Source: an uncultured SAR86 cluster bacterium
GTDB lineage: Bacteria; Pseudomonadota; Gammaproteobacteria; Magnimaribacterales; D2472
DNA length: 64,000 bases
Direction of reading: 5' to 3'
Assembly: GCA_902516285.1 (NCBI GenBank)
Contig: CABXXT010000002.1
Span: 62,001-126,000 of the forward strand
Below are positions 1 through 64,000 of the stretch, in pieces. The translations under genes and the position numbers were made by a program. The notes beneath the pieces were generated by a model that saw nothing but the letters and a program-made list of their open reading frames with translations, did no database searches and was not told the DNA's origin. Each line of letters starts with the position of its first letter. Position 1 is the stretch's first letter.

Positions 1-1
1 A

Positions 2-220
2 GGAGTCTCTAACGTTCGACCAATGTTACTTAGTCTTGCATCCCAATTGTCAGTTAATAATGTTATGCCAAGTGGTAATAATATGGACTACACCCATCTC
101 GACAATCATGTTGATAATATTATTCTTTTAAATCCAGACGGTGACTTTGCGGGTGTTTTTAGGCCTCCATTTGATATATCAAGATTATCTCTAACATATC
201 AATCAGTTACTCAAAATTAA
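2..220 (+). CDS. SCO1/SenC-family copper chaperone, C-terminal part only
   Basis: The open frame runs in from the left edge without a start, so the ATG at base 23 in the ORF track is probably internal and the gene is cut by the window. The visible 72 residues end with DNHVDNIILLNPDGDFAGVF, which matches the C-terminal part of SCO/SenC proteins, including the conserved copper-binding histidine before the ILLNPDG strand. SCO proteins are membrane-anchored thioredoxin folds that deliver copper to cytochrome oxidase. The CxxxC motif would lie outside the window, so the assignment rests on the tail alone. Its stop overlaps the stop of the convergent gene on the other strand. Confidence 0.7.
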   Translation, partial: GVSNVRPMLLSLASQLSVNNVMPSGNNMDYTHLDNHVDNIILLNPDGDFAGVFRPPFDISRLSLTYQSVTQN

Positions 221-684
221 GACTCAAAGTCTGTAATGCCTTCGAGCGAAACCATTTTCCAACCATCATAGGTTTTTTTAAATTCATAAAGGGTATTTCC
301 AGTGAATAAATTTTCATCATTTAAATTAAATCTTGAATAGATGACATTAGCTATATAAAAGTCTTCTTTCTTTATAATTTTAAGCGATTCAACGCTACTA
401 TACGCATAACCGGTTTGTATATTATCTTTAATGTCTTTATAAACTAATATTACTTGTAATTTATCTTCAGCAATGGTGCCAAAATTTTTAAAATTTACTG
501 GTGGCTTAAAATGTGATGCAATTCCTTCAAAATCATTTTCTATAAAGTCTTCGATATAAGCCTTGTAAACTTTTTCAATTTCTCTTTTATCTTTAAATGA
601 TGATTCGTTATATAAAAGGGCAATAACAAAAACTATAAAACATATATTTATGGTCCACGGTACCCAATTCTTTTCATTAATCAT
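217..684 (-). CDS. Membrane-anchored protein, NTF2-like fold suspected
   Basis: This 155-residue protein has one N-terminal membrane segment (about residues 10-25), then a soluble domain presumably in the periplasm. The pattern of an early helix (VYKAYIEDFIENDFEGIASHF) followed by alternating strands ending in a YDGWKMVS strand resembles NTF2/SnoaL-like domains. That is a fold impression only, and no catalytic residues are recognised. The start overlaps the stop of the upstream quinone oxidoreductase gene by four bases, which suggests co-transcription. The stop overlaps that of the convergent SCO gene. Function unknown. Confidence 0.6.
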   Translation of the reverse strand: MINEKNWVPWTINICFIVFVIALLYNESSFKDKREIEKVYKAYIEDFIENDFEGIASHFKPPVNFKNFGTIAEDKLQVILVYKDIKDNIQTGYAYSSVESLKIIKKEDFYIANVIYSRFNLNDENLFTGNTLYEFKKTYDGWKMVSLEGITDFES

Positions 685-1679
685 ATTTTTATAATTACTT
701 TTCCCTTTGCCTTTCTATCTTTTAAATGAGCAATAGCTTTTGCACCCTCTTCAAGCGGGAAGGAGTCAGAAACTTCTGGTTTAATTTTTTCTTGGGAATG
801 AAGGTCAAAAAGTTCTAGAAAGTTTTTTTTGTTTTCTTCTGGAAACATACCAACCCATGCACCCCAAAAAACTCCCACAATCTTCATCCCTTTAAGCAAG
901 GCAAGATTGATTGGTATTTTTGGTATTTCTCCGGCAGCAAAACCTATTACAAGGTATCTCCCGTCCCATGCTGTTGCACGAATGCATGGCTCAGAGTATT
1001 TATCACCAACAGGATCATAAACAACATTTGCTCCTAAACCATCTGTTAATTCTTTGATTTTAGAAGATAACTCTTTTTGTTGATCTCTATTAAGATCGCC
1101 TGTGGGATATATAAAACCTTCGTCAGCTCCATGCTTTAGACATAGATCAACCTTTTCTTGAGTTGAGGCAGCAGCTATAACTTTCGCACCCATCGCTTTT
1201 CCCAATTCAACAGTTGCAAGCCCGACTCCGCCTGCTGCACCAAGAACTAAAAGAGTTTCACCTTCCTTAAGATTAGCTCTTTGTTTAAGAGCATATAATG
1301 ATGTTCCATACGTCATTGGAAGGGCAGCAGCTGTTTCAAAATTCATTGAATCAGGAATTTTTACAACTGAGTGCTTTGGAGCTAGTATTTTTTCACAAAA
1401 TGCACCCAAACCGGTCATTGCAAAGACTCTATCTCCTACCTTCAAATTTTCCACATTCTCTCCAACAGATACAATGATTCCTGAACATTCCCCTCCTGGT
1501 GAGAAAGGTAATTCAGGCTGAAATTGATATAAGCCTTGAATCATTAAAACATCAGGAAAATTAACACTTGCTGCCTTATTTTCAATAATTACATGATCTG
1601 GAATGATTTGCGGATCTGAAACTTCTTTTATTTGAAGCTTATCTGGAGGACCAAGCTCAACACACTGTAGTGATTTCAT
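681..1679 (-). CDS. Zinc-independent quinone oxidoreductase (MDR family)
   Basis: The 332-residue protein is a full-length medium-chain dehydrogenase/reductase of the NADPH:quinone oxidoreductase type. It has an N-terminal GroES-like domain (about 25-120) and a Rossmann domain whose nucleotide loop reads LGAAGGVGLATVELGKAMGA (about 146-165). The structural and catalytic zinc cysteines of alcohol dehydrogenases are absent, which supports the quinone reductase class. It would reduce quinones or other enones with NADPH in the cytosol; the substrate is not determinable. The gene starts ten bases after gshA ends on the same strand and probably shares its transcript. Confidence 0.85.
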   Translation of the reverse strand: MKSLQCVELGPPDKLQIKEVSDPQIIPDHVIIENKAASVNFPDVLMIQGLYQFQPELPFSPGGECSGIIVSVGENVENLKVGDRVFAMTGLGAFCEKILAPKHSVVKIPDSMNFETAAALPMTYGTSLYALKQRANLKEGETLLVLGAAGGVGLATVELGKAMGAKVIAAASTQEKVDLCLKHGADEGFIYPTGDLNRDQQKELSSKIKELTDGLGANVVYDPVGDKYSEPCIRATAWDGRYLVIGFAAGEIPKIPINLALLKGMKIVGVFWGAWVGMFPEENKKNFLELFDLHSQEKIKPEVSDSFPLEEGAKAIAHLKDRKAKGKVIIKI

Positions 1680-1688
1680 TTAATTACC

Positions 1689-3194
1689 TCAAAGATTTTT
1701 ATTATAGTTCTTAACATAATCATTCATTTCAGTTTTTGTATTTGTTGGCATTTTAGTTAACTCCTCTAATGATGACTCTGATTCTTTTTTTATAATATCA
1801 AAATATTTACAATCAGAGGATACAAGTTCACTCATATTTTGTTTTGCTTTTACAAGGGAATCATTATGAAAACTATTTTCTGGTAGCAGACCTTTTTCCA
1901 TTTCAATAGTGCTAATAATTGATGATGTCATTTCATCGCTGTTCACAAAAAAAGTTGCCAAATTTTTAAGATCTTTAATTATTGATTTTGTTGCAGATCT
2001 AATATTTACCTTTTTATTATCAATAACAATTAAAGTATTTTCATCACGACCTTTGTATATCGCATTTTTATCATTCTCATCAATTAATTTTTTTTCTTCT
2101 GGGGTAATAGCCGGGCTAGGCATGATTAAGCAATATATTAAAATAAGATCTAAAAATCTTATTTGATCTTTTGATATTCCTACGATATCAAATGGTGAAA
2201 TATCTACTCCTCTAATTTCTAAATATTCTATTCCTAATTTTTTCAACATTTCATAGGGTCTGACACCACCAACAGAAGGTCGTTTTGGCCTTATCGAATC
2301 ATAGAACTCATTTTCTATTTGAATAATTCCTGAAGATATTTGATGATAATCTCCATTATTATTTTTTAAGCCCATACCTTCAAACTCAGGATATGGAGAG
2401 GTAATAGCAAACTTTATTTTTTCAAGAAAAGAGCTCAAAGAGTTATATTTAATATCTAAACTTTGCTGAGCCTTACTTTGATAACCAATATCACTCATTC
2501 TTAAGGATGTGGCAAATTCACTGTATAAATCAGTATCATTTAAATTCTTGAGAGTATGATTTCGACCTTTTACAAAAGATTTATCAACAACATTTGTTTG
2601 ACCAAATTGAATCAAAATAAACCAAAATATTCTTTTAAAATTTCTTATCAAACCGAGATAAGCGTCATCAATCGCACACTGATCAGTATCACTAATCAAT
2701 TTTTGAAAAGATTCTTTTTTTAGAGAAAAGTTGTAATGCATTCCAGAAACGCATTGCATAGAAGGCCCATATCTTGTTTTCAAGCCTCTTCTGTATACAT
2801 GCTTAAGAAGCCCAATATTACTTTGATGATAATAACCAAGATTAATTGCAGATTCATCTTTGATTGTTGGAGGCATTGAAAAAGGCCAAAGCATTTCTTC
2901 ATCTTTTAAATTTTTAGCTGAAAATACATGCAGTGAATACAGAAAGTCATAAAGTTCATCTAAGTCTTCAAAAATTGGAGTAACAAGTTCCAACTGAGCT
3001 TCTGCAAAGTCAGTTGTTATGAATTTATTTGTCAAGGCAGATCCAAGAGAGTTTGGATGTGACTTTTCTGATATGTTTCCCTCAGGGTCAATTCGAAAAA
3101 ACTCTTTTTCAATACCTCTTTCAATTATTAAGTTATCGAAAAAACCAATATCCTTTAAATCATTAAGTTTTTTATTTAGTATTGCATTAGTCAT
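1689..3194 (-). CDS. gshA: Glutamate-cysteine ligase
   Basis: This 501-residue protein matches the proteobacterial (E. coli-type) glutamate-cysteine ligase in length and motifs. These include the N-terminal [11 protein letters not shown] glutamate-binding region, the [12 protein letters not shown] segment and the [27 protein letters not shown] stretch. It makes gamma-glutamylcysteine from glutamate, cysteine and ATP, the first step of glutathione synthesis in the cytosol. Its start lies eight bases inside the end of pckA, so the two are translationally linked. gshB is not in the window. Confidence 0.95.
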
Positions 3195-4737
3195 TAAACC
3201 CTGGTCCAGCTTTAATTATTTCGGGTCTAACATTAAACTTTCCAAAATTCTCATTAAACTTTGTAACTAATGCATTAAGATGTTCTTTGTATGAATCTTT
3301 ATCCTTCCAAGTATCTATAGGATTTAGAAGTTTTGTATCAACACCATTAACATTAGTTGGTACAAAAAGATTGAGGCCTGGTATTTTCAATGTTTCAGCA
3401 CTATCTAATTCACCATCTTGAATGGCATTTATAATTCTTCTGGTAGTTGGAATTTCAAATCTTGACCCTTTACCATAGGGACCACCAGTCCAACCTGTGT
3501 TAACAAGAAAGACCTTTGAATTATATCCCTCAATTCTTTTAATTAATAAATCAGCATAAATATTTGCAGGCCTTGGAAAAAAAGGCGCTCCAAAACATGT
3601 TGAAAAAGTTGATTCAATATCTGATCCAGATCCAACCTCAGTAGATCCAACTTTTGCTGTATAACCACTAAGGAAATGATAAGCAGCGGCTTCCTTGGAT
3701 AAAATTGAGACTGGTGGAATTATGCCTGTAAGATCACAAGTTAAAAAAATTACAGTTTTAGGTTGGCCTGCAGCATTACCTTCTATTGCTGAATCAATAT
3801 GTGATCTAGGGTAACAGCATCTACCATTTTCAGATAATGAAGTATTTGAATAATCAGGATTATTATCCCCATCTAAATAAACATTTTCTATCACACTTCC
3901 ATTCTTAATTGCCTTAAATATGACTGGTTCATTTTCTTCAGTAAGGTTAATGGTTTTTGCATAGCACCCACCCTCAAAATTAAAAACAGAGTCATTACTC
4001 CAGCCATGTTCATCATCACCTATTAAAGAACAATTAGGGTCAGCAGATAGAGTTGTTTTTCCAGTTCCTGAAAGACCAAAAAACAGCGTGACGTCATTAT
4101 TTTTGTTAACATTTGCTGAGCAATGCATAGGTAGAACATTTTTTTCTGGAAGTAAGAAATTTTGAACAGAAAACATAGATTTTTTCATTTCACCAGCGTA
4201 CTTCATCCCCGCAATAATTACCTTTCTCTTTGCAAAATTTATAATCACACAACTTTCAGAATTAGTACCATCTTCTTCAGGAAGACATTCATAGTTTGCA
4301 GCACTAATAATTTGCCACTCTTGCTTTGATGATGGATTGAAATTATCCGTACACACAAATATAAGCCTTGCAAATAACGAGTGCCAAGCTGTCTCTGTAG
4401 TGACCTTAACTGGGAGATAATGCTCAACATGTGAGCCAACGTGTACTTTAGAAATATAGCTATTTTTTTCAGCTAAATAAGTTTCAACTTTGTTCCAAAG
4501 TAAATCAAAATTATCTTCACTAAAAGGTTTATTGATCTCACCCCAATCAATAAGATGATCAGTGCTTGCCTCTTGAACAATGAATCTGTCATTAGGGCTT
4601 CTTCCTGTTCTTTGACCAGTTGAGGTTGAGAACGCACCATTAGTAGCAATTACTCCTTCATTGTTATCAAGTGCAGTTTTTATAAGTTCTTCGTTACTCA
4701 GTTCTAGAACTAGTGATGTGTATGTTTGATCGCTCAT
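3187..4737 (-). CDS. pckA: Phosphoenolpyruvate carboxykinase (ATP)
   Basis: The 516-residue protein has the hallmarks of ATP-dependent PEP carboxykinase: [11 protein letters not shown] near residue 50, the P-loop [14 protein letters not shown] (about 221-234), [10 protein letters not shown], and [11 protein letters not shown] further on. It converts oxaloacetate and ATP to phosphoenolpyruvate and CO2, the entry to gluconeogenesis. This fits a cell that also carries acs and beta-oxidation genes and may live on acetate or fatty acids. The 198-base gap upstream is the only sizeable space in this area and probably contains the promoter. Confidence 0.96.
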
Positions 4738-4935
4738 TTATTTAAAGATCATTATAGGTATTTGGGATGTGTTTTTATATATAAAGGAACTATTATTATT
4801 TAACCTATATCTGAAAAATATTTACTCATTTAAGTATATTTATGTAGCGTAGTAAATAATAATGTAATAAATTTGTCAATATTAATGAAAAAGTCATGTA
4901 AATTAACTTTTTTATTAGTAGTTTTACTACAATTA
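4738..4935. other. Intergenic region pckA/dsbB
   Basis: This is a 198-base, very AT-rich space upstream of pckA (minus strand) and downstream of dsbB (minus strand). It holds a short inverted repeat, GTAGT-TTT-ACTAC, near the dsbB end that could be a weak terminator, and presumably the pckA promoter. An 18-codon hydrophobic ORF on the plus strand (from 4885) was noted but not accepted as a gene. No tRNA or recognisable riboswitch is seen. Confidence 0.4.
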
Positions 4936-5451
4936 TTATAAAAACTTAGTGCTTATTATTTTTGAGAATGACAATAAAACAAATATTAGAAAAAACAACA
5001 AACCCCACTCAGCAAAATTTAATATAAATCTCCAGCCATCTTCTGCACAACTAGGACCTCCACTTATTGTTTTTTTTAATGCTTCGACAATACCGAAATA
5101 TTCAATTTGTGTGCTTAATGGCATGCCGCACCCAGACAAATTTGAAAGACCTTCAATTGACATATTTTGAATATATATTTGTCTTGAAGTAATCAACATT
5201 CCTAATACTGAAGAAATTATTATCAACAGATTTCCAAATACTTTATATTTAAAGAAAACTCCAAAAGTTGCCGACAAAGCAACTAGCCCAAAAATATATC
5301 TTGTTAAAATACACATTGGACAAGCTTGTAAATACATGAACTTATCCATGATGACTGCAAGCAGGACAATTGAAACAGATGAAATAGCAATAGCTAATTC
5401 AAGGTGACTTATATAAATTTGCCAAAGGAAGGTTTTAATATTTTTATACAT
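4936..5451 (-). CDS. dsbB: Disulfide bond formation protein DsbB
   Basis: The 171-residue inner-membrane protein has four membrane segments. One redox cysteine pair is in the first periplasmic loop (CPMC, residues 44-47) and the second pair is at about C108 and C135 (GPSCAEDGW), the layout of DsbB. It reoxidises DsbA and passes electrons to ubiquinone, so it links oxidative folding to the respiratory chain. The partner dsbA lies 7 kb away in the same window. The gene is divergent from polA with a 63-base spacer. Confidence 0.93.
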   Translation of the reverse strand: MYKNIKTFLWQIYISHLELAIAISSVSIVLLAVIMDKFMYLQACPMCILTRYIFGLVALSATFGVFFKYKVFGNLLIIISSVLGMLITSRQIYIQNMSIEGLSNLSGCGMPLSTQIEYFGIVEALKKTISGGPSCAEDGWRFILNFAEWGLLFFLIFVLLSFSKIISTKFL

Positions 5452-5514
5452 TTTTTTCTATTTTTTTCCATTATAGAAAAACAAGAGTCATAATACATCA
5501 TATAAAAGACAAAG

Positions 5515-8187
5515 ATGAAAGATAGAATATTTGTAATAGACGGATCCTCATATTTATATAGAGCTTACCACGCAATGCCTCCACTAAGTACGTCAACAGG
5601 AAGACCAACTGGCGCAGTTAAAGGCGTTACAAATATGTTGATGAATTTAAAAAAAGATAGTGAAGGCTCGCCAATAATTGTTGTTTTTGATGCTAAAGGA
5701 AAAACCTTTAGAAATGAAATCTATTCTGAATATAAAGCTAACAGACCGCCAATGCCCGATGAGCTTCGTTTGCAATTAGAGCCGGTGAAAGCAATTTGCA
5801 AAGCAATAGGATTTCCACTTATCGAAATTAAAGATGTAGAAGCAGATGATGTTATAGCAACAATTTCTAGAATGGCGAAAAATGCAAAATTCAAGTGTGT
5901 TGTATCTTCCTTAGATAAAGACTTAATGCAACTTGTTGAAGATCCAGATACAACTCTAATGAATACAATGAAGCATGAAATTTTTGATGAAAAAAAAGTA
6001 TTTCAAAAATTTGGAGTTAAACCAAACCAAATTAGAGATATGCTTGCATTAGTTGGTGACACATCTGATAACATTCCTGGAGTCCCAAAAGTTGGCCAAA
6101 AAACAGCTGCGAAGTGGCTAAACGAATATGATAATTTAGATGGAATTATTAAAAATGCTGATTTAATTAAAGGAGTTGTTGGTGAAAACTTAAGAAATGG
6201 TTTAACAGACCTTGAAAGAAACGTTGAATTAGTTTCATTGAAAGAAGATGTTAATTTGAACTTAGAGTTTGAGGATCTCTTGAAACTTAATCCAAATGAA
6301 GAGGATTTAAATAGGATTTTTGAGGAGCTAGAATTTGCAACAATTAAAAAAGATCAAGAAGAAGAGCGACCAACAAAAGATAGAAATTACAATACTGTTT
6401 TAACAAAATCTGAACTTAATACTTGGATTTCTAAGATAAAAAAATCTAAAGCCTTTGCAATAGATACCGAAACAGATTCTGTTGAAACTGTTTCTGCAAA
6501 ACTTCTCGGAATTTCTTTGTCGGTAAAAGAGAATGAGGGGTGTTATATACCAATTGGCCATAACTACGACAAATGTCCTGAACAATTGTCAATAGATTAT
6601 ATTATCAAAACCCTTGGCCCTGTTATTGAAGAAAATCAAGATAAAGCAGTTGGACAAAACCTTAAATTTGATATACCAATACTAATGAGACATGGTATTA
6701 AGATAACGAATTTCTTAGCAGATACAATGTTGATGTCATATGTGCTTAATAGTACAGCTACACGACATGGAATGGATAGACTCGCATCCTATTATTTAAA
6801 TTACACAACTACCAAATATACTGATGTGACAGGAACTGCGTCTAAACAAATAAATTTCTCTGAGGTTAAATTAGATATTGCAACTAATTATGCAGCTGAA
6901 GATGCTGACATTACTCTACGACTTTTTAATACTCTATCAACATTGTTGAAAGGTCAGCCGGTTCAAGAACAACTTTTAAATGATATAGAATACCCTCTTG
7001 TTCATGTCCTTTCGAAAGTAGAGCAAAACGGGGCAAAAATTGATAAAAAAAAGTTGGCCAATCACTCTAAGGAGTTAAGTAAAAAAATTGATAAACTTTC
7101 TGATCAAGCCTATAAAATTGCTGGAGAAGAATTTAACTTAGACTCTCCTAAGCAATTGCTTGAAATTTTGTACGAAAAGCTTGGACTTCCAATTTTAAAA
7201 AAAACACCAAAGGGACAGCCATCTACTAATGAGAGTACGCTTCAAAGACTATCCGAAGAATATGAGTTACCAAAAATAATATTACAGTACAGAACTTTAG
7301 CAAAGCTAAAGTCAACATATACCGACAGCCTTATAAAAATAGAAAACCCCGTAACTGAAAGAATCCACACGTCATATCAACAGGCGGTAACTTCAACTGG
7401 AAGACTTTCATCCACTGAACCAAATTTACAAAACATTCCAATCAAAACTGCTGAGGGAAGAAGAATAAGGGAGGCTTTTGTTCCTGAAAAAGGGAATATT
7501 TTAATATCTGCAGATTATTCTCAAATTGAACTAAGAATTATGGCTCACTTATCTGAAGACAAAAATTTAACGTTCGCATTCAATAATAATATTGATGTAC
7601 ATTCTTCAACTGCATCTGAAGTCTTTAATGTTTCAATAGAAGATGTTTCTCAAGATCAAAGAAGAAGCGCAAAAGCAATTAATTTTGGGTTAATGTATGG
7701 AATGTCTGCATTTGGCTTGACGCGACAACTTAATATTTCTCGGGCCGAAGCTCAAGAATATCTAGATACATATTTTGCAAGATATACAGGAGTAAGAGAT
7801 TATATGAATGATATTAAAAATAAAGCCAAAAAACATAAATTTGTCGAAACCATAATGGGACGACGCCTTTATCTAAACGAAATAAATGCAGCAAATGGTT
7901 TAAGAAGACAGGCTGCAGAGAGAGCCGCTATTAATGCTCCCCTTCAGGGCTCTGCTGCAGACATTATAAAAAAGGCAATGCTAGATATAGATGAGTTTTT
8001 ACTAAAAGAAATGTGTGATGTAAAAATGATTATGCAAGTTCATGATGAGTTAGTTTTTGAGTGTCCCCAAGAAAGTGCAGAGCTTATATTGGAAAAGGTA
8101 AAAAACATTATGGAAAAAACTGTTAGTTTAAAGATACCTCTTATTGCAGAGGCAGCAATAGGTTCAAATTGGAATGAGGCTCATTAA
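5515..8187 (+). CDS. polA: DNA polymerase I
   Basis: This is a full-length three-domain Pol I of 890 residues. The N-terminal 5'-3' exonuclease/flap domain begins FVIDGSSYLYRAYHAMPPLS and carries GDTSDNIPGVPKVGQKTA. The proofreading domain keeps AIDTETDSV, VGQNLKFDIPIL and YAAEDADITLRL, so 3'-5' exonuclease is expected to be active. The polymerase domain has DYSQIELRIMAHLSED, RRSAKAINFGLMYG and QVHDELVFE. It acts in Okazaki fragment maturation and repair. The last 14 bases overlap the next gene. polA near engB, cytochrome c4 and dsbA is a neighbourhood also known from pseudomonads. Confidence 0.98.
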   Translation: MKDRIFVIDGSSYLYRAYHAMPPLSTSTGRPTGAVKGVTNMLMNLKKDSEGSPIIVVFDAKGKTFRNEIYSEYKANRPPMPDELRLQLEPVKAICKAIGFPLIEIKDVEADDVIATISRMAKNAKFKCVVSSLDKDLMQLVEDPDTTLMNTMKHEIFDEKKVFQKFGVKPNQIRDMLALVGDTSDNIPGVPKVGQKTAAKWLNEYDNLDGIIKNADLIKGVVGENLRNGLTDLERNVELVSLKEDVNLNLEFEDLLKLNPNEEDLNRIFEELEFATIKKDQEEERPTKDRNYNTVLTKSELNTWISKIKKSKAFAIDTETDSVETVSAKLLGISLSVKENEGCYIPIGHNYDKCPEQLSIDYIIKTLGPVIEENQDKAVGQNLKFDIPILMRHGIKITNFLADTMLMSYVLNSTATRHGMDRLASYYLNYTTTKYTDVTGTASKQINFSEVKLDIATNYAAEDADITLRLFNTLSTLLKGQPVQEQLLNDIEYPLVHVLSKVEQNGAKIDKKKLANHSKELSKKIDKLSDQAYKIAGEEFNLDSPKQLLEILYEKLGLPILKKTPKGQPSTNESTLQRLSEEYELPKIILQYRTLAKLKSTYTDSLIKIENPVTERIHTSYQQAVTSTGRLSSTEPNLQNIPIKTAEGRRIREAFVPEKGNILISADYSQIELRIMAHLSEDKNLTFAFNNNIDVHSSTASEVFNVSIEDVSQDQRRSAKAINFGLMYGMSAFGLTRQLNISRAEAQEYLDTYFARYTGVRDYMNDIKNKAKKHKFVETIMGRRLYLNEINAANGLRRQAAERAAINAPLQGSAADIIKKAMLDIDEFLLKEMCDVKMIMQVHDELVFECPQESAELILEKVKNIMEKTVSLKIPLIAEAAIGSNWNEAH

Positions 8188-9262
8188 AACGAAACTTTTA
8201 TTATTACTTCTACTAACTTCTAATCTTGCGAGAGCATATATCGTTGATGATTATTTTCGTTCAGTTCTTGAAGAAGAAAAAAATATTTTTAATAAGTGTG
8301 TGATAGAAGAAAGGCTGATAGGAGCAGACAAATTAAACACAAATTGTGAAGTTTCAAAAAGAATAAAAAATGCAGTATACATTTTAGAAAATAAAAAAAT
8401 TACAAAAGCAGACATTCTAGATGGATTTAAGAAATTTCAATTGTTAAAAAAAAATAAATTACTTTATCCACGAAATATGCAAAGAAAAGGCGAGATGGGA
8501 TATGTGATTTTAGATTTTGATATTGATGAAGACGGTAATACCAAGAATATTAAAATACAGGAGGGTATGTGTGGAAATATGCATTCTCCTGTAGCAAATT
8601 TTAAACCCTGTAAAGGCTTTAACAATTCTGCTATATATTTTATTAAAAATACTAAGTACAAACCTACATTATTTAAAGAGAGACCTATTTATACAAAGAA
8701 TGCTAAACACAAAATGAGTTTCATCCTTGATGGTGCAGAAATTAAATTGAATAGCTTCAAGTCTGTAGGTGAATATGAAAAAACCCTTAAACTTATTAAA
8801 GAAAAAAAATTTCAAGAAGCTTCTAAGATAGCATTTGAAAATAAAGATTCAGATAACGAATTTCTATACGAATTATCAAGAATTAAACACGTAGAAGGAG
8901 ATTATGAGGCTTCTGCAAATTATATGGGTTTGTTTTTTAAAAATGTTGAAGATCAAAAAGATGAAATTCCAGAATATATGTTAACAGGCGGAGCTTCAAT
9001 TATGATTGAATCATTATATAGCATTGCAGATTATCAAAAGGTCGTTGAGCTTTCTAAAAAATTAAATCTTTATCTTGCACACAGAAAAAAGTTTGAAGAG
9101 GTTTTGGCAATAGCAAATATGTATATTGGAATATCTCATGTAAATTTATCAAACATTGAAGAGGGCTTGTATTATTTAGTTCGCTCAAAAAGAATGTCGA
9201 GTGAAGAAGAACAAATGGAATTTATACAAAATCTTATTAATAATGTCTCAAACTTTCTTTAA
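8174..9262 (+). CDS. Exported protein with TonB C-terminal-like domain and helical repeats
   Basis: The 362-residue protein begins with a signal peptide (MRLIKTKLLLLLLLTSNLARA). Residues about 96-190 resemble the TonB C-terminal fold: YPRNMQRKGEMGYVILDFDI, a following DGNTKNIKI strand, and a late TKYKPTLF segment. The rest (about 205-355) is helical and looks TPR-like (KTLKLIKEKKFQEASKIA and similar). No transmembrane anchor or proline-rich spacer of a true TonB is present, so it is unlikely to energise receptors alone. It overlaps polA by 14 bases. It may be a periplasmic scaffold; the role is unknown. Confidence 0.65.
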   Translation: MRLIKTKLLLLLLLTSNLARAYIVDDYFRSVLEEEKNIFNKCVIEERLIGADKLNTNCEVSKRIKNAVYILENKKITKADILDGFKKFQLLKKNKLLYPRNMQRKGEMGYVILDFDIDEDGNTKNIKIQEGMCGNMHSPVANFKPCKGFNNSAIYFIKNTKYKPTLFKERPIYTKNAKHKMSFILDGAEIKLNSFKSVGEYEKTLKLIKEKKFQEASKIAFENKDSDNEFLYELSRIKHVEGDYEASANYMGLFFKNVEDQKDEIPEYMLTGGASIMIESLYSIADYQKVVELSKKLNLYLAHRKKFEEVLAIANMYIGISHVNLSNIEEGLYYLVRSKRMSSEEEQMEFIQNLINNVSNFL

Positions 9263-10164
9263 TAAATACTATCAATGAATTCCTGAGCAACCTCTCTTTC
9301 TATGCCATTAGAAAAAAAGTGACCACCTGCATATTTCTTAACTATTGGATTGTTATATTTTTTAATAGCTGCCTCGACTAGCTCTGAATCTATTTCCATA
9401 TCATCTTCTGCATAGGCAAAATAACTTGGTATAGATATATTTCCGATAATACTATGATCCTCAAGCCTATTCCCCATAGCATTTCCCAAAAAGAATTTTT
9501 GAAAAAATTTTTCAGTTCCTTCCACATGAAATTGTTCAATGTAATAATTAAGTAGTTTTTTACTCATCAAATCTTCATACTCTTCTATTCTTTTTAAAAC
9601 ACCAGGAACTAAAAACCCTCTTGTTAACAAGTCACCATATAAAGGAATTTTTACTATCGATAAGAGAGGTATGTTTGCAGAATTAACAAGCGGAACTTGG
9701 TATCCAATGAAACTAATGTTTTCTGGATTATTTGCAGCATATTTAGCCACAACTGCAGCGCCAAAAGATACCCCATATAATATTACGTCTTCAACTTCAC
9801 AGTGCTCAATAAGTTCTTTTAGTTGTTTTTCCATAAGCTCAATACTTATGTTGCTATTTATTCTATCTGAATAACCTCTACCATATTGATCATAGGTTAT
9901 TACTCTATAATTATTTTTAATAAAGACATCTACATATTCCTCATATGCCAGTGATCCAAAAGTAGCGCCATGAACTAAAACAATTACTTTGTTATTTTTA
10001 TCTCCAATATCTTTATAAGAAGTTACTCCATCACTTAACTTAACTTCTTCATATCCAGAATTTAACCTAAATTCATTTATACCAATATTCTCTCTATCTA
10101 AAACGATATATAAAAAAACAGGAATAATAATAAATACAAAGATTAGAAAGATAACTTTTTTCAA
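9259..10164 (-). CDS. Membrane-anchored alpha/beta hydrolase
   Basis: The 301-residue protein has an N-terminal hydrophobic anchor (about residues 4-22) followed by an alpha/beta-hydrolase domain. The oxyanion strand VLVHGATFGS, the nucleophile elbow GVSFG (Ser near residue 147), an acidic residue in AEDDME and a histidine in AGGHFF give a complete catalytic triad candidate. The substrate cannot be read from the sequence; the anchor suggests a periplasmic or membrane-surface esterase or lipase. It directly follows the Coq4-like gene on the same strand. Its stop overlaps that of the convergent TonB-C/TPR gene. Confidence 0.8.
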   Translation of the reverse strand: MKKVIFLIFVFIIIPVFLYIVLDRENIGINEFRLNSGYEEVKLSDGVTSYKDIGDKNNKVIVLVHGATFGSLAYEEYVDVFIKNNYRVITYDQYGRGYSDRINSNISIELMEKQLKELIEHCEVEDVILYGVSFGAAVVAKYAANNPENISFIGYQVPLVNSANIPLLSIVKIPLYGDLLTRGFLVPGVLKRIEEYEDLMSKKLLNYYIEQFHVEGTEKFFQKFFLGNAMGNRLEDHSIIGNISIPSYFAYAEDDMEIDSELVEAAIKKYNNPIVKKYAGGHFFSNGIEREVAQEFIDSIY

Positions 10165-10668
10165 CTAAGTAACTCTTTCAAATGGAATGTATTTCATTTC
10201 CTCAGGAAGAAGAACTTTAATGCCATGCATTTCTCTGAGATCCGAAATTTTCATTGAAAGATATTCTTCGGGCATTTTAAATGGCCATTTTTTCTTCATC
10301 TTAAAGGTCCTAAACATGACCTTTCTCTTAATCCCACTAAGTTTCCATAGAATTTTAATGAATCCAAAATATCCAATTTCATTTACTAAGTCTTTATAAA
10401 GTTGTTTAATCTGAGGAAGTTTTTGATAACCTAATAAATATTTCAATTCCCACTTGCTTCCCCATAATACCCAAGTATCAAGGATAGACTCTTGTTCGAT
10501 AGAGATGTTGAGTCCAAAAATTACATGTGTACAATCATGATCTCTAAGAAGAGTCCCTGAGTCCGTGCTATCTTTTAAAATTTCTGTAGATTCTGGGAAG
10601 GCTTTGTAATAACAGTTTAATCCTTCTTGTAAGGTCAGGCTGCAGTTTTGATCTTGATATTCCAACAT
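10165..10668 (-). CDS. Coq4-like protein (probable ubiquinone biosynthesis)
   Basis: The 167-residue protein contains H44-D45-x-x-H48 followed after eleven residues by E60 (HDCTHVIFGLNISIEQE). This is exactly the HDxxH-(x)11-E metal-binding motif of Coq4 proteins. Coq4 is needed for ubiquinone biosynthesis in mitochondria and some bacteria and has been linked to oxidative decarboxylation of the ring. The protein is shorter than yeast Coq4 but covers the core helical domain. It sits between engB and a hydrolase on the same strand. The window also holds ubiE, ubiJ, ubiB, a UbiK-like gene and one UbiH-type hydroxylase. The motif match is clear; the function is inferred. Confidence 0.65.
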   Translation of the reverse strand: MLEYQDQNCSLTLQEGLNCYYKAFPESTEILKDSTDSGTLLRDHDCTHVIFGLNISIEQESILDTWVLWGSKWELKYLLGYQKLPQIKQLYKDLVNEIGYFGFIKILWKLSGIKRKVMFRTFKMKKKWPFKMPEEYLSMKISDLREMHGIKVLLPEEMKYIPFERVT

Positions 10669-10670
10669 TA

Positions 10671-11252
10671 TTATTTAATAAAGTTTAGTATTTCTCTGGA
10701 AAGCTTGTCAAAACCAATAATATCTTTTGAAGAAACGGCGATAGGATCTGATTCGGGCATTTGAGTTTTTATATAGGAAATAGCTTTTGCAATATTATTA
10801 TTTGAAAATTTATCACTTTTTGTTAGCACTGGTAAAAAAGGAACGTTGAAATTTCTACAAAGATATACCATATCTAAATCAATCTCTTTTAATGGATGTC
10901 TAATATCCATAAATATTATCACAGCAGCCAAAGCCTTCCTTTTTTGAAAATATTCTCCTAAAAGTGGACCCCAATCTTTTTTCTTTGACTTACTTGATTT
11001 TGCAAACCCGTAACCTGGAAGATCAAGCAGCATTAAGTTGTCATTTACTTTAAAAAAATTTATTTCTGTTGTTCGACCGGGTGTTTTACTTATCCTTGCA
11101 AGTTTAGGATTTTCAGCAAGTGCATTTAAAGCACTTGATTTACCAGCATTCGATCTTCCCGCAAGGAGAACCTCATAACCAATATCCTCAGGAAGCTTAG
11201 AATAATTAGTTATCCCAAATAAAAATTCTGTTTTTTTGAAAATATTTTTCAT
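10671..11252 (-). CDS. engB: Ribosome biogenesis GTPase EngB (YihA/YsxC)
   Basis: This 193-residue GTPase has the G1 motif AGRSNAGKSS at about residue 31, a short G2 region around PGRTTEINFF, G3 in LLDLPGYGFAKSSKSKK, G4 TKSD and a late G5 SSK. The sequence after G3 (GYGFA) is characteristic of EngB rather than Era or Der. It assists maturation of the 50S subunit. It is divergent from the cytochrome c4 gene with a 120-base promoter region between them. Confidence 0.96.
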   Translation of the reverse strand: MKNIFKKTEFLFGITNYSKLPEDIGYEVLLAGRSNAGKSSALNALAENPKLARISKTPGRTTEINFFKVNDNLMLLDLPGYGFAKSSKSKKKDWGPLLGEYFQKRKALAAVIIFMDIRHPLKEIDLDMVYLCRNFNVPFLPVLTKSDKFSNNNIAKAISYIKTQMPESDPIAVSSKDIIGFDKLSREILNFIK

Positions 11253-11372
11253 TTTTACTACTTAATAGATGGATAAGTTTATAATAATAGTGCCTAATCA
11301 CTAAATAATTTTTATACAACTTATATCAGCATTTATATATAATACAGGCCATTAGACACACTTATTTTACCA

Positions 11373-12038
11373 ATGAAGTTTTTTTTAATATTATTTATAT
11401 CTTTTAGCTTTATAAATTTTAGTATTGCTGCTGAAATTGGCTCAAAAGAAATGAAAATGCCTAAAACCTTCATTTCTGGTGATCCCGAAAAAGGTTCCCA
11501 GCTTGTTGATTCTTGTGCTGCTTGTCACGGTCAAAGTGGAGTAAGCATAAGCAGTGAATGGCCAAAATTAGCTGGCCAGAATCAAAGGTATTTATACGAA
11601 CAACTTAAATATTTCAGAGATGGCGAAAGAATGAATGCTTTAATGATGTCTGTTACACCATATTTACAATCTCTAAAGGATGAAGATTTACTGGATATTG
11701 CTGCATTTTACGCACAATATCCAATTTCTATTGGACAGGCAAAAAATGACGAAGAACTGCTTGCACTTGGAACCCAATTATATAGATTTGGAAATATGAA
11801 GAAGCAAATACCAGCGTGTACTGCCTGCCACTCTGTATATGGTCAAGGAAATAGTCTTGCTGGATATCCATCTGTCGCTGGTCAACAAATTGGATACTTA
11901 ACATCATCACTAAAAGCATATAGATCAAAAGAAAGAAATGCCGGAGAGTCATCTTTAATAATGCAATCTATTTCTGAGAATCTAACTGATTATGAAATTG
12001 ATGCTTTAGCAAACTATATGCATGGATTATACAAATGA
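11373..12038 (+). CDS. Diheme cytochrome c4
   Basis: The 221-residue protein has a signal peptide (cleavage near residue 20) and two c-type haem sites, CAACH (48-52) and CTACH (149-153), in two similar halves. Each half ends with a methionine-containing segment (NALMMSVTPY and SLIMQSISENL) that can supply the axial ligand. This is the architecture of cytochrome c4, a periplasmic electron carrier that donates to terminal oxidases. Its stop overlaps the dsbA start by four bases and a copper protein follows dsbA, so the three may form one periplasmic redox operon. Confidence 0.94.
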   Translation: MKFFLILFISFSFINFSIAAEIGSKEMKMPKTFISGDPEKGSQLVDSCAACHGQSGVSISSEWPKLAGQNQRYLYEQLKYFRDGERMNALMMSVTPYLQSLKDEDLLDIAAFYAQYPISIGQAKNDEELLALGTQLYRFGNMKKQIPACTACHSVYGQGNSLAGYPSVAGQQIGYLTSSLKAYRSKERNAGESSLIMQSISENLTDYEIDALANYMHGLYK

Positions 12039-12658
12039 AATACTCTCTAAAACGAACTCTTGTAATATTATTGTTGACTACAATTGCAATAAATACATAT
12101 GCTGATTATAGGTTGGGGGTTGATTATAAAATCGTAGATAATCCATTGCCTGTTAAAAAAGACGGCACAGTAGAAGTTATAGAATCTTTTTGGTATGGAT
12201 GTGGAGCATGTTACTCATTTGAACCCGCCATCAATTCATGGGCTGCGAAACAGAATAAAGATGTTAAATTAATTAAACTGCCAATAACATGGGGAGGCAT
12301 ACACCAACTACATGCTTCACTCTATTATACAATTGAAGCTTTAAAACTAGATAAATCAACTCATGCTGCCGTATTTGTTAGCATTCATAAAGAAGGAAAT
12401 TTTTTATCTAGCCCAGCATCAATTCAGAATTTTCTCGAGAAATTTGGGGTTGCTCCAGAAGTATCAATGCAGTATTTAAATTCATTTGCTGTTAAACAAA
12501 GAGTTAATCGAGGTGTGAAATATGCCAAGCAACTAAAATTATCTTCAGTCCCAATGGTAATTGTTGATGGTAAATACATCATAGAGTCTAAAGGCTCCTT
12601 CAAAGAGATGTTAAAAGTAGTTGACCATGTTATTGAAATCCAAAAACCAAACACATAG
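12035..12658 (+). CDS. dsbA: Thiol:disulfide interchange protein DsbA
   Basis: This 207-residue secreted thioredoxin-fold protein has a signal peptide ending near residue 23 and an active site ESFWYGCGACYSFEP (C56, C59). The cis-proline loop SSVPMVIVDGKY follows near residue 173. Length and the helical insertion match DsbA, which oxidises cysteines of periplasmic proteins and is recharged by DsbB. The dipeptide between the cysteines is Gly-Ala instead of the usual Pro-His, which should alter its redox potential. Translation is coupled to cytochrome c4 by a four-base overlap. Confidence 0.92.
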   Translation: MKYSLKRTLVILLLTTIAINTYADYRLGVDYKIVDNPLPVKKDGTVEVIESFWYGCGACYSFEPAINSWAAKQNKDVKLIKLPITWGGIHQLHASLYYTIEALKLDKSTHAAVFVSIHKEGNFLSSPASIQNFLEKFGVAPEVSMQYLNSFAVKQRVNRGVKYAKQLKLSSVPMVIVDGKYIIESKGSFKEMLKVVDHVIEIQKPNT

Positions 12659-12664
12659 TAGCTT

Positions 12665-13264
12665 ATGAAAAATAAATATTTTTTAATCATTCTCCCTTTA
12701 GTATTAATGTTCAGTTTTAATGGAAAAAAATATGATGAAGCTGTTAAAGAAAGATTGTCGGTGCTTGTTAGGGTTTGCCTAGAGGGAGAGGATTGTGGTG
12801 TCAGCTCCCAGTCATCTGATATGACATCAAGCATGAGCATAGTCGCGACTAATGAAACAAAAAAAGTGGAACTTTCGAAAGGGTCAGAGCATGTTGTTAA
12901 AATGCTTAATTCAGGGGATGGTGGCCAAATGATATTTGAACCAGCAGTTTTAAAAGTTTCAAAAGGCGATACTATTCACTTTAAAGCAACAGATATGTCT
13001 CATAACTCTGCATCTATTGATGGGATGCTTCCTGATGGAGCAGTAGCTTGGGCAGGTGCAATGAATGCTGATATATCTGTAACATTGGATACCGAAGGAA
13101 TATATGTATATCAATGTGATCCACATGCAATGATGGCAATGATAGGCGTAATTCAGGTAGGAGAAGCAACAAATATGGATGCCATCAAACAGGCATCAAA
13201 TAGTTATAAGTCATCTTTTATAATGAATACAAATAGGATTGATGATTATTTGAATCAACTTTGA
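12665..13264 (+). CDS. Pseudoazurin-like blue copper protein
   Basis: The 199-residue protein has an N-terminal signal-like segment, a short cysteine-containing stretch (RVCLEGEDCG, residues 36-45), a serine/threonine-rich linker, and a cupredoxin domain at about 75-167. The type 1 copper ligands are all present: H113 in MSHNSAS, then C151, H154 and M159 in QCDPHAMMAM, with the spacing of pseudoazurin. It would shuttle electrons in the periplasm, perhaps with the adjacent cytochrome c4. The N-terminal cysteine segment resembles the region before the haem in some c5-type cytochromes, but no CxxCH is present. Its 3' end overlaps the convergent small gene by ten bases. Confidence 0.85.
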   Translation: MKNKYFLIILPLVLMFSFNGKKYDEAVKERLSVLVRVCLEGEDCGVSSQSSDMTSSMSIVATNETKKVELSKGSEHVVKMLNSGDGGQMIFEPAVLKVSKGDTIHFKATDMSHNSASIDGMLPDGAVAWAGAMNADISVTLDTEGIYVYQCDPHAMMAMIGVIQVGEATNMDAIKQASNSYKSSFIMNTNRIDDYLNQL

Positions 13265-13491
13265 TCATTTTCAATTTTTGAAAGTCTATTTTCTAAATCT
13301 TTAATAATCCTTTCTAAATTTTCATATTTAGATTTTTTAATGTAACCACCCTTTTCAATAAGATCATTTATATGAGGCTGAATTTTTTTATCTAGATTTG
13401 TAAAAACTTCACTCGGCATTATCTTTGCAAGACTCTTCAATTCTTTTTCAATAATATTTTTAATTATCTTTGATAAATCTTTATCATCCAT
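13255..13491 (-). CDS. ubiK: UbiK-like accessory factor (BMFP family)
   Basis: The 78-residue protein has an amphipathic N-terminal helix (LAKIMPSEVFTNLDKKI) and a coiled-coil C-terminus (YENLERIIKDLENRLSKIE). This is the plan of the YqiC/UbiK family, whose members bind membranes and assist the ubiquinone biosynthesis complex together with UbiJ. The match is by length and pattern rather than by a diagnostic motif. Its start overlaps the end of the HAD hydrolase gene by eight bases. Confidence 0.65.
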   Translation of the reverse strand: MDDKDLSKIIKNIIEKELKSLAKIMPSEVFTNLDKKIQPHINDLIEKGGYIKKSKYENLERIIKDLENRLSKIENDQS

Positions 13492-14185
13492 AGTATTTCT
13501 CTATTATTTCAGGAAGCATTTTCCATGAACTGAATTCATCTGGTTTCTTAGAATCCTGTTCCCATTCGCTATTGTTATTATTAAACCATAAAGTGTTAAT
13601 TCCAAGATTACTTGCCCCAATAATATCATTGATTTGATGGTCTCCAATGTGAAGCATTTCATCAAATTTTACTCCCTCTAACTTTTCTAATGCTTTATCA
13701 AAGTGACTTCGATTTGGCTTGTTATCTTTTGCCTCAAGCGAACTAATTGAAAATTTGAAGTATCTACCAATTTTAAATTTATAAATGTCTGCATTCCCAT
13801 TAGTAAGCACCCCTAATTCATATTTTTTTGAAAGAATTTTTAGTGAAGCTTCAACACCGTCATAAAGTTTTATTAGATGTCTTTTATCAATAAATATTTC
13901 AAATGCATCATTTACAATTTTATTTCTTAAACTAGTTGGTCTTATATGCTTTAATTTTTCTTTAAAGATTTCCTTTCTGAGCTTACCAATATCCCATTCA
14001 ATGCTCTCATCTTTTTTTATTAGTTCTTTTCTGAGGTCTAGGAAGTCATTTAGATCTCCCCATTTAATTTCTCCAACTCTATCTTCTATCCACTTCCTTG
14101 TTTCTATTTCCGCATTAATGATGGTAGGACGGTTATCCCAAAGAGTATCATCCAAATCAAAAGTAATCATTTTTATTTTATTCAT
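13484..14185 (-). CDS. yigB: HAD-family phosphatase, YigB-like
   Basis: The 233-residue protein is a haloacid dehalogenase-type phosphatase. Motif I is [10 protein letters not shown] at the N-terminus, motif II is LTNGN, and motif IV is [13 protein letters not shown]. In E. coli the dapF-yigA-xerC-yigB order ends with such a phosphatase (a flavin mononucleotide/phosphosugar phosphatase). The same order here supports the YigB assignment. The start overlaps xerC by four bases. Exact substrate unknown. Confidence 0.85.
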
Positions 14186-15078
14186 TTTTTTGCTCTTGGA
14201 TGAGATTGATCATATATCTTTACTAAGTGCTGATAATCAAGCTTAGTATAAATTTGAGTTGTTGAAAGAGAACTATGTCCAAGCAATTCTTGAATTGTTC
14301 TTAAGTCACCACTTGATTCAAGCATATGAGTTGCAAAGCTATGCCTAAGCATATGAGGATGTATTGGTGCTAAACCTTGTTTCAAAGCCATTTTTCTTAA
14401 ACGTAATTGAACACTTCTTATGCTTATTCGTTTTCCTCTAGAGTTTAAGAATAAAGCATTAGTACTGTTAATAATTTTGTTTCTTTCAATCAGCCATTCA
14501 TTTATCGCACTTTTTGCATACTTGCCGACTGGAACAAGCCTAGTTTTTGACCCTTTACCAAGGATTCTTAAAAAACTCATATCTTCTTCAAAGTCATTCA
14601 AGTCTATACTGACTGTCTCAGAAACTCTTAAACCTGAGGAATAAATTAGCTCAATAATAGCAAGATCTCTAATTTCAACTACAGATGTAGGCTTGAAGTT
14701 TAAAAGTTGTTCAACATCTTCAGGAGATAAAACCTCTGGTAAATTATTTGGTGTTTTTGGAGCTGTTATTAGTTCAAATGGCGATGAATTTACAACATTA
14801 TTTTTTTTTAAAAATTTAAAAAAGCCTTTCGCAGAGGATATATGTCTTTGTATGCTTCTTGGATTGATATTTTTAGTAAAAAGATCACCAACCCAAGCCG
14901 AACAAATATCATCAGTTATTTCAGAGTATTTGGAAATATTCAACTTTTCAACGAAATCTGAAAATTTTTTGAGATCTCTTAAATATGAATTAGCAGTATT
15001 GTTTGAAAGATTTTTGACTTGTGAAATAAAGTTAATGTATTCGTTAATGTCATTAATGACAAAACCCTTTTTATTCAT
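14182..15078 (-). CDS. xerC: Site-specific tyrosine recombinase XerC
   Basis: This 298-residue protein has the SAM-like N-terminal DNA-binding domain and a catalytic domain. All key residues are visible: Arg in YSSGLRVSE, Lys in LGKGSKTR, His-x-x-Arg in [14 protein letters not shown], His in [10 protein letters not shown] and the nucleophile Tyr in [10 protein letters not shown]. XerC and XerD resolve chromosome dimers at dif. The position between the DUF484 gene and a YigB-like gene identifies it as XerC rather than XerD. Confidence 0.93.
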
Positions 15079-15081
15079 ATT

Positions 15082-15702
15082 CTAGATTGCAAGTTTTCTT
15101 TCTAAGATATCCCTAATATATTCAATAAAAGTTGTATCTTCATCTCCAAGATATTTTGTTCTATCAAAACTTCCCAATTTTAATAGGCCTATCTCATCTT
15201 TTAGAACTACCGTAGCAACAACTATAGACTCTATTTTTTCATCTTCAAAAAGATATTTAATTTTTTCTTTTGAAAAGGAACCACAATGGATTGAACCTTT
15301 ATGGAAGGATAGTTGCGTATTATTCTCTAGTTCATCTATTTCTTTATTTTTGTAAAAATCTAAAGCACAACTATCAATCTTAAATTCATCTCGAAATGTC
15401 TCGATTACTGTATTAATAATTTTGTCTTTTGTATCTGAGCTTAAAATTTCTAATATAAGCTTTTTTGATTTATTAAATAAATCCTCATTTATTGATGCTG
15501 TCTCCATAAAAGATGATATGAGGTCAATTAAATTATTATGCTCAACTCGGAGTTTTTTAACTTGTCTCTCAAGGATAGAAGATGCGTTGCTTGATGTATC
15601 TTTAAATTTTAATTCACTGACAAGTGATTCTCTTGATTCAAAAAAATCAAGATTATCTAGTAGAAACAATTCAACCTCTTTAGGATCTAACTTTTTATTC
15701 AA
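15082..15702 (-). CDS. DUF484 (YigA-like) GAF-fold protein
   Basis: The 206-residue protein starts with a segment typical of DUF484 (KEVELFLLDNLDFFESRESLVSEL). A coiled coil follows (ASSILERQVKKLRVEHNNLI) and then a GAF-like domain. DUF484 proteins occur between dapF and xerC in many gammaproteobacteria; their biochemical role is not established. The start overlaps the dapF stop by eight bases, and only three bases separate it from xerC. Confidence 0.85.
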   Translation of the reverse strand: MNKKLDPKEVELFLLDNLDFFESRESLVSELKFKDTSSNASSILERQVKKLRVEHNNLIDLISSFMETASINEDLFNKSKKLILEILSSDTKDKIINTVIETFRDEFKIDSCALDFYKNKEIDELENNTQLSFHKGSIHCGSFSKEKIKYLFEDEKIESIVVATVVLKDEIGLLKLGSFDRTKYLGDEDTTFIEYIRDILERKLAI

Positions 15703-16477
15703 CTATATTTCCCTGATATATAAATTTAGAAGGTCCTTGCATTAAAATATATTTATTCATATTCTTAAACTCAAGTGTACCACCATGAGATTTTACCTTT
15801 AGTTTCCTCTTACCCACTAAAAAATTATTTGCTAAACATAACGCAGCAGAACCACACGATAAAGTCTCACCGACACCATTTTCATAAGTCCTTATTTGAA
15901 ATAGGTTACTTTTAGTTATTTCAAATATGGAAAGGTTCATAGATTCTTTTTTAATAATATTTTGAAGATCATCATACAAACCGTTTAAATTAATTCTCTT
16001 GATAGATCCCATATCGATAAGAATATGATTATTACCAATATTTGACAAAAAGAAATCTGAGCCAATTTTTTTTTGTATTTTATCTGATATAACTTTGTTA
16101 TTAAGTCTATTGGGTTTATCTATAATTACAGAAACGTCATCGTTATCTTTGGGCGAGCATAAAATACTCTTAAATTTAGTTTTAAGGTTGATCTGTGAAT
16201 TTGGAAAAAACTTATTCTGCCAAATGTATGAAGCAGCACACCTAATTCCATTGAGACACATCCCCGCCTCTGATCCATCGCAGTTATAGAATGTTACATA
16301 AAAATCATATTCGCCTTTTTTTGGTAATCCAATAATAATTAATTGATCAAAACCAATGCCCTGATTTCTATTAGAAATTTTTTGTATAAAAGTCTTAGTA
16401 ATCTTTAAAGGATTTTCAATGGAGTTAATTAAAACAAAGTCGTTTCCATTTCCATGCCATTTTTCAAAATTAATCAT
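15695..16477 (-). CDS. dapF: Diaminopimelate epimerase
   Basis: The 260-residue enzyme begins INFEKWHGNGNDFVLI and has both catalytic cysteines. The first is in NCDGSEAGMCLNGIRCAA and the second in NGVGETLSCGSAALCLA. It interconverts LL- and meso-diaminopimelate for lysine and peptidoglycan. It is somewhat shorter than the E. coli enzyme (274 residues) but complete at both ends. It overlaps lysA by eight bases, giving a tight lysA-dapF pair. Confidence 0.96.
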   Translation of the reverse strand: MINFEKWHGNGNDFVLINSIENPLKITKTFIQKISNRNQGIGFDQLIIIGLPKKGEYDFYVTFYNCDGSEAGMCLNGIRCAASYIWQNKFFPNSQINLKTKFKSILCSPKDNDDVSVIIDKPNRLNNKVISDKIQKKIGSDFFLSNIGNNHILIDMGSIKRINLNGLYDDLQNIIKKESMNLSIFEITKSNLFQIRTYENGVGETLSCGSAALCLANNFLVGKRKLKVKSHGGTLEFKNMNKYILMQGPSKFIYQGNIVE

Positions 16478-17708
16478 TAATTATGATTTCATTTTTAATA
16501 AGATCACTAAATGATTCTCTTTTCCGAATCTCATAATGGTTACTTCCATTTACTAAAACTTCAGCACATCTCATTCTAGAGTTATAATTTGATGACATAA
16601 CAAATCCATAAGCACCTGCTGTTTTAATTGCTAAAAAATCATTTTCCAAGGCATGAATTTTATGATCTTTTATGATTACGTCAGAAGATTCACAAACAGG
16701 ACCAACTATAGTCCAATTTTTTTCTTTATTTTGTGTTTGACTCACATTCCAGACATCATGTTTTGCTTTGTACAAGGAAGGTCTTAATAAATCATTCATT
16801 GCAGCGTCGACAATTAAGAAATCATCTTTGATATATTCAACTTTAGTTAATAGCACACCAGCATTTCCAGATATACTTCTTCCAGGTTCAAGTATAATTT
16901 TTTCATCCCTATCTTTAAATTCCTCTTCGATTAACGAGATTAAGTTTGCAGCAGATGGAACAATATCATCTATGTATGGAATGCCTAAGCCTCCACCTAA
17001 ATCTAAAAACTCTAATTCAATACCAGTTTTCTTGATTTTGTCTGCTAGATTAATAATTGCTCTGGCAGTTAACCTATAATTTTCAATATCAAGTATTTGA
17101 GAACCAATATGACAAGCAAGACCAATTAAATTTAAGTTACTCGAATTATTTATAAAGTCACATAACTTGAGTACAAAATTTTCAGAAGATATTCCAAATT
17201 TATCACCTTTTCTGCCAGTTGTAATATAGTCATGGCCACCTGAGTCAATTTCTGGATTAAATCTTATTGCAACATTAACTTGCTTCTTAAGTTTAGATGC
17301 TATCCTTTCTATTCTTTGAAGCTCTGATTCTGATTCAATATTAAAAGATAATATTCCATTATTGATTCCTTCAACAATTTCCATTTCAGACTTTCCAACA
17401 CCTGAAAAGATAATTTTGTTAGGGTCTGCACCAACATGAAGAACCCTCATTAGTTCTCCATATGAAACGATATCGAATCCACATTCTTTATCATTTATAA
17501 TTTTGAGTATTGCTAAGTTATTCAACGATTTTACTGAAAAGCAAATGAGGCTATTTTTATTCTTAAAAGATTGTTTATATAAATCAATATTTTGTTCAAG
17601 AGTTTTTCTTGAGTATATGTATGTAGGTGTTCCATACTCATCAGCAATGTCTAGCAGATTAACATCTTCACAAAATAGAGAAGAATTTTTATATGAGAAA
17701 CAATCCAT
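16470..17708 (-). CDS. lysA: Diaminopimelate decarboxylase
   Basis: The 412-residue PLP enzyme has the fold-III barrel motifs: the lysine in ICFSVKSLNNLAILK (about 55-69), a HIGSQ loop, the glycine-rich LDLGGGLGIPY, and CESSDV near the C-terminus, which completes the active site across the dimer. It makes L-lysine from meso-diaminopimelate. It heads the lysA-dapF-DUF484-xerC-HAD-ubiK run. The 140 bases upstream hold a perfect inverted repeat. Confidence 0.96.
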   Translation of the reverse strand: MDCFSYKNSSLFCEDVNLLDIADEYGTPTYIYSRKTLEQNIDLYKQSFKNKNSLICFSVKSLNNLAILKIINDKECGFDIVSYGELMRVLHVGADPNKIIFSGVGKSEMEIVEGINNGILSFNIESESELQRIERIASKLKKQVNVAIRFNPEIDSGGHDYITTGRKGDKFGISSENFVLKLCDFINNSSNLNLIGLACHIGSQILDIENYRLTARAIINLADKIKKTGIELEFLDLGGGLGIPYIDDIVPSAANLISLIEEEFKDRDEKIILEPGRSISGNAGVLLTKVEYIKDDFLIVDAAMNDLLRPSLYKAKHDVWNVSQTQNKEKNWTIVGPVCESSDVIIKDHKIHALENDFLAIKTAGAYGFVMSSNYNSRMRCAEVLVNGSNHYEIRKRESFSDLIKNEIIIND

Positions 17709-17809
17709 TTTAGATTTTTTAAAAAATTAAAGGTCCCTTCACCCCACAACCAATTAAGAAAATGAGTAAAAAAAGGCTTAAAAATATATTTACGTAATTC
17801 ACAGGGCAT

Positions 17810-17833
17810 ATTATGGGCAATAACACCCATAAT
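17810..17833. repeat. Perfect inverted repeat between ahcY and lysA
   Basis: ATTATGGG and CCCATAAT form an 8-bp perfect stem around an 8-base loop (CAATAACA), 15 bases past the ahcY stop on the minus strand. In the minus-strand direction it is not followed by a T-run, so it is not a classical intrinsic terminator. It could protect or end the metK-ahcY transcript, or act as an operator for lysA, whose start is about 100 bases further on. Confidence 0.5.
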
Positions 17834-17848
17834 TTGAACTTTTAAAGA

Positions 17849-19243
17849 TTAATATTTGTAACTTTCTTCTTTAAATGGACCCTCTTGAGGAACATTTATG
17901 TAGTCTGCTTGATCTTTGGTAAGCTTTGTTACCATTCCGCCAAAGCCAGCAACCATTAGACTCGCAACTTCTTCATCAAGTTTTTTTGGAAGAACTTCTA
18001 CAGTTATCATTTCAGATCTTTTGTCCGCATCATTTATATTTGCAAACCCTTGCTTGAATAAATGAATTTGTGCAAGCACCTGATTTGCAAATGATCCATC
18101 CATAATTCTACTTGGATGACCTGTGGCATTTCCTAGATTTACCAATCTGCCTTCGGCTAGAAGAATTATATAATCTTTGCTGGACAGGTCTGGAGTTCCA
18201 TCAGGGGAGGTATCTCTGAATACTCTGTGGACCTGAGGTTTGATCTCATCCCAGTAGAAATTTTCACGCATGAATGCTGTATCAATTTCATTATCAAAAT
18301 GACCAATGTTACATACAACAGCTGTATTTTTGACGGTACTTAACATTGCAGAATCACAGACATTTACATTACCAGTTGTTGTAACTATTAGATCAGTATC
18401 ACCCATCACAGCCATATTAATATCATCAGGATTTCTAGTTACTATTCCATCTTTATAACATGATACAACTGAAAAACCATCCATGCAGGCTTGCATAGCG
18501 CAAATTGGATCTGACTCAACAACACTCACAATCATACCTTCTTGTGCAAGACTTGCTGCCGAACCTTTGCCAACGTCACCGTAACCGATTACAAGACCCT
18601 TTTTACCAGATAACAACATATCGGTGCCTCTTTTAAGTGCATCATTGAGACTATGCCTACAACCATACTTATTATCATTTTTAGCTTTCGTTACTGAATC
18701 ATTTACATTGATTGCTGGTATCTTTAATTCTCCTTTTTCAAGCATTTCTTTAAGCCTATGAACACCAGTTGTTGTTTCTTCAGATACACCATGAATTGTT
18801 TCTAGCATATCTGGAAATTTTTCATGGACCATAGACGTAAGATCGCTTCCATCATCAAGGATCATATTCGCATCCCATGGTGCGCCATCTTTACATATAG
18901 TTTGTTCAATACACCACTCATACTCTTCATCTGTTTCACCTTTCCAAGCAAATGTTGGAATGCCTTTAGCTGCCATTGCAGCAGCAGCATGATCTTGAGT
19001 TGAGAAAATATTACATGAAGACCATCTTAACTCTGCCCCAAGATCTACCAAAGTTTCCATTAAAACAGCAGTTTGAATTGTCATATGAATACAACCCATG
19101 ATTTTAGCACCAGCTAAAGGTTGCTCAGATCTATATTTTTCTCTTAATGCCATAAGTGCAGGCATTTCATTCTCAGCAAGAGAAATTTCTCTTCTACCAA
19201 ACTCTGCTAAATTAATATCAGCTACTTTATAGTCGTTTTCCAT
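17849..19243 (-). CDS. ahcY: Adenosylhomocysteinase
   Basis: The 464-residue enzyme shows the S-adenosylhomocysteine hydrolase signatures [20 protein letters not shown] and [20 protein letters not shown]. The NAD-binding Rossmann motif is [15 protein letters not shown] and the C-terminus is [10 protein letters not shown]. It splits adenosylhomocysteine into adenosine and homocysteine, clearing the product of methyltransferases. It follows metK by 23 bases on the same strand, so the methyl cycle is encoded as one unit. Confidence 0.97.
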
Positions 19244-19266
19244 ATTATTTCCTTATTGTTAAATTT

Positions 19267-20421
19267 TTATTGTGAAATTTCTGAAGCTTTATCAGTTTTT
19301 TCCCATGAAAGATCTATATCTGTTCTTCCAAAATGCCCATACGCAGCTGTTGGAAGGTAAATTGGTCTCTTAAGATCAAGCATATTTATAAGACTTTTAG
19401 GCCTAAGATCAAATTTATCTTCAACAATTTTTTCAATAGCTTCTTTGGATATTTTCTCACTATTAAAAGTATTAACATTTATTGACGTTGGCTTAGCAAC
19501 TCCAATTGCATATGATACTTGAATTTCGCAATAATCTGCTAAACCAGCCGCAACAATGTTCTTTGCTACATATCTTGCTGCATAAGCTGCAGATCTATCT
19601 ACTTTTGATGGATCTTTGCCTGAAAAAGCACCACCACCATGTCTAGCCATTCCTCCGTAAGTATCAACAATAATTTTTCGACCTGTTAGTCCACAATCTC
19701 CAACTGGACCTCCAATTACAAATTTTCCTGTCGGATTTATATAAATTTTTGTTGAGTCCAAGATCCATTCCTCTGGAACAACTGGCTTTATGACTTTTTC
19801 CATAATTTCATGTTTAATTTCATCTTGGGTAACATCTTCGTCATGTTGTGTGGACAAAACAATTGCTGATAAACCTTCTATTGTTTTACCATCATCAGAA
19901 TAAATTGCACTCACTTGACTCTTTGCATCTGGTCGTAGCCAAGTTAACTCATTACTTTTCATTACATCAGCCTGTTTTTTTACCAACCTATGAGAGAGAT
20001 CAATAGGAAGTGGCATCAATGAATCAGTTTCAGTACATGCATAACCAAACATTAGCCCTTGATCTCCTGCTCCTTGCTCAAGATTTTCGCCTTCTCCCTC
20101 AGTAACACCTTGAGAAATATCTGGTGATTGTTCAAAAACTAAATTTGTGAATTCGCATGTGTCACCATTAAACCCATATTCATCAGTGTTGTAGCCAATA
20201 TTGTTAATTGTTTTTCTGACAACTGGTTCAAGATCTGGACTTCCAAGAGATGTTATCTCACCCGCTATGTAAACCATATTATTTTTGATCATTGTTTCAC
20301 ATGCAACCCTGCTATTTGGGTCTTCTGCCAGATATGCGTCTAGTACAGCATCTGAAATCTGATCACAAACCTTATCAGGGTGCCCTGCAGATACTGACTC
20401 AGATGTAAAAATGTAACTCAT
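19267..20421 (-). CDS. metK: S-adenosylmethionine synthase
   Basis: The 384-residue protein starts [20 protein letters not shown] and contains the [12 protein letters not shown] motif and the [22 protein letters not shown] loop of methionine adenosyltransferases. It makes SAM from methionine and ATP. A good ribosome-binding site (GGGGAGAAG) lies eight bases before the ATG. The short leader upstream has a small possible hairpin (CGTGT/ACACG, 20446-20475), but none of the SAM riboswitch consensus sequences I know is recognisable. Confidence 0.97.
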
Positions 20422-20566
20422 AATTCTTCTCCCCGAAATTTGTAACGTGTTGACTTAAGTTAAAAGCTTTACACGGTCTACCATTCTATATCAAAAAATG
20501 ATTTTTTATCTATGCTTTTGCCCACAAAAATATTATTATCCTAAAAAGCAATTGGGGAAAATTAAT

Positions 20567-22555
20567 TTGCATCAATCAGATCCTATAAACGCACTAAGAT
20601 TTTTATCAATCGATGCAGTTCAAAAAGCAAACAGTGGACATCCAGGTATGCCAATGGGTATGGCTGAAATAGCTACTGCATTATGGAAAAACCATCTTAA
20701 ACACAATCCCTTAAATCCAACTTGGTTTAACAGAGATAGGTTTGTTCTATCTAATGGGCACGGATCGATGCTTTTATATAGCTTGCTTCATTTAACAGGT
20801 TATAAATTGTCAATTGAAGATATAAAGGATTTTAGGCAGCTTAAATCAAAAACTCCTGGCCATCCTGAATATGATATAGACATTGGAGTCGAAACAACTA
20901 CTGGCCCGTTAGGTCAAGGCATTGCAAATGCAGTCGGGATGGCAATATCTGAAAAAATATTATCAGCAGAGTTTAACAAAGATGATATAAAACCTATTGA
21001 TCATTTTACCTATGCTTTTCTTGGAGACGGTTGTTTAATGGAAGGAGTTTCACATGAAGCTTGTTCATTTGCAGGCACACATAATCTTGGTAAATTAATT
21101 TGTTTTTATGATCAAAATGGAATTTCTATTGATGGAGAAATACATAATTGGTTTACAGATGATTCTGTAAAAAGATTTGATAGCTATGGTTGGCAAACAA
21201 TTTGTGTAGATGGACATAATATTGAAGAAGTCAATGATGCAATTTATAAAGCAAAAGAAGAATTTAATAAACCCACAATGATTTTTTGTAAGACAATAAT
21301 TGGTTTTGGCGCACCCAATAAATCAGGAACAGCTGATGTTCATGGTGCTCCCCTTGGTGAGGACGAAATTAAAAACACTAGAGAGGCTCTTGATTGGAAA
21401 TACCCTCCTTTTGAATTATCGAACGATATTTATGAGTATTGGGATTCGAAAGATACTGGCGCCGATGTTAACTCGAAATGGGATAATCTTATTGAAAGTT
21501 ATATAGAAAAATATCCTAAAGAAGCATCAGAATTACATCGAAGAATTAATGGAGATGCTCCAAATAATTTTGAAACAATTTTTAAAGAATTTTTAGATGA
21601 ATGCAACTCAAATGATTCTTCAATGGCTACAAGAAAAGCTTCTAAAGTATGCCTAGATTTTTTTGTAAAGGAAATGCCAGAACTGATTGGTGGATCAGCA
21701 GATCTAACACCATCAAATAATACCTTCTCTGCATCTAGCAAAACATTCTCAAATGAGAATCCCTCAGGTAACCATATTAATTATGGAGTTAGAGAGTTTG
21801 GCATGTCTGCAATTATGAATGGAATGGTTTTGCATGGTGGGATAAAGCCATATGGAGCGACCTTTTTAGTTTTTACTGATTATGCTAGAAATGCCGTAAG
21901 ACTATCCGCTCTAATGGGGTTACCAAATATCTTTGTGTACACTCATGATTCAGTCGCACTTGGAGAAGATGGACCAACTCATCAACCAATTGAACATATG
22001 GTAACCTTGAGATCGACGCCAAACCTTAACAACTGGAGACCAGCTGATCTTGTTGAGACAGCCGTTGCTTGGAAAAATGCAGTTGATTCAAAAACAACAC
22101 CCACCTGTTTAATTTTTAGTAGACAGGGAACTTCAGCAATTCAACGAACACAGGAGCATATATCTTCGATTCAATTTGGTGGATATTTACTAGAAAAGAG
22201 TAATGATCATAAAATAACTATTGTTGCTTCTGGAAGCGAGGTACAGCTAGCTTTAGATGCCGCAGAAGAACTTAACAAAAGCTCAATTAGTACAAATGTA
22301 GTATCAATGCCGTCTTTGGATATTTTTTTAGAACAAAGCGAGGAATATAAAAACAAAATCATTGATCCAAATAAGCCAGTTCTTGTTGTGGAATGCGGCC
22401 ATCCAAATTCATGGTTCAGGATTTTAAATAGAAACGATAAGGTTGTTGGAATAGAAAGTTTCGGAGAATCTGCACCAGGCAATGAACTTCTTGAGCATTT
22501 TGGATTTACAAAACAGAATGTTATTGAGAAAGCAAAATCATTAATTAATGATTAA
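20567..22555 (+). CDS. tkt: Transketolase
   Basis: The enzyme has RFLSIDAVQKANSGHPGMPMG at the N-terminus, the thiamine-diphosphate motif GDGCLMEGVSHEA, and GEDGPTHQPIEH in the pyrimidine domain. It transfers two-carbon units in the non-oxidative pentose phosphate pathway. The ORF track starts at an ATG at 20498, but I prefer the TTG at 20567. A GGGGA site lies eight bases before it, and the resulting start 11 residues before FLSID matches family length (about 662 residues); the extra 23 residues look unlike transketolase. It opens the plus-strand tkt-pgk-aldolase run. Confidence 0.94.
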   Translation: MHQSDPINALRFLSIDAVQKANSGHPGMPMGMAEIATALWKNHLKHNPLNPTWFNRDRFVLSNGHGSMLLYSLLHLTGYKLSIEDIKDFRQLKSKTPGHPEYDIDIGVETTTGPLGQGIANAVGMAISEKILSAEFNKDDIKPIDHFTYAFLGDGCLMEGVSHEACSFAGTHNLGKLICFYDQNGISIDGEIHNWFTDDSVKRFDSYGWQTICVDGHNIEEVNDAIYKAKEEFNKPTMIFCKTIIGFGAPNKSGTADVHGAPLGEDEIKNTREALDWKYPPFELSNDIYEYWDSKDTGADVNSKWDNLIESYIEKYPKEASELHRRINGDAPNNFETIFKEFLDECNSNDSSMATRKASKVCLDFFVKEMPELIGGSADLTPSNNTFSASSKTFSNENPSGNHINYGVREFGMSAIMNGMVLHGGIKPYGATFLVFTDYARNAVRLSALMGLPNIFVYTHDSVALGEDGPTHQPIEHMVTLRSTPNLNNWRPADLVETAVAWKNAVDSKTTPTCLIFSRQGTSAIQRTQEHISSIQFGGYLLEKSNDHKITIVASGSEVQLALDAAEELNKSSISTNVVSMPSLDIFLEQSEEYKNKIIDPNKPVLVVECGHPNSWFRILNRNDKVVGIESFGESAPGNELLEHFGFTKQNVIEKAKSLIND

Positions 22556-23702
22556 TTTATCATCTTTAAATATAAACAATAAAAATTTAGTTATAAGAGT
22601 GGATATGAATGTTCCTATTAAAGATGGTGTTATATTAGATTCAACCAGAATAAAAGCATGTTTACCCACAATTAACTATGCTCTCAAAAAAAATGCAAAA
22701 GTATTGCTGATTAGTCATTTAGGACGACCAATTGAAGGGAAATTTGAAGAAAAATTTTCACTCAAACCCGTAGCAGAATCTTTAAGTAAAATTATTAATT
22801 TGTCTTGCGAGCTAATCGAAAATCTCGAAGCAAAAGATATTTTTAAAGGCAAATCTAATCTTCAAGTTCTTGAGAATATAAGATTTTTTAAAGGCGAGAA
22901 AGATAATTGCCCTGATTTGGGTTTTAAACTGGCAAATTTAGGTGATTTATATGTATTTGATGCATTTGGAACTGCACACAGAAAACAAGCTTCTACTTAT
23001 GCAGCAATTGAAAAAGCCTCAAATGCTTGTGCAGGCCTATTATTAGAAAAAGAAAATAAATATTTAACACAGGCTTTAAATAACTTTGATAAGCCATTTA
23101 TAGCTGTTGTTGGCGGGGCTAAAGTTTCTACAAAGCTTAAATTATTAAAACATATTAATTCAGTTGCAGATCATATTATTGTTGGTGGAGGTATCGCAAA
23201 TACTTTTCTAAAGGCTGCAGGATTCAACATTGGTAAATCTTTAGTTGAAGACTCTATGATAAGCATTGCAAAAGAAATATTAGAATCTGAAAAAATAGTC
23301 TTACCTAAAAATGTTGTCACATCATCATCATTTGAGGGTGAAAATATAAGTGGAAAATCAATTCTTGAAATAACTGAAGATGAGATGATCTTAGATTTAG
23401 ATATAGATCAAGATACCTTTTCTTTAATAAATAAGTCAAAGACAATTCTTTGGAATGGACCAATGGGCGTTTTTGAAAATAATTTTTTTGAAAAAGGTAC
23501 AAAAGATTTGTCAAAAGCAATAGCAAAAGCAAAAGCATTCTCGTTAGCCGGAGGAGGCGAAACACTCACTGCAATTAATAAATATATAAATTCAGATGAT
23601 GTATCATATTGTTCAACAGGTGGAGGAGCATTTTTAGAATTTATGGAGGGGAAGGTTTTACCCTCAATTAAAGTTTTAAATTCAAAAGAAATTAGGAGTT
23701 AG
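22548..23702 (+). CDS. pgk: Phosphoglycerate kinase
   Basis: The 384-residue kinase carries LVIRVDMNVPI, LLISHLGRP, DAFGTAHRKQAST, VVGGAKVSTKL, TILWNGPMGVFE and a GGGETLTA nucleotide loop, all typical of Pgk. It interconverts 1,3-bisphosphoglycerate and 3-phosphoglycerate. It overlaps tkt by eight bases and the aldolase follows two bases after its stop. A glyceraldehyde-3-phosphate dehydrogenase gene, often found between tkt and pgk, is absent here. Confidence 0.97.
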   Translation: MINLSSLNINNKNLVIRVDMNVPIKDGVILDSTRIKACLPTINYALKKNAKVLLISHLGRPIEGKFEEKFSLKPVAESLSKIINLSCELIENLEAKDIFKGKSNLQVLENIRFFKGEKDNCPDLGFKLANLGDLYVFDAFGTAHRKQASTYAAIEKASNACAGLLLEKENKYLTQALNNFDKPFIAVVGGAKVSTKLKLLKHINSVADHIIVGGGIANTFLKAAGFNIGKSLVEDSMISIAKEILESEKIVLPKNVVTSSSFEGENISGKSILEITEDEMILDLDIDQDTFSLINKSKTILWNGPMGVFENNFFEKGTKDLSKAIAKAKAFSLAGGGETLTAINKYINSDDVSYCSTGGGAFLEFMEGKVLPSIKVLNSKEIRS

Positions 23703-23704
23703 AA

Positions 23705-24721
23705 ATGGAATTTAATAATATTGAAGAAATAGCAAAATTTATTGTTGCTGACGGAAAAGGTATTTTGGCTGCAGATGAAAGTAATCCTACATGTGGCAAA
23801 AGATTTGATTCCATAGGCGTTGATTCAACAGAAGAAAATAGAAGAGACTATAGAGAGATGCTTTTTAGAGCAAAAGGGATGAAAGAGAATATTGGAGGAG
23901 TAATTTTATTTGATGAAACAATAAGGCAAGAAGCAGTGGATGGAACTTTACTTAGAGACGTTATCTCTAATCAAGGTGCCCTTCCAGGAATCAAGGTGGA
24001 TAAAGGGCTTCAGCCAATTGAAGACTGTCCAGGTGAAACTGTTACGGTTGGATTAGATGGTTTAGATGAAAGATTGAAAGAATATTCAAAAATGGGAGCT
24101 AAATTTACAAAATGGAGAGCTGTAATCAACATTGGAGAAGATATTCCTTCAGACAAATGTATTGATGCGAATATGCAAGCTCTTGCTGATTATGCATATT
24201 GTGCTCAACAAAATGGAATGGTACCTATTGTCGAGCCTGAAGTATTAATGGATGGCGATCATATTATTGATGATTGCTACAAAGCTACCGATCGTTCTTT
24301 AAGATCTTTATTTACACATCTACAAAAAGGAGGAGTCAATATAAAAGGCACCTTGTTAAAACCAAATATGGTCACGTCTGGAAAGAATTGTGCAAATCAA
24401 GCTGGAATTGAAGAGGTTGCCAAGAAAACTTTAGAATGTTTAATTTCTAATGTTCCTAATGAACTTCCTGGCGTTACATTTTTATCAGGTGGACAGTCAG
24501 ATATTTTAGCTACAGCGCATTTAGATTTGATGAATAAGATTGGTGGTTTTTCTTGGAAATTAAGTTTTTCATATGGGAGAGCTCTTCAAGCACCTGCATT
24601 AAAAGCTTGGAGAGGAAAACCAGAGAATATTTTTATTTCTCAAGATGAACTATCTCACAGAGCAAAAATGAATAAGCTTGCTTCTCTTGGTCAGTGGCAA
24701 GAAGAACTAGAAGATGTATAA
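23705..24721 (+). CDS. Class I fructose-bisphosphate aldolase
   Basis: The 338-residue protein is a class I (Schiff-base) aldolase of the type familiar from animals and plants. It has ILAADESNPTCGKRFDSIGV, GVILFDETIRQ, TKWRAVINIGEDIPS, PIVEPEVLMDGDH, the catalytic lysine in GTLLKPNMV, and FLSGGQSD. It splits fructose 1,6-bisphosphate without a metal ion. Many gammaproteobacteria carry a metal-dependent class II enzyme after pgk; here the class I enzyme takes that place. It is tightly linked to pgk and dtd. Confidence 0.95.
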   Translation: MEFNNIEEIAKFIVADGKGILAADESNPTCGKRFDSIGVDSTEENRRDYREMLFRAKGMKENIGGVILFDETIRQEAVDGTLLRDVISNQGALPGIKVDKGLQPIEDCPGETVTVGLDGLDERLKEYSKMGAKFTKWRAVINIGEDIPSDKCIDANMQALADYAYCAQQNGMVPIVEPEVLMDGDHIIDDCYKATDRSLRSLFTHLQKGGVNIKGTLLKPNMVTSGKNCANQAGIEEVAKKTLECLISNVPNELPGVTFLSGGQSDILATAHLDLMNKIGGFSWKLSFSYGRALQAPALKAWRGKPENIFISQDELSHRAKMNKLASLGQWQEELEDV

Positions 24722-24724
24722 AAT

Positions 24725-25162
24725 TTGCTAGCAACCATTCAAATAGTTTCAAAAGCTGAGGTGTTTATTGAAGGCAATAGTTTTTCCTCTATAAAAAATG
24801 GCATCTTAATATTTGTCTGTATTGAGCAAAATGATAATTCAACCGCCGTAACAGAAATGGTTAGTAGAATCATTAATTTTAGAATGCTTGAAGGACCAAA
24901 GGGAGCAATATCAAGATCTTTAAAAGAATCTAGTGAGGAAGTTTTAATTGTCAGTCAATTTACATTAGCAGCCATAACTGATGGTGGTAATAAGCCAAGT
25001 TTCCATAAGGCTGCAAAACCTAGTGAAGCTAAATTGCTGTATGATGAATTTGTTACAACATTTAGTAAATTATTTTCTAGAGTGAAAACAGGTAAGTTTG
25101 GAGCATACATGGATATCAGTATTACTAACAAAGGACCAGTGACTTTCAATTTTAAAACTTAA
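24725..25162 (+). CDS. dtd: D-aminoacyl-tRNA deacylase
   Basis: The 145-residue protein has the Dtd signature blocks VSQFTLAA (usual SQFTLxAD) and the C-terminal NKGPVTFNF with the Gly-Pro of the cross-subunit cis-proline motif. It removes D-amino acids, and glycine from tRNA-Ala, from mischarged tRNA. The start is a TTG three bases after the aldolase stop. The residue after SQFTLAA is isoleucine where aspartate is common. Confidence 0.93.
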   Translation: MLATIQIVSKAEVFIEGNSFSSIKNGILIFVCIEQNDNSTAVTEMVSRIINFRMLEGPKGAISRSLKESSEEVLIVSQFTLAAITDGGNKPSFHKAAKPSEAKLLYDEFVTTFSKLFSRVKTGKFGAYMDISITNKGPVTFNFKT

Positions 25163-25166
25163 TAAC

Positions 25167-25748
25167 ATGAAAAATATTTCAATTTTTTGTGGTGCTCACA
25201 AAGGCAAGAATCCTCAATATACAGAAGCTGCCAAAACTGTTGCAGAGTGTATTGCAAAAAAAGGGATAAATGTGGTTTTCGGTGGCGGTAATGTTGGATT
25301 AATGAAAGTTATTTCTGATACAGCCCTTGATCATGGTGTTGAAGTTTTAGGAATATCACTAAAATCATTACACTCATTGGAACTTGCAAATCCAAGATTA
25401 GAAAAAATTCATATTGCTGATACCTTGCTAGATCGAAAGGAAGAATTTATGTCAAGATCAGATGCGTTTATTGTTTTGCCTGGAGGAGTAGGCTCTCTTG
25501 ATGAGCTAGCAGAAATAATGGCAAATAATCAATTAGGGATTATAAATAAACCACTTGGAATCTTAAATACAAACGGTTATTACGATGATCTACTAAAATG
25601 GTTTAACAAAGCAGTAAATGAGGGGTTTATTTCTTCTGCAAACTTTAAAGAGCTATTAGTAAGCGATTCACCAGAAGAATTAGTTAATATGATTGTAAAT
25701 CATCAAAGGCCTGAAGACGAAAATTGGAAAGAAAGGCTAGGATTATAA
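25167..25748 (+). CDS. LOG-family nucleotide phosphoribohydrolase (TIGR00730 type)
   Basis: The 193-residue Rossmann-fold protein contains VVFGGGNVGLM, then LLDRKEEFMSRSDAFIVLPG and GGVGSLDEL, the lysine-decarboxylase-like LOG motif (PGGxGTxxE, here with Ser for Thr). Family members hydrolyse nucleoside 5'-monophosphates such as cytokinin ribotides or AMP-like compounds to base and ribose 5-phosphate. In this bacterium a nucleotide salvage role is more likely than hormone production. It lies four bases after dtd. Confidence 0.88.
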   Translation: MKNISIFCGAHKGKNPQYTEAAKTVAECIAKKGINVVFGGGNVGLMKVISDTALDHGVEVLGISLKSLHSLELANPRLEKIHIADTLLDRKEEFMSRSDAFIVLPGGVGSLDELAEIMANNQLGIINKPLGILNTNGYYDDLLKWFNKAVNEGFISSANFKELLVSDSPEELVNMIVNHQRPEDENWKERLGL

Positions 25749-25751
25749 ACT

Positions 25752-26345
25752 TTGATTGTTGAAGAATTTCGCGTAGTTGCTGTTGTATATGTAGCTGTCC
25801 TAGCACCTTTAATAATATATTTTTTAAATAAACACAAAATTCCGGACTGGGTTCCATCCTTCTATATTGTAGGAGTTATTGTGTGTTCTTTAGGTTGGGA
25901 GTTGTGGTTTACGTATGGATGGATTGATGGAGATCCTGTAGATAGCAGAAGATCAGAAGTTTTAAATAATTGGTTACCAAAAAATATTAATTGGTTATTG
26001 AATTCAATGGCAGACGCTGGAACCGTTTTGATAGGAGGTGTTTGGCTAATGTGGATTTTTCATAAAAAAAACTCCAAAATTTTTACACAATGGAATTGGA
26101 GTGCATTTTGTATTCTAATGATTTGGTGTATTGGTCAAAATATCTTAGTTGAAATGTTTCTCTATCATGATCAATTAGCAGAGGGCAAGCCTCTATCATG
26201 GGCTCCGCTATCTCCTTTTGGATCATACTTTAATCCTTTATTATTTGAATTTAATAGTCGAACTATCATGCTCCAAACTCAGATTCCGTGGATGATCTTG
26301 CCCTGGTTTTTTTATAGAACTCTTATAAATCTGAATCGATTGTAA
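25752..26345 (+). CDS. Unrecognised polytopic membrane protein
   Basis: The 197-residue protein starts at a TTG three bases after the LOG gene stop. It has about five hydrophobic segments (roughly residues 6-24, 36-56, 82-98, 112-132, 168-186). It is rich in tryptophan and has a conserved-looking loop between segments two and three with acidic and basic residues (TYGWIDGDPVDSRRSE). I do not recognise the family. It ends the tkt-to-LOG transcript and its stop is adjacent to the convergent tatC stop. No catalytic motif is evident. Confidence 0.7.
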   Translation: MIVEEFRVVAVVYVAVLAPLIIYFLNKHKIPDWVPSFYIVGVIVCSLGWELWFTYGWIDGDPVDSRRSEVLNNWLPKNINWLLNSMADAGTVLIGGVWLMWIFHKKNSKIFTQWNWSAFCILMIWCIGQNILVEMFLYHDQLAEGKPLSWAPLSPFGSYFNPLLFEFNSRTIMLQTQIPWMILPWFFYRTLINLNRL

Positions 26346-26346
26346 T

Positions 26347-27045
26347 TTATTTTTTTGCAAGAATAATACCAATTTCAAATAAGACCCACATAGGAATTGC
26401 TAAAAATAATTGAGAAAAAATATCAGGAGGAGTTAATAACATTCCAATTATTAAGAATAAAATAACCAAATAAGGTCTTGCTTTAATCAAACTGTTTCTA
26501 GTGGCAAAACCACTTTTAACTAATAAAATAGTTGCAACTGGAATTTCAAAAGCAACTCCAAAAGCAAAAACAAGTTTAAAAATAAAACTGAGGTATTGAC
26601 TTATATCAGTCATAATTATTATAGATTCTGGAGCCATTCCAATAAAAAATTTAAAAATTATTGGACAAACAATGAAAAAAGCAAAGCTAGCACCACTAAA
26701 GAAAAGAATAATTGTTGAAAATAAGAGAGGTCCTGTGAAAGTCCTTTCATTGCTATAAAGGCCTGGTGATATAAACATCCATATTTGATAGAACAGCCAT
26801 GGCATAGAAAATAACATAGCTATATATAAAGTAAGTTTTATTGGTGCCATAAAAGGAGAAGCCACTTCAGTAGCTATCATTGTTGCTCCGTCAGGAAGAA
26901 GGTTTATTAGTGGCGCTGCTACAAATGAATATATCTCTGCTGAAAAGGGAATACCCAAAACAGACAAAAAAACAAAGAAAATAATAACCCTTAACAATCT
27001 TGCTCTTAGTTCTAAAAAGTGACTGATAACTGTTTCTTTAGTCAT
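26347..27045 (-). CDS. tatC: Sec-independent protein translocase TatC
   Basis: The 232-residue protein has six membrane segments and the TatC features SHFLELRARLLRVI at the N-terminus and FSMPWLFYQIWMFISPGLY after the second segment. TatC recognises twin-arginine signal peptides. It overlaps the tatB stop by four bases and closes the ubiE-ubiJ-ubiB-tatABC run. Confidence 0.96.
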   Translation of the reverse strand: MTKETVISHFLELRARLLRVIIFFVFLSVLGIPFSAEIYSFVAAPLINLLPDGATMIATEVASPFMAPIKLTLYIAMLFSMPWLFYQIWMFISPGLYSNERTFTGPLLFSTIILFFSGASFAFFIVCPIIFKFFIGMAPESIIIMTDISQYLSFIFKLVFAFGVAFEIPVATILLVKSGFATRNSLIKARPYLVILFLIIGMLLTPPDIFSQLFLAIPMWVLFEIGIILAKK

Positions 27046-27275
27046 TTTTTATTTTTTTCTAACTCTTCCATCTTAATTTCATTAAAAACATCTTTTTTTA
27101 TTTCATCTGCACCAATATCATTCTCAATATCTTTTTTGAAATTTATAAGTTTAGCTTCTACTCTCTTATAAGTTTTAAGTGTTTTTTTTATTAGCTCAGG
27201 TAATCTTTTGGGACCAATTATGATGATCCCTAATATAAAAATTATTAGAATTTCAAGAAAGCCGATTTGAAACAA
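27042..27275 (-). CDS. tatB: Sec-independent protein translocase TatB
   Basis: The 77-residue protein has an N-terminal membrane helix (FLEILIIFILGIIIIGPKRLPEL) with the Gly-Pro hinge of TatB, followed by an amphipathic helix and a charged tail. It is much shorter than E. coli TatB (171 residues), in line with the compact genome. The start is a TTG two bases after the tatA stop. Confidence 0.92.
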   Translation of the reverse strand: MFQIGFLEILIIFILGIIIIGPKRLPELIKKTLKTYKRVEAKLINFKKDIENDIGADEIKKDVFNEIKMEELEKNKK

Positions 27276-27277
27276 TT

Positions 27278-27445
27278 TTAGTCTTCTTTTTCTTCAGATT
27301 TTTCGTCTTTGACTGATTTTTTAAAGCTTTTAATAGCAGATCCTACATCAGAACCTAAAGATCTTAACTTACCACTCCCAAAGATTAATAAAACAACAAC
27401 TAAGATTATTAGTAATTGCCAAATACTTATTCCACCAAAGCCCAT
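27278..27445 (-). CDS. tatA: Sec-independent protein translocase TatA (absent from the ORF track)
   Basis: This 55-codon gene is below the ORF-track cutoff. It starts with ATG at 27445 (reading down) and encodes [20 protein letters not shown], then [20 protein letters not shown] and a charged tail. The IFG-x-GKLRxLG hinge and short amphipathic helix identify TatA, the pore-forming subunit. A purine-rich GGAG site lies upstream, overlapping the end of ubiB. The gene sits between ubiB and tatB as in other gammaproteobacteria. Confidence 0.95.
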
Positions 27446-27453
27446 AATTTCTC

Positions 27454-28935
27454 CTATGAAATCATTATTACAACAGCTGCAGAAACTATTATAACAATAC
27501 CAATTACTCTAATGAGATATTTTTGATTAGATAATTGATCCTCTAAGCTTTTAATCTTATTTCTGTCAACTTGCCTATTTTTAGAATAACTCCTAATTTC
27601 ATCTAAAGCTTCATATACAATCCCTGGAACTTCAGAGGCCTTAAATAATAAGTCCTCTTTATTCTCAATTATGTAATCTTTCAACTTGAGAGGATTAAAT
27701 TGTTCAGCTAACCAGTTATCTAGATATGGCTCTGCAATTCCCCAGAAATCTAATTCTGGATAAATCTGACGGCCCATGCCTTCGATATGAATGAGAGTCT
27801 TTTGAAGTAACACCAAAGAAGTTTGTAGTGACAATCCATACTCTCTAGTACTTTGGAAAAGGTAAAGAAGTAGTTTACCAAATTCAATTTCTGATAACGG
27901 TCTTTCAAATATGGGCTCACAGCAAGCCCTGAGTGTATTTTCAAGCTCAATAGTATTAGTATCTGGATTTACCCAATTAGAGGATATAAACAAGTTAGCT
28001 AGAGATTTATAATTTTGTTTTAAAACTGCTTGCAACATTCTTGCTAATATATATCTTTCATCGTTTGAAAGTGAGCCACTAATAGCACAATCAATTGCAA
28101 TATATCCAGGATTATCTGGGTTTTTTTTTGAAACAAAAATATTCCCAGGATGCATATCAGCATGAAAGAAATTATCCCTAAATACTTGATTTAGAAAAAT
28201 CATTACACCATTTTCTGCTAACAACTTTTTATTGATGCCATAGTGTTCAATTTGTTTTATATCTGTGCATGGAATTCCATCAATTTTTTCAAGCACCATA
28301 ATGTTCGAAGAAGTTAAATCCCAATATACTTCAGGTATGTATAGCTCATTTGAGTGAAGAAAATTCTTTCTTGTTAGACTTGTATTAGATGCCTCTAGTC
28401 TTAAATCTAATTCTTTAAGAATAGTCACCTCATAATCTCTTATTACTTCGTTTGGTTTTAATCTGTAGCTATCCTTATAAAGATAGGAAAATACTTTTGC
28501 TGAAGCTTTTAGAAGACGAAGATTTTTTTTTACTTTTCTTCGAATATTTGGCCGTAGAACCTTAATTACTACCTCGGCTCCATTTTTTAATTTTGCTGTA
28601 TGAACTTGTGCCAACGAAGCGGCAGCCAAAGGTTTTTCGTCAAATGAATCAAAAATATTTTCTATTGAATCTCCAAGCTCTTTTTCAACAATTTGCTTAA
28701 ACACTGAAACCTTAAATGGTTTACAGCTGTCAGTAAGGCTCTCTAACTCTTTAGCAGTTTTAAAGTCTAATATATCAGTCCTTGTTGAGAGTAATTGTCC
28801 AAATTTTGTAAAGATAGGACCAAGAGACTCTAAATAAACTGCTAATTTCTTTCCGTTAGGCTTGAAAAATATGCCTTTTTGAACACCTATAAGAGACATT
28901 CTTAATAACTCAAATAAAATAATTATAAAATTCAT
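27454..28935 (-). CDS. ubiB: UbiB, ABC1-family ATPase for ubiquinone biosynthesis
   Basis: The 493-residue protein has the atypical kinase signatures of UbiB/COQ8: [15 protein letters not shown] (the KxGQ motif), the alanine-rich loop [11 protein letters not shown] replacing the glycine-rich loop, and [12 protein letters not shown] in the catalytic loop. A hydrophobic C-terminal segment ([17 protein letters not shown]) is a probable membrane anchor. It supports ring-modification steps of ubiquinone synthesis. It overlaps ubiJ by four bases. Confidence 0.95.
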
Positions 28936-29441
28936 TGACTGTTATATGCCTCTAGCCTATCAATCCTTATAGATATGTCTCTGAGCTGCTTTCGTATTTC
29001 TCTATATTTAACATCTTGGTATATCTCATTGGAGCTATAAAGTCTTTTCACAATAGCATAAGTAAAGATGGCTGGTAAATTGCCAAAATATTTATCGATG
29101 AGGTAGATTAAATCAATATCAGATTTATATAAAGCATTAAAAAGCACAATAGCAATTTCTGTGTTTCCAAATATTATGTTTTTATTTATTTTTCCAGTAG
29201 CAAGTATTTTTAATAAATCTATAAGAGATGCTTTAATTTCAAAATCATAAATATTTTCATTAAAATTAATATAAGAATTTTCACCATTTATTGTTATATA
29301 GATATCTTGGTGTCCTTTGATATTTAAAAAAAAAGTCAATGGTGATATATCACGAAGTGTTTTTTTTAAATTTGGAGAGGATTCTTCTATACTTTTAAAA
29401 AAATTATCAAAACTTTTTTTGATATTAATCATTGTATGCAA
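28932..29441 (-). CDS. ubiJ: UbiJ accessory factor (SCP2 domain)
   Basis: The 169-residue protein lies between ubiE and ubiB, the position of ubiJ. It has an N-terminal SCP2-like lipid-binding pattern (about 25-110) and a C-terminal helical/coiled-coil region (IRKQLRDISIRIDRLEAY). UbiJ with UbiK organises the soluble ubiquinone biosynthesis complex. It overlaps ubiE by 17 bases if the first ATG is used; a second ATG three codons in would reduce this to eight. Context carries much of the assignment. Confidence 0.85.
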   Translation of the reverse strand: MHTMINIKKSFDNFFKSIEESSPNLKKTLRDISPLTFFLNIKGHQDIYITINGENSYINFNENIYDFEIKASLIDLLKILATGKINKNIIFGNTEIAIVLFNALYKSDIDLIYLIDKYFGNLPAIFTYAIVKRLYSSNEIYQDVKYREIRKQLRDISIRIDRLEAYNSQ

Positions 29442-30165
29442 TATGAATTGATACTACGCCATTAAGCAAGTTATAAAACTTACAATCTTTAAAGCCTGAT
29501 TCTATAATCATATTTTTCAGAAGTTCTTGATCTGGGTGCATTCTTATTGACTCAGCTAAATATTGATAACTATCGGAATCATTTGCAAGAAGCGACCCTA
29601 ATTTAGGAAGTACATTAAAAGAATACCAATCATAAACTTTTGAAAAAAATGGATTAACGGGTTTAGAAAATTCAAGCACTAACAATTTGCCATTTTTTTT
29701 TAAGCTCCTTCTCATTTCTTTAATACCCTTTTCTTTATTAGTAAAGTTTCTTAAACCAAAACCTATAGTAATGAGATCAAATGTTTTATTTTTGAAAGGT
29801 AATTGCTCGCCATTTAATTGGCAAAATTTACAATTAGAGCTGAAACTCTCATCAATAGCCCTATTTCTCCCCTCGTTCAACATATCATAGTTAATATCAG
29901 TCATAAAAATAGTTGTTTCTGGATATTCTTTAGAAATAAGCTTAGGTATATCTCCAGTTCCACTTGCTATGTCAAGAATTACATCATTTTTTCCGACTGC
30001 AGCGAGTTCAACCAATATTCTTTTCCAAAGTCTATGCATGCCAAAAGACATTGCATCATTCATTAAGTCATAATTTTCTGAAACAGAAGTAAATACCTCA
30101 CCAACAAATTTACTCTTTTCTGATTCTTGGACTTCTTTAAATCCAAAATGAGTTTTTTTATTCAT
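29425..30165 (-). CDS. ubiE: Ubiquinone/menaquinone methyltransferase UbiE
   Basis: The 246-residue SAM-dependent methyltransferase contains NYDLMNDAMSFGMHRLWKR, the SAM-binding DIASGTGDIPKLI, ITIGFGLRNFTNKEKGIKEM and LLVLEFSKP, which identify UbiE. It methylates carbon of the demethylated quinone ring. It heads the ubi-tat run immediately downstream of rsgA on the same strand. Confidence 0.97.
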   Translation of the reverse strand: MNKKTHFGFKEVQESEKSKFVGEVFTSVSENYDLMNDAMSFGMHRLWKRILVELAAVGKNDVILDIASGTGDIPKLISKEYPETTIFMTDINYDMLNEGRNRAIDESFSSNCKFCQLNGEQLPFKNKTFDLITIGFGLRNFTNKEKGIKEMRRSLKKNGKLLVLEFSKPVNPFFSKVYDWYSFNVLPKLGSLLANDSDSYQYLAESIRMHPDQELLKNMIIESGFKDCKFYNLLNGVVSIHIAYND

Positions 30166-31026
30166 TCATTGCCCGTCTCTAAATTTTATAAAATTATTGT
30201 ATCTACTTTTACTTAGAACGCCATCTTCTAAGCCTTTGATTACATTACAACCTTCGTTATTAATATGATTACAATTATTAAATTTACAACCTTTGGATAA
30301 TTCTAAAATTTCTTTAAATCCATATATAATTTTTTTTGCAGGATATTCAAGTATCTCAATGTCACGCATGCCTGGTGAGTCAATGATTTTTGTATCACCT
30401 GATATCTCATACAAAGACGAAATTGAAGTGGTATGAACACCCTGATCATTAGATAAGTTATTAGTTTTAAGGTTTTCGCCTATTATTTTTGAAGTAAGCG
30501 TTGATTTACCGGCTCCCGAATTACCGACAAAAAGTATAGATTTATTTTTAATATAATTTTTTAACTCCTCAAGATTATCCTCATATTTAGCTGAGATGTT
30601 AATTATCTTCATATTAATTTTCTTATAGATATTTATTTTTTCTATGTAGGTACTGTCACACTCCATATCAATTTTATTATTCACAATAAACGATTTAATA
30701 TTTGAGAGTTTTGTCTTTAGAATCCATTTATCTATAAATTCTGAAGATGTATTTGGCTTAGGTGACATTAATAATCCAACATGCGTAATATTGGCTGCAA
30801 AAAAATTTTCTTTATTACGATACTTCTTTGATATAACAGTGGATCTTGTCTTAATCTTTAAAATTTTTCCGAGTAGTTTTTTACTATCTTGGATTATTTC
30901 TACTTCGACATTATCACCAACAACAACATTCTTTATTGCTAAACACTCTAATTCAAATGCATGTGTCTTTACTAAACAACTATTTGAGTAAAACTTTGTA
31001 ACTTGTCCAGTTTGAACTTTTTTCAT
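30166..31026 (-). CDS. rsgA: Small ribosomal subunit biogenesis GTPase RsgA
   Basis: This is a circularly permuted GTPase: an OB-fold at the N-terminus, then G4 (VNNKIDME), G1 (FVGNSGAGKSTL), G3 (IDSPGMRD) and a zinc site CKFNNCNHINNEGC. It acts late in 30S maturation. The ORF track begins at 31086, but the first 20 residues form a spurious hydrophobic stretch that also overlaps the divergent orn start. I therefore place the start at the ATG at 31026 (MKKVQTGQVTKFYS), which begins the OB-fold and gives about 286 residues. rsgA opposite orn is conserved in gammaproteobacteria. Confidence 0.92.
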   Translation of the reverse strand: MKKVQTGQVTKFYSNSCLVKTHAFELECLAIKNVVVGDNVEVEIIQDSKKLLGKILKIKTRSTVISKKYRNKENFFAANITHVGLLMSPKPNTSSEFIDKWILKTKLSNIKSFIVNNKIDMECDSTYIEKINIYKKINMKIINISAKYEDNLEELKNYIKNKSILFVGNSGAGKSTLTSKIIGENLKTNNLSNDQGVHTTSISSLYEISGDTKIIDSPGMRDIEILEYPAKKIIYGFKEILELSKGCKFNNCNHINNEGCNVIKGLEDGVLSKSRYNNFIKFRDGQ

Positions 31027-31067
31027 AATAAGAACAAAATACACTAAACAGGTAAATATAAGAAGAG

Positions 31068-31616
31068 ATGAAAACATTACAATCAAGAGATAATTTAATT
31101 TGGATTGATCTTGAGATGACTGGCCTAGATCCGAATAATGAAAAAATTATTGAAATTGCTACATTGATAACTGATTCTGATTTAAATATTATTGCTGAAG
31201 GACCTAATTTAATTATTTCTCAGTCCAATGAACTATTAGATGGTATGGATGAATGGAATCAAAAACAACATGGGTCTTCTGGATTAACAGAACAAGTAAA
31301 AAAAAGTGATATAACTGAACAAATAGCAGAGATTGAAACATTAGAATTTATTTCTAAATATGTTGGAGAAAAAGTATCTCCAATGTGCGGAAATACTGTG
31401 TCTCACGATAGAAGGTTTTTATCAAAATATATGCCGAGGCTTGAAGCATATTTTAACTACAGACATATTGATGTTTCTTCTTTCAAAGAAGTTGCTGTTA
31501 GATGGATGAATGAAGCACAAGTTTATGAAAAAAAGGGATCACACAGAGCTTTAGGAGATATTTTAGAATCAGTTGAGGAGTTAAGATTTTATAAAAAAAT
31601 TTTTATGCCAGATTAA
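31068..31616 (+). CDS. orn: Oligoribonuclease
   Basis: The 182-residue DEDD-family exonuclease has LIWIDLEMTGLDP (Exo I), CGNTVSHDRRFLSKYMP (Exo II) and HRALGDILESVEEL (Exo III with the catalytic His). It degrades 2-5 nucleotide RNAs, including pGpG, to mononucleotides. A good AAGAAGAG ribosome site precedes the ATG. Its stop is followed one base later by the convergent DUF1820 gene end. Confidence 0.97.
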   Translation: MKTLQSRDNLIWIDLEMTGLDPNNEKIIEIATLITDSDLNIIAEGPNLIISQSNELLDGMDEWNQKQHGSSGLTEQVKKSDITEQIAEIETLEFISKYVGEKVSPMCGNTVSHDRRFLSKYMPRLEAYFNYRHIDVSSFKEVAVRWMNEAQVYEKKGSHRALGDILESVEELRFYKKIFMPD

Positions 31617-31617
31617 A

Positions 31618-31944
31618 TCAATCTTTGCTATTCGAGGGTTGAATGTTTAATGGAAATTGAGTTACTTGCCCTTTATTTTCTTTAATTCTTGCTTCTCCAG
31701 TCTCATTAACTTCATCAATACGAATAATTGAATTAATAGGTATATAGCTTCTATCAACTTTTGAGAACTCATTCTTTAATTTTTCAGAACTAGGATCGAC
31801 TACTAGCTGTTTGTCTTTATTGAAGATATACTCTTCCACCTCGATGAAACCATACATATCGCTTTGATAAATTTGTTTAGCAAAAACTTCATAAATTTCC
31901 CCAAGTTGAATGAAAATTATCTTGTAAACACTTTTTGATTTCAT
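31618..31944 (-). CDS. DUF1820 family protein
   Basis: The 108-residue protein has the family core YKIIFIQLGEIYEVFAKQIY, then SDMYGFIEVEEYIF and SYIPINSIIRIDEV. DUF1820 proteins are small cytosolic proteins found in gammaproteobacteria, commonly next to miaB. No function is established. Its start faces miaB with a 56-base divergent promoter region. Confidence 0.85.
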   Translation of the reverse strand: MKSKSVYKIIFIQLGEIYEVFAKQIYQSDMYGFIEVEEYIFNKDKQLVVDPSSEKLKNEFSKVDRSYIPINSIIRIDEVNETGEARIKENKGQVTQFPLNIQPSNSKD

Positions 31945-32000
31945 GATACTAATTATATGGGAACTAAATGCGAGAATAAAAGTTATAGAAACATATTAAG

Positions 32001-33326
32001 ATGACAAAAAAATTATTTATCAAAACTCACGGATGTCAGATGAATGAGTATGATTCTGCAAAAATGTTTGACTTGCTTGAGGAAAAAGAAAATTTTGAAT
32101 TAGCAAAATCTGAGGATGAAGCTGATTTATTGATATTAAATACATGCTCAATAAGAGAAAAAGCTCAAGAAAAGGTATTCCATCAAATTGGTAGGTGGAG
32201 AAAAATAAAAGAAAAAAATCCAAATTTGAAGATAGCAATAGGAGGCTGTGTTGCATCTCAGGAAGGAGAAAAAATCATTAAAAGAGCTCCAGCAGTTGAT
32301 ATAGTTTTTGGTCCTCAGACTCTCCACAAGTTACCAGAGTTATACAACAAAAAAGAAAAAACTAATTTGAATCAAATTGATATTTCCTTTCCCAAACTAG
32401 AAAAATTTAGTCATATACCAATTCAAGGAACAGGAGAGCCCTCCGCTTTTGTCTCTATAATAGAAGGATGTAATAAATATTGCTCATTCTGTGTTGTACC
32501 AAAAACTAGAGGACATGAGGTTTCAAGAACTATTGAAGACATATTGAACGAAATATCAGTACTTGCAGACAATGGAACAAGAGAAATTCATCTGCTAGGG
32601 CAGAATGTAAATAATTTCAAAGGAACTTTCAAAGGAGAAAAATCATCTTTGGCTAAACTTATTGAATTGACAGCTAAGATAGAAAATATTGAGAGAATAA
32701 GATATACAACCAGTCATCCTCATGAATTTAAAGATGACTTAGTTGAGGTTTATGACAAAGTTCCGCAACTTGTAAGTCATGTTCATCTTCCTGTTCAAAG
32801 TGGGTCAGACAGAATTTTAAAATTAATGAGACGGAGATATAACATTGAAAAATATCTCAATTTGGTAGAGAGAATTAGAGATGTTAGACCTAGCATGAGT
32901 TTCTCATCTGACTTCATAGTAGGATTCCCTGGTGAAACTGATGTAGATTTTCAAAAAACAATGGAACTTATAAATGAAGTAAAGTTTGATGAATCATTTA
33001 GTTTTATTTATAGTCCAAGACCCAATACAACCGCATCAGATATGGCTGATGATGTTACAAAGGACGAAAAGAAAAAAAGACTTAACATCCTTCAAGATAG
33101 GCTAAATCAATTGTCATTTGGTTTTAGTAGAAAAAAAGTTGGCTCTATACAAAATTGTCTTGTGTATGGACAGTCAAAAAGAGATCCAGGACAACTTCAA
33201 GGAAGAACAATTTGCAATAGAATTGTCAACTTTCCTTCAAATGATATTGATTTAGTAGGTCGATTGATTAATATTAATATAAAAGAAGCTTTACCTAATT
33301 GTTTAAGAGGCAACATACATAATTAA
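32001..33326 (+). CDS. miaB: tRNA-2-methylthio-N6-isopentenyladenosine synthase MiaB
   Basis: The 441-residue radical-SAM methylthiotransferase has the three N-terminal cluster cysteines in [18 protein letters not shown] and [11 protein letters not shown]. It also has the radical SAM motif CNKYCSFC with GxGEPS upstream and a C-terminal TRAM domain. It adds a methylthio group to i6A37 in tRNA. It leads the operon miaB-phoH-ybeY-corC-lnt-ldt, with each junction overlapping or touching. Confidence 0.97.
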
Positions 33327-34288
33327 TGTCAAAAGATTCTGCTTTAACCAACTTTGAATTAAATCCATCAGATGCAAACATAATGGTTAGATTTGTTGGC
33401 GAGTTAAATAAGAACCTTAAATTTATTGAAAAAACTTTCAATGTAAAAATTTTTCAAAACGGGAATCAGATTAAAATTCAAGGATCTAAAAAAGATATTA
33501 CTCTTTCAGAAGATGCGTTAAAAAGACTATATGCTACAGCTGACCAAGGTATAGAAATAACAAAAGAAACACTTCATCTTTGTATTCAGGATTTAAATAT
33601 GGAAAAAGATAGCCATGAGATAGTTATTAAAACACCAAAAAAAAGCATTATTCCAAGAAGTAGAAACCAAAAAATATTTTTAAATAATATTACTGAGAAT
33701 GAAATAAACTTTGGAATTGGGCCTGCAGGAACAGGCAAAACTTATCTAGCTGTGGCAGCAGCAGTTGATGCACTTCTCAAAGAAAAAGTTGATAGAATTA
33801 TTCTTATAAGACCAGCTGTTGAGGCTGGAGAAAAACTTGGTTTTTTACCTGGAGATCTTTCGCAGAAAGTTGATCCATATTTACGCCCTCTCTACGATGC
33901 TTTGTATGAAATGCTTGGCATAGAAAAAACAGAAAAATTTTTAATTAGAGGAATAATAGAAATTGCTCCTTTAGCTTATATGAGAGGGAGAACACTTAAT
34001 AATTCCTTTATTATTGTTGATGAAAGTCAAAATACTACAAAAGAGCAAATGAAAATGATCTTAACAAGAATGGGATTTGGTTCAAATCTTGTTATCAATG
34101 GAGATTTGACTCAAGTGGATTTACCAAAAAACATTAAATCAGGTTTATCTCATGCCATAGAAGTCATTAATGGTACTGATGGTATAGGATTTACTACATT
34201 TGAATCAGTTGATGTCGTAAGACACCCTCTTGTAAAAAAAATAATAGATGCTTACAAATTCTATCAAGATAAATGGGTTGCTAAGTGA
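33326..34288 (+). CDS. ybeZ: PhoH-like ATPase (YbeZ)
   Basis: The 320-residue protein has a KH-like N-terminal region and the PhoH P-loop ATPase domain: FGIGPAGTGKTYLAVAAAVD, IILIRPAVEAGEKLGFLPGD and FIIVDESQNTT. YbeZ works with the RNase YbeY in RNA metabolism. The first base of its ATG is the last base of the miaB stop, and its own stop overlaps the GTG start of ybeY. Confidence 0.95.
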   Translation: MSKDSALTNFELNPSDANIMVRFVGELNKNLKFIEKTFNVKIFQNGNQIKIQGSKKDITLSEDALKRLYATADQGIEITKETLHLCIQDLNMEKDSHEIVIKTPKKSIIPRSRNQKIFLNNITENEINFGIGPAGTGKTYLAVAAAVDALLKEKVDRIILIRPAVEAGEKLGFLPGDLSQKVDPYLRPLYDALYEMLGIEKTEKFLIRGIIEIAPLAYMRGRTLNNSFIIVDESQNTTKEQMKMILTRMGFGSNLVINGDLTQVDLPKNIKSGLSHAIEVINGTDGIGFTTFESVDVVRHPLVKKIIDAYKFYQDKWVAK

Positions 34289-34731
34289 GTTTGAACATTT
34301 CAATGTCAAATAGTTACTGCTTAGATAAAAATTTAGAAAATAAATTAATCAAAGCTTTTGAATATTTATGTTCCAAAGAAGAAATTTCTAATTCCTCTAT
34401 AAATTTTAGAATTTTAAATGATAGCGAAATGACAAAATTGAATAAAAAATTTAGAAAAAAAAATAAATCCACTAATGTGCTATCTTTTACAAATGAAGAT
34501 ATTTCAAAGTCTCTGACAGGAAATCTTGGTGACATTGCAGTTAGTTATGAATTTTTAGAAGAGGAGTCAAAACAATTAAATAAAAATTTTGATGATCATA
34601 TTATTCACATGTTAATTCATGGCGTATATCATATATTAGGTCTTGATCATGAAAATGATGCAACCGCTAATAAAATGGAGAATAAAGAAATAGAATTGCT
34701 AAAAGAATTAAATATTAAAAATCCATATTAA
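34285..34731 (+). CDS. ybeY: Endoribonuclease YbeY
   Basis: The 148-residue metalloprotein has the zinc motif HGVYHILGLDH (H-x3-H-x5-H), together with the preceding strand NVLSFTNED and GDIAVSYEFL. YbeY takes part in 16S rRNA 3' maturation and ribosome quality control. The start is a GTG overlapping the ybeZ stop codon. Confidence 0.95.
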   Translation: MSLNISMSNSYCLDKNLENKLIKAFEYLCSKEEISNSSINFRILNDSEMTKLNKKFRKKNKSTNVLSFTNEDISKSLTGNLGDIAVSYEFLEEESKQLNKNFDDHIIHMLIHGVYHILGLDHENDATANKMENKEIELLKELNIKNPY

Positions 34732-35585
34732 TGAACCAAAAACTAAATAACGAAGAATCTAAACCTCCCTCGAAAATTTTAAATAAATTAAAAAAATACT
34801 TTAGAAATCCTTTTTTTATAAAAACACAAAGTATTTCTGAGGTAACAGATTTTCTTAAAGACGCTGCAGATCAAAATATTATTGATAGAGAGGCTGAGTC
34901 AATCGCAAGTAAAGCAATAAGATTAGGTAACATAACTGTGAAAGAAATTATGATTCCAAAAGTTGACATGGTCACAATTCAAATCGCAGAAAATTCTACT
35001 GAAATAATAAATAAGATTATTGATTCTGGACACTCAAGATATCCAGTTCTTGGCAATGAAAGAAATGAAGTTGAAGGCATATTGTTAGCAAAAGATATTC
35101 TGCCAAAGCTATTTAAAGAATCCTTGGATTTTAACTTAAATGAAATGCTCAGAGACCCAAACGTAGTTCCTGAGACAAAAAAAGCTGATTCTTTATTAGA
35201 GGAGTTTAAGAAAGATAGATCACATATGGCAGTTGTGATTGATGAATACGGTGAAATATCGGGATTAATAACTATTGAAGATATTCTAGAAGAGTTAGTA
35301 GGAGAAATTGAAGATGAACATGACTTTGAAGAGGAAGAAATAATTGAGATTTCTAATAATAGTTATATTGTTGACTCAAAGATCGAATTAGAAGAGTTTA
35401 TAAGTTTCTTCAAACTTAAAACAGATCCACTCACTATAGATGCTGAAACTTTAGGTGGTTTATTCATCTCTAAATTTGGAGTGCTTCCAAAAATTGGTGA
35501 CAAAATAAAACTTGAAAAACTGAGTATAGAAGTTTCAGATACAGATAATAGAAGAATAAAGAAATTAGCCGTTACAAAAAATTAA
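34731..35585 (+). CDS. corC: CorC/YbeX family CBS-domain protein
   Basis: The 284-residue cytosolic protein has two CBS domains (about 65-195), beginning IMIPKVDMVTI and with a second block ending DEYGEISGLITIEDILEELV. A C-terminal CorC_HlyC domain (about 205-280) follows. It is linked to magnesium/cobalt homeostasis and, in E. coli, to ribosome function with its operon partners YbeY and YbeZ. It touches both neighbours by one base. Confidence 0.93.
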   Translation: MNQKLNNEESKPPSKILNKLKKYFRNPFFIKTQSISEVTDFLKDAADQNIIDREAESIASKAIRLGNITVKEIMIPKVDMVTIQIAENSTEIINKIIDSGHSRYPVLGNERNEVEGILLAKDILPKLFKESLDFNLNEMLRDPNVVPETKKADSLLEEFKKDRSHMAVVIDEYGEISGLITIEDILEELVGEIEDEHDFEEEEIIEISNNSYIVDSKIELEEFISFFKLKTDPLTIDAETLGGLFISKFGVLPKIGDKIKLEKLSIEVSDTDNRRIKKLAVTKN

Positions 35586-37036
35586 TGAAATTAAGTAATA
35601 CCTTGTATCCATTTCTTTTTGGACTCATAGGTATATTTGCTTTCTCACCCTTCTCGATCAAGTTTCTTATATTCATATCTTACATCTATTTAATTAAGGC
35701 CATACTTTACAAAGAGAGAAACGCATTAACAAAACTATTTTGTTGGGGTATAGGGCATTGGGGTTTTGGAATGTCATGGTTAATAGTGAGCATTTACTAT
35801 TATGGAGAAGTTGATTTAACAACATCAATACTCATTTTTAGTTTGTTAGTCATATTACTAACTTTTGTATTTACTATCCCTCTTTTGCTAGCTATTACTT
35901 TAATATCAAGTTTAAAAATTAAATCAAAACCAACGAAAATAATATTGGTATCTGGAATATTTCTTCTTACAGAATTCACAAGATACTTCTTTCTAAATGG
36001 TGTTCCATGGTTAATTCCAGGGAATATATTTCTAGATACTATTACTCAAAGTACTTATTCTGTATTTGGTGTATCTTTTGCTTCATTACTAATTTATTTA
36101 ATTTGCTCAATCATAGTTCAATATAATAAAAGCAAAATTACTGCCATAGCATTAGTATTTTTATTTATTTCTTTGATACCTCAAAATAGTAATATCATTA
36201 TTAATAATGGTATTTTCGTTACTGCAATCCAGCCCTCATCAAATCCTTTTTTAAAGTATGAAAAAGATTATTATCAAAAGATCGAGAAAAATTTACTAAC
36301 ATTAATCAAGCAAAGTTCTCAAAGCTCAAAATTAATTGTTCTTCCTGAGGCTGAACTGCCCTATCATGATAAGTCTGAGAAATTTAATAGTTTTTTATCA
36401 AAAATTAATAACAAAGAAAAATTATTGCTTGGAACATGGCATTATGATGAAAATAAACTTTTTAATGCTTTTTTGAATGTAAAAACTGATCAAATATACA
36501 AAAAAATACATTTAGTGCCATTTGGCGAATATATTCCATTTTTTAAATCATTAAGAGGATTAATTGATTTCTTTAATTTACCTATGTCAAATGTAGATCA
36601 TGGTTCAAAAAATCAAAGTAAAATGACTGTTTTTAATGGTCTGGAAGTTTCTACACCTATATGTTTTGACATGGCTTTTCCAAGAACAGTTCGATTAATG
36701 AACAAAAGTTCACTTTTTATGATAAATATCTCAAATGATACTTGGTTTGGAGAATCTATTGGACCATATCATCACTTAAGTATTGCTAGAATAAGATCAA
36801 TTGAAAATAATAGATGGACTTTAAGAGCTACTAATGACGGATTTTCAGCAATAATATCAAATAAAGGAACAATTGTTGATAAATTAGAAAAAGGTGATTC
36901 TAATATACTTGAGGGATATATTGATTTGATATATAAAAGTAGTTTTTATAATAAAATTGGCTATATTTTTTCTTATTTAATATCATTTATTTTAATTTCT
37001 TCAATTATAATTAGGTTCTTATGGTTAAGATTTTAA
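35585..37036 (+). CDS. lnt: Apolipoprotein N-acyltransferase
   Basis: The 483-residue protein has about seven membrane segments and a nitrilase-like periplasmic domain. The catalytic triad candidates are Glu in VLPEAELPYH, Lys in YKKIHLVPFGEYIP and Cys in TPICFDMAFPR. It adds the third acyl chain to lipoproteins, consistent with lipobox proteins elsewhere in the window. It overlaps the L,D-transpeptidase gene by 16 bases. Confidence 0.95.
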   Translation: MKLSNTLYPFLFGLIGIFAFSPFSIKFLIFISYIYLIKAILYKERNALTKLFCWGIGHWGFGMSWLIVSIYYYGEVDLTTSILIFSLLVILLTFVFTIPLLLAITLISSLKIKSKPTKIILVSGIFLLTEFTRYFFLNGVPWLIPGNIFLDTITQSTYSVFGVSFASLLIYLICSIIVQYNKSKITAIALVFLFISLIPQNSNIIINNGIFVTAIQPSSNPFLKYEKDYYQKIEKNLLTLIKQSSQSSKLIVLPEAELPYHDKSEKFNSFLSKINNKEKLLLGTWHYDENKLFNAFLNVKTDQIYKKIHLVPFGEYIPFFKSLRGLIDFFNLPMSNVDHGSKNQSKMTVFNGLEVSTPICFDMAFPRTVRLMNKSSLFMINISNDTWFGESIGPYHHLSIARIRSIENNRWTLRATNDGFSAIISNKGTIVDKLEKGDSNILEGYIDLIYKSSFYNKIGYIFSYLISFILISSIIIRFLWLRF

Positions 37037-37572
37037 AAAAGCTAACATTTCTGTCGTTAGTGATCTTTCTTTGCACAAAGATTTATTCAAATAGCTATGA
37101 AATTGTTGTTGATGTTTCTGAACAAAGACTTTATCTTAAGCAATTCTCGAAGATTGTAGAAAGTTTTCCCATTTCAACCTCAAAATATGGGGAGGGCAGC
37201 ATTGAGAATTCATTTAAAACCCCTCTAGGCTCCCATGAGATCAAAGAGAAAATAGGTGATAATGTGCTTTTAAATACTATATTTGTGGCAAGAAACAATA
37301 CTGGAAAAGTAGCAAATATTATTAAAAGCCCGATAAATACAGAAAGTGATCATGTCACGTCAAGAATTTTATGGCTCAATGGCCTTGAGAGTGGCATTAA
37401 TAATGGTCCTGGTGTTGACTCATACTCTAGATATATATACATTCACGGTACACATGAAGAAGGTCTTATTGGACAAAAAGCATCTCATGGATGCATTAGA
37501 ATGTTTAACAACGACGTTGTGTATCTATACGATATTGTAGAAAAAGGAACAAAAGTCTATATAAGAACCTAA
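37021..37572 (+). CDS. Periplasmic L,D-transpeptidase (YkuD domain)
   Basis: The 183-residue protein has a signal peptide (about residues 1-21) and a YkuD domain with the catalytic motif IHGTHEEGLIGQKASHGCIR (His and the SHGC nucleophile). Such enzymes make 3-3 peptidoglycan crosslinks or attach lipoproteins to the wall. No LysM or other binding module is present. It ends the miaB-to-lnt operon. Confidence 0.9.
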   Translation: MVKILKKLTFLSLVIFLCTKIYSNSYEIVVDVSEQRLYLKQFSKIVESFPISTSKYGEGSIENSFKTPLGSHEIKEKIGDNVLLNTIFVARNNTGKVANIIKSPINTESDHVTSRILWLNGLESGINNGPGVDSYSRYIYIHGTHEEGLIGQKASHGCIRMFNNDVVYLYDIVEKGTKVYIRT

Positions 37573-37584
37573 GTCTATGCAATT

Positions 37585-39738
37585 TTAAAAGTTATTAGCA
37601 ACTGAGGACATTTCAAAGTCTAATTTTTCTTTCCGATCTTCTTTTTTTGGTGCTTCACCTAATTTTTCTCCATTTTTTGCTAATTTAATAAGCAGTTCAC
37701 TTGGATTATAGGCATCATTACCGGTAATTTCCTTATATTTATTTAGCTTTTCTAAAACTTTATCTAATCCTATTGCATTAGCATGGTGCATTGGACCACC
37801 TCTCCATATAGGGAAACCATAACCATTAATGTAGACAACATCTATATCGGCGGCTCTTTGTGCCACTCCCTCTGATAATATATCTGCTCCTTCGTTAATT
37901 AATGCTAATGTACATCTATCAATAATTTCTTCATCTGATATTTCTCTTCGTGTAAAACCATTTTCAGAAGAGATTTTTTCATAAATAGCTTCATTTTCAG
38001 GAGCTGGATTTGGTGCTCTAGATCCTTCTGAATAATTATAGTAGCCAGCTGAACTTTTTTGTCCGTACCTATCTTGTTCACATAATTCGTCACCAATCTT
38101 AGCGTGTAATGGAGATTCTTTTCCACCAAGTTTTCTAGCTCTCCATCCCAAGTCCAAACCAACTAAGTCCATCATCCTAAATGGACCCATGTTTAATCCA
38201 AAAGATTCTAAAGCTTGATCAATTTGATGGGGAAGGGCGCCTTCTAAAAGTAACATATTAGCTTGAGCTGTATATCTAAATAACATTCTGTTTCCTATAA
38301 AACCCGGAGCATTTAAAGAAACAACCGCAGCCTTCTTAAGCTTTTTACCAATAGCCATTACTGTTGCTAGAGTTTCATCAGATGTTTGTGCTCCTCTAAC
38401 TACTTCCAATAATCTCATAATATTAGCGGGACTAAAAAAGTGAGTACCTACTACTAGTTCAGGCCTATTTGTTACTGACGCAATCGAATCTATATCCAAT
38501 CCAGAAGTATTACTAGCAAGTATCGCTCCTTCTTTTACATGTTCATCGAGAGACTTAAAAATCTTATGTTTTAACTCTAGATTTTCATATACAGCCTCTA
38601 TAACAATATCGCAATCTGATAGATCTTTATAATCCAAACTTGAGGAAATCAACCCAAACACTTTATCTTTTTGTTCAGCAGTTAATTTTCCTCTGTTAAC
38701 CATAAAGTCATAATTTTTTTCAATAACTGAAAGTCCTCTTTTGATGTTTTCCTCATCCTGATCAATTATGTGAACTGGAATACCCGCATTTGCAAAACAC
38801 ATTGATATTCCTCCACCCATCGTACCGGAACCAATAATTCCAGCTTTTTTAATATCCATTATTTTTGTTTCTTTCGGCAGATCTGAAATTTTAGATGCTG
38901 CTCTTTCACCAAAGAAAATATGTATCATTGCCTCTCTTTGCGGATGCATTAAGCACTCAAGAAAGTATTCACCTTCTTTCTTTAATCCTTCGTCAAAATC
39001 ATCAATATTTATTGCAGATTCAACACATTTAATTATTTGTCCTGGTGCAAATTGTCCTTTTCTTGTTTTAGCTGCCATTGCCTGAGCTTCCAACAATATG
39101 TTATCGTTTCCTCTTGCATCGATAACTTTTTCATTGAGATCTCTAACTTTTGGATGATGTTCAGTGTTTTTTGATACTTCTTTTATAAATTCTATAGAAT
39201 CATCAACAACATTCTCCGAAATTTTGTCAATAATTCCCATATCTAAAGCTTTTTTAGCTGATATATGAATGCCTGAAAGCATCATTTTCAGTGCTTCAGC
39301 AGGTCCGGCTAGCCTTGGAAGTCTTTGAGTTCCGCCACCACCAGGCAAAAGGCCTAAATTTACCTCAGGTAAGCCAACAATTGCGTTAGAATCAGCTATT
39401 CTATAATTACAACATAATGCTGTTTCTAAACCTCCACCTAGCGCAAGACCATTCATTGCTGCAACTACTGGTTTAGTGCAGAACTCAAGCTTTTCAAACA
39501 TTTCATTTAATGTTTTTCCTTCAATTTGACCACCAAATTCAGATATATCTGCACCTGCTATAAATGCTCTTCCATTTCCAGTAAGAACAATACCTATGAC
39601 TGAATCATCTTCCTGTGCTTTTATGATGTTTTCATAAACTCCTGTTCTAATACCATCACTTAATGGATTCACTGGCGGGTTATCAACAGTAAGTATCGCA
39701 ATATTTTCCTTTACTTCGTATAAAACTGTACCTTTCAA
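37585..39738 (-). CDS. Bifunctional enoyl-CoA hydratase / 3-hydroxyacyl-CoA dehydrogenase
   Basis: The 717-residue protein fuses an N-terminal crotonase domain (AAMNGLALGGGLETALCCNY, GLPEVNLGLLPGGGGTQRLP) to a dehydrogenase with the NAD-binding GSGTMGGGISMCFANAGIPV and a C-terminal 3HCDH pair. It would carry out the hydration and NAD-dependent oxidation steps of beta-oxidation. The layout resembles FadJ or peroxisomal bifunctional enzymes more than FadB. No thiolase gene is adjacent, so a fadAB pairing is not supported. Confidence 0.93.
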   Translation of the reverse strand: MKGTVLYEVKENIAILTVDNPPVNPLSDGIRTGVYENIIKAQEDDSVIGIVLTGNGRAFIAGADISEFGGQIEGKTLNEMFEKLEFCTKPVVAAMNGLALGGGLETALCCNYRIADSNAIVGLPEVNLGLLPGGGGTQRLPRLAGPAEALKMMLSGIHISAKKALDMGIIDKISENVVDDSIEFIKEVSKNTEHHPKVRDLNEKVIDARGNDNILLEAQAMAAKTRKGQFAPGQIIKCVESAINIDDFDEGLKKEGEYFLECLMHPQREAMIHIFFGERAASKISDLPKETKIMDIKKAGIIGSGTMGGGISMCFANAGIPVHIIDQDEENIKRGLSVIEKNYDFMVNRGKLTAEQKDKVFGLISSSLDYKDLSDCDIVIEAVYENLELKHKIFKSLDEHVKEGAILASNTSGLDIDSIASVTNRPELVVGTHFFSPANIMRLLEVVRGAQTSDETLATVMAIGKKLKKAAVVSLNAPGFIGNRMLFRYTAQANMLLLEGALPHQIDQALESFGLNMGPFRMMDLVGLDLGWRARKLGGKESPLHAKIGDELCEQDRYGQKSSAGYYNYSEGSRAPNPAPENEAIYEKISSENGFTRREISDEEIIDRCTLALINEGADILSEGVAQRAADIDVVYINGYGFPIWRGGPMHHANAIGLDKVLEKLNKYKEITGNDAYNPSELLIKLAKNGEKLGEAPKKEDRKEKLDFEMSSVANNF

Positions 39739-39809
39739 AGCATTTCTCCGTTATTTATAATTCGAAATTCATTATACATAAAAAAATTATAATTATTTTA
39801 TAAATTATA

Positions 39810-39837
39810 TTGATAATTAATTATAAATATATATAAT
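39810..39837 (+). promoter_or_regulatory. Predicted strong sigma-70 promoter
   Basis: TTGATA (39810-39815) and TATAAT (39832-39837) are separated by 16 bases on the plus strand, close to the consensus. The expected start of transcription near 39844 falls at the first base of a stem-loop, ahead of a 28-codon ORF and the peroxidase gene. Chance matches are frequent in AT-rich DNA, but this one is near-consensus and well placed. Confidence 0.6.
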
Positions 39838-39844
39838 AGTACTA

Positions 39845-39915
39845 GTCAGCACTCCTCTCCCCTATTAAATATACTGCTGACACTCTGGAAAATATGGAGG
39901 GTTAACACCCTCCAT
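39845..39915 (+). promoter_or_regulatory. Structured leader with two stem-loops
   Basis: The first stem pairs GTCAGCA (39845-39851) with TGCTGAC (39875-39881) around a pyrimidine-rich loop (CTCCTCTCCCC then A/T). The second is a perfect 9-bp stem, ATGGAGGGT-TAAC-ACCCTCCAT (39894-39915). They lie between the predicted promoter and a small ORF with its own ribosome site. The second stem lacks a following T-run, so termination is not obvious. The element could be a cis-regulatory leader or the 5' part of a small RNA. It matches no family I can name. Confidence 0.5.
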
Positions 39916-39932
39916 CTCTTAAAAAGGTTATT

Positions 39933-40019
39933 ATGAACACATTTAAAAATAGTTTCGAAGTACTCTTTTTAATATCTGTTTTCGTAATTTCACTTTCTGC
40001 AATTACCCCAGTTAGTTAA
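39933..40019 (+). CDS. Candidate 28-residue membrane peptide
   Basis: This ORF, too short for the track, starts with ATG at 39933, with AAAAAGG six bases upstream. It encodes a peptide starting MNTFKNSFEVLFLISVFVIS and ending SAITPVS. A charged or polar N-terminus followed by about 17 hydrophobic residues suggests a single membrane helix or a bare signal peptide. Promoter, leader hairpins and ribosome site support expression. It may be a small membrane protein or a leader peptide for the peroxidase gene, whose ATG lies 15 bases downstream. No family is recognised. Confidence 0.45.
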   Translation: MNTFKNSFEVLFLISVFVISLSAITPVS

Positions 40020-40034
40020 GTTATAATAGCATCC

Positions 40035-40559
40035 ATGAAAAAATTTCTATTTTGCTCGCTTTTTTTGTTTACTGGTCACACTATTGCTTGTTCAGATTTA
40101 CTTAATACAAACATGAGAATTTTAGATACTGTAGATGAAGTTAACTTATGTGAATATGAAGATAAAGTAGTTTTAATTGTTAATGTTGCAAGTAGATGTG
40201 GTTATACATATCAATATGCATCCCTTCAATCATTGTATGAAAAGTATCGTGAAGAAGGATTTGTAATCTTAGGAGTTCCTTCAAGAGATTTCATGCAAGA
40301 ATATTCAGATGAATCTGACGTAGCTGAGTTTTGCTCAACAGAGTATGGTGTAAATTTTCCTATGTTTGCGACATCGAAAGTAAGAGGCAAAAAAGCCAGC
40401 CTTTTATATAAGAAGTTATATGCTGCAAGCGGGCAATATCCCTCATGGAATTTCAATAAGTATTTATTATCCAAAGATGGCAAATTTGTCTCATCATTTG
40501 GTTCCTCAGTGAAGCCAGACTCAGATGAGCTTATTAATGAAATAGAAAAACTTTTATAA
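40035..40559 (+). CDS. Exported glutathione-peroxidase-family thiol peroxidase
   Basis: The 174-residue protein has a signal peptide (about 1-19, ending TIACS) and the GPx motif VNVASRCGYT with a cysteine rather than selenocysteine. Tryptophan and asparagine of the active site are in WNFNKYLLSKDG. The usual FPCNQF stretch reads VPSRDF, so the common resolving cysteine is missing. It should reduce peroxides in the periplasm. A TATAAT ending eight bases before the ATG could give a leaderless or near-leaderless transcript in addition to the upstream promoter. Confidence 0.87.
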   Translation: MKKFLFCSLFLFTGHTIACSDLLNTNMRILDTVDEVNLCEYEDKVVLIVNVASRCGYTYQYASLQSLYEKYREEGFVILGVPSRDFMQEYSDESDVAEFCSTEYGVNFPMFATSKVRGKKASLLYKKLYAASGQYPSWNFNKYLLSKDGKFVSSFGSSVKPDSDELINEIEKLL

Positions 40560-40563
40560 TTTT

Positions 40564-41202
40564 CTAGTCAGAAACCAAAACCACGTCAGGTTTATTAAGA
40601 GCAAAAATACCATTATCAACAACTCCAGCAATAGAGTTTATATCTTTTTCTAAATCAACTGGATTAGTTATCTTTAATGAATGAATATCAATTATTTGAT
40701 TACCTTGGTCCGTAATAAAATTTTCTCTATATTTAGGTATACCACCCATAGCTAATAGCTTCCTTGATACCAAACTTCTGCTTTCTGGAATTACTTCAAC
40801 TGGCAGCGGGAAATCACCAAGCTCAGCCACCAATTTAGATTTATCGACAATGCATATAAACTCATTTGCAGCTGATGCAACAATTTTCTCGCGAGTGTGA
40901 GCGCCACCACCGCCTTTTATAAGAAATTGCTCATCTGAAACCTCATCTGCTCCATCAATATAAAACTCAATTTCATTCACATCATTTAAATTAAAAACTC
41001 GTATTGAATTTTCAATCAACAATTGAGATGTTGCTTCAGAACTAGAAACAGCGCCATAGAAATAATTTTTGTAATCAACCAATTCATCTATGAAATAATT
41101 TACAGTTGAGCCTGTTCCTATTCCAAGAACCATATTATTTGTTAGTTTATTTTTGATATGTGACATTGCTTTTTTTGCAACACTTATCTTTGAGGCGCTC
41201 AT
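40564..41202 (-). CDS. rpiA: Ribose-5-phosphate isomerase A
   Basis: The 212-residue enzyme shows GIGTGSTVNYFIDEL, YIDGADEVSDEQFLIKGGGG and AHTREKIVASAA, all RpiA signatures. It interconverts ribose 5-phosphate and ribulose 5-phosphate, complementing the transketolase upstream in the window. It is divergent from ilvA, with 27 bases between the starts, an arrangement common in gammaproteobacteria. Confidence 0.96.
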   Translation of the reverse strand: MSASKISVAKKAMSHIKNKLTNNMVLGIGTGSTVNYFIDELVDYKNYFYGAVSSSEATSQLLIENSIRVFNLNDVNEIEFYIDGADEVSDEQFLIKGGGGAHTREKIVASAANEFICIVDKSKLVAELGDFPLPVEVIPESRSLVSRKLLAMGGIPKYRENFITDQGNQIIDIHSLKITNPVDLEKDINSIAGVVDNGIFALNKPDVVLVSD

Positions 41203-41229
41203 ACAGTTATAATACTAGAAAAATAATGA

Positions 41230-42792
41230 ATGCAATTTAAATTGAGACAAAAAATAAAAAAAACTGGAAGTTTTAGATACTCAAAAAAGTATTTAAAGCT
41301 TATTGAAAACGCAAAAGTTTATGATGTGGCAATAGACTCGCCAACAACTCACGCAGCAAATCTCTCATTTAAAGAAAAAAATAATATTTATTTAAAGAGA
41401 GAGGACCTCCAGCCTATTTTTTCTTTTAAGAATAGGGGAGCTTATAATAAAATTGCAAATCTTTCAGACAAACAAAAATCTCAAGGGATAATTGCTGCCT
41501 CAGCAGGGAATCATGCCCAAGGTGTTGCATTAGCTTGTAAAAAACTAAAAATTAAATGTAACATCGTCATGCCTATTACTGCCGCTGAAAACAAAATAAA
41601 TGCTGTTAAAAGGTTAGGAGCAAAACTAACTCTTTACGGTGAAAACTTATCCGAGGCTTTAATTAAAGCTAATGTCTTATGTAAAAAAAATAATTATACC
41701 TTTGTCCATCCATTTGATGATCCATACACAATCGCTGGACAAGGAACAATTGGAAAAGAAATTTTAGAAGATGATATAAATTATGATGCTTTATTTATAC
41801 CGGTTGGAGGAGGCGGTCTTCTTGCTGGGGTATCTGCTTGGATCAGACAAAATAAAAAAAATATTAAGATTATTGGAGTTGAAGTAGATGACTCTGCGTG
41901 TTTAACAGAAGCATTGAAGTCTAATAAGCGTGTTCTTCTAAAAAAAGTTGGATTATTTGCTGACGGTGTTGCTGTTTCAAGGGTAGGTAAAAATAATTTC
42001 GATGTCATAAAAGAGTGCGTAGATGAGGTAATGACAGTAACTATTGATGAAGTATGCGCAGCTGTAAAAGATATTTTTGAGGATACAAGAGTTTTATCAG
42101 AACCATCAGGTGCAGTTGCTTTAGCGGGTCTCAAAATAGCAGCTAAGAGACTAAAAAATAAAAACCTATTAGCGATAAGTTCAGGATCAAATGTAAACTT
42201 TCAAAAGCTAGGATACATTGTTGAGAGATCCGAACTTGGCGAAAATAGAGAAAAAATACTTAGTATAAGGATTCCGGAATCTCCAGGGAGCTTCTTAAAA
42301 CTCTCAAAGGTATTTGGCAAATTATCTGTAACAGAGTTTAATTATCGTAAATCAGGTGATAAAGATGCATATGTTTTGGTAGGGATTAGAACTTCATCTG
42401 AAAAAAGTTTTGTATCCCTTAAGAAGAAATTAAAAAAGCTGAAATATAAATTTTCTGACTATACCAATAACAAAATATCTAACGATCATTTAAGACACAT
42501 GGTGGGTGGCAGAGTAAATAATTCGCATGATTCAACAAATTTTGAAAGAATATTTAACGGTGAGTTTCCAGAAAAACCAGGAGCATTGTTTGATTTCCTT
42601 AAATGCTTTGGTAATAAATGGAATATTTCGTTATTTCATTACCGAAATATAGGCTCAGCATACGGAAATATTCTAATTGGAATTGAAGATCATAATAAAA
42701 ACAAATCTCTTTTGATAAAGCATTTATCAAAATGTGGAACTATTTTTAAAGAAGAAAGCAACAATAAAGCATATTTAGACTTTTTAAAATAA
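41230..42792 (+). CDS. ilvA: Biosynthetic threonine dehydratase
   Basis: The 520-residue protein has the PLP lysine in FSFKNRGAYNKI, the SAGNHAQGVAL motif, a PVGGGGLLAGV phosphate loop, and two C-terminal ACT-like regulatory domains (about 340-515). Those domains identify the isoleucine-feedback-regulated biosynthetic form rather than the short catabolic enzyme. It converts threonine to 2-oxobutanoate, the first step to isoleucine. Confidence 0.95.
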   Translation: MQFKLRQKIKKTGSFRYSKKYLKLIENAKVYDVAIDSPTTHAANLSFKEKNNIYLKREDLQPIFSFKNRGAYNKIANLSDKQKSQGIIAASAGNHAQGVALACKKLKIKCNIVMPITAAENKINAVKRLGAKLTLYGENLSEALIKANVLCKKNNYTFVHPFDDPYTIAGQGTIGKEILEDDINYDALFIPVGGGGLLAGVSAWIRQNKKNIKIIGVEVDDSACLTEALKSNKRVLLKKVGLFADGVAVSRVGKNNFDVIKECVDEVMTVTIDEVCAAVKDIFEDTRVLSEPSGAVALAGLKIAAKRLKNKNLLAISSGSNVNFQKLGYIVERSELGENREKILSIRIPESPGSFLKLSKVFGKLSVTEFNYRKSGDKDAYVLVGIRTSSEKSFVSLKKKLKKLKYKFSDYTNNKISNDHLRHMVGGRVNNSHDSTNFERIFNGEFPEKPGALFDFLKCFGNKWNISLFHYRNIGSAYGNILIGIEDHNKNKSLLIKHLSKCGTIFKEESNNKAYLDFLK

Positions 42793-42793
42793 T

Positions 42794-45085
42794 TTAATAT
42801 TTCAATCTAAATTTTAAAGAAAAAATTTCATTGCTAGGATTTTCCCAAGGCTGTTCAAAGATATCTGACATATTCATTTGATCATTATCTTCATACATAT
42901 CACCACCTTTAGTATAAACAAGATAAATATTTGAAAGAGGTGCAATTTCATATTTATACCTTATTTGGAAAGATGCCACACCCCTTAGAAAAGGTGAGAC
43001 CTCTTCTTCGTTTTTAAACAGATATCCACCTGAGTCAACCACAAGGCTTATTGGATTTTTTGCTTTGAGTGCAACGAATTGGCTTTTTAATCTAATTTCA
43101 TGTTTATTGCCTTTAAACCAGTTCATATTGATAGATACTGTTTTTTGACCCAAGTCATATGCAGCAAGCTTATTTTCGTCTAGCCATTTCAACCACTCGT
43201 CCTCTTTTTTATATCTAAGTTCTAACTTAAACAAGAGATTATCATTAGGAAAAACAGAGCCAGCAAGTTTAAAAAATTTCTTTGACAAACCTTTCGAGTC
43301 CCAATTTTTATATGCTCCACCTTCCTCAAGAGTCATTCTCCAATCATATGTCCAGTACTTGTAATTTATTGCTTCACTATCTAATGTGATACTTGTTTTA
43401 TCTCTTATTTTTACAAATGGATATAAGCTATTCTTTCTGGTAATAGTAGTATTTTTACCAGAAGTTATGTGTTTAAAATTCAATTTGAATTTAGAAGTAT
43501 CTTTAAATGTAATTTCATTTTTTTGTTCAAAGCTTATTGGGTTTGAATTGCCATTAGTATCTGCGTCATAGTTAATATCAATTCCAAAATCAATAAGGTC
43601 ATATTTTGAATTATTTTTAAAATCTACCTTTTGAATATTATGCCCAATTCCAAGATGAAACCAGTCGTTTCTCTGCAGATATCCAAAATCATTTAAATTA
43701 AAATCTTCATCAAAATATAAAATGCTTGCAGTATTTCTTGATAATGAGTCTGGCTTATATATGTATTGAGATCTAATACCTCTTCCATTTATTCCATCTT
43801 TTTCTGAAATAAGAATATCTGTAAGCACTCTTAATTTGCTTGAAACTTGATTTAAATAGTCAATTACATTTACAGTACTTTTGGAGTTTTTAGCATCATC
43901 ATTTACATGAGTAATCATGTGCCCAAAAGTTTGATTCCCATTTTTTTTCTTTGATCTCAATGCGATAAACTCTCTTCCTTTTGAATAATCTTCGTCTGAT
44001 TCTTTAGCAGAAAAAAAACCTAGTTCAAGTGTATTTATTTTTTGTGTGAATCTAAGAGCAAAATCTATATCAGTGAAACTTCTTTTTGAATTATTACAAT
44101 CATCTGTATTTTCCTGAGCCTCACAATCATAACTTGGAGACGAACCAATTCTTCTTGTATTAATAACACTGTATCTATCATAGTTACTTATATTAAATAA
44201 AGATTGATTTTCATTAAAGAAAGCTCTTTTTTCAGAATAAAAAGTCTCTTGAGCAGAAAAGTTAATGATTACATCATCACTTTCAGCCTGACCAAAATCA
44301 GGATTTAAAGTCATATTAATTTGACTTCCTTTACCAGAGTTATAAAAGAGTTCTGCACCGATGTTGCTTTCTTCAAGATCAGTAATAGTATTGTTATTTG
44401 CAGCTAGATATGGAAAGAAGTTAAGTTTAGATTTTGTATAATTGTCTATTTCCAAGCTATCTAGATTTTCAAAATAATTTGATCTCATTGCCATCGTTCC
44501 GGCAGAACTTGTCCATGATTTTTCATTTGCTCTGTACCTAAGGGCTGTATAGTTAATTTTCCTTTTCCCTCCTTCAACATTTTTCATCAAGGTAAGGTTC
44601 CACGGCAGATAAAATTCAGAAACCCAATATGTATCGTATTTTTTCGTTTTGGCTATCCAGTCTCCATCCCAGTCTTTTTTAAAAGCTCCAGATTGAATTT
44701 TAATTGCATCAAAAAGTGAATCTCCAAGAGTGACTGCAATGATAAATGCCTTTTGACCATCTCCATCAAAGTCAATATTAATTGAATTTTTTTCACTCAA
44801 AGATGTCATTTCATCTCTCATGGCTTTTCGTGATTGCATAGTTAATGGATCTTGAAAATTTTTAAAACCTACATAAATACCATCTTCATTTGAAAAAATA
44901 TAAGCAATTGTTTCACCTTTGTATTTTTTTAACGTGAATGGTTGAGTTTCATAAAATTCATCAATGGTGTATGCATCCTGCCACTCAGGCTCGCTTAGAT
45001 CCCCATCAATAATTATAGATCCGCCCAAAAGAGAAGATGAAATTAGAAATAAAAATGGATACTTAAGCATAGAGTTGAAGCGCAT
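42794..45085 (-). CDS. CBM9-like / DUF5916 outer-membrane protein
   Basis: The 763-residue protein has a signal peptide, then a carbohydrate-binding family 9-like beta domain (IIIDGDLSEPEWQDAYTIDE to about residue 200). A large C-terminal region of alternating strands ends FSLKFRLKY, typical of an outer-membrane barrel. The diagnostic DUF5916 stretch is NPDFGQAESDDVIINFSAQE followed by TFYSEKRAFFNENQSLF. Family members are outer-membrane proteins of unproven function in marine and soil bacteria. It stands alone between ilvA and fau, with no TonB receptor or glycoside hydrolase beside it. Confidence 0.85.
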   Translation of the reverse strand: MRFNSMLKYPFLFLISSSLLGGSIIIDGDLSEPEWQDAYTIDEFYETQPFTLKKYKGETIAYIFSNEDGIYVGFKNFQDPLTMQSRKAMRDEMTSLSEKNSINIDFDGDGQKAFIIAVTLGDSLFDAIKIQSGAFKKDWDGDWIAKTKKYDTYWVSEFYLPWNLTLMKNVEGGKRKINYTALRYRANEKSWTSSAGTMAMRSNYFENLDSLEIDNYTKSKLNFFPYLAANNNTITDLEESNIGAELFYNSGKGSQINMTLNPDFGQAESDDVIINFSAQETFYSEKRAFFNENQSLFNISNYDRYSVINTRRIGSSPSYDCEAQENTDDCNNSKRSFTDIDFALRFTQKINTLELGFFSAKESDEDYSKGREFIALRSKKKNGNQTFGHMITHVNDDAKNSKSTVNVIDYLNQVSSKLRVLTDILISEKDGINGRGIRSQYIYKPDSLSRNTASILYFDEDFNLNDFGYLQRNDWFHLGIGHNIQKVDFKNNSKYDLIDFGIDINYDADTNGNSNPISFEQKNEITFKDTSKFKLNFKHITSGKNTTITRKNSLYPFVKIRDKTSITLDSEAINYKYWTYDWRMTLEEGGAYKNWDSKGLSKKFFKLAGSVFPNDNLLFKLELRYKKEDEWLKWLDENKLAAYDLGQKTVSINMNWFKGNKHEIRLKSQFVALKAKNPISLVVDSGGYLFKNEEEVSPFLRGVASFQIRYKYEIAPLSNIYLVYTKGGDMYEDNDQMNMSDIFEQPWENPSNEIFSLKFRLKY

Positions 45086-45096
45086 TTTATATGGTA

Positions 45097-45651
45097 CTAA
45101 AACCTATGTATACGTTCTTCTGTAATAACACAATCATATTTTATATCATGCGGCTCACTAAATCTTTCAGTATGTATTTGATACTCATACCCAACGCCAA
45201 TAATCGCTGGTTTTTTTAAAATCTTTTCTAATGCTCGATCAAAATATCCACCACCATAACCGAGCCTAAAACCGTCTTTATCAACACTCAAAAAAGGGAT
45301 AATAAGTAAATCAAATTGATCTATATGGAGATAGTTATCGCTATCTGATTCCAAAATACCATATTTATTAGGTAATAGATCATGTGTCTCATTGAAATCA
45401 TTAAAAGCCATTCTTTTATTAGGAAAAATTTTAGGAAGATACAAACCAATGCTCTTTTTTTTAAGTTCTTTCAATACAATATCTAGACTTATCTCAAATT
45501 TATATGGACTGTAGATAAGAACATTTTTCAAGTTAAGAGAGCTTATCTCCTTCATTAAGGTATTTTGAATTAATAAGCTAGAATCGAGTATAAAATTTTT
45601 TTTGAGCTTCTTTGAGGTAGAAAGATAAGATTTTCTTAATTTATTTTTCAT
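45097..45651 (-). CDS. fau: 5-formyltetrahydrofolate cyclo-ligase
   Basis: The 184-residue protein has the family's GYGGGYFDRAL motif near residue 130 and a basic N-terminus (RKSYLSTSKKLKK). It converts 5-formyl-THF to methenyl-THF using ATP. It follows the 6S RNA gene on the same strand, the arrangement first described as ssrS-ygfA in E. coli, so it may be co-transcribed with 6S RNA. The sequence GAGGTT precedes its ATG. Confidence 0.94.
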   Translation of the reverse strand: MKNKLRKSYLSTSKKLKKNFILDSSLLIQNTLMKEISSLNLKNVLIYSPYKFEISLDIVLKELKKKSIGLYLPKIFPNKRMAFNDFNETHDLLPNKYGILESDSDNYLHIDQFDLLIIPFLSVDKDGFRLGYGGGYFDRALEKILKKPAIIGVGYEYQIHTERFSEPHDIKYDCVITEERIHRF

Positions 45652-45661
45652 AACCTCAATT

Positions 45662-45838
45662 TGAATACAAACCAGATCACCGCTATGTATTTTACCTGAA
45701 CCGAAAGTTCAGGTGGTGAATAACTTATCAGATCAGGCTTCCCTAATTAGGTATTGCTCAACAATGATAGTGGAATATCACCTTAAAAATAGTATCGGTT
45801 CAAATTTATAAATACATTAGCGAATGAACCAGAATGTT
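45662..45838 (-). ncRNA. ssrS: 6S RNA
   Basis: The space between zapA and fau holds 6S RNA on the minus strand. The RNA reads GAACCGATACTATTTT near the 5' side (E. coli GAGCCGAUAUUUCAU). Then come TTGAGCAATACC, GGGAAGCCTGATCTG and the conserved terminal hairpin CACCTGAACTTTCGGTTCAGG (shortened: CCTGAACTTTCGGTTCAGG). The 5' GCTAATGTATTT pairs with 3' AAATACATAGC to close the long rod. It binds the sigma-70 holoenzyme and damps transcription in stationary phase. A TATACT -10 lies just upstream. Ends are estimated to within about ten bases. Confidence 0.87.
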
Positions 45839-45874
45839 ATAAAAGTATAAATGAGATTATAAGCAATATAAAGC

Positions 45875-46144
45875 TTATTTTGAGAAGGCCTTTTCTATCT
45901 TGTTAATAAGCTTAGAATAATCAACTACATCAGACTTTCCAGAATCTTCTTTTGAGTTAAGTTGTTTATTTGCAAGAGTCAATCCAGCTATTATTAGAGC
46001 ATTATTTTTATCTTTAATGCCTTCAAGTTCATTATTCAATAGTTCAGCAGCCTTAATAAGATTATTTTTTTCTTTTGGAGGACATGAAATCGTGAGATCT
46101 CTTCCAAAGATTCTTAGTGATAATGTTTCAGTTTTAGCTGTCAT
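45875..46144 (-). CDS. zapA: Cell division protein ZapA
   Basis: The 89-residue protein opens with the ZapA pattern TLSLRIFGRDLTISCPPKE, then a long helix with ELLNNELEGIKDKNNALIIAGL. It crosslinks FtsZ filaments. It is followed on the same strand by 6S RNA and fau, and overlaps the upstream coiled-coil gene by 11 bases. Confidence 0.9.
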   Translation of the reverse strand: MTAKTETLSLRIFGRDLTISCPPKEKNNLIKAAELLNNELEGIKDKNNALIIAGLTLANKQLNSKEDSGKSDVVDYSKLINKIEKAFSK

Positions 46145-46328
46145 TAGATTTTTTTATCTCTTTGAGCAAACTTTTAATTTCTTTTTTATGAAGCACTTTA
46201 TCTTTTTTCCATTCGCGCTCTCTTTTAATATAAAAGTCAATTATTCCTTTTTGCTCATTAAATCTTTTTATAAGTAAATCTAATTTTTTTTCAAATTCTT
46301 TAGATAACTTTTTTTCAGATTTAGGCAT
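46134..46328 (-). CDS. Small coiled-coil protein, TIGR02449/ZapB-like
   Basis: The 64-residue, lysine- and glutamate-rich protein is predicted to be almost entirely coiled coil (FEKKLDLLIKRFNEQKG). Its place directly upstream of zapA matches the small TIGR02449 proteins seen in pseudomonads and relatives, which are ZapB-like. The sequence itself is low in information, so position carries the call. It overlaps zapA by 11 bases. Confidence 0.65.
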   Translation of the reverse strand: MPKSEKKLSKEFEKKLDLLIKRFNEQKGIIDFYIKREREWKKDKVLHKKEIKSLLKEIKKSNDS

Positions 46329-46391
46329 TTTTATAGTTTAATTCTTGTTTGCTTAATTGGAAAGTTTGTTTAATAAAAGTAAAATACGACG

Positions 46392-47687
46392 ATGGAAAAT
46401 ACAATATACAAAAATAGAAGAGATGGGTTGAGTGAATTAATGGAAAATAACTCTGTTCTTTTAATACCCGGCGCAGATTTGCAATACAGAAATGCAGATT
46501 CTAGTTACCCTTTTAGACAAGATAGTAGTTTTTATTATTTTTCAGGATTTTGTGAGTCTTCTTCTCTTATTGCAATTGTAAAAAATGAGAACAAGATAAA
46601 TTCAATAATTTTTGTTCCTCCAAAGGATAAGTTAAGAGAAATTTGGGACGGTTATAGAGCAGGACCGATTGGAGCCGTCAAGGACTACTTATTTGATAAG
46701 GCTTTTGATAATAATCAGATTGATTCAATGCTACCAGATATTTTAAGTGGTTCAAAACAAGTTATGTACCCAATTGGAAAAAAAGCTGGATTTGACCAAA
46801 AAGTTATAGATTGGACTACGGAGGCAAGTTCAAAAGATAGACATAGCAAGTCTATAAATATCTTTGATGCTAGCTCAATGATCGGCAATTTAAGGTTAAT
46901 AAAAGACAATCATGAAATTGAACTTATAAGAAAAGCCTGTGATATATCTGCAGATGCTCATATTCATGCGATGAAAAACATTAAGGGCGGCGATAACGAA
47001 CAATTAATTGAAAGTTTATATATTCATGAATTTTCAAAAAAAGGTGCAAGATATCCTGCTTACAATCCAATTGTTGCTAGTGGTGAAAATGCCTGCGTAT
47101 TGCATTATGTTGAGAATAACAAGGATCTAAATAATTCTGATTTAATTCTTGTCGATGCTGGTTGTGAATTTGAAATGTATGCTGCTGATATAACAAGAAC
47201 ATTCCCAATTAGCGGTAAATTTTCTGAGGAACAGCTAAAGATTTATGAAGTTGTTTTAGAAGCAATGAATGCCGCAATTGATGAAGTAAAGGAAGGAAAC
47301 AGTGTAATGAGACCTCAAGAGGCTTCAGAAAAAGTTATTACAAAAGGACTAATAAAACTTGGTTTATTGAAAGGAGATTTAGATGAACTTCATGCATCTG
47401 GAGCATATAAAGATTTTTATATGCATAAAATTGGTCATTGGTTAGGACTCGATGTTCATGATGCAGGTGATTATGTTGAAGGTGATGACTTTATGAAATT
47501 TAAACCTGGCATGATTACAACAATTGAACCAGGTATATATATTAGTAGCTCAATGGATGTTGATGATAAATGGAAGGGCATTGGAGTAAGGATTGAAGAC
47601 GATATTCTTGTAACCAAAGATGGAAACGAAAACCTTACAAAAAAAGTCCCATCTGATCCTAAAGAGATTGAGTCATTAATGTCTTAA
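46392..47687 (+). CDS. pepP: Xaa-Pro aminopeptidase PepP
   Basis: The 431-residue pita-bread metallopeptidase has the two-metal ligands in LVDAGCEFEMYAADITRTFP, HKIGHWLGLDVHD, TIEPGIYI and GVRIEDDILV. It removes N-terminal residues preceding proline. In many gammaproteobacteria a ygfB gene precedes it; here ygfB is absent and pepP directly faces the ZapB-like/zapA genes across 63 bases. The UbiH-type gene follows. Confidence 0.96.
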   Translation: MENTIYKNRRDGLSELMENNSVLLIPGADLQYRNADSSYPFRQDSSFYYFSGFCESSSLIAIVKNENKINSIIFVPPKDKLREIWDGYRAGPIGAVKDYLFDKAFDNNQIDSMLPDILSGSKQVMYPIGKKAGFDQKVIDWTTEASSKDRHSKSINIFDASSMIGNLRLIKDNHEIELIRKACDISADAHIHAMKNIKGGDNEQLIESLYIHEFSKKGARYPAYNPIVASGENACVLHYVENNKDLNNSDLILVDAGCEFEMYAADITRTFPISGKFSEEQLKIYEVVLEAMNAAIDEVKEGNSVMRPQEASEKVITKGLIKLGLLKGDLDELHASGAYKDFYMHKIGHWLGLDVHDAGDYVEGDDFMKFKPGMITTIEPGIYISSSMDVDDKWKGIGVRIEDDILVTKDGNENLTKKVPSDPKEIESLMS

Positions 47688-47691
47688 TATT

Positions 47692-48849
47692 GTGAAAACA
47701 ATAGTCACTATTTCAGGAGGAGGTATTATTGGAAATTATATTTCCTCCAAGCTGCATAACCACAATATTGATTCGCTTGTAATAGAAAAGCTTAGTAAGT
47801 CTAATCAGGTAAAAGAAAATATTAGAACTCTTACTCTAAACCAGGCATCAAAGAAATTATTAGATGAAATAGGTGTAAATGTTAATTATGCCGAAATCAA
47901 AAAAATCTTTGTTAATGATGGGGAAGGTTCTGGAAAAATAAATTTTTCATCTGATGAAATAGGTAGTGATAATTTATCTTATGTAGTTTTTTTTAATGAT
48001 CTTCAGCAAGCATTGCAACAAAAGACCTTGGAAAGAACAATATTTGAAAATGAAATAAAAAAAATTATTAGTGGCGAGCCTAGTAAAAACTCTGAAGTTA
48101 CCCTCTCTAATAATCAAAGCATTTTAACTAAGTTTGTAGCAGGTTGTGATGGAAGAAACTCAAAGGTTGCAAAGATTGGAAAATTTAAAGAGATTAACAA
48201 TAGCTACAATCAAACGGCAGCAACTTTTACGGTAACTGTAAATAATTTAGAAGAAACAAGCGCATATCAAATTTTTTCTGAGAAGGGTATATTTGCAATT
48301 ATGCCAGCACCAAAAAGCTCAGGAAAATTAACACATACTGTTGTTTGGTCAATAGACAATAAAAGACTAAAGGATGCTGATATTGAAAGTTATGTTATTG
48401 ATAATATTAACTACTTTGAAAGTAAATTAGGTACAAAGATAAAAATTTTCTCAAAAATCCTTAGCTTTAATCTTATTAATCATCATTATCAAAGCTATGT
48501 ATCCGACTCAATGGTACTAATTGGAGATGCAGCTCATTCAATTCATCCATTGGCTGGTCAAGGCATTAATTTAGGATTTGCGGATGCGCAAGTTTTTTGT
48601 GAAGAAATAATAAGAGGATTCGAAAGAAGCCATGAACCAGACCAAAAACTTGTTCTTAAAAAGTATGAAATTAAAAGAAGAAGCCTCAATCTAGTAATGC
48701 TTAAATCTATGGATTTATTTGTGAATACATTTAACTCTAATAATCTTTATACAAAGCTTATAAGAAACATTGGACTTTCTTCAGTCAATAAAATTAATTT
48801 TCTTAAAAGATTATTTATAAATCACGCAGCTGGTAATAATAAGATATAA
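47692..48849 (+). CDS. ubiH: UbiH/UbiF-type FAD monooxygenase
   Basis: The 385-residue flavoprotein has the N-terminal FAD loop ISGGGIIGNYISSKL, the DG motif AGCDGRNSKVAKI (about 150-162) and the second FAD motif LIGDAAHSIHPLAGQGINLG. These are features of ubiquinone ring hydroxylases. Following pepP is the place of ubiH in related genomes, but which ring position it hydroxylates is not readable. The start is a GTG four bases after the pepP stop. Confidence 0.87.
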   Translation: MKTIVTISGGGIIGNYISSKLHNHNIDSLVIEKLSKSNQVKENIRTLTLNQASKKLLDEIGVNVNYAEIKKIFVNDGEGSGKINFSSDEIGSDNLSYVVFFNDLQQALQQKTLERTIFENEIKKIISGEPSKNSEVTLSNNQSILTKFVAGCDGRNSKVAKIGKFKEINNSYNQTAATFTVTVNNLEETSAYQIFSEKGIFAIMPAPKSSGKLTHTVVWSIDNKRLKDADIESYVIDNINYFESKLGTKIKIFSKILSFNLINHHYQSYVSDSMVLIGDAAHSIHPLAGQGINLGFADAQVFCEEIIRGFERSHEPDQKLVLKKYEIKRRSLNLVMLKSMDLFVNTFNSNNLYTKLIRNIGLSSVNKINFLKRLFINHAAGNNKI

Positions 48850-48891
48850 TTTTCTTGCACACCTTAAGATCTTAATTTACTGAGGTTTAAA

Positions 48892-49887
48892 ATGAAAAAA
48901 CTTTCGATAATATTATCTTTATTTATTTTAATTTCTTGTGCTAATAAATTAGAAGATGAACTTACTATATTTACTTCAAGACAACCACAACTTCTTGAAC
49001 CAATACTTGATGAATTTTATCAAGATACAGGCATAAAGGTAAATTTGCTGTCCGGAAATGCTCAGGTTTTAATGGAAAGAATATCTGTAGAGGGAAAAGA
49101 TTCAAAGGCAGATATATTTATGACAGTTGATGCTGGAGTTCTGTGGCAAGCAGCTGAAAGAAATATTTTTAGCGAAGTTGATTCAAATATTTTAAATACA
49201 AATATTCCTGATTATTTAAGAGATGCTAATAATCAGTGGTTTGGTTTTTCAAAAAGAGCTAGAACTATAGTTTTCTCAGATGACCAATATTCTGCATCAG
49301 ACTTTTCTACCTATGAGGATTTATCAGACCCCAAATGGAAAGGTAAATTATGCCTAAGAACTTCAAAAAAAGTTTATAACAGATCACTCATAGCTAGCAT
49401 GATTGATTCATACGGTTTTGAAAAAACCAAATCTGTAGTATCAGGCTGGGTTTCAAATTTAGCAACAGAGGTTTTTTCAAATGATACTAGCGCACTAAAA
49501 GCGGTATCGAGCGGTCAATGCGGGGTTACCATTGTAAATACATATTATTTAGCAAGATTATTGGATGATCCTCAATATGATAATCTGAGACTTTTTTGGG
49601 CTAACCAAAAAAACAGAGGGGTGCATGTGAACATTTCTGGAGCAGGAATTGTAAATACTTCCAACAATAAGGAGAATGCTATAAAGTTACTTGAATACTT
49701 TTCATCCAAAAAAGCACAGGAGTTTTATGCTTCTGCTGTAAAAGAATACCCAGTGGTTGAAGGTTCCGAAATTAATGATGCTATAAAAAGTTGGGGCGCT
49801 TTTGTTGAGGATAATATAAATGTTAGCAAGCTTGGATCTCTTCAAAAGGAAGCAGTTTTTTTAGCACAAGAGGCTGGATACAAATAA
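48892..49887 (+). CDS. Iron(III)-binding ABC transporter lipoprotein (FbpA/FutA-like)
   Basis: The 331-residue protein begins with a lipoprotein signal ending LISC (C16), so it is expected to be lipid-anchored. The mature part matches iron-binding proteins of the FbpA/IdiA group: LTIFTSRQPQLLEPILDEFY, MERISVEGKDSKADIFMTVD and GVTIVNTYYLARLL, the last including the tandem tyrosines that coordinate ferric iron. No permease or ATPase gene is nearby. An upstream GAGG ribosome site is clear. Confidence 0.88.
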   Translation: MKKLSIILSLFILISCANKLEDELTIFTSRQPQLLEPILDEFYQDTGIKVNLLSGNAQVLMERISVEGKDSKADIFMTVDAGVLWQAAERNIFSEVDSNILNTNIPDYLRDANNQWFGFSKRARTIVFSDDQYSASDFSTYEDLSDPKWKGKLCLRTSKKVYNRSLIASMIDSYGFEKTKSVVSGWVSNLATEVFSNDTSALKAVSSGQCGVTIVNTYYLARLLDDPQYDNLRLFWANQKNRGVHVNISGAGIVNTSNNKENAIKLLEYFSSKKAQEFYASAVKEYPVVEGSEINDAIKSWGAFVEDNINVSKLGSLQKEAVFLAQEAGYK

Positions 49888-49889
49888 AC

Positions 49890-50126
49890 CTATACTTTTT
49901 CGCCTCGACCTCTGATTTCTTTTAAAACTTGACTAATTCCTTTTTTATCAATGATTCGCATGCCCTTAGCAGAAACCTTAAGATTCACAAATCTGTTCTC
50001 AGATTCAACCCAAAATTTATGGGTATGTAGATTAGGAAAAAACTTACGCTTAGTCCTGTTGTTAGCATGAGAAACATTATTCCCAGATTGTGGTATCTTT
50101 CCTGTTACTTGACATTTTTTACTCAT
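49890..50126 (-). CDS. rpmB: Large ribosomal subunit protein bL28
   Basis: The 78-residue basic protein matches L28: [36 protein letters not shown] and [13 protein letters not shown]. It binds 23S rRNA late in 50S assembly. In many gammaproteobacteria rpmG (L33) follows directly; here the next gene downstream is the convergent iron lipoprotein and no rpmG is seen. dut remains close by, as elsewhere. Confidence 0.97.
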
Positions 50127-50182
50127 AGAATCGCGATTTTATAGAACAGAACAACACTTATCAATACTATAATCAATAATAT

Positions 50183-50677
50183 ATGAAAGAAATTTTTATT
50201 TTAAGACATGCAAAGTCCTCATGGGATAACATAAACCTCTCTGATTTTGAAAGACCACTTGCAAAGCGAGGTATCAATGATGCTAATACAATGTCTGACT
50301 ATCTTAGAAAAAACAGCTTTTCAGTGGATAAAGTTTTATGTAGCAATGCGACCAGAACAAAAGAAACACTTGATATAATCTCAGACGGTATTAAATTTGA
50401 AATCTCAGATGCTAGATACACTGATGATTTATATTTTAAAGGCATAGATAAAATATTAAGCTACCTAAAAAGAATTGATGAAGAAACAAAAAGTATCTTA
50501 ATTATTGGACACAATCCTACTCTTCATTTTCTTATAGAAACCTTAACAAAAGAACGTATTTATAAATTTGCAACTTGCAACATGGCAATAATTAATTTCA
50601 ATAATAATTGGAAGAATCTTAGTGAAGGTGAATGTAAGTTAGAATTAGTAATAAGACCCAAGGAAATAAAACTTTGA
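50183..50677 (+). CDS. SixA-like histidine phosphatase
   Basis: The 164-residue protein is a small histidine phosphatase. The catalytic RHAKSSWDN is at the N-terminus and the second His is in [14 protein letters not shown]. The RHAKS motif rather than RHGET, and the short length, fit the SixA group, which dephosphorylates phosphohistidine proteins. The target here is unknown. It overlaps dut by four bases. Confidence 0.9.
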
Positions 50678-51129
50678 TAAGCGTAAAAATAAAAATAATA
50701 AGCCCATTAATAGGAAAAGAAATACCATTACCAAAATATGAAACAGCTGGGTCAGCAGGACTTGACCTTCGCGCATGCATTGAAAATAAACTTACCTTAG
50801 AACCAGGAAAAACAGAAATGATACCAATTGGCTTTGCCATGTATCTCGAGGATAATAATCTATCTGCGCTTGTTATTCCTCGATCTGGCTTGGGATCAAA
50901 ACATGGAATAGTTCTTGGTAATCTTGTTGGTTTAATTGATTCAGACTATCAAGGTGAACTAATGGTACCAGCTTGGAATAGGTCTGATAGTAAATTTGAA
51001 ATAAAACCAGGTGACAGAATAGCTCAAATGATAATAGTTCCAATATTACAAGCGGAATTTGAGATGGTCGACGAATTTAAAGTTTCGACAAGAGGTGTTA
51101 AAGGATTCGGGAGCTCTGGAATTAATTGA
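50674..51129 (+). CDS. dut: dUTP diphosphatase
   Basis: The 151-residue trimeric dUTPase shows the five motifs, including [45 protein letters not shown] and the C-terminal [10 protein letters not shown]. It hydrolyses dUTP to dUMP. The start is a TTG overlapping the stop of the SixA-like gene by four bases. Confidence 0.97.
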
Positions 51130-51134
51130 TTAAA

Positions 51135-51383
51135 TTAACTCTTTTTACCAAATCTTTCTTCAAATTTTTGCACCCTACCGCCGGTGTCAATAATTTTTTG
51201 TTTACCAGTATAGAAGGGGTGTGAAGCAGAGGAAATTTCAACAGTATAATAGGGATAAGTTTTTCCATCTTCCCATTCTTTGGTTTTATCTGTTTTTAGT
51301 GTTGAATTAATTATGAAATATTCGTCTACACTAATATCATGGAATAAAACTTCGCGGTATTCAGGATGTATATCTTTTTTCAT
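51135..51383 (-). CDS. rpmE2: Large ribosomal subunit protein bL31, type B
   Basis: The 82-residue protein starts [20 protein letters not shown] and ends with the L31 signature [20 protein letters not shown]. It lacks the zinc-binding cysteines of the standard form, so it is the zinc-independent type B. Its end is convergent with dut, with a five-base gap. Confidence 0.96.
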
Positions 51384-51441
51384 AATAAAATCAAATTAGG
51401 ATGAGAACTATAGCAAAAATAAACTCCATTTCAATTAAAAA

Positions 51442-53421
51442 ATGAATATTTTTTACTATGATATAGCTGTTGGATTACCAATTAGACAATGTTTTACCTA
51501 TAAATCCAATAATTATATAAAAAAAGGCACCAGGGTAATTATTCCTTTTGGTAATAAAACATTGGTAGGTATAGTAGTAAAGAAATTATCTAATACTGAA
51601 TCAGTAGAAGGGTTAAAAGATATAATTTCAATACCTGATGATTGCCCTTGCTTTGACAAATCAATTTTTGAAACAATCTTATGGGCAGCAGATTATTATC
51701 ATCACCCTATTGGGGAAGTATTTCTGTCTTTTGTACCAACTTTACTTAGAAAAAAAAACGATAAAATTATAAGTACTTCAAATCGAGAGTCTAAATATGG
51801 ACTAAATAATGATGATAAGAACTTTAAACTTACAAAAGAGCAGAGTGTCAATCTATCCAAGTTAAATAAAATTGAAAAATTTAGTCCCTCTTTGATTTAT
51901 GGAGTTACTGGTTCTGGCAAAACAGAGATATATTTACAATTGGTTGAAAAATTTCTCAAAGAAAATAAATCTATCTTGATTTTAGTACCTGAAATAAATC
52001 TAATACCTCAGCTCTTAAAAAGATTTAAGAATAGATTTAAAGGTGAAATCGGGATATATCATTCAAGACAAACTCCTAATCAAAGATTAAGAGTTTGGCT
52101 AGGATCAAAATTTGGAGAAATAAAAATTGTTATTGGAACTAGATCCTCAGTCTTGATTCCATTAAAAAATTTAGGAGCGATAATAATTGATGAAGAGCAT
52201 GATCACTCATACAAACAAGCTGATGGATTCAGATTTTCAGGAAAAGATTTAGCAATAAAAAGAGCACAATTAGAAAATATACCTGTTTTCCTCGGTTCTG
52301 CTACACCATCATTGCAAACACTTAAGCTTGTAAAAGACAAAAGATATAAAAAATTTGATCTGCTTAGGAGAGTAGATGGTAAAAAACCTCCTAAGTTAAT
52401 TCCATTAGATATAAGCGATTCACCCTTACTTGGAGGATTAGCAGTTCAGACAATAAGCATTATCGAAACTGCAATAAATAGAGGAGAACAAGTCTTAATA
52501 TTTATAAATAGAAGAGGTTTTGCACCATTATATGAATGCAATAATTGTGGTTGGGTGGCTAAATGCTCATCATGTGAATCAAATTTAGTTTTTCATAAAT
52601 CAAAAAATAGATTGATTTGTCATAAATGTGAATCTGTATATGCAGTCAATGATAATTGTCCTGATTGTCAGTCAACTGAAATAAGTACCTTTGGGACTGG
52701 TACTGAAAGAGTTGAGGAGGTGCTTGGGAGCACTTTTAAGAAAGTCCCAATAATTAGAATGGACTATGACTCAACTAGGCTTAAGGGATCAATAGAAGCA
52801 ATCTATGAAAAAGCTAATGAGAGCAAGGAAGCGATACTTGTGGGGACACAAATGTTATCAAAAGGACATGATTTTCCAAAAGTAACCTTATGTGTGATTT
52901 TAAATGCTGATGGAGGCTTACTAAGCCCAGAAATAAATGCTGTTGAAAAAATTTCACAACAACTAATTCAGGTTTCAGGAAGAGCTGGAAGAAATAACAA
53001 TCTTGCAAAAGTGGTTATTCAAACTAGATACCCAAATGATCTAAATTTAAAACAAATTAAGACTGGTGATTATCAGTTAGTTGCAGATCGGTGCCTCAAA
53101 ACTAATAAAGCTATTGGGATGCCTCCTTATTCAACCATATCAATGTTAAGAGCCACGTCTCCAAATCAACAAAGTTGTCATAAATTTTTAGAGAAAGTTA
53201 GCAACCTTTTAGATAATAAAAAAAGTATCGCTATAATTGGACCACTTCCCTCAATACCTTTAAAAATAAAAGGAAACACAAGAAATCATTTGATTATAAA
53301 AACAAATACCAAAACTTATTTAAATAAGGTCCTTAAATTTTTAACAAATGAAATTCAAGCCTGGCCTGAAACAAAAAAGGTAAAGTGGAGTTATGACATA
53401 GATCCACATGACATGACTTAA
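51442..53421 (+). CDS. priA: Primosomal replication protein PriA
   Basis: The 659-residue helicase has the N-terminal 3'-OH-binding domain, Walker A in YGVTGSGKTEIYLQL, Walker B as IIIDEEHDHSYKQ, and a zinc region with paired cysteines (CNNCGWVAKCSSCESNL, CHKCESVY, CPDCQS). Motif V/VI is in GTQMLSKGHDFPKVTL and VSGRAGR. It restarts stalled forks. It is shorter than E. coli PriA (732) but all domains are present. Confidence 0.96.
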   Translation: MNIFYYDIAVGLPIRQCFTYKSNNYIKKGTRVIIPFGNKTLVGIVVKKLSNTESVEGLKDIISIPDDCPCFDKSIFETILWAADYYHHPIGEVFLSFVPTLLRKKNDKIISTSNRESKYGLNNDDKNFKLTKEQSVNLSKLNKIEKFSPSLIYGVTGSGKTEIYLQLVEKFLKENKSILILVPEINLIPQLLKRFKNRFKGEIGIYHSRQTPNQRLRVWLGSKFGEIKIVIGTRSSVLIPLKNLGAIIIDEEHDHSYKQADGFRFSGKDLAIKRAQLENIPVFLGSATPSLQTLKLVKDKRYKKFDLLRRVDGKKPPKLIPLDISDSPLLGGLAVQTISIIETAINRGEQVLIFINRRGFAPLYECNNCGWVAKCSSCESNLVFHKSKNRLICHKCESVYAVNDNCPDCQSTEISTFGTGTERVEEVLGSTFKKVPIIRMDYDSTRLKGSIEAIYEKANESKEAILVGTQMLSKGHDFPKVTLCVILNADGGLLSPEINAVEKISQQLIQVSGRAGRNNNLAKVVIQTRYPNDLNLKQIKTGDYQLVADRCLKTNKAIGMPPYSTISMLRATSPNQQSCHKFLEKVSNLLDNKKSIAIIGPLPSIPLKIKGNTRNHLIIKTNTKTYLNKVLKFLTNEIQAWPETKKVKWSYDIDPHDMT

Positions 53422-53425
53422 ATCT

Positions 53426-54679
53426 CTATATTTCTATTTTGATTATTTGATTTGGGTATATGGGCTTGTTTCTAAGATTGTTTAAATTATTTATAGAATC
53501 GACTGTAACACCAAACCTGATAGCAACTTCTGATAAAACATCTCCCTTCTGAATTTCATAATTCAGATAATTAGAATAATTTTCTAAAACAGATCCTGAG
53601 ACTGGTTCTTCTTTAAAATAATTATGTATACCAAGAAATATTGATCTAGCTATCATTCTTCTACCTGCTTTAGTTTTAAGTCTTTTTGCGTCTTCAGGAT
53701 TTGTTATAAATCCTGACTCAACCAACACAGAGGGTATATCGACAGATTTAAGCACTCTAAAATCAGCATACTCTACATTTTGTTTATGAATCTTTGTAAA
53801 TGGATCTCTTTTTAATTGATCTAGTATCTTGGTTCCTAACATCTTGCTCTTATCAATCTTCTTTTTGTAGGTATCAGGGTAAAGATCTCTTGCAGCGTCT
53901 TCATTGAAATCATAAGTTTTTAAATTTTTAATTTGAGCTTGAATTCTACTTCTTTCTTTATCCGATAGATTTCTTGCAACACTGCTAGATGATTCTTCTG
54001 ACCATATAAAGACTGATGCGCCTTTAACAGATGAAAGTCTAAATCCATCAGCATGGATTGAAACAAATGCATCTGCACCGTACTTTCTTGCATTTTGATA
54101 TCTGTCATTAAGACTAACGGTACTATCATCATCTCTAATTAACACTGCTTGATATCCTTCTGTATCTCGAAGAGTCCTCTCGAGTTCTTTTGCTATTAAA
54201 AGAGTTATATCTTTCTCTAAAACATTATTGCTACTTACCGCACCAGGATCATTACCTCCGTGGCCAGCATCGATGGCAACAACAATATCTCTAATATTAT
54301 TTTTTAAGTTTTTACTTTTTTTAATTTTAATTTTTAACAATATACCTTCATCTGTTTTTTCCTGAGTAGGTTTATTCCAAGCAACATATTCATATAAATC
54401 AATAACAATTCTAGTTAAGTCTTCTTTTGATGAAGCTCTAATTTGTTTAATGGGATAGTTATATTTTTTTTGAACATCTGACTTTAAATCACTCTGATAA
54501 ACATCTATAACAATTCTTGAAGGATCAACAAGTGCATATGATTTTATAAAAGATACTTTACTTAAAAGAAAAGATATTTCTGTAGATTCATTATCAGAAT
54601 TTTTTACTTCGAAGAATGAAATTTCATTTGCATATATTAGTGATGAGAGAGCTAATAAAAATAATGTGAATTTATTCAT
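53426..54679 (-). CDS. amiC: N-acetylmuramoyl-L-alanine amidase with AMIN and LysM domains
   Basis: The 417-residue exported protein has a signal peptide, an AMIN septal-targeting domain (about 20-115), an Amidase_3 zinc domain starting VVAIDAGHGGNDPGAVS with SIHADG and VLVESGFITN further on, and a C-terminal LysM (YEIQKGDVLSEVAIRFGVTV). It cleaves the peptide stem from glycan during cell separation. AmiB and AmiC differ in such modules; the LysM favours AmiB by E. coli naming, so the symbol is tentative. It overlaps tsaE by eight bases, the usual tsaE-amidase arrangement. Confidence 0.9.
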   Translation of the reverse strand: MNKFTLFLLALSSLIYANEISFFEVKNSDNESTEISFLLSKVSFIKSYALVDPSRIVIDVYQSDLKSDVQKKYNYPIKQIRASSKEDLTRIVIDLYEYVAWNKPTQEKTDEGILLKIKIKKSKNLKNNIRDIVVAIDAGHGGNDPGAVSSNNVLEKDITLLIAKELERTLRDTEGYQAVLIRDDDSTVSLNDRYQNARKYGADAFVSIHADGFRLSSVKGASVFIWSEESSSSVARNLSDKERSRIQAQIKNLKTYDFNEDAARDLYPDTYKKKIDKSKMLGTKILDQLKRDPFTKIHKQNVEYADFRVLKSVDIPSVLVESGFITNPEDAKRLKTKAGRRMIARSIFLGIHNYFKEEPVSGSVLENYSNYLNYEIQKGDVLSEVAIRFGVTVDSINNLNNLRNKPIYPNQIIKIEI

Positions 54680-55133
54680 AATATTTAATCAGATCTGAGA
54701 ATAGCTCACTGTTATCATTTAATAATACTTTTCTTTTACCCTCAAAATGTTCAAAAGATATCTTTAAATCAAAATCTCTATTTGAAACAAGCTTTTGAGG
54801 CCATTCAATAATTATAATTTTTTTTGAGTGCGTATTTCTATCTAAATTAAAAATATGAATATCTTCAGGTTCGCTGGTTCTATAAAGATCAATATGTAAG
54901 AAAATTGAATTTACTAAATCATATTCTTCACATAGAGTATAAGTTGGGCTTTTGACCATTCCACTCCAACCTGAATTAGCAATTATCGATCTAGTAAGAA
55001 AAGTTTTTCCAGTTCCGAGTTCTCCTTCTAGATGTAGTTCAATTGTAGGCTTATCTAATTTTACGATTTCATAAGCAATTCTCTTACCAAGCTCGTTAGT
55101 ATCAGCTTCGTTATTTAAGATAATTTCTCTCAT
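54672..55133 (-). CDS. tsaE: tRNA threonylcarbamoyladenosine biosynthesis protein TsaE
   Basis: The 153-residue P-loop ATPase has LEGELGTGKTFLTRSI (about 35-50), then the family's VKSPTYTLCEEY and the LHIDLYR segment. It energises the TsaD/TsaB complex that makes t6A on ANN-decoding tRNAs. It overlaps nnrD by four bases and amiC by eight. Confidence 0.95.
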   Translation of the reverse strand: MREIILNNEADTNELGKRIAYEIVKLDKPTIELHLEGELGTGKTFLTRSIIANSGWSGMVKSPTYTLCEEYDLVNSIFLHIDLYRTSEPEDIHIFNLDRNTHSKKIIIIEWPQKLVSNRDFDLKISFEHFEGKRKVLLNDNSELFSDLIKYYE

Positions 55134-55957
55134 TTATTTAATAACTCTCTACAAATTGGTATCAATGATGAAGCATTTAATCCAAGCTCGCCTACAGTCT
55201 CTTTAAAAATTAATCCTGCCCGAGCATGAACAGCAACTGCAAGCATACATGCATCCATAGTAGTTAAATTTTGTGCAAGAAGTGCAAGTAAAATCCCAGC
55301 AAGAACGTCTCCTGTTCCTCCTGAGGCAAGTTCTGGCCCACCTTCATTACATACAAGAACAGCGGAATCACTTTTTGAATATATTATAGTTCTATAACCT
55401 TTAAGAATTACATCTGCATTGTAGATCTTTGATATTTCTTCAGCAGCCTTAGGCCTATTTTTTTGTATCTCATTATTAGTAGTTTTTAAAAGTTTAGCAG
55501 CTTCTCCTGGATGAGGCGTTAGTACTAATTTAGTGTGATTAACAAATGAATTTTTATCTAATAAGGATAAAAAATTTAAAGCACCAGCATCTAATATAAG
55601 ACCATTTTTAAAATCATATTGATAAAAATTTTTAAAAAATTTCTCTGACCAGTTGTCCTCTCCAAGTCCAGGACCACATAAAGCAATTTTATTATCATCT
55701 TGCTGAGTATTATTTTTTTCACTAGAAACCATAACCTCAGGATTTCTCTCTAAGCTCGCTTGAACATTTTCTGGATGCGTAACTAGTGTTACAAGCCCAG
55801 CACCACAAAAGACACAAGCTTCTGAGGATAAAATACCAGCACCACCCATACCTTTTGTACCGGCTATTATTAAAGCTTTACCGTAGTCACCCTTATGTGA
55901 GTTAACTAATCTATAAGGAACTTTTTGTACGAGAGTATCAATATTGAATTCTTTCAT
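55130..55957 (-). CDS. nnrD: ADP-dependent NAD(P)H-hydrate dehydratase
   Basis: The 275-residue protein is the YjeF C-terminal (ribokinase-like) domain alone: GTKGMGGAGILSSEACVFCG, LTPHPGEAAKLL and ELASGGTGDVLAGILLA. It repairs hydrated NAD(P)H. In E. coli it is fused to the NnrE epimerase; no epimerase domain is present here. It starts the nnrD-tsaE-amiC set as in relatives. Confidence 0.93.
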   Translation of the reverse strand: MKEFNIDTLVQKVPYRLVNSHKGDYGKALIIAGTKGMGGAGILSSEACVFCGAGLVTLVTHPENVQASLERNPEVMVSSEKNNTQQDDNKIALCGPGLGEDNWSEKFFKNFYQYDFKNGLILDAGALNFLSLLDKNSFVNHTKLVLTPHPGEAAKLLKTTNNEIQKNRPKAAEEISKIYNADVILKGYRTIIYSKSDSAVLVCNEGGPELASGGTGDVLAGILLALLAQNLTTMDACMLAVAVHARAGLIFKETVGELGLNASSLIPICRELLNK

Positions 55958-55961
55958 TATG

Positions 55962-57335
55962 TTATTGTTTATCGATTATTACTCCTAACCGATCCGATCT
56001 AAAAGAGCCTAAATATATTTTGTTTTCAAATGGAACTGCGATAGTAGGAAGACCAAATACTGTTTTACTATATGAAAACTTATTTTTAATCATCAAAGTA
56101 TCTTTATCAAGTTCAAAAATTGAAAAGGGAGCTGAGCAAGTTTTTCCTACTTCACAGTCTCTTAAATCATTTGGTTGAGAGTCAAGAGAAGTAACCCAAA
56201 CTGAATTATTGCTTATGTAAGGATTATCTGGAGACTCAATCGAAAAACTTTCTATTTCTTTATTTGCAATTAAATCAAATTTAGAAATCTTATCGCCTTT
56301 ATTATAATTTATGTATATAACTTGTTTTTTTTCATCCAAAGCAATTCCATTTGGGCCACTTCCATCCGTATTTTGTATTTTTTTAAATATATTTCTATCC
56401 CACTCCACAAGATATCCAGTATTTTTCTTTAATAGAGCTGCAATCAACCATCTTGATAATGTTATGTCTCTACCATACATATAAGATGCATAAAATGTCC
56501 CATCTTTTTTAAGACTTATATCATTAAAATAATACTTTTCTGGAACATTAATACATCCTCTCCATATCATCCCCCATTCATTATTTTCATTTATAAGCTC
56601 AAACATTTCTATTGTTTCTTTAGGATAATGACTGATAACACCAATTTGATATTGTTGATCATTTCTAGTGACAAGATCAATTCCATGAGGCCCATATTGT
56701 TGTGATTCTGACCTAGTACAAAATTTATCACCCCAGGTATTTTCTGCAATTTTAATATTTGGAACTAATTTTTTGCTAGATTTTATTTCTAACAACGAAA
56801 AGTAACCTGATTTTTCATGCTCATAAGGTTTGACTCCTCCAAATTCAGATATGAAAAGGAATTTACCATCTGGAGTAATTACTATATCCTCTGGGTTTTT
56901 AAAGCCACAAATTACAAAAATATCTTTATCTGAAATACATTCAGATATATCTTTTTTTGGTCCGATATAATCATTTAAGACAATCAGAATACCTATCAAG
57001 ATTAAAAACACAGATGTAGGTATAGAAAATTTGTAATAATTTCTAAAATATTTGCCTATTAATTTTTTAACTATGTTAGGAAAAATTAAGGCAAAGATTC
57101 CTCTTAAAAATAAAATGCACCCAAGTATGAAAGTTGTAAGAGTCCAGACCCTTTCAAACCATAATTCATAATTTAAAGAAATCCCAATGAGTAATAACCC
57201 TACAATCATTGAAAGAGAAGCAATAACTCTAAGATTTCCTTTTTGTAATATTTTTGAAAATAAGTATTTAGTGATTGGTTTGCATAAAATCAAACCGGCT
57301 AATGCAATACAGAAAAAGAAATAAAAATAATTCAT
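55962..57335 (-). CDS. Membrane protein with C-terminal beta-propeller (paraoxonase/SMP-30-like)
   Basis: The 457-residue protein has about four membrane segments in its first 125 residues, then a soluble region of about 330 residues. Repeats such as PEDIVITPDGKFLFISEFGG, QYGPHGIDLVT and GPNGIALDEKKQVIYINY recall the blades of paraoxonase/SMP-30 lactonase propellers, with Asn/Asp positions that could bind calcium. Enzymatic activity is unproven. It lies between a hydrolase and nnrD on the same strand, four bases from nnrD. The fusion of a membrane domain to a propeller is not one I recognise by name. Confidence 0.65.
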   Translation of the reverse strand: MNYFYFFFCIALAGLILCKPITKYLFSKILQKGNLRVIASLSMIVGLLLIGISLNYELWFERVWTLTTFILGCILFLRGIFALIFPNIVKKLIGKYFRNYYKFSIPTSVFLILIGILIVLNDYIGPKKDISECISDKDIFVICGFKNPEDIVITPDGKFLFISEFGGVKPYEHEKSGYFSLLEIKSSKKLVPNIKIAENTWGDKFCTRSESQQYGPHGIDLVTRNDQQYQIGVISHYPKETIEMFELINENNEWGMIWRGCINVPEKYYFNDISLKKDGTFYASYMYGRDITLSRWLIAALLKKNTGYLVEWDRNIFKKIQNTDGSGPNGIALDEKKQVIYINYNKGDKISKFDLIANKEIESFSIESPDNPYISNNSVWVTSLDSQPNDLRDCEVGKTCSAPFSIFELDKDTLMIKNKFSYSKTVFGLPTIAVPFENKIYLGSFRSDRLGVIIDKQ

Positions 57336-57344
57336 ATTTTGCTA

Positions 57345-58235
57345 TCAAAATAATTCCTTTTTGATTATATCAATAATTTCAACTGGCTTGTCTAAAGGCA
57401 CATGATGAGCAGCGCCTTTTATTTCTTTAAATTCCATAATATCCGAATACATTAGTTTAATATTTTTAAGAATATTACCTGACATAAGAAGACTGTCTGA
57501 ACCATGGATAAATAAGGCTGGACAAGAAAATGAAAATTTGTAACCAAATAATCTTTCAAGACTATTAAACATATTATCATCAAACTTCCAACGCCAACCC
57601 TTTTCAGTATCTTTTACAGAGTATTCAGCAATATATCTAAGAAACCATTCATTTAAGCATTCTTGACTTGGCATTAATCTGAACCTTTTAAGAATAGTAT
57701 TTTTATCTGGATAATATTTTATTTTTCTTAAAGGGCCCCCTTGGTGTTCATCTGGATTGTAATCGGGAGGCCTTATAAATGTATCAATCATCACCAACTT
57801 CGTAATTAAGTCTTTTTTTTCTGATGCAACATAAGCCGCAACTTGTCCTCCTAAAGAATGACCAACTATATATACGTTTGATATTCGCCTCTTACTTTTT
57901 TGCTTCTCAATAATTTTAATTACGCATTTACCAAAGTCTTTAATGCTGTATTCTTGCCTAAAGCTTGAATCACCCATACCTGGAAGGTCAATGGCAATTA
58001 CGTTTGAGAAATCAGTAAAACTTGGTGCAATAGGGTCCCACCATTTTTTATGTGCGCCAGTACCATGAATAAATAAAATGAGATTTTCTGAATTAGATTT
58101 TGCTGACCATTCAGAATAAGATATCTTACCTTTGTTATCTTCAATAGTATTTTCAATACTGATTTCATTAATAGCTTTTAAAAACCAACTAGGCGCATTT
58201 GAGATATCATTAGTAAGATTGTCAGTGATTTTCAT
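57345..58235 (-). CDS. Alpha/beta hydrolase
   Basis: The 296-residue cytosolic protein has the oxyanion segment LILFIHGTGAHKKWWDPIAP, nucleophile elbow YIVGHSLGGQVAAY (Ser near 148), an acid in HGSDSLLM and a final histidine in KGAAHHVPLDKP, giving a complete triad. The substrate is unknown. It is the first gene of the minus-strand run leading into the propeller protein nine bases away, and the two may share a lactone or ester substrate. Confidence 0.85.
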   Translation of the reverse strand: MKITDNLTNDISNAPSWFLKAINEISIENTIEDNKGKISYSEWSAKSNSENLILFIHGTGAHKKWWDPIAPSFTDFSNVIAIDLPGMGDSSFRQEYSIKDFGKCVIKIIEKQKSKRRISNVYIVGHSLGGQVAAYVASEKKDLITKLVMIDTFIRPPDYNPDEHQGGPLRKIKYYPDKNTILKRFRLMPSQECLNEWFLRYIAEYSVKDTEKGWRWKFDDNMFNSLERLFGYKFSFSCPALFIHGSDSLLMSGNILKNIKLMYSDIMEFKEIKGAAHHVPLDKPVEIIDIIKKELF

Positions 58236-58267
58236 AAAGAGTATTCTAAGCTATATAACTAAAATTT

Positions 58268-59059
58268 ATGAACAATAATTTAACTCCAGCATCAACAGTT
58301 CTTGTCTTAAGGGATAATAATAACTTAATGGAAGTATTAATGGTTAAAAGATCAAAGAAACCTCCATTTGGAAATTTGTATGTTTTCCCTGGAGGAAAAA
58401 TAGATGAAGACGATTTATTAGATGATCTTGAATCATATACCGATGGATTAGATGATAAGTCTGCATCTGATTTACTAGGTCTCAAAAAAGATGGTCTCAG
58501 TTTCTGGATAGCATCTATCAGAGAATGTTTTGAAGAAGTTGGTATTTTTCTTGCTACAAGAAGATCAGGAGAGAAGTTATTATTAGATGATAAAGAAAAA
58601 TTAAAATTTAAAGAATATAGAAAACTATTAATTGAGAACAAAATCAATCTTTTCTCAATATGCAAAAAAGAAGATTTAATTTTATCCACATCAAATTTAG
58701 CTCCTTTATCTCATTGGATTACTCCAAAGATTGAAGCAAGAAGATTTGACACTAGATTTTTCATTGCATATTTGCCAGATAACCAAATCGTAGAGCATGA
58801 CGGCCTTGAGATTACGAAAAGCTTATGGATTAATCCAAGCAAAGCAGTAAAAATGGCATTTAATGGTGAGATGCAGATGATAATGCCTACTATTAAAAAT
58901 TTACAATCATGTGAGGATTTTGATAATTCAACACAAATGTTAGATACCTACAAAAAATTTACCAATAAAGATATACCACCAATTCTTCCTAAATTTTTCA
59001 AAAAGAATGGTAATTGGGTAGGATTATTACCTGATGATGTAGGGTACGAGGACCATTAA
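58268..59059 (+). CDS. NUDIX hydrolase, NUDT19-like with split Nudix box
   Basis: The 263-residue protein has a Nudix motif interrupted by about 30 residues. The first half is YVFPGGKIDEDD and the second is IASIRECFEEVGIFLA. Such an insertion inside the box is known from NUDT19/RP2-type proteins, which act on CoA derivatives. A CoA or acyl-CoA diphosphatase role is therefore possible. Its stop overlaps the metallo-beta-lactamase gene start by one base, so the pair is probably translated together. Confidence 0.85.
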   Translation: MNNNLTPASTVLVLRDNNNLMEVLMVKRSKKPPFGNLYVFPGGKIDEDDLLDDLESYTDGLDDKSASDLLGLKKDGLSFWIASIRECFEEVGIFLATRRSGEKLLLDDKEKLKFKEYRKLLIENKINLFSICKKEDLILSTSNLAPLSHWITPKIEARRFDTRFFIAYLPDNQIVEHDGLEITKSLWINPSKAVKMAFNGEMQMIMPTIKNLQSCEDFDNSTQMLDTYKKFTNKDIPPILPKFFKKNGNWVGLLPDDVGYEDH

Positions 59060-59856
59060 TGGATAGCATTAAGAAAATCACCGCTCCAAATGGAGGCATA
59101 TTTACCGGGCAAGGGACTAATACATATTTAGTAGGAAAGGACGATATTACTTTAATTGATCCTGGACCAAACATTCAAGAACATGTTGAAAATATTCTTT
59201 TAGAGGGCTATGGAAAAATAAATAGAATATTAGTGACTCATACTCATACGGATCATTCTCCTGCAGCTTTACCAATTTCAAAAGAACTTAATATTCCTAT
59301 GTATGGTCGATTGGTTGATGGAAAATCAGATTGGGAAGATAAAAGCTTTATTCCTGATAATGTTCTCAGTCATGGCGATATTATTAAAACAAGTGAATAT
59401 TCTCTCGAAGTAATCCATACCCCTGGACATGCAAGCAATCACCTATGTTTTTATTTAACTCAAACGAAATGTCTTTTTACTGGTGATCATATTATGGATG
59501 GTTCGACTGTTGTAATTGCACCTCCAGATGGCAATATGGCAGCATATTTAAGCTCTCTTGAATTACTCAAAAATTACGATATTGAAAACTTCGCCCCAGG
59601 ACATGGAAATTTTATGGATAATCCCAATAAAACCATTGATTCAATCATAAGACATAGGCTAGCAAGAGAGTCAAAAGTGATGAGAAATATAGAGGCCAAT
59701 CAAAATCTCACTATAGATGAATTATTACCAATAGTTTATTCGGATATTCATGATTCTTTGTATCCAATAGCTAAAATGAGTTTATTGGCACATCTAATAA
59801 AATTGGTCAGCGATAAAAAAATTAATTTAAATGACGGAAATTACTCTTCGCCTTGA
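59059..59856 (+). CDS. Metallo-beta-lactamase-fold hydrolase, LACTB2-like
   Basis: The 265-residue protein has the metal motif VTHTHTDHSPAA, further ligands in VIHTPGHASNHL and FTGDHIMDG, a PGHG near the end, and a C-terminal winged-helix-like LACTB2 extension. LACTB2 relatives are reported as nucleases or thioesterases. The coupling with a NUDT19-like enzyme hints at a shared CoA or nucleotide substrate. Its 3' end overlaps the convergent lipoprotein gene by 16 bases. Confidence 0.88.
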   Translation: MDSIKKITAPNGGIFTGQGTNTYLVGKDDITLIDPGPNIQEHVENILLEGYGKINRILVTHTHTDHSPAALPISKELNIPMYGRLVDGKSDWEDKSFIPDNVLSHGDIIKTSEYSLEVIHTPGHASNHLCFYLTQTKCLFTGDHIMDGSTVVIAPPDGNMAAYLSSLELLKNYDIENFAPGHGNFMDNPNKTIDSIIRHRLARESKVMRNIEANQNLTIDELLPIVYSDIHDSLYPIAKMSLLAHLIKLVSDKKINLNDGNYSSP

Positions 59857-60242
59857 TCTGAAACATCATTTATATCTTTCTTCTTGAAAAGTTTTTCCAG
59901 TTTCTCAAAATTAAAATCATTTTCATCACTATTTACAACAACTATGCCTTTTTTCTTTTTTAAATAAATTTGAATTTTATTTTCATCTTTATTGTTAGCT
60001 CTTTTAACGGCTATCTTGGTTAATTCAGACTCCATACAACTTGCATCTGAAGATACGATTTGATACCTTCCATCTTCATTATTTGGATGAGGTTGATGAT
60101 TTACAGGTTTTTGCAAACATGTAAGACTTGCTCTGCTAAATGATGGATCATCTGCTCCAATAATTTTGTCAAAATCACCTTCTGGAACTGACATACAACT
60201 AGTAAATAATATTATTGATGATGAAAGTAACGTATATTTCAT
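59841..60242 (-). CDS. Small lipoprotein of unknown function
   Basis: The 133-residue protein has a lipoprotein signal ending LFTSC (C16). The mature part is hydrophilic, with two further cysteines (SLTCLQKP and DASCMESE) that could pair, and a lysine-rich C-terminal region (IQIYLKKKKGIVVVNSDEND). No family is recognised. Its start overlaps the acs stop by four bases, and its 3' end runs 16 bases into the MBL gene on the other strand. Confidence 0.7.
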   Translation of the reverse strand: MKYTLLSSSIILFTSCMSVPEGDFDKIIGADDPSFSRASLTCLQKPVNHQPHPNNEDGRYQIVSSDASCMESELTKIAVKRANNKDENKIQIYLKKKKGIVVVNSDENDFNFEKLEKLFKKKDINDVSDQGEE

Positions 60243-62161
60243 AGACTTTGCTTATTATCAATAAGATCATTAATTACTGATGGTTCTGCAAGTGTAGTTG
60301 TATCTCCGAGATTATCCATATCACCATCAGCAATTTTTCTAAGTATTCTTCTCATTATTTTACCAGACCGAGTTTTTGGAAGTGCTGGGGCATTTTGAAG
60401 TAGATCAGGTTTTGCTATTGGCCCAATTTCATCTGAAACAAACTTTATGAGTTCATCCTTTAAAATTTTATCAAAATTTTCTCCTTTCATGAGAGTAACA
60501 AAAGCATATATTCCTTGACCTTTTATAGGATGTTCAATTCCTACTACAGCTGCTTCAGCAACTTTTTGATGAAGAACTAAGGCGCTTTCAATTTCAGCAG
60601 TTCCTAACCTATGACCTGAAACGTTTAATACATCGTCAACACGACCAGTAATCCAATAATATCCATCTTGATCCTTTCGGGCGCCATCTCCAGTAAAATA
60701 AATATCTTCGTAAGTTTCAAAATAAGTTGAAATCATTCTTTCATGATTTCCATAAACTGTTCTAATTTGACTAGGCCATGAGCACTCAATAACTAAGTTT
60801 CCTGAACCCTCACCAATAATTTCATTTCCTTTATCATCATATAGAGATGGTTTAATTCCAAAAAACGGAAGGGTAGCTGAACCAGGCTTGGTTGGCGTTA
60901 CACCAGCAATTGGTGATATAAGAATTGATCCTGTTTCTGTTTGCCACCAAGTATCAATGACATCACATGAACTTTTACCAACAATATCAAAATACCATTG
61001 CCACGCCTCAGGATTAATAGGCTCTCCAACTGTACCTAAAACTCTGAGATTGTCCCTTCTAGTTTTTAAAACAGGTTCATTTCCATACGCCATTAAAGCT
61101 CTAATTGCTGTGGGCGCCGTATAAAAAACACTTACATCATATTTATCACATATTTGCCAGCATCTTGAAGCATCTGGATAAGTCGGTATTCCCTCAAACA
61201 TAATAGTTGTTGAGCCGTTTGAAAGAGGCCCATAAAGAATATATGTATGCCCAGTAATCCAACCAACATCCGCAGTACACCAATAGATGTCTGAATCCTT
61301 TATACCAAATAAATACTTAAAACTTAAATGAGCACCTAAAAGATATCCAGCAGTTGTATGTAATACCCCTTTTGGTTTTCCAGTTGAGCCAGAGGTATAT
61401 AAGATGAATAATGGATCCTCTGAACCCATAGGCTCAGGATCACAGGTATCCGAAACTTTTTCTTTTAGCTCTTGGTACCAAAGATCTTTATCTGGATTCC
61501 AAGTAATACTATCTCCAGTTCTTTTTATAATTAAAGTATTTTTTATATTTGGACAATATCGAATAGCTTCATCAACATTTTTTTTAAGAGGGATTTTTTT
61601 ACCACCTCTTATACCCATATCAGCAGTAATTATTAGTTCACAATTTGCATCTAAAATTCTATCTTTCAAAGATTCTGATGAAAATCCTCCAAATACAACA
61701 GAATGAATTGCCCCAATTCTTGTGCAGGCAAGCATTGCAAAAGCAGCCTCAGGTATCATGGGCATATACAAACATACTTTTGAACCCTTAGAAATCCCAA
61801 TTGATTTTAAAACATTAGAAAATTTACATACTTCAATGTGAAGTTCTCGAAAAGTGAATTTCTTTGATTCATTTGGATCATCACCCTCCCAAATAAGAGC
61901 TATTTTTTCAGCAGAATCTTCAAGGTGTCTATCGATACAATTCAGACTAATATTTGTTTTCCCACCTTCAAACCATTTTGTATTTGCAAATTTTTTATTA
62001 TGTACTTTGTCAAAATTCTCAATCCATGAAATATTCTCTATAGCAAGATTTCTAAAAAATTTTTCTGGATTTTCTATAGAGTCTTTATAAAGTTTTTCAT
62101 ACTCTTCAATATTTTTAATATGAGGATTCTCTGATAATGGATTGTATTTATCAGAGGACAC
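60239..62161 (-). CDS. acs: Acetyl-CoA synthetase
   Basis: The 640-residue adenylate-forming enzyme has the P-loop-like LYTSGSTGKPKGVLHTT, the acetate-pocket region VIDTWWQTETGSILISP, VSGHRLGTAEIESALV, and the catalytic lysine in LPKTRSGKIMRRIL. It activates acetate with ATP and CoA. With pckA in the window it supports growth on acetate through gluconeogenesis. The lysine motif is the known site of acetylation control in other bacteria. Confidence 0.97.
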   Translation of the reverse strand: MSSDKYNPLSENPHIKNIEEYEKLYKDSIENPEKFFRNLAIENISWIENFDKVHNKKFANTKWFEGGKTNISLNCIDRHLEDSAEKIALIWEGDDPNESKKFTFRELHIEVCKFSNVLKSIGISKGSKVCLYMPMIPEAAFAMLACTRIGAIHSVVFGGFSSESLKDRILDANCELIITADMGIRGGKKIPLKKNVDEAIRYCPNIKNTLIIKRTGDSITWNPDKDLWYQELKEKVSDTCDPEPMGSEDPLFILYTSGSTGKPKGVLHTTAGYLLGAHLSFKYLFGIKDSDIYWCTADVGWITGHTYILYGPLSNGSTTIMFEGIPTYPDASRCWQICDKYDVSVFYTAPTAIRALMAYGNEPVLKTRRDNLRVLGTVGEPINPEAWQWYFDIVGKSSCDVIDTWWQTETGSILISPIAGVTPTKPGSATLPFFGIKPSLYDDKGNEIIGEGSGNLVIECSWPSQIRTVYGNHERMISTYFETYEDIYFTGDGARKDQDGYYWITGRVDDVLNVSGHRLGTAEIESALVLHQKVAEAAVVGIEHPIKGQGIYAFVTLMKGENFDKILKDELIKFVSDEIGPIAKPDLLQNAPALPKTRSGKIMRRILRKIADGDMDNLGDTTTLAEPSVINDLIDNKQSL

Positions 62162-62170
62162 GATGATGAG

Positions 62171-62836
62171 CTAGATTATTGAAGGTTGAGGATTTACAAA
62201 ATTTTTACCTTTTGGATTAGACATAATCATTGTAATGAGCTCTTCGTAGTCCTTTTCATTTGATTCTAGATTAATGTCAGCTGCATTAATTATTAAAAGT
62301 GGTGCTGATTTATAATCTAAGAAAAACCTTGAATAAGCATCATTCAGTTTTTGAAGATATTCAATGGTCAAGTATTGTTCATTAATATTGCCTCTTTTAA
62401 CTATTCTTTCTTTTAAGATTTCAATAGGTGCTTGAAGGTAAATAACCAAATCAGGTGTTGGAGCATCTAAAGTTATATGTTCGTATACTTTATTGTATAG
62501 ATTTATTTCTTCATTCGATAAAGTAACTTCAGCAAACAACCTATCCTTTTCTATTAAAAAATCAGCTACACGAACATTCTCAAACAAACTTCTTTGTTTT
62601 AAATCCTGTATTTGTTGCATTCTTTGAAATAGAAAAAATAATTGAGTAGCTAAAGCTGATTGACTAGGATTCCTATAGAAATTTTTTAAAAATGGATTTT
62701 CAGCCGGCTGCTCTAAGAACGCATCATAATTAAAAGTTTTAGCTATTTTGTTTGCTAATGTTGTCTTTCCAACACCAATAGGCCCCTCAATAGCAATGTA
62801 TTTTGGTAGGGGTATTTCGTTTAAAGCTGCCTTCAT
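62171..62836 (-). CDS. Deoxynucleoside kinase family protein
   Basis: The 221-residue protein has the P-loop IEGPIGVGKTTLANKIA, the helix with FLFQRMQQIQDL, a DRxF-like VADFLIEKDRLFAEV and the lid segment YLQAPIEILKERIVKRG. These match deoxyadenosine/deoxyguanosine-type kinases. It would salvage deoxynucleosides to monophosphates. It lies downstream of pcnB, as in relatives, but the folK gene usual in that cluster is not between them. Confidence 0.88.
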   Translation of the reverse strand: MKAALNEIPLPKYIAIEGPIGVGKTTLANKIAKTFNYDAFLEQPAENPFLKNFYRNPSQSALATQLFFLFQRMQQIQDLKQRSLFENVRVADFLIEKDRLFAEVTLSNEEINLYNKVYEHITLDAPTPDLVIYLQAPIEILKERIVKRGNINEQYLTIEYLQKLNDAYSRFFLDYKSAPLLIINAADINLESNEKDYEELITMIMSNPKGKNFVNPQPSII

Positions 62837-62862
62837 TAAAATAAAAATATCTTACTAATAGA

Positions 62863-64000
62863 TTATATTAACTCTTTAGAGAAACCAAATGTTTTAAAGG
62901 ATTCTTTTTCTTTTTTATTTTTTAAATCTTCAATTAAATCCTTTCTAAGGGAATCATTGTTTTTTTGAAAATCTGTCCACCATTTACCTAAATGCATTTT
63001 CTTCTCTGATACCTTTTCTCTAATAAGCAACAAATCATATGCTGCTCTAAATCTTGGATGTTTCAGCGTCTTATAAGGTTGTTTGCCAATTCGGCTATGA
63101 AGTTTTAATTGAAGAACCCATATATCTTTTATATAGGTGTGAAATTTTCTCGGGACAGCAGTTAAGTTTTGCTGATTTCTCAATATTTTATCCATACCCC
63201 TAAAAAATTTTCTTAAATTTATTTGATTATTACTTTTACAAGACTCAAGAACAACAGGCCATAAAAGAGCAGCTATTAAAAATCCAGGTGTTACTGACTG
63301 ATCATTTAAATATCTTTTATCAGTATTCCTTAGTGATTCTTCAATAAGTTTATTTGAAAATTGGTTTTGATTAATTTCAGTTAATAGCAAATATTTATTT
63401 AGGCCAAAAATTGATAACTTATTAAAATTTCTTTCAGCATTACCATAAAGAAATATTTTGCAGAATTCATCAAATAATCTTGCATTTGAAATATTTGCCA
63501 ATAAATGACCTTTTTTATAGATAGCGTCTTTTATTTGATTATCGATTTTAAAACTTAATTTATTACTAAATCTTATTGCTCTTAGGCATCTAACAGGATC
63601 TTCAGCAAACCTCTTCTGTGGATCTCCAATAGAAACTATCAAACCTTTATTAATATGCTGCAGGCCATTATTATTATCTTCAATTTTTTTTGAGGTTGGA
63701 CAGTAATAAAGAGCATTTATTGTAAAGTCTCTTCTAAAAGTGTCTTGCTCTAATGTTCCCCAAATATTGTCACGAATTATCTTTCCAGACTCATCTTTAA
63801 CAAGATTGCTATCATTATTTGTTGTTTCACCAGATCTGAAGGTAGCAACCTCAATAAGCTCAGATCTATCAAAAATATGAACTAATTTAAATCTTTTTCC
63901 AATAATTCTTGATGCTTTAAAGATTTTCTTTATTTCACTTGGAGTAGCATTTGTTGCGATATCAAAATCCTTTGGATTTAAGCCACACAATAGATCACGG
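62863..64000 (-). CDS. pcnB: Poly(A) polymerase I, N-terminus outside the window
   Basis: The frame stays open past the right edge: upstream of the TTG at 63990 it continues as RDLL, part of the family's GGxVRDLL motif. The track's start is therefore internal and the gene is truncated here. Visible parts are GLNPKDFDIATNATPSEIKK, FRSGE and the strand RRDFTINALYY, EDPVRCLRAIRFSNKL, and the PcnB-specific C-terminal LKHPRFRAAYDLLLIR, which separates it from CCA-adding enzymes. It adds poly(A) tails that promote RNA decay. Confidence 0.93.
   Translation of the reverse strand, partial: RDLLCGLNPKDFDIATNATPSEIKKIFKASRIIGKRFKLVHIFDRSELIEVATFRSGETTNNDSNLVKDESGKIIRDNIWGTLEQDTFRRDFTINALYYCPTSKKIEDNNNGLQHINKGLIVSIGDPQKRFAEDPVRCLRAIRFSNKLSFKIDNQIKDAIYKKGHLLANISNARLFDEFCKIFLYGNAERNFNKLSIFGLNKYLLLTEINQNQFSNKLIEESLRNTDKRYLNDQSVTPGFLIAALLWPVVLESCKSNNQINLRKFFRGMDKILRNQQNLTAVPRKFHTYIKDIWVLQLKLHSRIGKQPYKTLKHPRFRAAYDLLLIREKVSEKKMHLGKWWTDFQKNNDSLRKDLIEDLKNKKEKESFKTFGFSKELI

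Follow-up and report, generated by a model that had tools for sequence, protein, structure and literature searches.

The closest described systems are a handful of structured bacterial RNAs. sX13 of Xanthomonas is a trans-encoded, Hfq-independent RNA; it is 115 nt long, has three hairpins, displays C-rich loops and represses mRNAs that carry G-rich motifs near their start codons (PMC3771888). The NfeR1/alpha-r14 and "cuckoo" CcsR RNAs of alphaproteobacteria keep a conserved anti-Shine-Dalgarno motif unpaired while their stems vary (PMC10746234, PMC10253847); the CcsR RNAs are co-transcribed with a small protein gene and act in stress defence (PMC10253847). UpsM of Rhodobacter is a small RNA generated by termination in a 5′ leader, with rare read-through into the genes that follow; a leader ORF has been noted there (PMC5089854). 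Finally, the Downstream-peptide motif RNA (RF01704) of marine cyanobacteria is a riboswitch candidate related to the glnA motif (PMC2864571).

Here, we describe an RNA family and a microprotein family found in the window, the whole 64,000-nucleotide stretch of DNA that was analysed, which comes from a SAR86 cluster genome of 1.08 Mb (81% complete). SAR86 bacteria are among the most abundant in the surface ocean and are largely uncultured. Both families are real and conserved, and neither is annotated in the libraries searched; their sequences suggest the functions discussed below. Nothing relevant to SAR86 small RNAs was found in the literature searched, which lay mostly outside subscription papers; earlier metatranscriptome listings are possible.

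Layout and conservation of the locus

An earlier note, made from the letters of the DNA, had described a promoter, two hairpins and a short ORF in a 296-nt gap before a peroxidase gene. Direct reading of the sequence finds each of these elements where the note had placed them (Table 1), and the gap, from the start of the divergent gene at 39738 to the peroxidase ATG at 40035, has the claimed length. The boundaries given there (39810 to 40034) enclose DNA that is indeed conserved, but they are too narrow: the conserved unit extends from about 39790, at a conserved block 5′ of the dyad, to 40559, the end of the peroxidase gene. The block itself, CATTATACATAAAAAAA, occupies positions 39766-39790, 5′ of the promoter; its opposite strand has a -10-like TATAAT, which probably belongs to the promoter of the divergent gene (start 39738). 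The downstream gene encodes a glutathione peroxidase (GPx; Pfam GSHPx, E 2.6e-27, 95 bits against a cut-off of 27), and GPx sits 3′ of the linked RNA copies that were checked. The short ORF ends 15 nt before its ATG.

Table 1. Features of the promoter, RNA, microprotein and peroxidase unit. Coordinates are those of the window; stand-alone copies are given by locus.
Feature	Position	Strand	Details
Divergent fatty-acid oxidation gene	37585-39738	-	Left neighbour of the leader
Conserved imperfect dyad (aTTGATAATTAATTATAAat), putative operator	39806-39831	.	Overlaps the -35 element and spacer
Sigma-70-type promoter, TTGATA-16-TATAAT	39810-39837	+	TTGATA 39810-39815, 16-nt spacer, TATAAT 39832-39837
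Two-hairpin RNA, putative trans-acting small RNA and leader	39844-39926	+	Covariance-model match, 83 bits, E 7e-20
Hairpin H1, 7 bp, 23-nt loop with CUCCUCUCCCC	39845-39881	+	Arms GTCAGCA 39845-39851 / TGCTGAC 39875-39881
C/U-rich loop motif, putative anti-Shine-Dalgarno seed	39852-39864	+	Column conservation; pairing with the metK start region
Conserved linker, consensus UCUGGAAU	39884-39890	+	Alignments of peptide-linked copies
Hairpin H2, 9 bp, TAAC loop, terminator-like	39894-39915	+	Arms ATGGAGGGT 39894-39902 / ACCCTCCAT 39907-39915
Gene for a 28-aa single-helix membrane microprotein	39933-40019	+	ORF translation, conservation
Glutathione peroxidase with N-terminal signal/lipoprotein-like sequence	40035-40559	+	Pfam GSHPx
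Stand-alone copies of the RNA	L051, L058, L112, L113, L115, L119, L143, L145, L146, L147		Genera g2, g3, g12

An alignment of 34 leaders shows conservation in three blocks, namely promoter plus spacer, RNA and ORF. Promoter-like sites are not significant alone in this AT-rich region (5 observed, 6.0 +/- 2.5 in shuffles), so that the promoter match by itself is at chance level, but the conservation led us to accept the locus as real. Judged by sequence, the unit of promoter, H1, H2 and ORF is real, lies far above chance and is kept in two families of the SAR86 order.

A conserved two-hairpin RNA with a fixed loop

Transcription is predicted to start at 39843-39845, and the distance from the -10 element to H1 is mostly 6-7 nt in relatives. 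The loop of H1, preceded by the stem end, reads CTCCTCTCCCCTATTAAATATAC. The 84-nt RNA folds more stably than shuffled versions (z = -4.6, 0/200), and RNAalifold recovers the same two helices. Among 65 aligned members, 97.5% of cells are paired, as compared with 34-48% in slid-register controls, and 67 cells show double changes against 8.6 in shuffles (0/500); this alignment is biased towards the structure of the model, and a plain MAFFT alignment (A1) agrees in direction. Double changes affect all seven pairs of H1 (97.9% paired) and six of the seven modelled pairs of H2. Stems take the forms GUCAGCA/UGCUGAC, UAUCAACA/UGUUGAUA, CAUCGGCA/UGCCGAUA, UACCAACA/UGUUGGUA and AACUAGC/GCUAGUU, while the loop CUYCUCYCCCC stays near-invariant across the 65 sequences.

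A DNA search gave matches in 36 of 60 relatives, nearly all from the genus itself or from the two further genera of its family included in the set; the few distant matches are chance. With the covariance model R1, the RNA was detected in 165/199 genomes of the order at E <= 0.1, with strong scores throughout the window's family (f1) and clear ones in family f4. Presence in the SAR86 families f2 and f3 was not accepted, only weak R1/R2 matches being found there (in f2, all at E of at least 0.001). The f3 matches that were read lie on the strand opposite the start of a conserved ORF of 29 codons, which has the Shine-Dalgarno sequence (SD) GGGGAGAG. This ORF, MLTGHKDYVFPYFLGERFLDLGFLKKFLT (L137-L139 and L141), starts inside a hairpin that mimics the RNA model from the opposite strand. 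Similarly, weak matches elsewhere in the class were, where inspected, ordinary intrinsic terminators or similar, and were not accepted. In Rfam 15 (4227 models), positions 39600-40200 of the window gave three weak matches, none above its gathering threshold, and in five diverse relatives only tRNA passed the threshold.

Only the linked f1 copies keep the linker UCUGGAAU; stand-alone copies and family f4 lack it, so that it may have an extra role in cis. No pairing partner for it was found by eye (window 39882-39893 and the aligned linkers). No co-variation indicative of a pseudoknot between the H1 loop and an H2 arm was seen, in a test that is weak with two such highly conserved elements.

The microprotein

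An ATG ORF of 25-33 codons lies 3′ of H2 in 54/54 linked copies of the set. Within the genus, pN is 0.150 and pS is 0.663. In 20 diverse members, an invariant E, L and F (E-x3-L-x3-F) form one face of a helix and the C-terminus is a near-invariant I..P. We read the product, to which no Pfam or NCBIfam model corresponds, as a single-pass membrane microprotein, and infer that it may take part in a redox or envelope complex. In several f4 loci (L056, L131, L134 and L132), the RNA and the microprotein are separated by another small ORF (MKEYMNNLFSFCKEYPVWAAVFFSFGYLIGEIYVV and relatives).

These results bear on the two interpretations offered in the earlier note, which had looked to stem covariation and a coding signal in relatives for a decision, and to a lack of conservation of stems or ORF as grounds for giving the locus up. 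Stems and ORF are both conserved. Both stems covary (double changes in 13/14 pairs), and purifying selection acts on the ORF (pN/pS 0.226), third codon positions being the least conserved (identity 0.79/0.91/0.51 at positions 1/2/3). None of the GPx-linked copies examined lacks the ORF. The reading as a dedicated gene for a small protein, preceded by a regulatory leader, is thus supported. We find nothing in favour of a leader-peptide switch for the peroxidase: selection acts on the amino-acid sequence up to the C-terminal AI.P. The note had not seen that H1-H2 also occurs alone, or that the dyad promoter is shared with a pseudoazurin gene.

Stand-alone copies and the behaviour of H2

Ten copies consist of H1, a linker, H2 and a U-rich tail, without the ORF and without GPx (Table 1). 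They lie near an exonuclease I gene in convergent orientation, and most of them retain the same promoter. In L143 and L146 the dyad is lost, while the -10-like sequence, the stems and the loop are retained; the H1 stem has changed to AACUAGC/GCUAGUU around an unchanged loop. Promoter and terminator are both present by sequence in L051, L112, L113, L119, L145 and L146. One g12 genome holds a third copy of the RNA (L116, G173:C10), followed by a truncated peptide ORF like that of the window's genus; it is possibly a pseudogene, a transfer or contamination.

The window's own copy is joined to the downstream operon; its H2 is followed by a weak U-tract, and no terminator was called there. In family f4, a textbook intrinsic terminator (GGGGCUUCGGCCCC..UUUUUU) precedes the ORF. 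By sequence, H2 resembles a terminator, and its tail is weaker in copies with genes downstream: the T content of the first 8 nt after H2 is 68% in linked copies versus 80% in stand-alone ones. The occurrence of H1-H2 alone, without the ORF or GPx, is our chief reason for favouring a small RNA that acts in trans over an element that works purely as a leader in cis. Most likely, the unit is an independent trans-acting RNA and not just a leader.

A small set of dyad promoters

The dyad aligns in all GPx-linked leaders and matches itself on the minus strand. A strict pattern for promoter and spacer, TTGATAWNNNNWTATAANNNNNNATAAT, was found in 32/32 genus genomes, with one or two sites each, and in 58/61 family genomes; the reversed pattern, used as a control, gave 0 in both sets. 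The second site within the genus lies, where it was read, upstream of a pseudoazurin gene (TIGR02375, 132 bits). These sites fall near 1290-1590 in L052, L053, L054, L055 and L151, and in several genomes the gene begins 5-10 nt after the -10 box, so that its mRNA would be leaderless. The dyad promoter also precedes etfB in genus g15 and membrane proteins of about 60 aa (..NDYFIGMKFDPLVMFVVIPAVIQ..) in genera g12 and g16 (loci L225, L226, L230; L112, L113, L119, L236). As the same promoter drives pseudoazurin and, in one genus, etfB, the shared signal is probably redox or oxidative.

Apart from one extra base at its centre, the dyad is similar to a Fur box. Fur or PerR as its regulator is not supported, given that the strict pattern has one or two sites per genus genome and that the second belongs to pseudoazurin and not to iron genes. 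Fur-family genes were found in 53/60 relatives; none was found in the window's own genome, which is 81% complete.

Hfq and candidate targets

Hfq was not found in 60 genomes of the order, 23 of them at least 90% complete, and control genomes were positive. Any action of the RNA must therefore be Hfq-independent. The loop CUYCUCYCCCC complements purine-rich SDs, which makes its pairing in trans plausible. Among 52 ortholog groups, metK gives the best loop pairing, with a mean of -14.5 and a worst value of -11.1 kcal/mol (mean of all groups, -4.3); its SD region is GGGAGA[GA] in 14/14 genomes, but its pairing against composition-shuffled loops has a z of only -1.9. This ranking is partial, as the groups were drawn from the window and from limited syntenic stretches in as many as 13 relatives, which cover about 6% of the genome. 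The exact sequence GGGGAGAG near start codons pointed to no recurrent gene across the genus, with counts close to the reversed control, and at the starts of 57 window genes the mean loop pairing was not better than for shuffled loops. On sequence grounds, metK is a candidate target and nothing more.

Discussion

Our main reading extends to transcription, termination and read-through, trans pairing, the signal and the role of the peptide, all of which we infer. A strong promoter with an operator-like dyad would make an RNA of about 80 nt, whose C-rich H1 loop (CUYCUCYCCCC) would pair with purine-rich ribosome-binding sites of other mRNAs and block their translation without Hfq. H2 would act as a leaky terminator, ending many transcripts and so yielding the small RNA, and the transcripts that read through would reach the 28-aa single-helix membrane protein and the exported GPx, which would be made under the same signal. 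The conserved structure and loop, the coding peptide, the stand-alone copies, the shared dyad promoter and the failure to detect Hfq lend this reading its support, and we give it a probability of roughly 60%.

The strongest competitor is a cis-acting attenuator, in which H1 and H2 control termination or translation of the microprotein-GPx operon only, as a ligand, temperature or protein sensor, with the H1 loop pairing to the GGAGGG arm of H2 as the proposed switch. H1/H2 do lie between promoter and ORF in all GPx-linked copies, the loop's CUCUCC can pair with GGAGGG, and the confinement of UCUGGAAU to peptide-linked f1 copies suggests some role in cis. However, the stand-alone copies keep stem pairing and loop with no gene downstream, which a purely cis element would not need; there is no multi-stem aptamer, and the loop and H2 arm do not co-vary, though the high conservation of both makes this a weak test. 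We consider an attenuator unlikely as the whole explanation. It is more improbable still that H1 is a 5′ stabiliser or a binding site for a protein such as a cold-shock protein, S1 or Rho, and that H2 simply terminates. Such a site would fit the position of H1, which begins within a few nucleotides of the predicted 5′ end, and C-rich single-stranded RNA is the type of ligand that Rho and S1 bind; a stabiliser would not need a near-invariant 11-nt loop beside a freely changing stem.

Type I toxins are small membrane peptides with a single helix, and the 28-aa product resembles them in size and form; on this reading, the leader would be its control element. Against this stand the strong purifying selection, the fact that every linked locus examined has the peptide in its GPx operon, and the invariant E-x3-L-x3-F helix face, as in an interacting subunit, and we regard a toxin as very improbable. 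A last alternative is that only the promoter is real, the hairpins being due to chance and the short ORF spurious. Promoter-like sites do occur often in the AT-rich DNA here, but conservation speaks against this explanation and the covariation and coding tests refute it; we attach next to no weight to it.

Beyond the Hfq-independent small RNA with read-through, a broader picture is possible, and we hold it only tentatively: an anti-Shine-Dalgarno RNA specific to SAR86 might tie redox state to the translation of core metabolism (e.g., metK, for S-adenosylmethionine synthesis), and be co-transcribed with a 28-aa membrane subunit or adaptor of a redox complex. Such an RNA would be a type of post-transcriptional regulator so far undescribed in this abundant marine lineage. 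SAR86 genomes are small and Hfq was undetected in them, and a conserved RNA with a fixed loop, in leader and stand-alone forms, offers a testable case of small-RNA regulation. An unannotated family of membrane microproteins and a small set of dyad promoters that points to redox control are gained as well.

Comparison with known systems

Like sX13, the SAR86 RNA is gammaproteobacterial and highly structured with a C-rich apical loop (PMC3771888), and it shares with that class a C-rich single-stranded loop on a stable, conserved stem. It has two hairpins and one C-rich loop where sX13 has three hairpins, and is mostly joined to a microprotein and GPx. The alphaproteobacterial NfeR1 and CcsR RNAs belong to another class of bacteria. 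Their motif is CCUCCUCCC (alpha-r14/CcsR), whereas the SAR86 loop is CUYCUCYCCCC in 65 sequences and lacks that motif; alpha-r14 has three hairpins and CcsR is associated with a DUF1127 RNA-binding protein, in contrast to two hairpins, without an Rfam match, 5′ of a 28-aa single-helix membrane peptide without a Pfam match. UpsM is similar in the leader termination and read-through that we propose, H2 being terminator-like by sequence, but it precedes the mraZ/dcw genes and has another structure, and no stand-alone copies of it are mentioned in the text consulted. The Downstream-peptide motif is likewise a structured leader before a conserved short ORF in marine bacteria; it differs in sequence and fold, and the SAR86 RNA matches no Rfam model. 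By motif, number of hairpins, partner gene and Rfam score, the SAR86 RNA thus appears to stand outside the named families, and we propose that its mode of action resembles theirs.
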